Source: an uncultured Leptolyngbyaceae cyanobacterium (GTDB lineage Bacteria; Cyanobacteriota; Cyanobacteriia; Leptolyngbyales; Leptolyngbyaceae). From it: a DNA stretch of 43,618 nucleotides. This document shows, one piece after another, positions 1 to 43,618 of the stretch. The notes under the pieces are model-generated. The model was not told the origin of the DNA, made no database searches, and saw nothing but the letters and a program-made list of their open reading frames with translations. Each line of letters opens with the position of its first letter. The stretch's first letter is position 1. The stretch spans positions 1-43,618 of the forward strand of contig CALIDI010000059.1 of NCBI GenBank assembly GCA_938023035.1, given 5' to 3'. The translations under genes were made by a program, and so were the position numbers.

Positions 1-264
1 ATGTCCGGTGTGGGCCTACAACAGATGTCGGGTGTCGGGATGATGTCCGGTGTGGGCCTACAACAGATGTCGGGTGTCGGGATGATGTCCGGTGTGGGCC
101 TACAACAGATGTCGGGTGTCGGGATGATGTCTGGTGTGGGCATTCCCGGGTACGCTATGTCGGGTGCGGCGCTCACCATGTCGGGTGTCGGGATGATGTC
201 CGGTGTGGGCATTCCTGGGTACGCTATGTCGGGTGCGGCGCTCACTATGTCGGGTGTGGGTATG
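1..264 (+). repeat. In-frame tandem repeats (42 bp x3, then 69 bp x2)
   Basis: Three consecutive 42-bp units (1-42, 43-84, 85-126) are identical. Two 69-bp units follow (127-195, 196-264) and differ at only a few positions. Every unit begins with ATGTC(C/T)GGTGTGGGC and all lengths are multiples of three, so gain or loss of units keeps the frame. The array may extend upstream of base 1. Confidence 0.9.
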
Positions 265-582
265 TCGGGCGTTGGTTTCTCGGCTTCGGCTCCACCGATT
301 CGCCCGCGTCAGTTTTGGCTGGTGGCTGATGCTGAATTGATTGTCTATGGCGCAACAGAGCCAGATGCTAGTGTCACTATCGGTGGTCGCACAATTCAGC
401 TCAATCCGGATGGAACGTTCCGTTTTCAGATGTCCTTCCAGGATGGCATGATTGATTATCCAATTTTGGCGATCGCCGCTGATGGCGAGCAAACTCGAGC
501 CATTCATATGCAGTTTACCCGTGAGACTCCAGAGCGGCGGACAAACTCCAAGGAAGAAGCTCAGTTGGAGTGGTTGAGTTAA
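1..582 (+). CDS. DUF4912 domain protein with N-terminal MSGVG repeats, 5'-partial
   Basis: The reading frame is open from the first base and the repeat is in phase there, so the gene almost certainly begins outside the window. Residues 1 to about 92 are a Met/Gly/Val-rich repeat (MSGVGLQQMSGVGM and MSGVGIPGYAMSGAALT units). Residues about 100-193 match the conserved C-terminal part of cyanobacterial DUF4912 proteins (FWLVADAELIVYGATEPDAS, then NPDGTFRFQMSFQDG and DYPILAIAADGEQTR). That part reads as a compact beta-rich domain. No function is established for this family that I can name. A strong terminator follows 57 bases downstream, so this is the last gene of its transcript. The family call is good; the role of the repeat is unknown. 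Confidence 0.8.
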   Translation: MSGVGLQQMSGVGMMSGVGLQQMSGVGMMSGVGLQQMSGVGMMSGVGIPGYAMSGAALTMSGVGMMSGVGIPGYAMSGAALTMSGVGMSGVGFSASAPPIRPRQFWLVADAELIVYGATEPDASVTIGGRTIQLNPDGTFRFQMSFQDGMIDYPILAIAADGEQTRAIHMQFTRETPERRTNSKEEAQLEWLS

Positions 583-638
583 TCGTGTTTGCCACAAAGT
601 CACTCTAGGTAAAAGCAACATATTTGGGTTTACCCCCC

Positions 639-680
639 TTCCCCTGATCAATTGATCAATTAGATTAGGGGAATTTTTTT
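639..680 (+). terminator. Rho-independent terminator after DUF4912 gene
   Basis: Stem TTCCCCT (639-645) pairs with AGGGGAA (667-673) around an AT-rich, partly self-complementary loop, and seven T follow (674-680). It lies 57 bases after the stop codon. The rest of the spacer 583-903 shows no convincing gene. Confidence 0.75.
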
Positions 681-903
681 CCAAGAGACGGTATGGTATT
701 AGTCCTCATATAGCCTCGCCACTAACCTGCATTATCCATAAGGACTGTGAGACACCATCGAATCGGCCTCAGCTCAGTCGATCCTCTGCGCTCAGCCCAA
801 AATAGCCTTTGGTGAGAAAGCTGAGGCCAATCCAGTGCACAATTACTGATACTGGCTAGGCTTTCTGACTGGCCACCGCCATAAGAAAGACAACGGTATC
901 GCT

Positions 904-1899
904 TCACGAAAATAATTTTTTGTGCAATTTTTGCCAAGCCTGCCCTGCTCTCAACCGAGTAATCCGCAGGGGAGTAAGTGCTGGAATATCGGCCTGGTGA
1001 TGCTGCCGATAGTCAAAAAATGAATTTAGAGCGGGCAAAATCACATGCAATCGCTCCACGATAGCTTCTGATCGGTATTCCTGCCAGAAGGATTCTGGTA
1101 AGGGAGGCAAGGTCGGGTTAGCTAGTACTTGTAGAATGCGTTGCACATCATATTCAGTTGCGTAACCTGCTAGTTTATAGCAGTTAAACTCGGGATCCAG
1201 ATAGTCTGCCAAAGCACTATTCACACTCGAAAAAACCTGACACCCACAGGCAAGGGCTTCTAGGGGAGGTAGACCAAAACCCTCGGTTACCCCCTGCATA
1301 GCCCAATACTCGGCTGAGTCGTAAAGGTAAACTTTAGCCCGGTTAAACAAGCCAGCAAGATCGTCAACAAATCGATCAACCACTTCGACCCGGCAGTGCA
1401 GTTGTAGCCTAGGAATCAGTTGGGTTTTGACATACGTGGAAGTCTTGCGGGTTTGCACCAGAACATCAATATCTCGAACCTGATTCTGGAGACAAAATTC
1501 CTTAGAAATTTGGTTTGGCAAGTAATAAATGAGACCGTTGGGCGCTTGTTGCCCCCAATAGCCCATGGTGTGGCGACTAACCGCCAAAATGGGAATGCCT
1601 GCTGCCAGGCGAAACCCGTAGTGAGTGCTGTGGGCATGGTAAACCAGATTATGCGATCGCAACCTTTGAGCCAACCGGGGAACATCAAACCCCCAACTGA
1701 GCACAAAGATGCTGTCCTGATGATTTGCTGCTTGGAGGATGTCCTCTAAAAAAGGGGTATTGGGTTCCCGTTGGCGATAGGTGACGACCTCCGCTGGGCA
1801 AACCTGCTGAACCATCTCGACCGTTTTGAGTTCAGCAAATAAACCGCCACAAGCGAACTGGCGAGTGGTTCCAGGCAAGAGAAAATATAACCTTCGCAT
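904..1899 (-). CDS. Glycosyltransferase, GT-B fold (GT4-like)
   Basis: This putative glycosyltransferase transfers an activated sugar to an unknown acceptor, most likely in envelope or exopolysaccharide synthesis. The C-terminal half carries the donor-binding signature EGFGLPPLEALACGC (about residues 206-220), with the two glutamates and GFGLPPLEA typical of GT4-type enzymes. The N-terminus MRRLYFLLPG fits a first beta strand. I chose the ATG at 1899; a TTG at 1911 would add four residues. It is the last gene of a minus-strand set with HpsJ and cyanoexosortase B, starting 18 bases after the HpsJ stop, so it is probably co-transcribed. Donor and acceptor cannot be read from sequence. Confidence 0.8.
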   Translation of the reverse strand: MRRLYFLLPGTTRQFACGGLFAELKTVEMVQQVCPAEVVTYRQREPNTPFLEDILQAANHQDSIFVLSWGFDVPRLAQRLRSHNLVYHAHSTHYGFRLAAGIPILAVSRHTMGYWGQQAPNGLIYYLPNQISKEFCLQNQVRDIDVLVQTRKTSTYVKTQLIPRLQLHCRVEVVDRFVDDLAGLFNRAKVYLYDSAEYWAMQGVTEGFGLPPLEALACGCQVFSSVNSALADYLDPEFNCYKLAGYATEYDVQRILQVLANPTLPPLPESFWQEYRSEAIVERLHVILPALNSFFDYRQHHQADIPALTPLRITRLRAGQAWQKLHKKLFS

Positions 1900-1917
1900 C
1901 CGTTTTCCCAAGAGGCA

Positions 1918-2619
1918 CTAACGCGCCCAATCCGTGCTTTTCCACAAAAGAAAAAATAAAGCACTGGCAATCAGCGCCCCTAACGCCCACTTCACGGCGC
2001 TCTTCACCAAATTAGCTGTCCGACCAGAAAGGGCCGTATCCACCTGAGCTTGAAGCTGAGTCTTACGCCCTCTCACCCGTTCGAGAAACACCGACTTTAA
2101 CTGCTGCGGGTCATCTAAATTAACATCAATGCCCTGAGCTTTAAGCTGCTCTTGGATTTCAGGACGCTTTAACTGCTGGGCTAACGTTTTGAGCTGTTCA
2201 GGGGTTCCCTGATTAATTTGGCGCTCAATATTGTCAAGGTTGCTAATTTGCTGAGCCAGTTGCTGATTCGCCACCTCTGAGGTTTGACTATTAATCCGAA
2301 CGGCTGAAATACCACTGAGGGGCGCCATCAAGAAGAACAGGAGGGCTAACAACAAGCAAAGCCAGGAAAGAATTTTGAGAATAATCGGTTCCAACTTACC
2401 CCGGTCAAAATATTCCCCAAAAAATACAAGAGCCAGCCCCAGGAGTGGCACAACCACTCGGTCAACCAGATTACCAACGGCCTGAATTTCCCAAGCCGCA
2501 TTGGTAAATTGGGGGGGAATCAGGATGGTTAAGGCGTCAATCACAAAGAAGACGAGTAAACCATAACCAATCCAGCGTAAGCGGTAAACAGAGCGATTTT
2601 GAGTCGATGAATCAGCCAT
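1918..2619 (-). CDS. HpsJ family membrane protein (cyanoexosortase-linked type)
   Basis: The protein has 233 residues. Hydrophobic segments lie at about 15-35, 55-68 and 80-105, and another near the C-terminus (about 212-228) ahead of a short WKSTDWAR tail. Between them is a polar, Gln-rich helical stretch (residues about 115-200) that should form a coiled coil. The layout and sequence fit the HpsJ family, named for the hps loci of hormogonium polysaccharide and motility in filamentous cyanobacteria; one branch of the family travels with cyanoexosortase B. Its position directly downstream of the sortase and its partner supports that branch. The biochemical role is not known to me. Confidence 0.75.
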   Translation of the reverse strand: MADSSTQNRSVYRLRWIGYGLLVFFVIDALTILIPPQFTNAAWEIQAVGNLVDRVVVPLLGLALVFFGEYFDRGKLEPIILKILSWLCLLLALLFFLMAPLSGISAVRINSQTSEVANQQLAQQISNLDNIERQINQGTPEQLKTLAQQLKRPEIQEQLKAQGIDVNLDDPQQLKSVFLERVRGRKTQLQAQVDTALSGRTANLVKSAVKWALGALIASALFFLLWKSTDWAR

Positions 2620-2767
2620 ACTATTGGCTCCTTATCTTAAGAGTTGGGGCGATCGCACAATCAATCATCTGGGGCAGTCAACCCGCATGAACTGCATCAA
2701 TTCAATGCCTTTCTTGAGGAAGGCCAACCCGCGACGCTTACGCTACCAGAGGGCACAGCCACGTCAA

Positions 2768-3478
2768 CTACTCCTCGGTTGGGAAATTCGCCTGCCACCA
2801 CTGCTGCAAAGGAACCCAAGCAGATTCTAACGTGGCATAGGCCGCCTGAACCTGCTCTGGATTGCGCTCAGAATTGGACGGCAAGGGCACCGACATCAAA
2901 GCCCAAAGGCAGCGCTCATCAAAAAATGACGACTTTTGACCCAGTACCCAGGGTAGTATACGACCCGGTTGGAGATCCTGGCTATATCGGTTTTTCTGAA
3001 ATTGCTGACTGGTGAGTGTACTCTCGCCGCGAGAATTGATGCAAGCCGTGAGATAGAGACGCTCAGTGGTTGCCAGCACCCCATAGTGCCCCACCCCAGG
3101 CTTATAAATTGGCTTTAGATTGGCGCTGCTTTCCTTGACCTCCGAGGCAATCCGCAAAAAACGAGCAACACCTCCATCGCCATACTGGGGTCGCAAATCG
3201 ACCCGCAGGGTTTGAGCTCCTTGCCGGTATTCATAGGAACGTCCTACAACCTGATCCGCCTTGTCTGGCTCTAGATTTTTTAGCGGGGTTGTCTGGGTAA
3301 GTTGCCAGCCAGGCAACGATGCCGACTGGTTCAATGTAGCTGCCAGAAAGGGAGAAGCCAACCGATCTTTGGGCAGTTTTGGAGTGGCGATCGCCTTAAC
3401 TAAAATCGTGGCACTGGCGAGAAAAAGAACCACCAAAATTGGCAAACGGGAAGAATCGAAGGATTTTGCTGGGGTCAT
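2768..3478 (-). CDS. Cyanoexosortase B system-associated protein
   Basis: This 236-residue protein has one N-terminal hydrophobic segment (residues about 11-30, LPILVVLFLASATILVKAIA) and an extracytoplasmic domain, as in the EpsI-like partners of exosortases. Motifs in view are LPGWQLTQTTPL, SYEYRQGAQTLRVDLRPQYGDGGVARF and QSSFFDERCLWALMSVPL-like segments. The start codon overlaps the upstream cyanoexosortase stop as ATGA (3475-3478), a sign of translational coupling. The family is defined largely by that neighbourhood. It presumably assists sorting or processing of PEP-CTERM proteins at the membrane, but the mechanism is unknown. Confidence 0.8.
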   Translation of the reverse strand: MTPAKSFDSSRLPILVVLFLASATILVKAIATPKLPKDRLASPFLAATLNQSASLPGWQLTQTTPLKNLEPDKADQVVGRSYEYRQGAQTLRVDLRPQYGDGGVARFLRIASEVKESSANLKPIYKPGVGHYGVLATTERLYLTACINSRGESTLTSQQFQKNRYSQDLQPGRILPWVLGQKSSFFDERCLWALMSVPLPSNSERNPEQVQAAYATLESAWVPLQQWWQANFPTEE

Positions 3479-4320
3479 TGGTTATCTCCCACCATCGGTG
3501 GTTGCTTAGGCTCTCGAAGAAAAGCAAACCAGGCAAACAGGCCAAACAGCGCTACCGAAATGACAGAAAAGATCAAAGAACCATGCCCAGTATGCCAAAA
3601 CTCAAAACTGTCGGTGTTCACTAAGATGGTCATAATGCAAACCCGAATTGCATTGGTGAAAAACCCCAGAAAAATTGCCACCGGAATCGTAATGACTCGT
3701 TGCACTGGCTTAAGCGAAAACATCAACAGAAATAAGGCAGAAACAAAAACCATCTGCAAAATGCTTTGCGCCCCTGAGCAGGCTTCGTAAACCTCAACCG
3801 TGCGCCCGCCAGGAATTGTGAGGAAAACCCCAGTCCGTTGGGAGTTGGTACCGGTATACCAAAACAGGGTATTCGCTGCCTTAGCCGTCCACATGGAGAG
3901 AGGTAGACTACGGAGTAAGCGCTCCACGAATGGATAGAGGGCTAATACCGCGACAATCGAGAGTTCGTGTCGGTATTTGCGTAGCCCCTTAACCCCTGCG
4001 GTTAACAGCGCCAACCCCAACAGCCCCAACACGGGCAACAGACACAAAAATAACTTTGAGTCTGGCAGGGTAAGGCTTCTGAGCAAGACCAAACTGAGCA
4101 AAACCCCACCCCCGATGACACCGGGCAGGTGGCTCTCAAATTCAACGTCTTTGCGTTTCTCCCAAATCAAAGTGCCCGCGGCTAGCCAGAATAGAGCACT
4201 AGTCGCAAACAAATCCTCGTTGTAGATACGATCAACCAGGGTGAGATGGATGGCAGCGATCGCGGCTAACAGACCGAGGAGCCAAAATTTGGGGTCTCTC
4301 AAACGACTTGTCCACTCCAT
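3475..4320 (-). CDS. crtB: Cyanoexosortase B
   Basis: This is an integral-membrane transpeptidase-like enzyme that recognises PEP-CTERM tails on exported proteins. The 281-residue sequence has about eight hydrophobic helices and the exosortase catalytic set: the nucleophile Cys in YEACSGAQSI (about residue 181), the Arg in FFTNAIRVCIMT, and the His in EFWHTGHGSLIF. The cyanobacterial form and the two downstream partner genes point to type B rather than type A. The symbol crtB is used for cyanoexosortase B and must not be confused with phytoene synthase. A likely substrate, the PEP-CTERM gene at 5121, starts 800 bases away on the other strand. Confidence 0.88.
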   Translation of the reverse strand: MEWTSRLRDPKFWLLGLLAAIAAIHLTLVDRIYNEDLFATSALFWLAAGTLIWEKRKDVEFESHLPGVIGGGVLLSLVLLRSLTLPDSKLFLCLLPVLGLLGLALLTAGVKGLRKYRHELSIVAVLALYPFVERLLRSLPLSMWTAKAANTLFWYTGTNSQRTGVFLTIPGGRTVEVYEACSGAQSILQMVFVSALFLLMFSLKPVQRVITIPVAIFLGFFTNAIRVCIMTILVNTDSFEFWHTGHGSLIFSVISVALFGLFAWFAFLREPKQPPMVGDNQ

Positions 4321-5120
4321 AATTTTTCCCAGTACCTGCGATCGGAGTTTTGTATAGACCGTTACCTTGCCTTTTTCGGTTGGCCGACGCCTTTTCTATC
4401 CTAACCCTCAGGATTCCAAGATTCACCTCCATTCGCACCGTTGAATAGACAAAACTTTAAAGACTGCGAATGGAATCAAACTGCAAACGGCCATATAGCC
4501 TGCGCTATGCGGGTTAGGACACCTTAGCATTCACAAACCCGTGTCAGGCTGTCCGTGGATCCCCTCCTCTATACTCCTGCCATCCAGGTGGGCTTTAATG
4601 CGGATGCACCCTACCAACGCTTTACTGGAGCCGACCTCTACCTCGCCCCCTGCATTTCATCTATTTTCTGAATAGATTCGTTGATTTTCGTTGATTCAGA
4701 TTTGCCCTTAATTCAAATCGCCTTGAGCTTGGGGGGTGCAGAGCCATCAAAGACGTGCTGCTCAGATTTTGCATTACCAGCCAGAGGTTCGCCAACATTA
4801 GATAGATGAGCAATTTTTGCTGCGATTTGTTAGTGGCCGGCCTGCCTGAAAAAAGGATTCTATGAAAACCCGCCCCTCTTAAAAACTCTTAAACTCAGGC
4901 CGGAGCATCGTGGCACTGCTTCATGCAAATTTTACATGTAATCCAGAAAACATGGGCCTGTTAGGAACACCAGATCGGCTTTTAAGGCAGTGCTCTCCGT
5001 CCTTCTGAAGTTGGCGCATTATATTTTCGTAAACCTTCCGTAGATTTACTAGATTTCAGAAAATGCCGGTGACTAAACTCAGTTGAAACTTCACCAGATT
5101 ATACGGAACCCTGGGAAAAA
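4321..5120. other. 800-bp divergent spacer between sortase operon and PEP-CTERM gene
   Basis: No convincing gene was found. A short plus-strand open stretch (4555-4671) reads VDPLLYTPAIQVGFNADAPY and continues to a stop. It has gene-like composition, but I could not place it. An inverted repeat CCGGCCTG (4837-4844) / CAGGCCGG (4896-4903) flanks AT-rich DNA about 220 bases before the PEP-CTERM start codon. Promoters for both divergent transcripts should lie here. Confidence 0.4.
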
Positions 5121-6773
5121 ATGAAAAAGCTGATACAGACAACAGTGCAAACGGCTCTAATGGTAGGCGCAGCCGTTGCGCCTGCTACCGCGTTCCAGCT
5201 TACGCCGATTGGAACTTACTCCACAGGCGTTTTTGGTCAAAGCGCCGCTGAGATTGCAGCCTATGATGCTACCACACAGCGACTGTTTGTTGTAAACGGG
5301 GCGACGAGTGCTATTGATGTGATTAGCATCAGTGACCCGACCCAACCCACCCTGTTCTCAACGATTTCTTTGAGCGCCTATGGTGCGGGAGCTAATAGCG
5401 TGGCTTTTAAGAATGGGGTCTTGGCAGCAGCCGTTGAAAATATTGTGAAGCAAGACCCAGGAAGCGTTGTATTTTTTAACGCAGATGGCACCTTTTTGAA
5501 CTCGGTGACGGTGGGTGCCCTCCCTGATATGCTGACCTTCACTCCCGATGGCACCAAGGTATTGGTTGCCAATGAAGGTGAACCGAATAATAACTATACG
5601 GTTGACCCAGAGGGTTCGGTCAGCATCATCGATATTGCAAGCGGTGTGCTCAACGCCACAGTAAAAACAGTTGGATTTACCCAATTCAACAACGTTCCAC
5701 TTGACCCCAGTATTCGCATCTTTGGGCCAAATGCTACAGTTGCTCAAGATCTGGAGCCAGAATATATTACGGTTTCAGCAGACTCAACCACGGCCTGGGT
5801 CTCCCTTCAAGAAAACAACGCCATTGGAATTTTGAACTTGATTACTGGTGAGTTTGAACAGCTCGTTGGCCTGGGCTTTAAAAACCATAGCTTGCCAGAA
5901 AATGGCCTGGATGCCAGCGATCGCGATAACGCCATCAACATCACCTCCTATCCAAATTTATTCGGCATGTATCAACCTGATGCGATCGCCTCTTACACAG
6001 TGAATGGCAAGACCTACATTGTGGCGGCTAATGAAGGGGATGCCCGGGATTATGCCGGTTTTTCAGAAGAAGTGCGCGTGAATAGCCTGAGGCTTGATCC
6101 GGTGGCGTTTCCTAATGCAGCCGCACTGCAACGCAATGCCAATCTAGGTCGCCTGACGGTGACAAATACCCTGGGAGATGCCAATGGGGATGGACTGTTT
6201 GAAGAGCTGTATGTGTTTGGTGGTCGGTCATTTTCAATCTTGGATGCAGAGGGCAAGATCATTTTTGACAGTGGTTCTGAATTTGAGCGAATCATTGCTG
6301 AGCGGGTTCCTAACTTCTTTAACGCCAACAACACGGTGAATGATTTTGATACCCGCAGTGATAACAAGGGGCCAGAACCCGAAGGCGTCGCGATCGGTCA
6401 AGTTGCCGGACGCACCCTAGCCTTTATTGGCCTAGAGCGGATTGGCGGCATCATGCTCTATGACATTACCGACCCCTTTGAGCCGTTCTTTCTCGACTAT
6501 GTGAATAACCGCGATTTCTCCGTCGTCTTTAACAGCGCTGGCCCTACCCCAGCCCAATTGACTGCGATCGGTGATCTTGGGGTTGAGGGTCTACTGTTTA
6601 TTTCCGCCAAGGATAGTCCCAACGGCATTGACCTGCTAGTAACCACCAACGAAGTGAGTGGTACCACCACAATTTACACAGTCGCTGTGCCTGAACCCAC
6701 CACTGTTTTGGGTGTCTTATTGTTTGGGCCAATTGCTGTGAAGTTGCGGCGCAGGCAACAAACGCGTGGCTAA
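5121..6773 (+). CDS. PEP-CTERM protein with choice-of-anchor I / beta-propeller domain
   Basis: This 550-residue exported protein starts with a signal peptide (MKKLIQTTVQTALMVGAAVAPATA). The body is a long repeat-rich beta-propeller-like domain with motifs such as VANEGEPNN, AANEGDARDYAGF and KGPEPEGVAIG, matching the choice-of-anchor I family also seen in alkaline-phosphatase-like surface proteins. The C-terminus is a textbook sorting tail: VPEP near residue 522, a hydrophobic helix (TTVLGVLLFGPIAVKL) and the basic end RRRQQTRG. It should be handled by the nearby cyanoexosortase B. Its enzymatic activity, if any, is unknown. The ATG at 5121 is supported by the signal peptide, with a weak GGGA upstream. 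Confidence 0.9.
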   Translation: MKKLIQTTVQTALMVGAAVAPATAFQLTPIGTYSTGVFGQSAAEIAAYDATTQRLFVVNGATSAIDVISISDPTQPTLFSTISLSAYGAGANSVAFKNGVLAAAVENIVKQDPGSVVFFNADGTFLNSVTVGALPDMLTFTPDGTKVLVANEGEPNNNYTVDPEGSVSIIDIASGVLNATVKTVGFTQFNNVPLDPSIRIFGPNATVAQDLEPEYITVSADSTTAWVSLQENNAIGILNLITGEFEQLVGLGFKNHSLPENGLDASDRDNAINITSYPNLFGMYQPDAIASYTVNGKTYIVAANEGDARDYAGFSEEVRVNSLRLDPVAFPNAAALQRNANLGRLTVTNTLGDANGDGLFEELYVFGGRSFSILDAEGKIIFDSGSEFERIIAERVPNFFNANNTVNDFDTRSDNKGPEPEGVAIGQVAGRTLAFIGLERIGGIMLYDITDPFEPFFLDYVNNRDFSVVFNSAGPTPAQLTAIGDLGVEGLLFISAKDSPNGIDLLVTTNEVSGTTTIYTVAVPEPTTVLGVLLFGPIAVKLRRRQQTRG

Positions 6774-7513
6774 TGCACTGGCTGAATCTTAGCAACAATC
6801 CTAGTAACTGGGGGGTGCAGGCGCTGCCGACCCTCTTTTTTATCAGGTTCTTTTATCAATAGTCTGGATACTTCTGCGCCGAACCGCCCTCATCCCCCAG
6901 ATTCTGCTCCCAAGTTTAAGAGCAGGAGAGCCAGATTCAAAGCCCCTCTCCCTCCTTGAGAAAAAGATTTTGGGTGAGGGTTAACCCTGACCGTATGGTA
7001 AGTCTCTATCCTGTATCCTCACTTCTCTTTCCCCACTTCTCTTTCCTCATTGCAGGTATTGTCATCACCATAGTTCTGATGGGACGGCTACCCATCAAGG
7101 CAACATCATCGCTAGCCTCGGAACAGTGAACGCTTTAGAGTCAGCAGTAGTCTAAAAGGCAGGTTTGAGCTGTGGTGGTGATTGCTCTTGCAGCAGCAGT
7201 CGCCAATGTCATGCGCATCTGAAAAACGATGAAATCTCCTCCAGTATTGAGTTTCAAACTCTTTCTGTTGATAGATACGTGAGCCGTCGGAATGTCGTTA
7301 CAATCCATAACAATTAAGGAGAAATGTGGCGGGTTTTGCTCAACTAAGGGTGGAACACCCACCGTGGGCGGATGGCTGAATTAAGTGCCTGGGTGGTTAT
7401 GAGTTCCATATCCACAGAGCTTTGGGGTTTGAGCCAGTCATTCTGTGGTGGCTATTTTGTGCTGGCCATTCTGTTGAAGCCTGTGGCTAAAGTAATAATC
7501 CTGACCCATAACA
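6774..7513. other. 740-bp spacer, no gene seen
   Basis: No reading frame here looks like a protein family. It holds the imperfect inverted repeat described at 6889-6986 and a short tandem direct repeat around 7019-7048 (CACTTCTCTTTCC twice). Confidence 0.4.
6889..6986. repeat. Intergenic CCCTCATCCCC...GGGTGAGGG inverted repeat
   Basis: The left arm CCCTCATCCCC and right arm GGGTGAGGG bracket a region with pyrimidine-rich CCCCTCTCCCTCC. The element at 39761-39898 has the same kind of arms, which suggests a dispersed, MITE-like cyanobacterial intergenic repeat. Confidence 0.5.
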
Positions 7514-9028
7514 ATGATGATGCTATCTTTTTTTCGACTGTTTCCTGAGTTGCGCCTGCGATCGCTGACAGGTTCCCTGATGTTAGTGGGTTTATTAGCA
7601 ACCTTATCGGGTTGTGGCTTTGCCAATCGCGGCAATGTGGCCACGGCTCAGTCTCGCCGACCTGGAGCAGGAGCGGCAAACCAGGGGCCACCAGCGGTGG
7701 ATGTAGCGGTCGCTAAGCTTGGGCAACTGCAACAGCCTCAGGAGTATACTGGCACTACCCAGGCATTGCGGGAAGTCTCGATTCGTGCTCAGGTAGAAGG
7801 GCAATTGCTCAATCTCAATGTGGATATTGGTGATCGCGTTAGTCAGGGGCAGACTGTGGCCCAGTTGGATGACAGCATCCTCGCGACCAATGTCACCTCA
7901 GCAGAGTCAGAGTTATCCGCTCGGCGGGCTGAAATCGCTCGTTTAGAAACTCAGGTGAGCGAGGCCCAAAAGCAGGTACGGCAGGCTGAGTTACAACTAC
8001 GTCAGGCGCAATCGGACGCCGGACGATTGCGCCAGTTAGCGAGCCAGGGAGCAATCGCAAAACAGCAAGCAGAGCAGGCAGAAACAGCCGCTCGCACCGC
8101 CCAGGAGATCTTACGCTCTACTCAAGATCAGGTCAGTAGTCGGCGGCAAGAAATCGTGATCGCCGCCGAGCGATTGCGATCGCAGCAGGCGGTGATTGAC
8201 CAAGCGCGGCAACGGCAGGCCCACACCGTAGTCACTTCCCCGATCAGTGGGTTTGTTACCGCCAGAGTCAACGAGACCGGCAACTACCTCCAGCCTGGTG
8301 CTGAAATTCTCAAAATTGGTGACTTTAGTCGCATTAAAGTGATTGTGCAGGTCTCAGATTTGGAGGTAGGCCGGATTCGTCAAGGGCAATCGGCCAAAGT
8401 TCGGTTTGATGGCATTGCCGATCAAGAATTTACAGGCACTGTCAGCCGGATTCCTCCCGCGGCAAACCCCACCTCTCGTCTGGTACCGGTTGAGATTGTG
8501 GTACCCAATGCCTCTCAACAGATTGGGAGCGGCCTACTGGCACGTGTCACGTTTAGTGATCAGGGTGCTCCAAAAGTGGTCGTACCCATGACCGCCTTAC
8601 AGAGTAACCGCTCTGGCCAGGGGCGACCACCCGGGCAAGGCGGTGGACAGCAGCAACCTGCTGCCAGTAGGCAATCTCCAAGTAGCCAACCTGGTACAGA
8701 GGGGACAGTTCAATCTGCGGCTCGCCTTGGAGAGCGGGGGCAGCGCTCTGGTCAAGAGAGAACTGCTCAGGGAGGTAATCGCTCAGCCCGTTTGGGTAAT
8801 ACAGCGATGGCTGGAACCGAAGCGTCGAACCGGGGCACTATTTTTGTTGTGACTGGAGACGGTGATGAGGTCACCGTATCAGCTCGCTCTGTGGTGTTAG
8901 GGCAACGCCAGGATGGCCGAGTTGAAATTATCTCTGGACTGCGACCGGGCGATCGCTACGTCGCTCGCAGCGGTCGTCCTCTACAAGATGGAGATACCGT
9001 GCGACTTAGCATCCTGTCAGATCGTTAA
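7514..9028 (+). CDS. RND efflux periplasmic adaptor (membrane fusion protein), lipoprotein
   Basis: This is the periplasmic adaptor that links an inner-membrane RND pump to an outer-membrane channel. It starts MMM, then has a basic stretch and a hydrophobic segment ending in a lipobox (LATLSGC, Cys near residue 36), so the mature protein should be lipid-anchored. Order of parts: first lipoyl half (LREVSIRAQVEGQLLNLNVD), a long coiled-coil hairpin (residues about 130-235), second lipoyl half (VTSPISGFVTARVNETGNYL), then the beta-barrel. A low-complexity Gln/Gly/Ser/Arg-rich insert (residues about 364-435) splits the C-terminal part. The permease starts 52 bases downstream, so the pair is an operon. 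Substrate unknown. Confidence 0.9.
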   Translation: MMMLSFFRLFPELRLRSLTGSLMLVGLLATLSGCGFANRGNVATAQSRRPGAGAANQGPPAVDVAVAKLGQLQQPQEYTGTTQALREVSIRAQVEGQLLNLNVDIGDRVSQGQTVAQLDDSILATNVTSAESELSARRAEIARLETQVSEAQKQVRQAELQLRQAQSDAGRLRQLASQGAIAKQQAEQAETAARTAQEILRSTQDQVSSRRQEIVIAAERLRSQQAVIDQARQRQAHTVVTSPISGFVTARVNETGNYLQPGAEILKIGDFSRIKVIVQVSDLEVGRIRQGQSAKVRFDGIADQEFTGTVSRIPPAANPTSRLVPVEIVVPNASQQIGSGLLARVTFSDQGAPKVVVPMTALQSNRSGQGRPPGQGGGQQQPAASRQSPSSQPGTEGTVQSAARLGERGQRSGQERTAQGGNRSARLGNTAMAGTEASNRGTIFVVTGDGDEVTVSARSVVLGQRQDGRVEIISGLRPGDRYVARSGRPLQDGDTVRLSILSDR

Positions 9029-9080
9029 AGAGGCATCCTCCCACTCCCCCACGTCTTCATCCCTTTACCCGCGCCAACCC

Positions 9081-12000
9081 ATGCAGCAACCTTCCGGCTT
9101 TAGTCTCAGCACGCTCTCCATCCGCCGTCATATCGGCATTTTGATGCTAACCCTTACCGTCATTGTTTTGGGTGTATTCTTCATCGTGCGTATTCCCGTC
9201 GATTTGTTGCCCTCAATTACCTATCCTCGAATTGGCGTTCGAGTCGATACCCCTGGGGTGGCACCAGAGGTGGCTGTAGATGAAATCACCCGCCCCCTAG
9301 AAGAGGCATTAGCCACTACCGAGGGAGTGACCCAGGTCTATTCTCGAACCCGCGAGGGCCAAATCAGTCTGGATCTGTTCTTTCGGCCCGGAAGCAATAT
9401 TGATCAGGCGCTCAACGACGCCACAGCAACCGTAAACCGCTATCGCAATCGGTTGCCAGATACCGTCGAAACCCCGCGACTGTTTAAAGCTGACCCGACC
9501 CAGTTACCCGTGCTGGAATTGGCTCTGACGTCACCTTCTCTGCGCGATGTGGATTTGCGAGTGTTTGCTGATACAGAGCTATCACGTGAATTAACGGTTG
9601 TTCCAGGAGTGGCCTCAGCGGATGTTTCTGGTGGGGTGCAGGAAGAAGTACAGGTGCTAGTTGACTTGCATCGTTTACAAGCCCTGGGAGTTGGAATAAA
9701 CACCGTCTTAGATGGAATTTCTCAACGAAATCAGGATGTATCAGGAGGGCGAATCTTAAGTGAAGACTCCGAATTCCTGACGCGTACCTTAGGTCGCTTT
9801 CGCACTGTGAGTGAGATTCGCGCGCTCTCTTTTGAGGTGCCGGGTCAACCGATGACGAATGGTCAGATGAATGGCCAGACCGCGGGAATGCTAGCCCCAC
9901 CCCAGCGGGTTTACCTACGGGAGTTAGCCCAAGTGATCGATGGAACCGAGGAAGAACGGGTGGTGGTACAACTCAACGGTAGCCCTGCCGTTAAGGTGAG
10001 TGTGCAAAAGCAACCTCAGGCCAACACGATTGATGTTGTGAAAGGGGTAAAGCAACGGATTGAGGAACTTCGGCAAAGTGGATTAATTCCAGCCGATATG
10101 ATTATTACCCCAACCCTGGATGAGTCTCGTTTTATCAACAACTCGATTAACAATGTGGCCATTGCAGGGCTAAGTGGGGCGGCCCTTGCGGCGATAGCGG
10201 TTTTGCTCTTCTTAGGCTCTCTCCGGCAAACGTTGATTATTGTGCTGGCGATTCCCCTGGCAACGATGATGACCATCATCTTGATGGGATTGTTTGGCCT
10301 CTCACTAAATATTTTTAGCCTAGGAGGGTTAGCCCTTGGCGTTGGGATTGTGGTCGATAACGCAATTGTGATGATGGAAACTATTGTTGAAATAGTCAAG
10401 CGTCACGACCACGATCAACTCTATGCTGTTGCCGCCAGTAGCGCTGACAACGGCCATCATGGCAACGCCAATGGCACTGGCAACCATGCCTGGAAACAGC
10501 GAGTTTTGGGCTTAGCCGCCGCCAGTAGTCAGTCAGTGGAATCAGCTCTGGTTGCCTCCACAATGACTAACTTAGTAGCGGTGATTCCCTTCTTGTTACT
10601 GGGGGGCATTATTGCGCTCCTCTTCAATGAGTTGATTTTGACGATTAGTTTTGCCGTTGCGGCCTCCTTAGTCATGGCTCTAACCGTGGTGCCGATGTTA
10701 GCCTCTCGCTTGCTAACGGTGCGTTGGTCTAGCGGGATTGGCCAGTTTTGGCTACTGCGTCAGTTTAATCGCCGGTTTGATGCCGCTACTCAGAGGTATC
10801 AGGGGTTTCTGTCGCAGGTGTTGCGCTGGCGGATTGTGGCGATCGCCCTCGCTTTTCTGGTTTTGGGGGGCGGCAGCCTGGCATTAGCAGGCAACATTCC
10901 CCAAGAAATTTTGCCCCGCATTAATACAGGACAGGCCAACTTAAATGTCCAATTTCCTCCAGGAACCTCCCTGGAAACTAATCTGCGGGTTATGCAGGCC
11001 GTTGATGACATCTTGCTAGCCCAGCCCGAAACGGAGTATGTCTTTACCACTGCGGGCGGATTACTCTTTGGCAGTAACGTCACGGCTAATGCTTCTCGCA
11101 GCACTGGGAACATTACCCTGAAACCGGGTACAGATGTGGCAGCCTATGTGCAACGGGTGAGCCAGGAAATTGACAAGCTAAATCTAGCCGGAATTCGGGT
11201 GCGCCTCAGCCCAGGTGCAGTGCGCGGCATCAATATCAATAACTCGCCGATTCGCGGTGCGGATGTAGATGTACAGTTACAGGGTACCGATTCTGAGGTG
11301 TTGCAACAGGCTGCCCGTAAAGTCCTGGCAGCATTGGATGAACGAGCTACCCTAGTTAGCTTTCGTCCAGAGGCAGAAGATCGGCAACCTGAAATTCAAA
11401 TTCGGCCCGATTGGGAACGAGCCTCGGCACTGGGTTTAACTGCCCGCAGCATTGGATCAACGATCCAAACAGCGATCAACGGTTCGGTACCAACCCAACT
11501 GCAACGGGGTGAGCGACTGGTGGATGTGCGAGTGCGGCTCGACCAAAATCTCATCACCCAACCCTCTCAATTAGCCCAGCTACCCCTGTTTACCCCAGGC
11601 AATGCCTTGGTAAGGCTGAGTGACGTTGCTCAAATTGTACCAGATCGAGCACCGGGGGAAATCCAGCGGATTAACCAGCGGCAAGTGGCGCTGATTGCTG
11701 GCAACTTAAATCAGGGGGCGAGGCTGGGAGAGGCCCTAGAGCAAGTAGAGGAGGTACTGGCCAGTATTGACTTGCCAGAGGGCGTTTCCTATTTGCCAAG
11801 CTATGCTGCTCAGTCATCCCACGAATTACAAAGTTCACTGCGATTATTGGGAGCGCTGGCTGTTTTTCTGGTGTTTGTGGTGATGGCGGTGCAGTACAAC
11901 TCCCTGGTAGATCCTCTGGTGATTATCTTGACGGTACCCCTGGCTTTGGCGGGTGCAATTTTTGGTTTGTTTATCACCCAGACAGCTATTGGCATTACGG

Positions 12001-12395
12001 TGTTGGTGGGGGCAGTGCTGCTAGTGGGGATTGTGGTAAATAATGCCATCATTATGGTGGAAACCGCGAACCAGATTCGCGAGGTCGATCGCTGCGATCG
12101 CTTCACGGCCATTACCAAAGCGGCCCCTCAACGTCTGCGCCCAATTATGATGACAACGATCACCACCGTTTTGGGGGTATTTCCCCTGGCTTTGGGGGTG
12201 GGCGAAGGCTCAGAGTTTCTGCAACCCCTGGGAGTCGTCGTGTTTTCGGGGCTTTCTCTGGCGACCCTACTGACGCTGTTTATCATCCCCTGCTTTTATG
12301 TGCTGCTGCACGATTTGTTTCAGGTCAATGTCCAGCCCCAAAGGTTACTGCTCGAAGCGCGATCGCAGGTCGAAAAGGTTCTAGCCAAGCGTTAA
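9081..12395 (+). CDS. RND efflux transporter permease (AcrB/MdtB-like, HAE1 type)
   Basis: This is the proton-driven inner-membrane pump of a tripartite RND system. The 1104-residue product begins MQQPSGFSLSTLSIRRHIGI; an in-frame upstream start at 8913 would overlap the adaptor gene and add residues unlike the family. Typical features follow: TM1, the FPS/LPSI motif (PVDLLPSITYPRIGVRVDTP), two large periplasmic loops, the TM4 motif GVGIVVDNAIVMMET and the second-half motif VGIVVNNAIIMVETANQIR. An unusual insert with clustered His, Asn and Gly (around residues 445-475, ADNGHHGNANGTGNH) sits in the cytoplasmic loop after TM4. Exported substrate cannot be inferred. Confidence 0.92.
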   Translation: MQQPSGFSLSTLSIRRHIGILMLTLTVIVLGVFFIVRIPVDLLPSITYPRIGVRVDTPGVAPEVAVDEITRPLEEALATTEGVTQVYSRTREGQISLDLFFRPGSNIDQALNDATATVNRYRNRLPDTVETPRLFKADPTQLPVLELALTSPSLRDVDLRVFADTELSRELTVVPGVASADVSGGVQEEVQVLVDLHRLQALGVGINTVLDGISQRNQDVSGGRILSEDSEFLTRTLGRFRTVSEIRALSFEVPGQPMTNGQMNGQTAGMLAPPQRVYLRELAQVIDGTEEERVVVQLNGSPAVKVSVQKQPQANTIDVVKGVKQRIEELRQSGLIPADMIITPTLDESRFINNSINNVAIAGLSGAALAAIAVLLFLGSLRQTLIIVLAIPLATMMTIILMGLFGLSLNIFSLGGLALGVGIVVDNAIVMMETIVEIVKRHDHDQLYAVAASSADNGHHGNANGTGNHAWKQRVLGLAAASSQSVESALVASTMTNLVAVIPFLLLGGIIALLFNELILTISFAVAASLVMALTVVPMLASRLLTVRWSSGIGQFWLLRQFNRRFDAATQRYQGFLSQVLRWRIVAIALAFLVLGGGSLALAGNIPQEILPRINTGQANLNVQFPPGTSLETNLRVMQAVDDILLAQPETEYVFTTAGGLLFGSNVTANASRSTGNITLKPGTDVAAYVQRVSQEIDKLNLAGIRVRLSPGAVRGININNSPIRGADVDVQLQGTDSEVLQQAARKVLAALDERATLVSFRPEAEDRQPEIQIRPDWERASALGLTARSIGSTIQTAINGSVPTQLQRGERLVDVRVRLDQNLITQPSQLAQLPLFTPGNALVRLSDVAQIVPDRAPGEIQRINQRQVALIAGNLNQGARLGEALEQVEEVLASIDLPEGVSYLPSYAAQSSHELQSSLRLLGALAVFLVFVVMAVQYNSLVDPLVIILTVPLALAGAIFGLFITQTAIGITVLVGAVLLVGIVVNNAIIMVETANQIREVDRCDRFTAITKAAPQRLRPIMMTTITTVLGVFPLALGVGEGSEFLQPLGVVVFSGLSLATLLTLFIIPCFYVLLHDLFQVNVQPQRLLLEARSQVEKVLAKR

Positions 12396-12683
12396 TGTTG
12401 CCTATTCTCACCAGCAAACCACCTAATGGCTTCGCCTTTTTTGCCTCCTTTCGACTTGGCTCAGACAAATCGCTCCAGACAAATCGTTCAAGTAAGGCGC
12501 TCGCCAGCCTGTGTGCCCTCTGACTCTGCCCAGACAATGCCAAGGGGGATAACCATAGCCACCAGATGGGAGACAAGATGCAAAGAGGGAACTCTTGGCT
12601 GAGGGCAGTGCCCCTGTATCCCCTAACCTCTCAAGGAACTCAGCCACCTGGCGCTTGCCAGAACCGCTCTCCTGGAAATCTCC

Positions 12684-13106
12684 TTATTGGTAAGAATGAT
12701 AGGAATGAGCTTCTAACCAGATGCGCACTTCTTGCTCAGAGCAAAAAATACTGGTTTGCCCCGATTGGGGGTCATAAACATACCAGAGGGTTTCGCCGCG
12801 CCAGTCCCGACTTTGCCAAATGCGAGGTTGACGGGGTGCTTGCCATGCACTGAGCCGTTGCCGAAACAGAACCAAAAGCGACTTCCATAGAGAAGCCATG
12901 GCCTCTGAGGCAGTGAGTTCATGACTCAAACAATGTTCTAAATGGGTAATCATTTGTGCGTGATTCAGGTGTCCACAGTAGTGGTGCAAGAGCGATCGCC
13001 AGACCTGGCTTAACCATTGCCCAATTCCTACTGGAGCGGGTTGAGGCACCGGAACATTAGGACTAATTAACTCTAGAGTTTGATAGGTTTGCCACTGCGA
13101 TTTCAT
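12684..13106 (-). CDS. Conserved hypothetical cyanobacterial protein
   Basis: I do not recognise a named domain in this 140-residue soluble protein. The start at 13106 (MKSQWQTYQTLELI) is favoured because GGAGGGG lies about 4-10 bases upstream; a longer frame to 13298 lacks this and has a less protein-like N-terminus. Visible parts are a Pro-rich linker (SPNVPVPQPAPVGIGQWL), a helical region with many Leu, His and Cys, and a C-terminus with RGETLWYVYDPQSGQTSIF that looks like a small beta sheet. It is convergent with the RND permease and divergent from ftsH. Probably a lineage-specific protein of unknown role. Confidence 0.6.
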   Translation of the reverse strand: MKSQWQTYQTLELISPNVPVPQPAPVGIGQWLSQVWRSLLHHYCGHLNHAQMITHLEHCLSHELTASEAMASLWKSLLVLFRQRLSAWQAPRQPRIWQSRDWRGETLWYVYDPQSGQTSIFCSEQEVRIWLEAHSYHSYQ

Positions 13107-13477
13107 TAGCGCCCCTCCAACGTAAAAAGTATTTTTATTTCTGTATCTATTGTTACCCTTTCTCTGGATAGGAGCAAACTTGCTGTCGTTAATCGCTGAC
13201 ATTGAAAAGATTTGTAGCAATCCCTCACAAATCAATTCTGGATTTAGTTCGCCTTTATCCCTAAACGGTACAGGTTTTGCGTGCTGAAACTTCACCACAA
13301 AAACACCGAGGGCAAAAGTGATATGCGCTCCTTCTAAACAATGAGGCTCTTCTAGCCCTATCTCAGCCTGCCTTCATCCAAACGGTTACTTAAGGAAACG
13401 CTAAGATAATGTTTGAGCAAGCCTTTCTGTTTGTTAATTCAAACAGCATGAAGGAATTGGTAACCTAATGCGAATTT
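13107..13477. other. Divergent spacer upstream of ftsH
   Basis: This 371-bp gap should hold promoters for both flanking genes. An out-of-frame ATG at 13468 opens a 10-codon frame ([10 protein letters not shown]) that overlaps the ftsH start and ends at 13500. An AAGGA motif at 13451-13455 is nearer to that ATG than to the ftsH ATG at 13478. Confidence 0.35.
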
Positions 13478-15412
13478 ATGAAAATTTCTCGTACCGTTAA
13501 ACCCATGGTGTCGCGCTCTCCTGCGGCTAGAGTGTCTCAGCAAGCAGCCAAAGGAGTTGTGACGCTGATTTGGGTTGTGGTTCAGGCACTAGCCCTTGGT
13601 GCACCGGCGATCGCCAATAGTGAACGGAACTCAATGAGCTATAGCCAACTCCTGAAAAAGTTAGAAGGTGACAAGCAGGAGATTGAAAAGGTCGAGATTG
13701 ATCCAGCCCAGAAGGTTGCCAGAGTTCGATTTAGAAATCAGGATAAAAATGCCCCCCCTCAAGAAGTGCGCTTGTTTGACTCAAACCCAGAACTGATCTC
13801 GAAGCTGCGCGATTCTGGTGTGGAGTATGAAATTCGTCGCACCGCCGATAACAGTGCCTTAATGGGGTTACTAGCCAATTTGTTGATCTTCGTGGTGTTG
13901 TTAGGCGGTCTGCTGCTGATTTTGCGGCGATCGGCAAATGCACCCGGTGGCCCCGGCCAAGCGATGAACTTTGGTAAGTCCCGAGCGCGTTTTCAAATGG
14001 AGGCTAAAACTGGTGTCACTTTTGATGATGTGGCTGGGATTGAAGAAGCCAAGGAAGAACTGCAAGAAGTCGTCACGTTCCTGAAAAAGCCGGAGAAGTT
14101 TACAGCCGTTGGTGCTCGCATTCCGAAAGGGGTGCTGCTAATTGGGCCACCTGGAACCGGAAAAACGCTGCTGGCTAAGGCGATCGCGGGAGAAGCCGGA
14201 GTTCCTTTTTTCAGCATTTCTGGGTCTGAGTTTGTGGAAATGTTTGTTGGGGTTGGAGCATCCCGCGTTCGTGATTTGTTTAAAAAGGCCAAAGAAAGTG
14301 CCCCTTGCATCGTATTTATTGATGAAATCGATGCTGTTGGCCGACAACGGGGTGCTGGTATTGGCGGCGGCAATGACGAACGGGAGCAAACCCTAAACCA
14401 GTTGCTGACGGAAATGGATGGGTTTGAAGGCAACACTGGGATTATTATCATTGCCGCTACCAACCGGCCTGATGTGCTGGACTCGGCTTTGCTTCGCCCG
14501 GGACGGTTTGATCGTCAAGTCACGGTCGATCCACCTAGCTATAAAGGACGTTTGCAGATCCTCGAAGTGCATGCTCGTAATAAGCGGCTTGAGCCGAATG
14601 TTTCGCTTGAGGCGATCGCCCGTCGCACCCCCGGCTTTGCAGGCGCTGATTTAGCCAACCTGCTCAACGAAGCTGCAATTCTCACCGCTCGTCGCCGTAA
14701 AGACGCGATCGGAATGGCTGAGATCGATGACGCGATTGATCGAATTACGATCGGCTTATCTCTAACGCCCTTGTTAGACAGTAAAAAGAAACGTCTGATT
14801 GCTTACCACGAAGTGGGGCATGCTCTGTTAATGACCCTGCTGAAAAATTCCGACCCCTTAAACAAGGTCACAATCATTCCTCGTTCTGGAGGCGTGGGTG
14901 GTTTTGCGCAACAAGCCTTCAACGAAGACATGATTGACAGTGGCCTTTACACCAAAGGCTGGCTGACGGATCGGATTACCATTGCCCTGGGTGGGCGGGC
15001 TGCTGAAGAAGTCGTTTTTGGCCCAAGCGAAGTTACGGCAGGGGCCAGTGGCGATATCAAGGCAGTCGCTGACTTGGCACGAGAAATGGTGACGCGCTAC
15101 GGGATGTCAGACCTGGGCTTGGTTGCTTTGGAATCGTCTGGTAATGAAGTCTTTCTGGGCCGAGGGTTTATGGCTAGGAATGAATACTCTGAAGAAGTCG
15201 CCACTCAGATTGATAATCAGGTGCGTGAGATTGCGTTCCGTTGTTATGGCGAGGCTGTGCGGATAATTCGCGAGCATCGCTCTCTAGTGGATTATTTGGT
15301 AGATCGCCTGCTCGACCAAGAGACTATCGAAGGTGACCAGTTCCGACAAATTGTGACGGAATACACGGGAATGCCTGTAAAAGGCTCCGTGCCAGCAACG
15401 GTGACAACTTAA
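13478..15412 (+). CDS. ftsH: ATP-dependent zinc metalloprotease FtsH
   Basis: This membrane-bound AAA+ protease degrades damaged or unassembled membrane proteins; in cyanobacteria FtsH complexes act in photosystem II repair and stress control. The 644-residue sequence has an N-terminal hydrophobic segment, a lumenal or periplasmic domain ([14 protein letters not shown]), a second TM (residues about 128-149), Walker A GPPGTGKT (about 223-230), Walker [12 protein letters not shown], the SRH arginine region ([12 protein letters not shown]) and zinc site HEVGH (about 444-448). The [12 protein letters not shown] segment after the zinc site differs from the FtsH2-like form I recall, so it is another paralogue. 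I cannot assign which. An upstream in-frame stop fixes the start at or after 13478. Confidence 0.95.
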
Positions 15413-15485
15413 GTCATTGCCTCCTGCATTTGCAGCGATCAGTATGGAGAAGAGTAGAGAAGAGAGGATAGTGAAAAGAGACGTT

Positions 15486-15525
15486 GCTGAATCTGGATAG
15501 GGACTACCCAATTCGCCCTCATCCC
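15486..15525 (+). repeat. Dispersed intergenic repeat, copy A
   Basis: The stretch containing AATCTGGATAGG and CAATTCGCCCTC recurs as an inverted copy at 24934-24968, with about 29 of 35 positions matching by eye. Both copies lie outside genes. The surrounding spacer 15413-15667 shows no gene. Confidence 0.55.
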
Positions 15526-15667
15526 TTCGGTAAGCGAGACCGAAAAAAAGATAGAAAAACGCTGGCAAGCGAAAGGTATGCTGATTTACAGCGCTCGCCA
15601 GGTTGATTAGTCCCTTGGGGTTTAGGGGGTGTGGGTGCCTCCGATACCTAGCCCCCCGATAGCCTGC

Positions 15668-16603
15668 TCAATTTAGCTTGATGGAGTCCTGGTTTTGGCG
15701 CACCAGAGTGAGAAACACTTCTTTTAGGGTCGCCTGATCTGTTTCAATTCGCAGCAAAGGTAAGGGTTTGAGGATTGCCAAAGCCTCATAGAGTTGCCCT
15801 GGGTCTGCCACAAACAATTGGCGATCGCCTTCAACCACCACACCCAGGCGCTCTAACTTTGAGCATCGTGGCGCATCAATGGTATCGCTCATTTCAATCC
15901 GGTAGCTGCCTGTCGAAAATTGCTGAATCAGGGCATCGGTCGGTTCCTCAAGCAAAACCTCCCCTCGATGCATAATCGCAACCCGATTCGACAACTCCTC
16001 TGCGATCGCCAATTGGTGCGTCGTCAAAACAATCGCACAGCCCTCAGTTGCAATCTCTCGAATCAGGCGCTTGACTGACTCAGTGGCCTCTACATCCAGG
16101 CCCAGGGTCGGCTCATCTAGCAGCAGTAGGGGCGGTTGATGCATCAAAGCAACGGCGATTGCCAACTTTTGCTGCATTCCCCTCGACAGCGACTGCACAA
16201 TTGTTTGACGCTTCTGGGTCAATTCAAAGCGCTCTAACAACAACTCCGCTCGTTGACTCGCTTGTCTGGCTGACAGCCCTCTCAACACACCAAAATATTC
16301 TAAATTTTCGCGACACGTGAGCCGCCAATAAATGTTACGGTTACCCTCCAACACGGCACCAAGCAATCGAAGGGCCTCTGGCTGCTGGTGAGGGTTTCGA
16401 CCACCGATTCGAACCCAACCAGAATCGGGCATGACCAACCCGGCCATCATTTTAATTGAAGTCGTTTTGCCCGCCCCATTGGGGCCTAAAAAAGCCAAAA
16501 TCTCACCAGCAGAGACCCGCAAAGATAGATCACGCACAGCCTGAAGGGCTTGCCCTTTCTCCCAGTAAGATTTTTGAAGATGGTGAACTTCAAGAATAAG
16601 CAT
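15668..16603 (-). CDS. ABC-2 type transporter ATP-binding protein
   Basis: This is the cytoplasmic ATPase subunit of an ABC-2 (CcmA/NatA-like) exporter. Walker A is GPNGAGKTT (about residues 39-47), the Q-loop follows in LLGAVLEGNRN, the signature is LSRGMQQKLAIA, Walker B is LLLLDEPTLGLD and the switch is TTHQ. The C-terminal about 80 residues form an added regulatory-type domain (SYRIEMSDTIDAPRCSKLERLG). No permease gene lies next to it in this orientation; the ABC-2 permease at 32128 is far away, so its partner is uncertain. Its promoter lies in the palindrome-rich spacer shared with the divergent DUF2358 gene. Confidence 0.9.
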   Translation of the reverse strand: MLILEVHHLQKSYWEKGQALQAVRDLSLRVSAGEILAFLGPNGAGKTTSIKMMAGLVMPDSGWVRIGGRNPHQQPEALRLLGAVLEGNRNIYWRLTCRENLEYFGVLRGLSARQASQRAELLLERFELTQKRQTIVQSLSRGMQQKLAIAVALMHQPPLLLLDEPTLGLDVEATESVKRLIREIATEGCAIVLTTHQLAIAEELSNRVAIMHRGEVLLEEPTDALIQQFSTGSYRIEMSDTIDAPRCSKLERLGVVVEGDRQLFVADPGQLYEALAILKPLPLLRIETDQATLKEVFLTLVRQNQDSIKLN

Positions 16604-16821
16604 CAGTAGTATCCCTAAGCATCCCTGAACAGGAAAATCAAAAATAGGGGAATTGAGAGATCGGCCATGCTATTGAGATAGGCCATTCTATCTTTAAAGG
16701 ATAGAGAATTATCCGGCATTTCCAGGGGCCTTGCAGTAACTGTTCGCCGGTTCGACATGATTTTCTCTGTCTTTTGCATAAAGACACTACCAAGAGATGC
16801 TCCCTAGAATCTTAAGTGCTT

Positions 16822-16926
16822 CTACTGAAACTCTGACCTAAGTCAATAGGGGTTATCCCCATTACGGGTGATCGCAATCACTGTGAAAAATGATAATTGT
16901 ATTTAAGGTTTCAGTAGTTTTACTGA
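16822..16926 (+). promoter_or_regulatory. Palindrome cluster upstream of DUF2358 gene
   Basis: A perfect 10-bp inverted repeat is seen: CTACTGAAAC (16822-16831) and GTTTCAGTAG (16908-16917). The right arm overlaps a local palindrome TCAGTA-gttt-TACTGA (16911-16926). Between the arms lie two further hairpins, GGGG-ttat-CCCC (16849-16860) and GTGAT-cgca-ATCAC (16868-16881). The spacing and repetition suggest operator sites or RNA structure, but no known regulator consensus was recognised. Confidence 0.4.
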
Positions 16927-16948
16927 ATAAAGCGTGGACTTGTCTTCT

Positions 16949-17392
16949 ATGTTAAACGCAGCATCTGATCAGTTACCTTGCCGCCAATCTTTAGATGATG
17001 CGGTTGCAGTCTTAAAGCAAGACTTACCAACGCTGTTTCAGCGAGATCTGGACTACAGCATTTACGCTGGCAATATTGTTTTTCAAGATCCGTTGAGCCA
17101 ATTTAATGGCCGATTAGCCTATCGGTTAATCTTCTGGACGCTACGCTTTCATGCGGCGCTCTTTTTCAAAGAGATTCGGTTTGACTTGCACAACATCCGA
17201 CCGGACGAAGTGGATACTATCTGTGCCGAATGGAGCGTTCGCGGCGTGCTCCGTTTGCCCTGGCATCGGGCGGTGTGCTTCCACGGATACTCTGTTTATC
17301 GCTTAAACGAAGATGGGTTGATTTGTGAGCATGTAGACATTTGGGATCGCCCACCTGTTCAGATTTTGACTCAAATGCTACTTGGCGCTTAG
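16949..17392 (+). CDS. DUF2358 domain protein
   Basis: This small soluble protein of about 147 residues has the DUF2358 pattern seen in cyanobacteria and plastids: AVAVLKQDLPTLFQRDLDYSIY, then DPLSQFNGRLAYRLIFWTLR, and the C-terminal VYRLNEDGLICEHVDIWDRP. The fold is expected to be SnoaL/NTF2-like, a cone-shaped pocket that may bind a small molecule. The function is not known to me. The ATG at 16949 is preferred, but an in-frame GTG at 16934 is possible and neither has a clear ribosome site. The upstream palindromes may regulate it. Confidence 0.8.
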   Translation: MLNAASDQLPCRQSLDDAVAVLKQDLPTLFQRDLDYSIYAGNIVFQDPLSQFNGRLAYRLIFWTLRFHAALFFKEIRFDLHNIRPDEVDTICAEWSVRGVLRLPWHRAVCFHGYSVYRLNEDGLICEHVDIWDRPPVQILTQMLLGA

Positions 17393-17743
17393 GCGATTTT
17401 TGGCAATTTTAACGAGTAAACGATTTTCTAGTTTTAATCCCTTTTGACTGCTTTCGACCTTGCTTCAGATAAATCCATCAAAACAAGCAACTCCGCTTGC
17501 TCGTGCACCGAGCAGAGTCGAAGGGTAGTTCGCAGGGTAGGCTTTTTTAAGAAATCTTCTAAGACCCGTTGCCGTCAGAAGGATGCAGATGAGATAAATA
17601 TCATGACTCGGCCTCTCAGTTTCTGCTACTTGATTACTGCGCCCTTGCCTGTGGGGAGGCTGTATCTAAGCCAAGGCCCGATTCAAATAGATCGATTGAA
17701 CTGGAGAAAGACCACAGGCTCTGGGTTGAAATCGACCGAACTG
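17393..17743. other. Spacer with GAGCAGAGTCGAAGGG-type hairpin repeat
   Basis: No gene is supported. Around 17447-17528 a CTTTCGACCTTGCTTCAG stretch is partly complementary to GAGCAGAGTCGAAGGG, with GCTTGCTCGTGCACCGAGC between. A related CCTTTCGACTTGGCTCAG stretch occurs near 12446, so this is probably a dispersed intergenic repeat. Confidence 0.35.
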
Positions 17744-18547
17744 CTAATCAAGAACTTTTTCAGCTTCAATCACTTCACTCACGGCTGTTTCCGAATCAGC
17801 GTTTGCTTGCGGGTTTGCGGCCATCTCAACGGCTCCATTTAGGCTCTCAACCGATTGAACCGATTGAGTATTAGGCTCTTGTCGCTCTGAAAAGCCCCAA
17901 AGAAAGATCACGGCAACGAGAACGGCCATTAACCATTCGGGGGGGACTAAATCTGCATTAATTACCCGGATAAGCAGCCGTATACCCACCAGCGCTACAG
18001 TGATATAGCCCGCATCTTCTAGATGGCTAAACTCGTCTAACCAGCGAATGAATAGGCCAGCTAAAAAGCGCAAGGCCAGGATGCCAATGCTGGCACCGAC
18101 TAAAATCAGCCAGGTTTCTTGAGAAACCGCGATCGCGGTGGTGACGCTATCTAAGGAAAAGGCTAAATCGGTGATAGCAATGATGGGGATAGCCTGCCAT
18201 AGGGAGTTAAATCGCGGGCCATGGTGAGCATGCTGCCCATCATCGGAACTGGAGCTAAAGTACTGAAACACCAGCCAGAGCAAGTAAAGGGCACCGGCTA
18301 GCTCAACCTGCCAGAAACGAATCACCCAGGTGGCTGTCAAAATCAAAGACATGCGCAGGATGTAGGCCAGCACTAAGCCAATATTGAGGGCTTGCCGCTG
18401 CTGCGATGGTTCTTTAAGCCCTTGAGTTAGAGCGGCTAGGGCGATCGCATTATCGGCAGACAATACTGCTTCGAGGGCAACCAAAACTGGCAAGAGCAGC
18501 CACACTTCGTATCTAAAATTTGTCGGATCAATCAAATAATCAAGCAT
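17744..18547 (-). CDS. TerC family integral membrane protein
   Basis: The protein has about seven hydrophobic helices and the two acidic intramembrane motifs of TerC proteins, ALEAVLSADNAIALAAL and ITDLAFSLDSVTTAIAVS. The family is linked to tellurite resistance and metal-ion (Mn) export or metalation in bacteria, and to thylakoid protein insertion in plants; which applies here is unknown. A short loop after TM3 is Ser/Asp/His-rich (SSSSDDGQHAHHG) and could bind metal. The C-terminal about 50 residues are a soluble acidic tail. ATG at 18547 (MLDYLIDPTNFRYE) is preferred over an upstream TTG at 18565. Confidence 0.85.
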   Translation of the reverse strand: MLDYLIDPTNFRYEVWLLLPVLVALEAVLSADNAIALAALTQGLKEPSQQRQALNIGLVLAYILRMSLILTATWVIRFWQVELAGALYLLWLVFQYFSSSSDDGQHAHHGPRFNSLWQAIPIIAITDLAFSLDSVTTAIAVSQETWLILVGASIGILALRFLAGLFIRWLDEFSHLEDAGYITVALVGIRLLIRVINADLVPPEWLMAVLVAVIFLWGFSERQEPNTQSVQSVESLNGAVEMAANPQANADSETAVSEVIEAEKVLD

Positions 18548-18948
18548 TAATCTATGGGTGAACAACTCACACTGGCTTCATTGCAACACAAGAGCTAGCA
18601 ACCGTCTACTCACTTAGGGCGTTGCTAAAACCAGCCATTTCAGCCGTCGCCAGCTAGGTGGTTGGTTCGTCGTGGCGGCTAAGCAGTAGAACATTGTTTG
18701 AATCGATCTGGCCAAAGCTAAGCTGAATCCAGGTCGAAACTTATCCTCGTGCCATCGACAAAACTCTAGTTCTGGGCTTGAACCAGGTTTATCTTTATTC
18801 AGCCTAACGCCTGATTGGGCAATCCTGACACATCCAAACGCAGAGAAATTTTAGTCATGCTCTAAACAAGCGGTCATAATCTTGATCTGGCTTGATTTTC
18901 CGACAGAAAGAAAAGAATCAGATTCGGCAACCTGTCCAAACCAAGCCG
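18548..18948. other. Divergent spacer, no gene seen
   Basis: These bases separate the TerC gene from the M1 metallopeptidase start. An upstream TTG at 18892 could lengthen the latter by 19 residues. No repeat or RNA gene was recognised. Confidence 0.3.
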
Positions 18949-20583
18949 ATGTTTTATTCCATTGCTATGAAATTGGCTTTGCGTCGCTTTGTCTTGCTAG
19001 CGATTTTTTTGCTGAGTGTATTACTCACGGTGATTTTGCCCTATTCCCTAGGGGATTGGCCAGACATCGGTTCGGCAACGTCGTTGAGTCAATCGATTCT
19101 ACGGCAACAAAAAAGTGCGATGGTGCGGCGTTACAGCACCGATGTGGACTGTCTATCGACAGCGAACTATTACCAGTTACAGGGGCGGTTAAAACAAACA
19201 GAAGCTGCGGCCCTGATCGAAGGCGTAGCCCGGATACGTTATACCAATCGAAATGCTATCCCGCTGGAGCAAATTGTCTTTCGCCTCTATCCTAATGCAG
19301 TCTCGACCCGGTCGTTTGCCAGGTTGCAGGTGACTCAAGTTCAGGTACAGGCTCACTCTAGTCCGATCCAGCTTTCGGTTGAGGAGACTGTACTGACAGT
19401 GCCGTTGCGATCGCCACTGCTGCCGGGTGCCACAGTAGAGATTACCCTCAACTTTGTCACCCAGATTCAGGCTAATCGGGTCGGAGGCGGCTTTGGGCGG
19501 ATGGGCTACATAAACCAGGTGATTACAGCGGCATCCTGGTATCCTACCCTATCGGTGTATGAGGCTAATCGCGGTTGGTGGGTCGCCCCCCTACCACCTC
19601 CAATTGTCGATCAGACGAATACCGTCATTTCTGATAGTGACCCTACCTATAGTGAGAGCAGTTTTTTTGAGGTCGCCCTGCGCGTACCCCGTGCTTTTGT
19701 ACTGGTAACAAATGGAACTCAGACTCGTCGGCGAGAGCATTTAGATGGAACCATTACTTATCACAGTGTCACCGGCCCAATGCGCGAGCAGGTGTTTGTC
19801 GCCAGTCCGCGTTATGTTGTGAGATCTGTTGCTGTTCAAGGAGTGCAGTTAAACTTCTGGCACTATAGCGATCGCGCCAGTACCAGCCCTGGCAATACCC
19901 GCCAAATCATGGATATTGCCAGCAAAGCCCTCACAGCGTTTCGCGCTCGCTTTGGAGTTTATCCTTATCAAACCCTCCAGATTGTGCAAAACCCCATTGA
20001 TACGGGCTTAGAGTTCCCTGGCTTGATTTTGGTCAGTGACCAGAGTTGGGAGCAGGGAACGGCTGAACGCATCGTTGTTCATGAAATAGCCCACCAATGG
20101 TTTTATGGCCTACTGGGAAACAACCAGGTAGAGCATCCCTGGCTGGATGAGGGCCTGGCGACCTACAGTGAATTTGTTTACAAAATCTATTACGCGACAC
20201 CCAAAGTGGCGCAGCAACTGACCCTGGCAGAGCAAGCAAAAGTTGACGCATTTACCCGGGCGATCGCTCAAAAACAGCAACCCGACCTTAAGCTCAATTT
20301 ATCCGTTGCAGCATTTCAGGCTGATTACAGCAGCTTTGCTTATCAACGGGGAGGACAATTTTATCTCCGGTTAGAGCAACAGCTTGGTCGAGAAGTAGTT
20401 TACCGGGCACTCAAATACTATGTGCAGCAACAGCGCTACGAAGTAACCACAACGCAAGCCCTTAAACAAGCCCTAGAACGCAGCTCAGGTAAAGATTTGA
20501 CCACACTCTTTCAACAGTGGGTCGGTGCCTACCAGGAAGATGCCCAACCCGCTCCTTTAAGCCAATGCCAACCCAACCGCTAA
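18949..20583 (+). CDS. M1 family metallopeptidase, membrane-anchored or secreted
   Basis: This zinc aminopeptidase-like protein has 544 residues. It starts with a signal-anchor (FVLLAIFLLSVLLTVILPYS), followed by a beta-rich N-terminal domain and the catalytic domain. The zinc ligands are in HEIAHQWFYG (about residue 378), followed 18 residues later by the Glu in WLDEGLATYSEF, giving HEXXH-X18-E. The GAMEN-like exopeptidase motif appears altered (GLEFPGLILVSD), as in many bacterial M1 relatives. It probably trims peptides in the periplasm or at the membrane. The ATG at 18949 (MFYSIAMKLAL) is chosen; ATG 18967 is also possible. The gene stands alone on this strand. Confidence 0.88.
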   Translation: MFYSIAMKLALRRFVLLAIFLLSVLLTVILPYSLGDWPDIGSATSLSQSILRQQKSAMVRRYSTDVDCLSTANYYQLQGRLKQTEAAALIEGVARIRYTNRNAIPLEQIVFRLYPNAVSTRSFARLQVTQVQVQAHSSPIQLSVEETVLTVPLRSPLLPGATVEITLNFVTQIQANRVGGGFGRMGYINQVITAASWYPTLSVYEANRGWWVAPLPPPIVDQTNTVISDSDPTYSESSFFEVALRVPRAFVLVTNGTQTRRREHLDGTITYHSVTGPMREQVFVASPRYVVRSVAVQGVQLNFWHYSDRASTSPGNTRQIMDIASKALTAFRARFGVYPYQTLQIVQNPIDTGLEFPGLILVSDQSWEQGTAERIVVHEIAHQWFYGLLGNNQVEHPWLDEGLATYSEFVYKIYYATPKVAQQLTLAEQAKVDAFTRAIAQKQQPDLKLNLSVAAFQADYSSFAYQRGGQFYLRLEQQLGREVVYRALKYYVQQQRYEVTTTQALKQALERSSGKDLTTLFQQWVGAYQEDAQPAPLSQCQPNR

Positions 20584-20841
20584 GGAGGGATGGATTGTAC
20601 CCGTAGGAGAGGGCTTAACGGTGTCATCTTAGCTTGCTTTAGCGCCAACTCATTCCCCCCTAGTACCGCACGGATGACTGCAATTGCCAGGTTGCTTGCG
20701 AATCCATTAGGGGTCAAGAGGCGCACATGCCCTCAGCTAAGGGTACCCCCCTTTTACTTTTTACCCTGCCCTTCATTAAGAAATTAAGGGGCTATAGCGA
20801 CAACTAACCGAGCCTGAAAAGACGAAGCGGTGACCCTCAGG

Positions 20842-21006
20842 TCAGTTGCTACGCTTTGCAATGACCCAAATGGCGTGAATAATTCCAGGAATATAACCCA
20901 ACAGGGTCAGCAGAATGTTGAGCCAAAACGCTCCCCCAATCCCGACGGTCAGGAAAACACCCAGAGGGGGTAACAAAATTGCGGCGATGATTTGAACAAC
21001 CGTCAT
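20842..21006 (-). CDS. YqaE/Pmp3 family small membrane protein
   Basis: This 54-residue gene encodes two hydrophobic helices with the family pattern: MTVVQIIAAILLPPLGVFL, then GAFWLNILLTLLGYIPGIIH and the basic end AIWVIAKRSN. The LLPPLGV and LGYIPG(I)IHA motifs are diagnostic. Members sit in the cytoplasmic membrane and are often induced by salt, cold or membrane stress; in yeast Pmp3 affects membrane potential. AGAGG about 9 bases upstream of the ATG can serve as ribosome site. It stands alone between the convergent M1 peptidase gene and the DUF2949 gene. Confidence 0.9.
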   Translation of the reverse strand: MTVVQIIAAILLPPLGVFLTVGIGGAFWLNILLTLLGYIPGIIHAIWVIAKRSN

Positions 21007-21214
21007 AACTCTAACCTCTGTTAATTCATGAATAGCGGTAACCGAGCTTGTTAGGGCATTAGCAGTAGAACCGGCATCAGGCCCTATGCCTTTAGCCAGA
21101 GATAAATTCCGGTATCCTGGCTCCTGTTGGTATCTACCAGTCTACAAAAGCTTCTTACTATTAGGGGCGATTTGCTAGGATGCCATACTGATGTCGCTAA
21201 TGATTCAAAAGCAA

Positions 21215-21242
21215 AAAGCGAAGCTGAATTCAGCTCCGCTTT
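21215..21242 (-). terminator. Terminator hairpin of the DUF2949 gene
   Basis: Outer arms AAAGCG (21215-21220) and CGCTTT (21237-21242) enclose AGCTGAATTCAGCT, itself self-complementary. On the minus strand it lies about 49 bases after the DUF2949 stop and is followed by TTTTTGCTTTTG, consistent with rho-independent termination. Confidence 0.6.
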
Positions 21243-21290
21243 CTTGACTAACAGGTTTCATACCCTATCCTCATTGATTGCTAGAAATAT

Positions 21291-21482
21291 CTACGCCTTT
21301 TCTAACCAGTCATAGATTTGATCTAACTGCTCAAGAGTAACAAGCCCATACTGCCAGAGAATCATCGGTAATGGGCCAGGATCCTGCTCGATATGGCGAA
21401 GGGCGATCGCTAGAGAAGAAGAAGAAATGGCTAACTCTTCTTGTAAAAACCGGATCAATTTCGAGTACGTTACGGGAGTCAT
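21291..21482 (-). CDS. DUF2949 family protein
   Basis: This 63-residue protein matches the small cyanobacterial DUF2949 family: YSKLIRFLQEELAISSSSLA, then a central linker and PLPMILWQYGLVTLEQLDQI ending in YDWLEKA. It is all-helical and soluble by appearance; the function is unknown. A longer frame runs upstream to 21728, but that part has no family-like features. AGGAGG lies only 2 bases before the ATG at 21491, and 11 bases before the ATG at 21482, so the latter was chosen. A terminator hairpin follows. Confidence 0.75.
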   Translation of the reverse strand: MTPVTYSKLIRFLQEELAISSSSLAIALRHIEQDPGPLPMILWQYGLVTLEQLDQIYDWLEKA

Positions 21483-22176
21483 TCGATTCATCACCTCCTG
21501 ATTGACAACTAAGTGAACTGAGTAAAACACAGTGTTGCTTTTTAACGCAAAGCCCCGTGGCTTTTTCAGAACCACAAGCTCTGGCGAAAACAAACTGACG
21601 TACGAATAATACCTGCCTAGGATACTAGGATAAAAGCTAATGAAGGAAGCAGACTGAAGCATCTGCAATTTCACAGATATACTCGCCCATCTTTTGAGTG
21701 ATTCCACTGTATCTAGATGGACTAGCAAAACCGCGATTTAGACGTATCAAATACCTGTGCGATCGCGCTTCTAGCAATAACCAAACCGGATAAAACAGAG
21801 AGTGGAGAGACGAATCCCTAAATGAACAGAAAAACCTCTCACCTTTCCATACCCAATGCCCTAACGCACTGATACAAATACGGCTGTTTAACCTCACACC
21901 CCGGCTCGAAGGCCAGTAGCTCAGGAAATGCTCAGCTTTAGGCTGCTCGGTGCGGCAACGCACTTCAGCTTTGAAACTTCGCTTGCCCAGGTTATCATTG
22001 ACGATTCAAACCTTTGCATCTTTGCCGGCAAAGCATGAGGCCACCCAAAAAAGTTGCGCTCTCGCCTCAACCAGGGAGCATTAGCAGTTATGTCTTGATA
22101 GAGTACCGCATCTTTTCTGAAAAGAGTAAAGAAATCTTGAAAAGTTCTGTAAATTTTAGAACAAGTTCATCGATTT
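21483..22176. other. 694-bp spacer, no gene seen
   Basis: Both strands have open stretches, but none looks like a conserved protein or has a supported start. No RNA gene or repeat was recognised. Confidence 0.3.
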
Positions 22177-22665
22177 TCATCGATGGGACTGAATCACAAT
22201 GCGATCGCCGGGTTGAATCCCTAATTCTTGCGCTCTGCCGCCGCGCAACTCAATCACTTGGTCAACAGCTCCAGCGGGGCCATAAATCGGGCAAGGTTCT
22301 GCCTGGCACGGTGGCACACCATGGGCAACATCAACCACGCACCCTCCTAGCATAAACACCATATCCAAGGGAATGCGTACATTTTTCATCCAGAAACCCA
22401 CAGGCCGCGGAGGGTTAAACAAAAAAAGCATGCCCCGATCATCGGGTAAGCTATCCCGATACATCAGACCCATTGCTTGCTCAGCCGCTGTTTTAGCAAC
22501 CTCAAGCTGGATCATTTGGTCAGCAATCTTCGCCGTTGCTGAGACGGGTAAGACTTGCCCCACCATGCCCTCCTGATTACGTGACGAAGCTGGTGTTGAA
22601 ACAACACAGCCGACTGCTAGCCAGCCCAGAATCATCGCCAACAGCAGTCTTTGATAAATCCGCAT
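22177..22665 (-). CDS. DUF192 family lipoprotein
   Basis: The 162-residue product starts MRIYQRLLLAMILGWLAVGC, a lipoprotein signal with Cys at about residue 20. The DUF192 domain follows, with QLEVAKTAAEQAMGLMYRDS, DRGMLFLFNPPRPVGFWMKN and MVFMLGGCVVDVAHGVPPC segments ending in GDRIVIQSHR. These are the conserved RGMMFRDSLPDDRGMLF and FWMKNT-type blocks of the family, which forms a small beta barrel exported to the periplasm. Its biochemical role is unknown. An upstream extension of the frame to 22851 is rejected because the lipobox fixes the start. Confidence 0.88.
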   Translation of the reverse strand: MRIYQRLLLAMILGWLAVGCVVSTPASSRNQEGMVGQVLPVSATAKIADQMIQLEVAKTAAEQAMGLMYRDSLPDDRGMLFLFNPPRPVGFWMKNVRIPLDMVFMLGGCVVDVAHGVPPCQAEPCPIYGPAGAVDQVIELRGGRAQELGIQPGDRIVIQSHR

Positions 22666-23015
22666 ATCAGACTTGACCCATAAGGAGCAGGAACAATAGA
22701 GAACAGGGCTGAACGGGTGGACATTGTGGACAACAAGATCTCTGCCCCTGAATTTGGGTGAATTTCGACCGTTGGAGCCGTTCAAAATTTTGCTTGATAG
22801 AACATAAATCCACTCCCATCCAAACTTTGCTGGACTACCCAAGTGTTCCAAATCCTAAACCTAATCCAACTTCAGAACTAGCTTTCTGACCGGGGGGAGA
22901 TCAGCAATTTTTGGCATGCCTACCTTGCTAGTGGGGATTTTGGCAAACGACCCACAACTAAAATCATACCTCCCAAAATCACCCTCATTGGGCAAGTCGG
23001 GCGAAAGGGCGATCG
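22666..23015. other. 350-bp spacer, no gene seen
   Basis: This gap between two minus-strand genes probably holds the DUF192 promoter. No repeat or short conserved gene was recognised. Confidence 0.3.
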
Positions 23016-23297
23016 CTAATAGGCATCTGACTCAATCTGGCTGAATGGGACAAAGCACTCTTGAGGCAGCAAAATCGGCTTGCCTGCAAAAATTAACTTG
23101 CCGCGATGGGTAAAACGGTTAATTGCCACACCCAAAGGACGCTGCGTCAGAGTCGGGTGGGCTTCATAGTAAGTCACATAAATTTGTCGGGCAGAACGCA
23201 CCAGTGCAGGATCTAACAGGGATGTAAAGTCAGAATCGTGGGTTGGGTTATTCTGAGCTGCCGAGCGGTTCATTTGGGTTTGGGTTGCGTATGCCAC
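23016..23297 (-). CDS. Conserved hypothetical cyanobacterial protein
   Basis: This 93-residue soluble protein has no domain I can name. After a polar, probably disordered N-terminus (MAYATQTQMNRSAAQNN) it has an ordered part: LLDPALVRSARQIYVTYYEA, then RPLGVAINRFTHRGKLIFAG and LLPQECFVPFSQIE. The even composition argues for a real gene. A second ATG at 23273 is possible. It lies 72 bases downstream of leuB on the same strand and may share its transcript. Confidence 0.6.
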   Translation of the reverse strand: MAYATQTQMNRSAAQNNPTHDSDFTSLLDPALVRSARQIYVTYYEAHPTLTQRPLGVAINRFTHRGKLIFAGKPILLPQECFVPFSQIESDAY

Positions 23298-23369
23298 TAA
23301 ATTATCTACCCCTAATGCATTGCTTTAAAATTAGTACGCTTGTACAAAAACTGCAAGGGTAGACCGAAC

Positions 23370-24467
23370 TTAGTTACCCTGCAATTCTCGCATGGTTTCG
23401 ACAAGGGATTCTCCCATTGCCTGACATCCAAGGAGCGTCATATTGTCAGCCATAATATCCGCAGTTCTCAAATTCCGATCAAGAACTTGTAAAACTGCCT
23501 GTTCAATGCGATCTGCAGCTGCCGGTTGGGCTAGGCCATAGCGCAACATCATAGCGGCACTGAGCACCTGCGCCAGGGGATTTGCCTGATCTCGACCAGC
23601 AATATCGGGAGCGGAGCCATGCACGGGTTCGTACAGACCTGGAGCCGTAGCGCCCAAACTCGCTGAGGGCAGCATCCCAATGCTACCTGTTAACATGGCG
23701 GCCGCATCGGAGAGAATGTCGCCAAACAAATTGCCGGTGACAATGGTGTCAAACTGTTTGGGATAACGCACGAGTTGCATGGCAGCGTTATCTACATAGA
23801 GGTGGGTCAACTCTACATCAGGATAGTCCTTAGCTAAGACGGTCATGCGATCGCGCCAGAGCTGCGAAACTTCCAGGACATTCGCTTTATCTACAGAACA
23901 TAAGCGCTTCCTGCGTTTACGGGCTGTTTCAAAAGCGACTCGCCCAATTCGGTCAATTTCCGCCTCCGTGTAGGCCATCGTATTGACACCCCGTTTTTCC
24001 CCGGTTTCCAGGGCAAAAATGCCTCTGGGTTGCCCAAAGTAAATTCCCCCTGTAAGCTCACGCACCACCATGATATCGACACCATCAACCACCTCGGGCT
24101 TCAGGCTAGAGGCATGGAGGAGTTGGGGCAGAATCTTGGCAGGACGCAAATTGGCAAACAGCCCTAACCCCGCTCTCAATGCCAGCAATCCCGTCTCTGG
24201 CCGGAGATGCCGGGGCAAGGTATCATACTGCGGGCTACCAATTGCCGCTAACAGTACGGCATCACTTTGCCGACAGACCTCTAGGGTAGAAGGGGGCAGA
24301 GGTTCTCCAGTAGCATCAATGGCGGCTCCACCGACAAGGGCTTCCTGAAAAGTGAAATCCAGATCAAATTGCTCCCCCACAACGGCAAGCACGGCCTTAG
24401 CGACGGACATAATTTCAGGGCCAATGCCATCACCAGGAAGCAGGGTAATCGTATAGTGCTGTGTCAT
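23370..24467 (-). CDS. leuB: 3-isopropylmalate dehydrogenase
   Basis: This enzyme oxidatively decarboxylates 3-isopropylmalate to 2-oxoisocaproate with NAD+ and a divalent metal, the third specific step of leucine synthesis. The 365-residue length is normal. Motifs: N-terminal [14 protein letters not shown]; substrate-binding [14 protein letters not shown] (R and the TGGIYFG block); [13 protein letters not shown]; metal-site aspartates in [12 protein letters not shown] and [13 protein letters not shown]; and the NAD-binding [18 protein letters not shown]. The start [14 protein letters not shown] is clear. The 550-bp gap upstream should hold its promoter. Confidence 0.97.
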
Positions 24468-25016
24468 AGATTGAGAGGTCGAAACGAGTCGCTGCTTGGT
24501 GATAGCTCACCGCCCCTAGCTGAACCAGCGCCAACGGCTCTGCACTGGAACAGAGTCATGCTCTTATTCGGTGCAGAATGGTCAGCGCTAATGGCCACTT
24601 TAAGTCATTCAACCGATGATAAAGCAAGCGGCTCATAGAAAGCAACTGAGCCAAGCTTTCTGGCTAGCCTCGTTGAACGAAATAAGTTCAAATAAACTTG
24701 AACGAAATCGGCTTAACTGAAGCTGGGCAACGCTCTGCGGCAAAATTTTCCCCATTAACCCAGGTGCTGACTCTATCCTTCCGTGAGAATAGAGTCAGCC
24801 AAGCAAATTCGGCATTGCTTAACGCAGGGATGCATTGCCCTCCTCCCCCTTGCTTGAATGCCTGTTAGAGCTATACGCTTTTCCCACTGGCAGAAGAAAG
24901 CGAGAGACCCGGTTCCCTTACGCTTTTGGAAGAGGGCGAATTGAGTGATTCCTATCCAGATTTAGCCGCGTCGCGAGTTCTGATTTCTACCCAAGCAGCA
25001 CGACCCTGACAAAAAA
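24468..25016. other. 549-bp spacer upstream of leuB
   Basis: No gene was found. It carries copy B of a dispersed intergenic repeat (24934-24968). No leucine leader peptide was recognised in a quick reading of the minus strand. Confidence 0.35.
24934..24968 (-). repeat. Dispersed intergenic repeat, copy B
   Basis: Read on the minus strand it begins GCTAAATCTGGATAGG and ends CAATTCGCCCTC, matching copy A at 15486-15525 at about 29 of 35 positions. It lies just downstream of the IF-3 gene. Confidence 0.55.
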
Positions 25017-25487
25017 TTAGCCTGGAATCATCTGCACAATCAATGACCGCTTATCAAGGGATTGAACCTTACCGGTCTGAGCTAGATCCACTGCAATGCG
25101 ATCCAGCAAATCTATTGCCCGCTCACGATTTTGATGCTCTCGCCCGCGTAAGCGCACTTGAAACTTAACAGAGTCTCCCTTTTTAAGCCATTCGATTGCC
25201 CGATTCACGCGCAGGCTATAGTCGGATTCTCCAATGTTGGGGCGTAGCCGAACTTCTTTAACCGTCGTTTTAGAGCTAGCGTGTTGGCGTTTCTTTTGTT
25301 GGTACTGGTGCTTGCCGTAGTCCAATATCTTTGCGACTGGGGTATCTTTACTCTCAGAGACAATAACCAAATCAAGATCAGTGCTCTCGGCGAGCTTCAG
25401 GGCTTCACTGGTATCAGTCAAACCCCGATTGTTGTTCTCATGATCAATCAAAAGAACCTGGGCGCACTTGATTTGCCGATTAATCAA
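25017..25487 (-). CDS. infC: Translation initiation factor IF-3, divergent, non-canonical start
   Basis: IF-3 binds the 30S subunit, prevents premature 50S joining and checks start-codon/initiator-tRNA pairing. Both halves are present: N-domain INRQIKCAQVLLIDHEN with LDLVIVSESKDTPVAKILDY, and C-domain TVKEVRLRPNIGESDYSLRV, VKFQVRLRGRE and a final RSLIVQMIPG. It diverges from the housekeeping cyanobacterial IF-3 (no RDLPQIN motif), so it may be a second paralogue. The given start is a TTG at 25487. The frame stays open upstream, reading PTFEEIVIATKQ just before it and preceded by ATT (25524-25526). No in-frame ATG or GTG exists there, so the true start may be ATT. Confidence 0.85.
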   Translation of the reverse strand: MINRQIKCAQVLLIDHENNNRGLTDTSEALKLAESTDLDLVIVSESKDTPVAKILDYGKHQYQQKKRQHASSKTTVKEVRLRPNIGESDYSLRVNRAIEWLKKGDSVKFQVRLRGREHQNRERAIDLLDRIAVDLAQTGKVQSLDKRSLIVQMIPG

Positions 25488-25628
25488 TTGTTTTGTAGCG
25501 ATAACAATTTCCTCAAATGTTGGAATAGTAGGACTGCGTAAACAATACCAGGATCCCGAAAGATAGAACAGAAAAATTTGATTAAAGTAAACGTTGAGTC
25601 AGCAAAGCCTGGGTTGTTTCTGCGAGAT

Positions 25629-25970
25629 TCAATCATGAATGATGCCGTCTGCCATCTTTGCCCCCTTTAGGTTGGCAGAAGTTAAGTTTGCTCCTTCTAA
25701 CTTTGCCCAGCTTAAATCGGCACCTCTTAAGTCAGCCCATTGTAAATCAGCACCTCGCAAATCGGCCCACCGCAAGTTCGCATGGCGCAAATTCGCCCTT
25801 ACAAGGTTGATACCTTTTAAGTTAATACCACTAAGATTGGCTGAGCTGAGGTCAATGTTTTGAAAATTCCTTTCCCCCGCAGCAAGCAGCATTTGGAGTT
25901 CGATGGTGTCTATGCTGTTAAACCTAACATAATTTCCCCGGTGCTGCTGGTTTTGTGCTAGTGTCTTCAC
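25629..25970 (-). CDS. Pentapeptide repeat protein (113 aa)
   Basis: The protein starts with GTG at 25970. A short N-terminal lead (about 35 residues, including LQMLLAAGERNFQNIDL) is followed by about twelve A(D/N)LXX pentapeptide repeats such as LRHANLRWADLRGADLQWAD. Such repeats fold into a right-handed quadrilateral beta helix; some family members mimic DNA and inhibit gyrase, but most are uncharacterised. The GERNF lead also appears in similar form (GQRDF) in the second protein at 26880. It is divergent from the RRM gene. A later ATG at 25892 is a possible shorter start. Confidence 0.85.
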   Translation of the reverse strand: MKTLAQNQQHRGNYVRFNSIDTIELQMLLAAGERNFQNIDLSSANLSGINLKGINLVRANLRHANLRWADLRGADLQWADLRGADLSWAKLEGANLTSANLKGAKMADGIIHD

Positions 25971-26060
25971 TAAGGCTTATTTTCGGTCGTATGATTCGTT
26001 TTCCAAGCGTTTCTCCGGATCTAATTCTCTTCACTTAGCGTTTGATTTTGGAGAATTTTT

Positions 26061-26363
26061 ATGTCAATTTATGTTGGCAATTTGTCCTACGATGTCACGC
26101 AAGACGGCTTGAGTGAGGCTTTTGCCGAGTATGGTACGGTGAAGCGGGTACAGTTGCCGATTGATCGAGAAACGGGTCGGTTACGAGGGTTTGCTTTTGT
26201 CGAAATGGGGACTGAAGCTGAAGAAATAGCTGCGATCGAAGCCCTCGATGGGGCTGAGTGGATGGGACGCGACCTTAGAGTTAATAAGGCCCGACCTCGC
26301 GAAGAAAGAGGTTCTACAGATGGTAGTTGGGAGTCCAAAAAGAATTCACCCAGACGCTACTAA
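26061..26363 (+). CDS. RRM-domain RNA-binding protein (cyanobacterial Rbp type)
   Basis: This is a single RNA-recognition motif protein of 100 residues. RNP2 is MSIYVGNLSY at the start and RNP1 is RGFAFVEM (about residues 45-52), with a short Arg/Ser/Gly C-terminal tail (ARPREERGSTDGSWES). Cyanobacterial Rbp proteins bind RNA and are often cold-induced. GGAG lies about 9 bases upstream of the ATG. rpsU follows 270 bases downstream on the same strand, an arrangement known from other cyanobacteria. The short Gly-poor tail is closer to the shorter Rbp types than to RbpA1-like proteins with a Gly-rich tail. Confidence 0.92.
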   Translation: MSIYVGNLSYDVTQDGLSEAFAEYGTVKRVQLPIDRETGRLRGFAFVEMGTEAEEIAAIEALDGAEWMGRDLRVNKARPREERGSTDGSWESKKNSPRRY

Positions 26364-26633
26364 ACCCATCGCTTGGGATTCAGGTTTTTAATCATAATCC
26401 TTAGGTCTGAATGGGGGAGGAGAAAGGTTAGCTGGAAGTATTTCAGAGTGAAGACTTACAAGGAATTGCTCTGAGTCGGGCGATCGCGCATTTTTCCATT
26501 AAACGAGGCAAGAACTTAATTTTCTGGAGACTGGCTTTTGCACATTTGCTCTGCGGTGGCTGAAGGGGGGTGAACTGATTGCAAACGGCTTTTCTTATCA
26601 GCTTTAAGTTTATTCCATTAGTAAGGGGATGAG

Positions 26634-26822
26634 ATGACCCAAGTTATTCCTGGTGAAAATGAAGGGATTGAATCAACATTACGTCGATTTAAGCGAGAGG
26701 TTTCTAAGGCAGGAATTTTTCCGGATATGAAGAAGCACCGTCATTTTGAGACGCCCATTGAGAAACGAAAGCGTAAAGCGCTGGCTAAACATAAGCAGCG
26801 TAAGCGCAATTTTCGCTATTGA
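26634..26822 (+). CDS. rpsU: 30S ribosomal protein S21 (bS21)
   Basis: This 62-residue basic protein matches bS21: [20 protein letters not shown], then [20 protein letters not shown] and the basic end [16 protein letters not shown]. bS21 sits near the 3' end of 16S rRNA and helps mRNA binding during initiation. AGGGG lies about 7 bases before the ATG. The gene follows the RRM protein gene, so the transcript may couple an RNA-binding protein with a ribosomal protein active in initiation. An IF-3 gene lies about 1 kb away on the other strand. Confidence 0.96.
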
Positions 26823-26879
26823 GTCAGTCATCTTCTTTTAAGTGCAACCAGACTTACTACTTTTGAGGGGAATTTCAGC

Positions 26880-27215
26880 ATGGACACCAATGAATTTTAC
26901 AGTCGCTATTCTGCGGGGCAGCGAGATTTTAGAAATCTCAACTTGATGGCAGCCAATCTGAGAAACCTCAACCTGAGGGGCATTAATTTAAGTGGTGCCA
27001 ATTTAACCAAGGCCAACCTCACAAGAACAAATTTGAGTTGTGCAAATTTAACGGGAGCGATTTTAGTTGGAGCGAATCTAACTGAAACGAATTTGACGCA
27101 AGCTAATCTGATTGATGCCAATTTAAGTGATACCAACTTGGTTGATGCCAATCTAAATCAAGCTTACCTGCATAGAAAACTGACCGTGGGTGGTGTCGGC
27201 TCAAGTATGGTCTAA
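26880..27215 (+). CDS. Pentapeptide repeat protein (111 aa)
   Basis: A lead segment (MDTNEFYSRYSAGQRDFRNL) is followed by about fourteen A(N)LXX repeats such as NLSGANLTKANLTRTNLSCA, ending in a non-repeat tail (HRKLTVGGVGSSMV). GAGGGG lies about 9 bases before the ATG. It starts 57 bases after rpsU on the same strand and may be in the same transcript. The repeat length gives roughly three to four beta-helix coils. Function unknown. Confidence 0.88.
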   Translation: MDTNEFYSRYSAGQRDFRNLNLMAANLRNLNLRGINLSGANLTKANLTRTNLSCANLTGAILVGANLTETNLTQANLIDANLSDTNLVDANLNQAYLHRKLTVGGVGSSMV

Positions 27216-27812
27216 TTACCTGCTAGTTACCTGCAATATTTTGGAAGCGTGCTTGCTTTGTTAGTTTAGATAGTTCCTGGTATATCGGTTAGAAAGGTAC
27301 TTCTGCGGTACAAATGAGTGTTTTGAGACGCTTTGGCTTTGCAACTACTAGGCGCGATCGCCAACGAGGCCCCGGAGCGCGCGAACGGATGGTTTGTGAC
27401 TCAGTCGATTCCCCTCGGTTTTGAATCGAGGGGTTTGCTATGAATGCCGCTAACAGCGTGCAGCGCACCGAAACCTGGCTCTGGGGTAAGAGCCATCGCT
27501 ATAATGCCGTCACCGCAGTCGGTGTGGAGTACCAACCAATCTTTTGGGGCTGATTGTGATCGCACCTAGCCATAACAGGGCGAGCAGGGTTAGGCTAATC
27601 AGTTTGGGTTGACCGTGCAGTCTGCGGCAATAATTGACTAGGTAAGCTTTTCTACCTTGCCCCTCGAGCAAACCCTTGGGTGTGGAGTTGTCGCCGTCTC
27701 CCTGTTGCTTAGGGAGACAGCGAGTTAGGAGGCCTACCCAGTCCTAGCAGCTGAGTCCTTTGGTGTTGTCCTCTGCTTGCTGACCCGAGCGATATCTGGT
27801 CAGCGTTGGCAT
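27216..27812. other. 597-bp spacer with hairpin and possible gene remnants
   Basis: A hairpin CCCCTCG (27411-27417) / CGAGGGG (27427-27433) followed by TTT may end the upstream transcript. A 37-codon plus-strand frame begins at 27440 (MNAANSVQRTETWLWGKSHR). A longer minus-strand frame (about 27500-27743) contains KAYLVNYCRRLHGQPKLISL and a hydrophobic LTLLALLWLGAITI segment. Neither could be matched to a family, and neither has a clear start. Confidence 0.35.
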
Positions 27813-28535
27813 TTAGTAACTGATTTGTAGGGTCACCGTGGCTTCGACCGCTTGCTCACCCCCCATTACTGGAGAAGGGGCTTCGGCGGCGATCGCATCA
27901 CCTCTCAGAAAGGTTTGCTTGATAAATTGAGGCGGAGGGGCAGAGGCCCGATTCACCTGAATGCTGACAATCTCGCGTTTGGTGATGCCAAGAGCTTCAA
28001 AAACCTCATCTGCCTGAGATTGGGCATCTTCCGTTGCTTTTTTGAGGGCAATTTTTTGAGCAGCCGAGATCGCTGTATCGGTTGCACTAAAGCCAATACC
28101 ATCAATCCGGCTAGCTCCCGCCTTGACAGCATCATCCATGATTTGACCCGCCTCAGAGATGGTAGTACGAAAGCTAACCAAGTTGCTACCGGTATAGCCT
28201 GTCAGGGTTTGCCTGCCACCGTCATAGCGATAGGTGGGGCTAAGGTTAATGCCAGTGGTTTCTAGCTTTTTGACCCCACGAGCCTTGAGCAGAGACACGA
28301 CCGAGTTAGAGCGGCGCGCAACCTCGGCTTGCACTTCCTTTGCAGTCGCACCTTGGGCTTCTACCCCCAGACGAATCATGGCTTCCGTGGTTTGGATGGC
28401 TTCTTTCCCTTGTCCGGTAACGGTCAGCGTTCGCAGTAACCGTTCCTGACTCATCCCAGGTTGCCCCAGGCTCAGCATCGATAACCCAGCAAACAGAGCG
28501 ATCGCGACGGGCATTAAGGATTGATTCATTCGCAT
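27813..28535 (-). CDS. SIMPL (DUF541) domain protein, exported
   Basis: This 240-residue periplasmic protein starts with a signal peptide (MRMNQSLMPVAIALFAGLSM, cleavage near GQPGMSQ). The SIMPL domain follows, with LRTLTVTGQGKEAIQTTEAM, LETTGINLSPTYRYDGGRQT and GASRIDGIGFSATDTAISAA segments, and a final VEATVTLQISY strand. Family members occur in many bacteria as periplasmic proteins of poorly known role, some linked to oxidative stress. GAGGAGA about 6 bases upstream supports the ATG at 28535. The LysR gene is divergent across a 220-bp spacer. Confidence 0.9.
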   Translation of the reverse strand: MRMNQSLMPVAIALFAGLSMLSLGQPGMSQERLLRTLTVTGQGKEAIQTTEAMIRLGVEAQGATAKEVQAEVARRSNSVVSLLKARGVKKLETTGINLSPTYRYDGGRQTLTGYTGSNLVSFRTTISEAGQIMDDAVKAGASRIDGIGFSATDTAISAAQKIALKKATEDAQSQADEVFEALGITKREIVSIQVNRASAPPPQFIKQTFLRGDAIAAEAPSPVMGGEQAVEATVTLQISY

Positions 28536-28755
28536 TGTCTATCTCCTCACACAGTAACATTAAAGGTTTTACCAACCTGTCATGGATGATAGGACTCATG
28601 GGAGTGGTTACAGTTTCAGAAAGCAACAAATTGTTAAGGCAAGTGCGGTTTCTCTGCTTTTTTTCTGGCAGTATCAACCCCTACCGAATCAATCCAATAG
28701 ATTCGCTAGGGTCATTCAAGCGATAATACGTGACTTAAAACACACTTCTGCATTC

Positions 28756-29718
28756 ATGCGCCTTGAACAGTTACAGGCATTTTTAGCCGTGGCAGAGACA
28801 GGGAGTTTTCAACAAGCTGCTCAGCAGTGCGGCGTGACCCAATCAGCGATTAGCCGACAGATTCAGGGTCTAGAGTCAGATTTGGGGATGCCGCTATTTC
28901 ACCGCTCGGCCCAGGCAAAGTTAACCATTGGTGGGGATTGTTTATTACCCCACGCCAGGCGTATCTGCCAGGAATGGCAAGCCGCTGCTCAAGAGATAGC
29001 AGATTTGTTAGCAGGAAAGCAGCCAGAACTGTGCGTTGCGGCCATTCATTCAATTTGTGCTTATTACTTACCCCCTGTTTTGCAGCAGTTTTGTCAGGAT
29101 TTTCCGAATGTGCAGTTGCGGGTGACGGCATTGGGCAGCGATCGCGCTCTGAAGGTGCTCAAAGACGGGTTGGTGGATGTCGCAATTGTGATGCATCACC
29201 GCTTTCTGTCGAGTAATCCAGAAATGGTAGTGCAGGTGCTCTTTGATGAGCCGATTCGGGTGTTAATGGCGGCTGACCACCCTCTGGCCGATTTTGATGC
29301 AGTGCCCTGGGCCGAACTGGTGCGCTATCCCCAGGTGGTTTTTAAGGATGGGTATGGGATGCAGCGGGTGGTGCAGGAGCAGTTTGAGCGGCGGGGTGCC
29401 CCCCTCAAGGCGGCCTTAGAACTGAATACGCCGGATGCATTCCGAGGGGTTGTGCGCCAGGGGTATCTAGTGGCTTTGCTACCAGAGATGGCCTTAGTGG
29501 ATGCCCGTCACGACCCCGCCCTAGCAATTCGCCCGCTGGCCCCTGACGGGGGACATGCGACCTCGCTGAACCAAGAAGGGTTAACGCGCCAAGTGGTGTT
29601 GGTGACGACCCGCGATCGCCTTCAAGTTCCACCGATTCAGCGTTTTTTTGATTTAGTTAGTGAGCAATTGCCCCGCCAAGTCGATACATTAAAAGTTTCA
29701 CTAGCTAGCGGAAAATAA
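28756..29718 (+). CDS. LysR family transcriptional regulator
   Basis: This DNA-binding regulator has 320 residues. The winged HTH is at residues 1-60 (MRLEQLQAFLAVAETGSFQQ, then AAQQCGVTQSAISRQIQGLE), followed by the linker helix and an effector-binding domain (about 90-300, with LCVAAIHSICAYYLPPVLQQ). The frame is open upstream to 28582, but the ATG at 28756 begins the canonical HTH. It lies 20 bases ahead of the TrpD2-like gene, so the two are probably co-transcribed. The effector is unknown. The divergent SIMPL gene could be one of its targets, as is common for LysR regulators. Confidence 0.92.
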   Translation: MRLEQLQAFLAVAETGSFQQAAQQCGVTQSAISRQIQGLESDLGMPLFHRSAQAKLTIGGDCLLPHARRICQEWQAAAQEIADLLAGKQPELCVAAIHSICAYYLPPVLQQFCQDFPNVQLRVTALGSDRALKVLKDGLVDVAIVMHHRFLSSNPEMVVQVLFDEPIRVLMAADHPLADFDAVPWAELVRYPQVVFKDGYGMQRVVQEQFERRGAPLKAALELNTPDAFRGVVRQGYLVALLPEMALVDARHDPALAIRPLAPDGGHATSLNQEGLTRQVVLVTTRDRLQVPPIQRFFDLVSEQLPRQVDTLKVSLASGK

Positions 29719-29738
29719 GGAATCTAGAGGATGCTTGG

Positions 29739-30782
29739 ATGAGTCATACCTTTCGAGAATTGCTTCGTAAAGTCGGCAGCGGCACCCATACAAGTGAAAG
29801 CTTAACCCGGTCAGAAGCAGCTTTAGCCATGCGATTAATGTTGCAGCAAGAAGCGACCCCAGCCCAAATCGGGGCCTTTATGATTGCCCACCGGATCCGT
29901 CGCCCTACAGCAGAAGAGTTGGCAGGGATGCTGGATGCTTATGATGAGTTAGGGCCGAAGTTATTACCGGTCGCAACCAAGGCCCCGGTGGTGGTGTTTG
30001 GCAACCCCTACGACGGGCGATCGCGGACGGCCCCCCTGAGTCCAATCACGGCCTTAATCTTAGCAGCGGCTCATTGCCTGGTGATCCTGCATGGCGGCGA
30101 TCGCATGCCGACAAAAGAGGGAGAACCTCTAATTACTGTCTGGCAAGGGTTAGGGGTTGACTGGAGCCAACTCTCCCTAGAGCAGATCCAGCGAGTCTTT
30201 AGTCAAACAAACATCGGGTTTATCTACTTGCCAACCCATTTTCCTCTGGCCCAGGGCCTAGTGCCCTACCGAGAACAACTGGGAAAACGTCCACCTCTGG
30301 CAACCATGGAGTTGATCTGGTCTCCCTACGCAGGTTCTGCACATCTGGTGAGTGGCTTTGTCCATCCGCCCACAGAGGGGCTATTTCGGACAGCGCTAAA
30401 ACTCAGGGGAGTCACTGAATTTACTACCGTCAAGGGCTTAGAAGGTAGTTGCGATCTGCCACGGGAGCGTACCTGCATTATTGGTTTAGGCTTAGAGCGG
30501 CTACATCTGCATCCGCGAGAGTATGGCTTTGAAGGAAAAAACAGCCCGTTTAATACTCTCAGCGACCTGCTTCCGGCTTTACAGGAAACCTTGACGGGTG
30601 AGCCATCGGAACTAACCCAATCGGTCGTCTGGAGCAGTGGTTTCTACCTTTGGCGCTGTGGGGTTAGCCCAACTGTTGCAGAAGGCATTGCTCAGGCAAT
30701 TGAGCTACTGCAAAGTGGCGCTGTGCTCCGCAAACTAGCCAGCTTGAGACAAGCGATCGCACCCATGGCTGTGCGTTCCTAA
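29739..30782 (+). CDS. Anthranilate phosphoribosyltransferase-like protein (TrpD2/YbiB type)
   Basis: The 347-residue sequence has the TrpD-family fold: an N-terminal helical domain (LRKVGSGTHTSESLTRSEAA, then ATPAQIGAFMIAHRIRRPT) and a C-terminal alpha/beta domain. The catalytic loops are not those of true TrpD. Instead of the KHGNR-type phosphoribosyl motif it has ILHGGDRMPTKEG, and other conserved loops are altered. This resembles TrpD2/YbiB proteins, which in E. coli bind nucleic acid rather than make tryptophan. AGAGG about 9 bases upstream supports the ATG. Its stop overlaps the convergent VOC gene by 4 bases. Confidence 0.8.
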   Translation: MSHTFRELLRKVGSGTHTSESLTRSEAALAMRLMLQQEATPAQIGAFMIAHRIRRPTAEELAGMLDAYDELGPKLLPVATKAPVVVFGNPYDGRSRTAPLSPITALILAAAHCLVILHGGDRMPTKEGEPLITVWQGLGVDWSQLSLEQIQRVFSQTNIGFIYLPTHFPLAQGLVPYREQLGKRPPLATMELIWSPYAGSAHLVSGFVHPPTEGLFRTALKLRGVTEFTTVKGLEGSCDLPRERTCIIGLGLERLHLHPREYGFEGKNSPFNTLSDLLPALQETLTGEPSELTQSVVWSSGFYLWRCGVSPTVAEGIAQAIELLQSGAVLRKLASLRQAIAPMAVRS

Positions 30783-31234
30783 CTGGCTGGGTCACAACGA
30801 ATTTCGATCATAAACCCATCCGGGTCGTAGAAATAAATGCCCCGACCAGTCGGACGAGTCACAGGCCCTGCCGCGATCGCAATTTGCTGCTGCTGCAAAA
30901 CTGAAACGGCCCGATCAAACTGACCTGGAGAAATATCAAAAGCCAGGTGATTGGCACGAGTAAACTGGGTGGCCGGGTCCGCTGCTGGGGGAGAAAGGTC
31001 TGGCTCCCAAAACAAGTCAATCACCATGCCATCAGGAGTCACAAAGTTAGCGACCTTACCCGCTGCAACCATATCCTTGAGCGTTGCAGGCACCTCTGCC
31101 CCAGTTAACTCCTGTAAGCCCAGAACCGTACCATAAAAATAGCGAGATGCTTGCATATCCCTGACATTCAGAGCAAAGTGATGCACCCTACGGAGCATTC
31201 CTGGCACGAGCACTGGCAATGCCTGCACTTCCAT
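30779..31234 (-). CDS. VOC (glyoxalase/dioxygenase superfamily) protein
   Basis: This single-subunit VOC protein has two beta-alpha-beta-beta-beta modules: VHHFALNVRDMQASRYFYGT, then TPDGMVIDLFWEPDL, then ANHLAFDISPGQFDRAVSVL and a final YFYDPDGFMIEIRCDP. Likely metal ligands are His in VHHFALNV, His in ANHLAF and Glu in MIEIR. Members isomerise, hydrolyse or oxidise small molecules, or give antibiotic resistance; the substrate is not readable here. GGAGGA sits 5 bases before the ATG at 31234; another ATG is 12 bases upstream at 31246. Its 3' end overlaps the convergent TrpD2-like gene by 4 bases. Confidence 0.88.
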   Translation of the reverse strand: MEVQALPVLVPGMLRRVHHFALNVRDMQASRYFYGTVLGLQELTGAEVPATLKDMVAAGKVANFVTPDGMVIDLFWEPDLSPPAADPATQFTRANHLAFDISPGQFDRAVSVLQQQQIAIAAGPVTRPTGRGIYFYDPDGFMIEIRCDPAS

Positions 31235-31246
31235 GACTTCCTCCAT

Positions 31247-31554
31247 CGTTATAGGCTAGCTTTGGCTAGAATGCTAAGAACAAAACAAATGCTCAACCAC
31301 CAATCCTGGGTAGGCTTTCTGACTGGCTATCACTATGAGAACACCGCGATGGAAGTAACTGCACCTGCCTACCTGTAGCAGTCGACGCGATTGTTGGAGC
31401 AAGCGACTGGTTGGAAAGCCTTGATTGAGCGGTCTCCCAGTCTCCGGCCCCCAACTCGCTCCCTGATATAGCAGGGACGTTAAGTAAAAAGCCCTAATAG
31501 CTGAAACCAATCCGCTTGCGACCACCATCAGATAAACAGGCCCCTTCCTCACCA
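31247..31554. other. 308-bp spacer, doubtful short frame only
   Basis: A minus-strand frame starts with an ATG overlapping the stop of the upstream gene (TAATG at 31553-31557), but its sequence shows no family resemblance. No other feature was recognised. Confidence 0.25.
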
Positions 31555-31953
31555 TTAGGATGGTTCTGTTTGAGATTCACCCAGGCGAACCCTGGCTTCA
31601 CGTTCAAACCAGGCGACCACCTGCTGGATAGTCAGTGCCTCAATTGGCACGTTGGCCACTTGCGCGGCCTGTTGCAAGGGCTTGAGCGAGGAAAGAACCA
31701 ACCGTGAGAAAAAGCGGCGAAATTCTCGATCAATACCACTTTGAAGACTTTCGTCTTGATAGACCCAGTCTTCAATTTGAGCAGGCTTCAGATGGGCAAT
31801 GGTGGTTTCGTGCTGGGCTGCGACCTGCTTCAGCGATCGCAAAGCGTAGACTGCCACCCGTGTCGCAAATTTGTCCTGGGAGGTCATCAGTGCCCCATCC
31901 ACTTGGGCACATTCTTCAGGAGTCAAAAACTCAGTATTGGGTTGCATTGCCAT
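31555..31953 (-). CDS. Conserved hypothetical cyanobacterial protein
   Basis: This is a 132-residue soluble, mainly helical protein. The N-terminal part reads NTEFLTPEECAQVDGALMTS and DKFATRVAVYALRSLKQVAA; the C-terminal part includes IDREFRRFFSRLVLSSLKPL and LTIQQVVAWFEREARVRLGE. The helical repeat-like layout suggests a small helix bundle, but I cannot name a domain. The ATG at 31953 (MAMQPNTEFL) or 31947 is preferred to the longer frame from 31986. Confidence that it is a real gene is moderate to good, from composition and predicted helices. Confidence 0.6.
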   Translation of the reverse strand: MAMQPNTEFLTPEECAQVDGALMTSQDKFATRVAVYALRSLKQVAAQHETTIAHLKPAQIEDWVYQDESLQSGIDREFRRFFSRLVLSSLKPLQQAAQVANVPIEALTIQQVVAWFEREARVRLGESQTEPS

Positions 31954-32127
31954 ACATAAAAATTGCCATACATCACACTCACGCACTCGCTAGTCTAGCC
32001 AGAAATCGTAGGAAATGGCCAGGTGACTCGACACTCGCCAGCTATTCCCCTAAAAGCGTCACCTATGGGCTCTGGAGGGGTTGGCATCCATCAGCCCAGG
32101 CCATGGATCCAGTTTGTAGACACAGTC

Positions 32128-32901
32128 CTAGAACTCTCTGGCAGAGAAAGTAAGAGAAGCCAACATCAGAAGGACAATCATATACAGCAGCCCGTAACCG
32201 ACATTCCCCAACAACATATCGGCGGCGGGCAATTTTCCATAAACCGCCTGATTCTTAAGATCAAGGCGAGCCAGATCAGGCAAAACTAAGTAAAGGTTAC
32301 GGGTAAAAGCCTCGATCGCTGGATTTTTACTCTGAACTCCCAGGGCCACCAGGTTGGCACTAAAGCTTCCCATTAAAAAAACGCCAAAAGTAAGAAGGGT
32401 GGCCAACAGGGAACTCGTGAACACACTAAAGGCTATCGCCACAGCAGTGAGTAGCGATAGCTGTAGCCAGAGAAAAAAGGATGATATCAAAATGTTTGGC
32501 AGCACAAAGGAGGCTTTGGCCAACCCTGCAATTGCCAAAAATGTCACCGTCATCACCGCAACCAGCACCGCCAGCACCGCTGACAGGCCCAGGTGCTTCC
32601 CCACGATGAACTCTAATCGGCTAATCGGTTTAGCAATCATCACCAGCACCGTGCGCTTTTCGATTTCCTTATTCACTAGGCCTGTACCCAAAAAGACCGT
32701 GATCACCAGGCCAATCACCTGCATGGTGGCTAACCCCAAATCCAGCAGGATTTTGGTTTCGGTCGCTGCCGCCACTTCTGGTAGCAACCGCATCGCCATC
32801 GCCATCAGTAAGGCATAAAGCCCCACCAGATATAAAATGCGATCGCGAATCACCTCACGAAACACATTCGCCGTAATGGTAAAGACCCTGCCGAGACCCA
32901 T
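32128..32901 (-). CDS. ABC-2 type transporter permease
   Basis: This integral-membrane subunit of 257 residues has about six hydrophobic helices. It begins MGLGRVFTITANVFREVIRD, the N-terminal coupling helix and RDRILYL motif typical of ABC-2 (NosY-like) permeases. The segment GLVNKEIEKRTVLVMIAKPI, with TVL and KP(I)SR, is the usual cytoplasmic loop of this family. No ATPase is adjacent; an unpaired ABC-2 ATPase lies at 15668. Substrate unknown; related cyanobacterial proteins are simply annotated as ABC transporter permeases. Confidence 0.85.
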   Translation of the reverse strand: MGLGRVFTITANVFREVIRDRILYLVGLYALLMAMAMRLLPEVAAATETKILLDLGLATMQVIGLVITVFLGTGLVNKEIEKRTVLVMIAKPISRLEFIVGKHLGLSAVLAVLVAVMTVTFLAIAGLAKASFVLPNILISSFFLWLQLSLLTAVAIAFSVFTSSLLATLLTFGVFLMGSFSANLVALGVQSKNPAIEAFTRNLYLVLPDLARLDLKNQAVYGKLPAADMLLGNVGYGLLYMIVLLMLASLTFSAREF

Positions 32902-35394
<2,493 letters not shown>

Positions 35395-35581
35395 GAATCC
35401 CCTTCTAGCATATGCGTGGCAAATGTTGCCCTGGATAGCAAAAACCATAGAATGCAGGTAGCATTCGTTACTGGCACTCTAGTATTCCCTGGCTTGCCTG
35501 CGAAGTGCATTCAAACCGCCGAACTCCATTAAAAATGTACATAGGTGAGGGCCGTATAGGCTAGAATTAACGCATGCAATG

Positions 35582-35655
35582 CGGGATGTAGCGCAGCTTG
35601 GTAGCGCACTTCGTTCGGGACGAAGGGGCCGCTGGTTCGAATCCAGTCATCCCGA
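35582..35655 (+). tRNA. tRNA-Pro (anticodon CGG)
   Basis: The 74-base cloverleaf is complete. Acceptor CGGGATG pairs with CATCCCG, followed by discriminator A. The D-stem is GCGC/GCGC with loop AGCTTGGTA. The anticodon stem is CTTCG/CGAAG with loop TTCGGGA, giving anticodon CGG. The T-arm is GCTGG-TTCGAAT-CCAGT. CCA is not encoded. Confidence 0.96.
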
Positions 35656-35694
35656 TTCTTCTGAAACCTACTTCGGAAGCGCCTTTTAGCCGAC

Positions 35695-35734
35695 GCATCA
35701 ACCTTTTGATGCCCCTAGCATTTGTCAATAGGGG
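35695..35734 (+). terminator. Two hairpins downstream of tRNA-Pro
   Basis: GCATCAA-cctt-TTGATGC (35695-35712) is a perfect 7-bp stem. It is followed by CCCCTA (35712-35717) / TAGGGG (35729-35734). They lie 40-80 bases after the tRNA and may end or process its transcript; there is no long T tract. A 10-bp direct duplication (CTTTTGGACG twice) follows near 35750-35769. Confidence 0.4.
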
Positions 35735-35801
35735 GATTAAAGCTGGTTACTTTTGGACGCTTTTGGACGTCTGAGTAGCAGGAAATTACGCTTGATGTGA
35801 A

Positions 35802-35939
35802 TTAGGAATGGGAGGAAATTGCCTGACAAAACGTTCGCATATCAATAGCGAAACGCCGTTTGAGCACCAATTGTAAGATGTGACTTGCCAGTTTAGCGGC
35901 AATGTAAACACAAAAGCCTTCAACAGTTTTGTTCAAGCG
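35802..35939 (-). pseudogene. Transposase C-terminal fragment
   Basis: On the minus strand this stretch reads KTVEGFCVYIAAKLASHILQ and continues with LKRRFAIDMRTFCQAI to a stop. That is a helical C-terminus of the kind seen in DDE transposases, but I could not fix the IS family. Stops in all frames lie just upstream and no start is present, so it is a remnant. It sits between tRNA-Pro and an ISKra4-like remnant, in a stretch built of old mobile-element pieces. Confidence 0.5.
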
Positions 35940-35984
35940 TCATTCGGAAGTGCGCCTGGTGTTTGGCTCTCATGAAAGACCCCT

Positions 35985-36510
35985 TCAATAGGTTGGCGCC
36001 CTCGGCAGATAAAACGATTGCTCAGCATGCTGCTGGGTAACTGCTTGGGCAGAACTTACCGGCACGCTAATCCCATGATGTTCTTGCAACTTGCCAGAAA
36101 TTTGACCAAACGGCACATCAGAGCCAAAATCAGTAATAATCCGCTGTAGGGGTAACGAGTATCCACGACAATCAACTTCTGCTGCTTCACAAAAGGGGCG
36201 GACAATCCCTTGGGCTTTGCCTAGCGTAAGCAATTGTTCTGTCACTTCGATGGTTCCGAAGCTACTTTACCAGTAGAGCTTTTTTTCGGGTTCGTTGAGC
36301 TTGGGGGTGAGTTTGAATGAACTGATCCTGTTGGGCTTGATTTTGCTCGTTGGCCCATCCTTGCAATGCTGCCTGCCCTAGTTGTTGAATCTCTTCAATC
36401 ACCCGTTGCTCTGCTTCATTGGCTTTGACCCAATCTCCCTCCGCATTCTCCACTACTGATAACAGAGTCTCTATCCTGGCTTTTAGTTCAGGATGGCGGC
36501 TTAACCGTTG
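35985..36510 (-). pseudogene. ISKra4-like transposase remnant (frameshift and nonsense)
   Basis: Two adjoining frames form one broken ISKra4-family N-terminus. The upstream part (36262-36510) reads RHPELKARIETLLSVVENAE and RVIEEIQQLGQAALQGWANE. The downstream part (to 35985) reads SFGTIEVTEQLLTLGKAQGI, then CRGYSLPLQRIITDFGSDVP and FGQISGKLQEHHGISVPVSS. The two are joined by a frame change in an A-rich run near 36270 and a TAA where family members have a sense codon before the FGTIEV motif. The catalytic C-terminal part is absent, so the element cannot move on its own. Confidence 0.7.
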
Positions 36511-36617
36511 TTATCAGTCTTCTAGATTTCCACAGGCAATGGTCGGACGGATTGGGTTAGCAGTTGAGTCATGAGTCATGGGAGAATGCGCCTAGTTTCC
36601 TAGAAATTCCTTAAATC

Positions 36618-37112
36618 TTAGCTCTTCAAGCCCTGCCTGCCACTTTTAATTACACTCGCTTTGAGGGGGCTGTACCACAAGCCACTATAAACCATCTGCG
36701 AATAGGTTTCTTCGATGCCTCGCTTGTAGTGAGTCACATCCGCTGTCAAGGTCAGACTTTCCAAATCTCGATGGGCGTGAATTAGGGGCAAGAGTGCTGG
36801 AGCCTCATAAATCTCACGAGATTTGATGACCACTAGCCGATTCTCTATCACATCGATGCGTCCCACACCATGGGCATCAGCCAAGTTGTTGAGCTTGCTG
36901 ACTAAAGCAACTGGTGCGAGTGTTTCACCATCTAAGCTAACTGGAATGCCTTGCTCAAAGCCAATTTCCACATATGTTGGTTCATTGGGCATGTTAGCAA
37001 TAGCAGTAGTCATCAGATACACTTCTTCCAATGGCTCTGTCCAGGGGTCTTCCAATGGGCCAGCTTCAGTGCTATGTCCCAGAAAGTTGTAATCGATGCT
37101 GTAGGGAGACAA
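36618..37112 (-). pseudogene. argG: Argininosuccinate synthase fragment
   Basis: The 164-residue frame matches the middle of argininosuccinate synthase, the enzyme joining citrulline and aspartate in arginine synthesis: [75 protein letters not shown] and [20 protein letters not shown]. The ATP-binding N-terminal half and the C-terminal end are missing (family length about 400). A stop codon sits immediately upstream, where transposase-like sequence abuts in the same frame. It is therefore a non-functional relic; a working argG must be elsewhere. Confidence 0.88.
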
Positions 37113-37118
37113 TTTTTT

Positions 37119-37684
37119 CTAGTTCTCCAATGATTTATGTAGAACAGGCTTACGAGTATGGCAACCATTAAGTGAAAAAGCAATGAGCAGATTGGGCAGC
37201 CAATGGTCATGGTAGCGAAAGCGATCGAGATCCTCAAACGGCGATTGGGAATGAGGTGCTTGCGCCTGGACCTTGGGGGAATAGAGATGATGGAAGTACC
37301 AGAGCATTGCCATCGCTCGGAGTGCCTGTTGCATGGCAGTCTTAAACCCATGAAAATACTGCATCGCATAGAGCAGTCGATCCGGATAGTTCATGGGTCG
37401 GTCCACCCTATTGCTGGTGGAAAGGCCAAGGGGTCCTCAAAGGTGAGTTTGAAGTTTGCGGCATTGGTTTTGAGTTTTGCCAGTTTTTCCAGAACAACCT
37501 GAGGTAGCTCAGGACTGGGATTACCCCATTCCCATAGACGCCGTAAGCGTTGACCAAACTGGGCAGGATTAAGACTATGAAACAGATGCCACAGGTCTTG
37601 GGTGAGGAGGGTGTAGAGGGACTTGTGCGAGCGACACCCTTGCCCGATTCCTAACACCCCATGCAGAAAGCACCCCAAAATCAC
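37119..37684 (-). pseudogene. Transposase-like remnant, frameshifted
   Basis: Two overlapping frames, 37391-37684 (LLTQDLWHLFHSLNPAQFGQ, then RLRRLWEWGNPSPELPQVVL) and 37119-37406 (MNYPDRLLYAMQYFHGFKTA, then LRAMAMLWYFHHLYSP and SPFEDLDRFRYHDHWLPNLL), together resemble the C-terminal part of a cyanobacterial transposase-like family that I remember but cannot place in an IS family. A frameshift near 37400 and the lack of an N-terminus make it a remnant. Its 3' end abuts the argG fragment at 37119. Confidence 0.55.
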
Positions 37685-37723
37685 AACAACAGGATCGCCA
37701 GCAATGCCGCTTTCTTCTATTTG

Positions 37724-37774
37724 AAAATCCCACAGAGGGACGGTTTGACATGCCTCACTCTGTGGGATTTTTTT
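37724..37774 (+). terminator. Perfect 14-bp stem hairpin, possible bidirectional terminator
   Basis: The left arm AAAATCCCACAGAG (37724-37737) and right arm CTCTGTGGGATTTT (37758-37771) are perfectly complementary, with a 20-base loop. Both strands end in a T run, so it could stop transcription in either direction. It could also be the end of a mobile element. Confidence 0.55.
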
Positions 37775-37777
37775 AGG

Positions 37778-37811
37778 GTTCTGTCCCCTTGCGGGGAAGT
37801 GATTGGGAAAG
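37778..37811 (+). CRISPR. Single CRISPR-repeat-like sequence (relict)
   Basis: The sequence begins GTTCTGTCCCCTTGCGGGGA and ends AGTGATTGGGAAAG. This resembles cyanobacterial type III repeats, which have a GTTnC start, a CCCCnnGCGGGG core palindrome and a GGAAAC end. Only one copy is seen in the flanking 300 bases, and the termini are degraded, so it is at most a leftover. CARF-family genes nearby make the assignment more plausible. Confidence 0.35.
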
Positions 37812-37865
37812 GGGTAGCCTCCTATAACCTTTACAGGCTGAGAGGTTCAGTACCTCCGATCTCCA

Positions 37866-37883
37866 CAGGTCAAAAATGACCTG
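37866..37883. repeat. Short perfect palindrome CAGGTCA-aaaa-TGACCTG
   Basis: Seven-base arms with a four-base loop lie about 55 bases after the CRISPR-like sequence. It could form an RNA hairpin or be a protein-binding site. No gene starts nearby with a clear ribosome site. Confidence 0.4.
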
Positions 37884-38252
37884 AAAATCACAACATAAAG
37901 GCTCGAAAAGCAGGAATCGTTGATGGCTAAAACCCTTATGGGGCAGACCATCGCCATAGGTCAACGAAATCATGCGTCAAGCTTCAGCCGACCTATGACG
38001 GTAATCGCCGATAGGCTCATCATAGTCCAGGTCTGCTCAAAAAACGACCTGCAATATACGCCCGCCAGGCTCAACCCCCAAACCGGCAAACCCATTGGTT
38101 CCCTACCGCCGATCAAAATCACTTTGGGGGCTGCAGTCTAGCGTTGCTGATTTTGCCATCCATGCTGAGGATTTGGAACTGCACTACGAGAAAGCCAGAA
38201 CTTACGCCAAACTCGCTCGCAAAGCTGCAGCAACTCAAGTTTGACTGCTGAT
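37884..38252. other. Spacer with unassigned gene remnants
   Basis: A plus-strand frame 37923-38141 (MAKTLMGQTIAIGQRNHASS onward) has no recognisable family. Just after it, a short open stretch to about 38244 reads ADFAIHAEDLELHYEKARTY and ends KLARKAAATQV. Its charge pattern is typical of a true helical C-terminus, so it is probably the tail of a lost gene. I could not identify the parent. Confidence 0.35.
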
Positions 38253-39633
38253 TTAAAAGCTGGTTGGAAACTGGGGCAGGGGATGGCGCTTTTTACTGGG
38301 AATGAGTGCATCTAAAGCGGTTGCGATGAAAGTCTGAATCACCTGCCCGGTGTTGCGATAGTCGCTTTCGGTAATCGGCTGAAAGCCGTGGGCAAATAAG
38401 GAATAATTGCGTACCTGGAGCGCATTTTCCAGGTATTTAGCGTGTTCCTGAAACCGTTTCCCCAGTAGATCGTCTGGCAACTCGCTCAACAGGAGATAGC
38501 TTTTCCACAACGGAAGCTGAATTTTGCCGTTGCGGGGATTGCGCTCAGCACTATACTTCTCTCGCAACTCCGTGGGTAACTTTCCCAGATCAACGTCCCC
38601 TGTTTGCAACTCATAGGTCTGCCGCAGGCGAATTTGCGCCAGTAACTCCAACCCTCGATACAACCGACCGACGGCATCATCATAGCGCTGTTGGTGGGCG
38701 CGACGCTGGGCATTGAGCAGCAGGTCTTCCACCAGTTCATAGCCGTGACCGGGAATTGTTTCCGTTGGCTCAAAGGTAGGGTCAATCGCCCGGCGACTGC
38801 TGAGAACCCGCTTGAGGGCGAGTCCGTAAGACTGTACCTGATTCATGTGCAGGGAAAGTAAATCCCAGGCCGTCTGGTGATCAAACCGATCCCAGGCATC
38901 GAAGCCTTTGCAGATATCCAACCCCTCTCGGAGTTTGCGTTTCTGGTCCTGAGGCAGTTCCAGGGATTGCAGCAAGGTTTGCAGGGTGGCGATCGCCCCG
39001 CTGTAGTTGTAGTCCTGCAAAAACCGAGGTAGATCCCCTTGATTTGCTCAAACACCCTGCCCCAGTGAAACCGCTGTAGTTGTAGTCCTGCAAAAACCGA
39101 GGTAGATCCTGGTTGAGCGTGCGTTCCACCGTTAGCAGGGTGGTAGGTGCCCGCTCGGTTGACTCGCCCCGCTCCACTCGGATCAGATTTTCGCGGGTGG
39201 CGTTGGTGGTCAGATACAGTGCTACGCCATAGTCCAGCGCCGCCATGCCCAACGCCAGGGACATGGTTTTGGTGCCACCTGTGTAGTCTGCCAGAAGCTG
39301 GGTATTGGGATCAGTGGTTTTGATTTCGTTGATTTTGGCGGCAATGCGTCCGTAGCACTCAGCCAGATCATCAGGATTGTCCAGGCGCACCAGATCGGTG
39401 TCTGGATGGAAGCGATCGCCCATACCCAAATAGGTCGGCAAATTTGGCAACCGTTCCACCACCTCTGTGCCCCGCCGAATTTCGCAGGGCATTCCCTCGC
39501 CAATCACCTGAGAAACACTGCCTCTGGCACCATCGGAGCAGATGAACACAGTGCGATCGGGATTAAGGGACTGAATCGCGGTGATAATCGGCTGAGGAGA
39601 ACCACCAACGGTGATGAGTAGGATGGTGGGCAT
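38253..39633 (-). pseudogene. TIGR02710-type CARF CRISPR-associated protein, disrupted by 73-bp insertion
   Basis: CARF-domain proteins of this type act with type III CRISPR systems and are thought to sense cyclic oligoadenylate. The N-terminal frame starts at 39633 (MPTILLITVGGSPQPIITAI) and has the CARF motif LLADYTGGTKTMSLALGMAA. It runs out of frame after LPRFLQDYNYSG. The remainder, DYNYSGAIATLQTLLQSLEL to the C-terminus at 38253, is in another frame and is helical, fitting the family's C-terminal part. Removing one 73-bp unit restores a single frame of 436 codons exactly (1381-73=1308). The intact protein would be 435 residues, a normal family length. Probably inactive unless reverted. 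Confidence 0.82.
38998..39109. repeat. 39-bp direct repeat 73 bp apart inside the CARF gene
   Basis: The 39 bases at 38998-39036 (starting CCGCTGTAGTTGTAGTCCTG) recur identically at 39071-39109. The 34 bases between (39037-39070) are not found elsewhere in the gene by eye. The 73-bp offset is not a multiple of three and causes the frameshift. Confidence 0.92.
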
Positions 39634-39760
39634 GGCAAAAATCGAGAATTCTGAACGGAATCTGAGACAGCCTTCGGTGCAAGGATAGAACCAGACTATG
39701 GGGTATTCTAGCAGCAGGTGCAAGTCATGTTGCTGGTTGAAAGTTGTGGTAGCTGGTTAC

Positions 39761-39898
39761 CTGACAAATCTTTTCCCCTCATCCCTAAATCCCTTCTCCC
39801 ACAAGGGGCGAAGGGACTTGAACTGCCAAACCTGGGTCAAAAGCCCCTCGCCCGCTCTGGGAGAGGGGTTGGGGTGAGGGTACTTCGAGTTTTGTCAG
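39761..39898. repeat. MITE-like intergenic element with CTGACAAA/TTTGTCAG ends
   Basis: The ends are inverted repeats: CTGACAAA (39761-39768) and TTTGTCAG (39891-39898). Inside are the arms CCCCTCATCCCT and GGTTGGGGTGAGGGT, and AAGCCCCTCGCCCGCTCTGG with GAGAGGGG. The 138-bp length and lack of coding capacity fit a small non-autonomous element. A related arm pattern is at 6889-6986. Confidence 0.55.
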
Positions 39899-39918
39899 TC
39901 AATTAGGTTGCGGCAGCG

Positions 39919-40539
39919 CTAGGCAGCGACTAAAGTATTCAACTGGATCTGGCATTGGTGAAACACATCGTTGACCGCCCCGAAGAGGGTATCTAGCTCT
40001 TGAATGGTGTAGAAGGTGCGGTTGAAGGTAAAGTGGGTGCCCTCTAATTTGCCAAATTGCCAGAAATTGCCGTTGGAGGTAATACCGTATATGACTAACT
40101 CTGGCAGGTCGTTGAGCCGTTGAGCCGCCACCATTTCAGCCAGGCATTGCCCCCAGGCGGCATCAAAGTTATCTTGCTTGGCTTCTACCAGGACGAAGTA
40201 GGGCTTGTCGAACACAATTTTGCCGAGGGGCGATCGCCGCGCCAAAACGTATTCGGGAAACCCCGACAACTGAGCATCGCAACTGAGATACTCGTGGCTC
40301 CAGAGAATAAAGTGCGATCGGTACTCCTTCCAGACTTCCTTGAGGATGGGATACACCAAGTTCTCGCAAATGGCATACTCTGAGTTATCTACCACGGCTT
40401 CTGCCATCATCAACTGCAAGTCTTGTCTAAAATAATCCGAAACCGGAAAGGGCAATGGCTCCACAAAGTTAGCTTCGGTATAGACAATTTCAAACGTTTT
40501 GAGGGTTTCACCTAGGCCCTTAAACTCGCTGAATGACAT
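39919..40539 (-). CDS. Hypothetical protein, likely PD-(D/E)XK nuclease-like fold
   Basis: This 206-residue soluble protein has GAGGAG about 6 bases before the ATG. The centre carries SGFPEYVLARRSPLGKIVFD followed by KPYFVLVEAKQDNFDAAWGQ. The E-A-K at the end of a hydrophobic strand, with acidic residues before it and Gln after, resembles the core of restriction-endonuclease-like proteins. The end (LVIYGITSNGNFWQFGKLEG) recalls proteins annotated as type I restriction-like or DUF in cyanobacteria. It could be a nuclease or a degenerate relative. It neighbours the CARF gene and a Uma2 fragment in the same accessory stretch. Confidence 0.65.
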   Translation of the reverse strand: MSFSEFKGLGETLKTFEIVYTEANFVEPLPFPVSDYFRQDLQLMMAEAVVDNSEYAICENLVYPILKEVWKEYRSHFILWSHEYLSCDAQLSGFPEYVLARRSPLGKIVFDKPYFVLVEAKQDNFDAAWGQCLAEMVAAQRLNDLPELVIYGITSNGNFWQFGKLEGTHFTFNRTFYTIQELDTLFGAVNDVFHQCQIQLNTLVAA

Positions 40540-40581
40540 GGTGACTCCTCTGTTAGGAAGGTCTTGTCATAGCATAGCCCA

Positions 40582-40953
40582 GTTGACGGGATAGAACCCA
40601 ATAATTGCTTTTACTTCCAAAATGAAGTTCGCGTCCGGGGCAAACTGAGTTTTGATCTGGATCGAGATCCCCCGCCCGATCTGGCGCTAGAAATTGACCT
40701 CACGAGTAAATCTCTCAATCGTTTCCCAGTCTATCAACGTCTGGGAGTGCCAGAAATTTGGTGCTACAATCAAGGACAACTTATGGTTTACCGGCTGCAA
40801 GCAGGTGAATACCGTCAGGCAGACCAAAGTAATTTTTTTCCCGCTCTGCGAGTGCAGGAGTTGCCTCAGCTCATCGCGGCACATCGTGAACAGGGGCGAT
40901 TGGCTCTACGGCGAGCTGTGAGAGCCTGGGTGAGGGAGCAGATTAATGGTTAA
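40582..40953 (+). pseudogene. Uma2 family (DUF820) nuclease, 5'-truncated
   Basis: The frame opens after an in-frame stop and reads DGIEPNNCFYFQNEVRVRGK, then LSFDLDRDPPPDLALEIDLT and KSLNRFPVYQRLGVPEIWCY. It ends in a stop at 40953. These are the second and third quarters and the end of a Uma2 protein, including the PDLALEID active-site strand; the N-terminal third with the EYLxW/ELxDGE motif is missing. No start codon or ribosome site is evident, so it is a fragment. An intact Uma2 gene of a different subgroup lies just downstream on the other strand. Confidence 0.72.
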
Positions 40954-41072
40954 AAGAGCAGTAACTGCGTGGCTCTAGTAAGCGATCGGCATCAATTGAT
41001 TGACTGGTCGAGCTTTTCATATCGAGTAGCACCGATCGTAGACGATCTTTCCCCAGTGAAAAACGCTGAGCA

Positions 41073-41627
41073 TTATTGATGAAGGATTTGATTTGGCGTT
41101 AGAGACAGTTCAGGAAACAGCGATGAGCGAAGCAAATCTTCTCCTTGAAACACCTGATCTTCATAGAGTCCTTCAACCCATTGCAGTACGGTCACTTTTT
41201 GTTCCATCGGGTCAACAATCCAGTATTCAGGAATGCCAAACGCTGCATATTCTGCTCGCTTAAAGCGATAGTCTCGTTTACTGGACTCCGGGCTGACCAC
41301 CTCAATCACTAACAGAACGCCCGCTTCAACAACCGCCGATTGATCTCGATATTCCCGCACCACTTCCAGAGGCACAACCGATAAATCCGGCAAGCGCGAT
41401 CGCCGGGGGGCTGTCCGAATGCCGAGAAACTGTAAGGTGGCCCAGGGAAGATTGAGGCGCTTGATTTCAGCTTCTAGCGTGTTACTGAGAAATCGAATGA
41501 TGAGAGCATGAAGACCAATCAGCGGATTCATTAAGATCAGGTCTCCATCTTCTAGTTCATACCGATTATCAGTGCCGTCTTCATAACGGAGATATTCGTC
41601 GAAGGTGAGTTTAGTGGCAGTTGACAT
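41073..41627 (-). CDS. Uma2 family (DUF820) putative endonuclease
   Basis: This complete 184-residue protein matches Uma2, a restriction-endonuclease-fold family greatly expanded in cyanobacteria. Motifs are KLTFDEYLRYEDGTDNRYEL and EDGDLILMNPLIGLHALII near the start, the active-site strands RLPDLSVVPLEVV and VLLVIEVVSPESSKRDYRFK, then FGIPEYWIVDPMEQKVTVLQ. The acidic residues and Lys of the PD-(D/E)XK-like core (PD, E in VIEV, K in SSKRDY) are present, so it could be active. The real substrate of this family is not established. It does not appear to be in an operon with either neighbour. Confidence 0.88.
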   Translation of the reverse strand: MSTATKLTFDEYLRYEDGTDNRYELEDGDLILMNPLIGLHALIIRFLSNTLEAEIKRLNLPWATLQFLGIRTAPRRSRLPDLSVVPLEVVREYRDQSAVVEAGVLLVIEVVSPESSKRDYRFKRAEYAAFGIPEYWIVDPMEQKVTVLQWVEGLYEDQVFQGEDLLRSSLFPELSLTPNQILHQ

Positions 41628-41835
41628 AGCATCTCATGTTGGTAAGGGATGGACATCAATCGGTCTATTGCTCCAATTTTTGATATCAGATAAACCCCAT
41701 TGCAGATGATTTCTCCAATTGTGGCTGTCATAGCTGATGTTCTGAGTGATGAAGAGTCAACGGTTGCTGAAGGAGAAATGATAGTTTGCATAGCCACAGC
41801 AACTCACCCATAAAGGTTCTAGCGTAAGTTCGTGC

Positions 41836-43062
41836 TTAGTTCAAATCTCCAAAAAGCTCTCTCAAACGAGTGAGCAACTCCTCCCGTACAAACCGAGTCA
41901 TATCTGAAGCTGAGAGGGAATTTTGTCGCATTTCTGTGTGGGCGAGATCATTGCGCATATCTCGTAATTGAGACCACAGTTTTGATAAGCCTTCTAAGTT
42001 TGTAATAACTGATCCCAATTCATCTGGCTTAGGATTGTGATCTTTGTCCTTTGACCACTCAACCAATTGATTCAAGCTGTGCTCAATGACCTCCCGTTCG
42101 CTTTTCTGAAGGTAATCACGTTCTAGTTCGACGCATAATGCGGAGACAATCCATTCGCGACTAAGGAGGATGGATTGGGCACTTAAGGATTTGTCAACAT
42201 ACCAGCATAGAAGATCAAATTGCTTCTTTAATGCTTGCTGCGCGTCAGCCTGTCGTGGATTATCAAGGGCAAACTGGCTATAATCTGCCTGAATCCGATC
42301 GAGCAGCAGGGCAAAGGGTTGGGCAAACATTCCGACTTCTGTTTTCAGGGTTTGAGCGGGAATCTTCTCTAGTCGGGCTGTTTCTTCCATGAGTTTGAGT
42401 GGACGGACTAGCTCAATGCTGTCGGAAATCGCTTGAATGCGATCGCCAAATTGTCGAAGTGCCTTAGGCGCAATCGGCTCTTGGTTTTGCCGACCTTGCC
42501 GATAGAAATCCTGTTGAACGGTCGAGAGCAATTGTCCCAGTTCTTTTGCTGAGCCAGTGTTCAAAAATTTATCCGTTGCAGTTAGCCATTCTGCAAATTT
42601 GAGCGTGGGAGTTAGGTCAAAGATGGGGGATCGCTCTTGATTGCGCTCATAGGCTCCGTAGTAGACTCCAGCGATTTTGACATTTCGGGCTTTCTGAAGA
42701 TAGATCCCAGCTAGAAAGACAAATAGGGGAATTGAGCGAAATGAGTGGGTTACATCAAGGATGATGGTTTCGTCAGATTCGACTGAATTCACCACGGCTT
42801 CAAAAATCTGCCAGAGTTCATCTTCTGACTGACCTGATGGAATATCGATATCCTTTGCTTGGGGAACTGCTTGTTGAAAGGCTTGCCAATGCTTCGCCCT
42901 CGCCTCGGCAGTCAGAAATACCTGAATGGTCTCCACCGGAAAAAATTCTGCCAGCGCTGCGGCAACATACTCAGTCTGTTTTTCCTGGTCTTGCCACACG
43001 TAGGTGGTGCTGTAATAAGTGTTCGTTCCCAGAAACGTGAGAAGTTTCATATGCTTAGTCAT
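41836..43062 (-). CDS. TIGR02221 (Csx2-type) CRISPR-associated CARF protein
   Basis: The N-terminal CARF-like domain has MKLLTFLGTNTYYSTTYVWQ at the start, a second block QTEYVAAALAEFFPVETIQV, and the core TIILDVTHSFRSIPLFVFLA (about residues 97-116), followed by VKIAGVYYGAYE. These match the Csx2/TIGR02221 type. The C-terminal about 200 residues are helical and contain RDMRNDLAHTEMRQNS, an R-X4-6-H motif typical of HEPN ribonucleases (Arg/Asn then His). So it is probably a cyclic-oligoadenylate-activated RNase accessory to type III CRISPR. The ATG at 43050 is an alternative start. It lies 9 bases after the upstream small gene. Confidence 0.88.
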   Translation of the reverse strand: MTKHMKLLTFLGTNTYYSTTYVWQDQEKQTEYVAAALAEFFPVETIQVFLTAEARAKHWQAFQQAVPQAKDIDIPSGQSEDELWQIFEAVVNSVESDETIILDVTHSFRSIPLFVFLAGIYLQKARNVKIAGVYYGAYERNQERSPIFDLTPTLKFAEWLTATDKFLNTGSAKELGQLLSTVQQDFYRQGRQNQEPIAPKALRQFGDRIQAISDSIELVRPLKLMEETARLEKIPAQTLKTEVGMFAQPFALLLDRIQADYSQFALDNPRQADAQQALKKQFDLLCWYVDKSLSAQSILLSREWIVSALCVELERDYLQKSEREVIEHSLNQLVEWSKDKDHNPKPDELGSVITNLEGLSKLWSQLRDMRNDLAHTEMRQNSLSASDMTRFVREELLTRLRELFGDLN

Positions 43063-43071
43063 CTCAATACC

Positions 43072-43398
43072 TTAACTGACCCCCTTCACCTTTTTGGGAA
43101 TGCCGTTCTCTCGTAGTTCCAGAATTTCTACCTGTACAGTCTGCTCCACAGATAACTCACTATACCTTTTCGGCTCTTTGACCGTGAGTTTAATCCCGCC
43201 TGGCAATTCGTAGGTGACTTCCTTGCCTTCGATGCTTTTGACCGTTGCTTCTACCTGTTGCCCAACCTGGAAATTCTGGTTTTGGGCGATGGCGCGAATT
43301 TCTGCCTGGCGTTGTGATTCCTGCCCCTGAGTGGTTGCAGCAGATGCTGTCTGAGGGGTTGTTAACGGCTCACCGATGACTCCGCCTTCTTTGGGCAT
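43072..43398 (-). CDS. Hypothetical small protein upstream of the Csx2-type gene
   Basis: This 108-residue protein has a polar, probably disordered N-terminus (MPKEGGVIGEPLTTPQTASA, then Gln-rich) and a C-terminal domain: QVGQQVEATVKSIEGKEVTY, ELPGGIKLTVKEP and VQVEILELRENGIPKKVKGV. The alternating short strands and the start V-G-Q-x-V-x-A-x-V resemble a small beta barrel of OB/S1 type, which might bind RNA; this is only an inference. The spacing of 9 bases to the CARF gene implies one operon. I recall similar unnamed genes beside type III loci in cyanobacteria, but cannot prove this. Confidence 0.6.
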   Translation of the reverse strand: MPKEGGVIGEPLTTPQTASAATTQGQESQRQAEIRAIAQNQNFQVGQQVEATVKSIEGKEVTYELPGGIKLTVKEPKRYSELSVEQTVQVEILELRENGIPKKVKGVS

Positions 43399-43418
43399 TG
43401 TTGCATAATAAAGGGAAG

Positions 43419-43618
43419 ATGGTAAATTCTACTTATCGACTGACTCATCCCTGCCATGAAAACTCGACCTCAAGCAACTATCGTATCCGCAACTGGAAGG
43501 AGTACGATGCCGCGCTCAAGCAACGGGGCAGTATCACCTTCTGGGTGAGCGCAGATGTGATTGAGCCGTGGAACAATACGGAGAAAACAGGGAAACGGGG
43601 AGCTTCAAACGAGTACAG
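43419..43618 (+). CDS. IS5-like transposase, 3'-partial
   Basis: The frame starts with ATG at 43419 (AGGGA about 4 bases upstream) and runs off the window end. It reads MVNSTYRLTHPCHENSTSSN, then YRIRNWKEYDAALKQRGSIT and FWVSADVIEPWNNTEKTGKR. The YRIRNWxEY...LxxRGSxTxW block is the conserved N-terminus of an IS5-type DDE transposase group common in cyanobacteria and proteobacteria. Catalytic residues lie beyond the window. Its start is only 20 bases from the divergent small gene at 43398, so this IS is inserted right at the head of the CARF operon and may influence its expression. Confidence 0.75.
   Translation, partial: MVNSTYRLTHPCHENSTSSNYRIRNWKEYDAALKQRGSITFWVSADVIEPWNNTEKTGKRGASNEY

Follow-up and report, generated by a model that had tools for sequence, protein, structure and literature searches.

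The DNA analysed here, referred to as the window (43,618 nt, C59:1-43618), starts at a contig end (its bp 1) and opens inside a gene. An open frame at 1..582 of the + strand forms the 3' part of this gene; it encodes 193 residues followed by a stop codon and is open on its 5' side, at the contig end. Three identical 42-bp units, MSGVGLQQMSGVGM, occupy 1..126 of the + strand (at 1-42, 43-84, and 85-126), and the period of 42 is exact over positions 1-131 (131 nt). Two 69-bp units, 96% identical to each other, lie at 109..246 of the same strand (109-177 and 178-246), the initial 18 bp of the first (109-126) being also the end of the last 42-bp unit. The two periods are divisible by three and in frame, and repeat comparison within the open frame 1-582 bears out the original prediction of three identical 42-bp units and two near-identical 69-bp units. 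The motif tract does not end at 264, as had been proposed, but continues to 279: a seed, MSGVGMSGVGF (247..279, + strand), near invariant in alignments of relatives, adjoins the C-terminal domain. The latter (301..516, + strand) is a conserved beta sandwich, probably of Ig-like type, according to profile search, alignment, and structure prediction, and is not DUF4912.

The chance of three synonymously identical 14-codon units is P ~4e-13 under the contig's codon usage, a value that is approximate because this usage was taken from mechanical ORFs of at least 250 codons. The two MSGVG halves inside each 42-bp unit differ in their synonymous codons, which indicates that the 42-bp block itself is the copied unit. 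Elsewhere in the window, tandem repeats with periods of 15/30 bp are found at 25713-25769, 34678-34740, and 34982-35088; judging from the period only, these are perhaps pentapeptide-repeat genes.

The 5' part of the gene and the domains of its product

The repeats had been thought to precede a DUF4912 domain and possibly to form a tail. Pfam profile searches found no DUF4912 in the window piece, and the genome's best match to this domain lies near the end of contig C45, upstream of the repeats. Synechococcus elongatus gave a DUF4912 match as well. There, an ORF (L001) encodes a Rho_N domain (PF07498) at residues 8-47 (48.8 bits, E 6.9e-13; curated cut-off 24.9 bits), followed by DUF4912 (PF16258) at residues 96-210 (150.7 bits, E 2.7e-44; curated cut-off 29.4 bits), and then runs off the contig inside a 42-bp unit. 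Both scores, far above the cut-offs, place the product among the PF16258 and PF07498 proteins, although neither model covers the repeat linker or the C-terminal domain. Ahead of this gene, the C45 frame at L001:1-334 resembles, by eye, the end of a glutamine synthetase gene.

With a 119-nt query, the 42-bp unit was detected at only two places in its own genome, the end of C45 and the start of C59, where the copies are distinguished by two synonymous differences (CAG for CAA and GTT for GTC). The periodic stretch at the end of C45 measures exactly 119 nt, and this length and the 131 nt of C59 would both fit an assembler stopping at a k-mer loop; no contig carrying the missing middle of the array was found in the genome. 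In the congener G001, whose sequence is the same as that of the named locus L010 of Leptolyngbyaceae cyanobacterium M33_DOE_097, all parts lie within one frame of 529 residues. We infer that C45 and C59 carry two halves of one gene. Because the two contig ends bear different synonymous variants, they do not overlap, and the array thus comprises at least about six 42-bp units. As read from these sequences, the order in the protein is Rho_N, DUF4912, array, and conserved C-terminal beta domain, so that the array connects DUF4912 to a separate domain as an internal linker and is not a tail. Upstream extension, which had been suggested as a way to reach the true start, recovered the Rho_N/DUF4912 part on C45, position 1 being a contig end and not the gene start. 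We found no conserved neighbourhood for the window's gene: where neighbours are conserved, this holds for some subsets of the named loci only, and the gene next to it on C45 belongs to none of the 14 largest neighbour clusters listed.

In the AlphaFold model of the congener's protein (43 sequences, mean pLDDT 48.6), Rho_N and DUF4912 are folded and the array has a pLDDT of at most ~31, in agreement with the flexibility that had been anticipated. In the model of the window piece, the C-terminal beta sandwich (residues 111-170) reaches pLDDT values of ~82-95, the 42-bp units appear as short strands at ~50, and the 69-bp units stay at ~27-37. The array is predicted to be disordered. Foldseek returned no match at E <= 0.001 for either model; its best value for the C-terminal domain against solved Ig-like domains was 1.8e-3. 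VIA matches to DUF4912 are largely FN3-like (Z <= 7.5), a resemblance that might reflect nothing more than a widespread arrangement. Together, Foldseek and VIA suggest an FN3-like DUF4912 and an Ig-like C-terminal domain, neither decisively. The congener's Rho_N model superimposes on the Rho/RNA complex 2a8v with a Z of 6.4 over 46 residues (rmsd 2.2), a Z below 8 being weak by itself. Glucodextran_B (PF09136) was considered for the C-terminal domain and rejected, at 14.8 bits against a curated cut-off of 27 (12.9 and 14.3 bits for L010 and L012, respectively).

Linker expansion in relatives and paralogues

A scan of genome contigs yielded 328 relatives, the best 80 of which by E-value were kept as named loci. 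The linker is unexpanded in 68 of these best 80, with 2-5 SGxG motifs, one of them usually within SGVGMW; this class includes L083 and L086, which show modest expansions of other kinds. It is expanded in 12, nine with MSG[VAMI]G arrays (L010-L013, L020, L025, L048, L066, and L073, with L013 from Spirulina subsalsa) and three of SSY type (L014, L016, and L038). Because the 80 were the best of 328 by E-value and MSGVGMSG was among the search peptides, 12/80 is not a random census. Expanded lineages carry from 6 to 71 SGxG, the highest number among named loci being that of L025. In the window's own family, the C-terminal domain is present in 41 of 42 genomes, and at least six SGxG occur in 10 of the 39 fetched loci taken as Rho_N type (maximum 41). 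Other sequences have also multiplied in this linker: SSYALSSY-type units in L014, L016, and L038, with exact repeats of up to 257 nt in L014; QHVAGS/QHVPGS-type arrays upstream of the MSGVG region in L115, L116, L120, L122, and L174; and eight SGLTM units in L142.

In a 105-row tree of the domains, with the linker removed, the window pairs with G001 with 100/100 support. The array trait, scored in 15 rows, needs six changes on this tree, which points to several separate expansions. The array-bearing rows belong to the window's genus, to CCP2 (L011), to a clade of Pantanalinema and family genomes (9/11 rows), and to Spirulina (three rows). The tree left out L016, L020, L036, L048, L066, L084, and L096, which are truncated or devoid of needed parts, as well as seven duplicates, L006-L010, and all loci from L132 on (mainly PBP type).

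The 42-bp copies of the window are identical to one another, against only 7/23 synonymous third positions that agree with the last common unit of the congener G001 (35/68 in the domain). The G001 array shares no exact stretch longer than 20 nt with one array end of this genome and 15 nt with the other. This pattern of recent homogenization upholds the proposed recent expansion. A fixed unit number with diverged codons in related genomes was to speak against it; between species, both the number and the order of units differ. Motif counts are 7, 7, and 17 in the congeners G011, G012, and G013, and 9 and 8 in G040 and G041 (14 and 33 in their paralogues), while the window's gene has at least 17 and its paralogue 5 (both entered by hand). 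Unit number thus differs among close relatives, as in hypervariable coding tandem repeats, here between species and congeners, each species being represented by one genome. As far as sequence comparison goes, recent in-frame expansion and variability between species are well supported. Since arrays break short-read assemblies, public genomes probably understate their copy numbers.

Two further genes of the window's genome fuse a PBP_like_2 domain to DUF4912 and lie on contigs C10 (L002) and C51 (L003) of G000. One product has a single DUF4912 and shares the linker seed and the C-terminal domain with that of the window's gene; the other has three DUF4912 domains and shows neither of these features. 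A single copy is found in 9 of the 15 genomes searched via named loci (completeness not given), including those of L012, L013, L020, L025, L048, and L066. In 35 of the 42 family genomes (G002, G003, G007, G008, G010, G022, and G039 being left out because a copy was absent, cut short, or not detected), arrays occur in both genes in 8, in the Rho_N gene alone in 2, in the other alone in 0, and in neither in 25. Fisher's test for arrays in both versus neither gives 1.9e-6, but phylogenetically independent pairs number only two, and the array link between the paralogues is therefore tentative. G049 has an SSY array, and its PBP-type paralogue has none.

Differences between copies fall mostly at third codon positions (297/192/1527 mismatches at positions 1/2/3 over 24 MSG arrays, 22 of them with countable pairs, L116 and L122 having none), and 1291 of the codon differences in the same 24 arrays are synonymous against 447 others; L170, the other G042 copy, is truncated at its contig end and has no row in this comparison. 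L115 (2 synonymous, 18 not) and L020 (15 and 16) run against the trend. This third-position excess indicates that the arrays are held at the protein level. In 19 arrays, the offsets between exact repeats of at least 24 nt are multiples of three in 1730/1730 pairs, which overlap and are not independent; 493/501 SGxG motifs have V, A, M, or I at the variable position, and the motif serines are encoded by TCN in 501/501. The same holds for 194/194 motif serines of the 68 unexpanded loci, whereas AGY encodes 36% of the remaining serines in these ORFs. This shared codon choice in arrays and seed makes it most likely that the arrays arose through duplication of the seed, growing in frame from a TCN-codon stretch. 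With a two-pentad DNA pattern, 48/48 matches in five genomes fell within the two paralogous genes, and no occurrence in other proteins was found in these five genomes with this one exact pattern. The arrays consist of 26-39% Gly, 12-29% Met, and 0-6% Pro (24 MSG arrays), and D, E, K, R, and H are absent from 11/19.

Known systems and possible roles of the array

Pfam gives no function for DUF4912, and our literature searches found it named only in a cotton expression table; searches for the pentad motif strings gave no match, and none was found for an elastin-like low-complexity protein of cyanobacteria. As far as the literature searched shows, the protein family is unstudied, and the locus is a case, within this family, of a known phenomenon, coding tandem repeats in a low-complexity linker. 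Elastin and elastin-like polypeptides are built of VPGXG pentads. The original prediction could name no structural repeat like the MSGVG array, and a loose likeness to these pentads had been overlooked: both are glycine-rich, hydrophobic, nearly uncharged tandem pentads, for which disorder is predicted here. Proline is absent from the MSG[VAMI]G pentad; with so little proline, the array is not an elastin-like polypeptide as defined by Pro-Gly pentads, and would work like one at most, without being a member. In elastin, according to PMC5703643, hydrophobic chains stay disordered and hydrated during aggregation owing to a high combined Pro and Gly content. A second likeness is to yeast Pbp1 (ataxin-2), whose Met-rich low-complexity domain, in the section cited, forms redox-sensitive condensates that dissolve on oxidation (PMC8394241). 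That protein also combines a Met-rich, aromatic-poor stretch with RNA-binding-type domains, as described in the same section (PMC8394241), but it is eukaryotic, and the methionines of our array sit in regular Gly pentads.

We propose, with chances that we judge to be evenly balanced, that this array, grown in frame and constrained at the protein level, is a disordered, Gly/Met-rich linker with hardly any charge, and that self-association through it increases with the number of copies. The near-invariant MSGVG beside the C-terminal domain would have been multiplied by repeated in-frame tandem duplication, via replication slippage or unequal recombination, and a long array would still be turning over. 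As a hydrophobic, disordered sticker chain, the array would make the protein self-associate with a strength set by the number of units; it might also join the PBP-type paralogue, and the Rho_N end may bring RNA. Tandem duplication would then act as a quick and reversible dial on linker length and valency. A more specific version, which we regard as unlikely, is a bacterial, redox-tunable condensate scaffold. In this version, an RNA-binding Rho_N protein of a phylum without Rho would have turned an ancient Met/Gly pentad, several times over, into an elastin-like sticker array through which it assembles; photosynthetic oxidants would dissolve the assemblies by oxidizing their many methionines, and duplication would tune the threshold between species. 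With the same motif present in relatives at anything from a few copies to 71, the arrays form a natural series in which the effect of linker copy number on bacterial self-association becomes testable.

The serious rival, less probable in our view than self-association but well ahead of the other alternatives, is a neutral spacer that need only stay in frame, soluble, and unstructured, its length being driven by slippage without function. Most relatives keep a short linker, so that the array must be dispensable for the core function, expansion is sporadic, and the multiplication of unlike sequences (SSYALSSY, QHVAGS, SGLTM) at the same place in other species suits a tolerant spacer. Such a spacer would account less well for the third-position bias between copies, for the limitation of the SGxG variable position to V, A, M, or I, and for the near invariance of the seed in aligned relatives; young arrays, for their part, could display some of this constraint signal by descent alone. 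The repeats might be ordered and stack as a beta-solenoid or fibril, as the strands modelled by AlphaFold in each 42-bp unit of the window could suggest. The low pLDDT of these strands, the still lower values over the 69-bp units and the congener's array, the irregular unit lengths, and the high Gly content all point away from such an assembly, which we consider improbable.

Gene conversion, by which copies would be passed between the two paralogues and drive the expansion, would explain why the motif is found in both genes and why the two genes of a genome usually either both carry arrays or both lack them. In the one genome compared, that of the window, only 8/26 synonymous third positions of the linker and 28/58 of the domain match between the paralogues, which argues against recent conversion and makes this explanation very unlikely. 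An assembly artefact appears scarcely credible: the contig does break inside the repeat, as do 4/12 expanded named loci against 0/68 others (counts entered by hand), but arrays are also carried by the one-contig genomes G011 and G015, they remain open frames, and the breaks are a result of the repeat. We give just as little credit to a DNA-level element, a recombination or regulatory repeat that happens to sit in a gene, despite the exact identity of the copies, because the spacing of the repeats preserves the reading frame and most differences between copies fall at third codon positions; neither a single pattern run on five genomes nor the 119-nt query run on the window's own genome turned up a related repeat outside a coding frame.

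RHON1 is a chloroplast Rho-N protein with a Rho-N type module. The module is what the window's gene product has in common with it, the difference being that it is joined here to DUF4912 and the C-terminal beta domain. By its sequence, this product is probably RNA-binding and is a candidate RNA factor. The cited portion of PMC13289151 refers to RHON1 for Rho-like termination in plastids and for support of RNase E, and reports only seven weak BLAST matches to it in the phylum, of 30-54 residues (PMC13289151). Cyanobacteria are reported there to be without Rho, and most transcription units of Synechococcus elongatus to end by no known pathway (PMC13289151). L001:1216-1360 thus encodes a Rho_N protein in a phylum reported to be without Rho.
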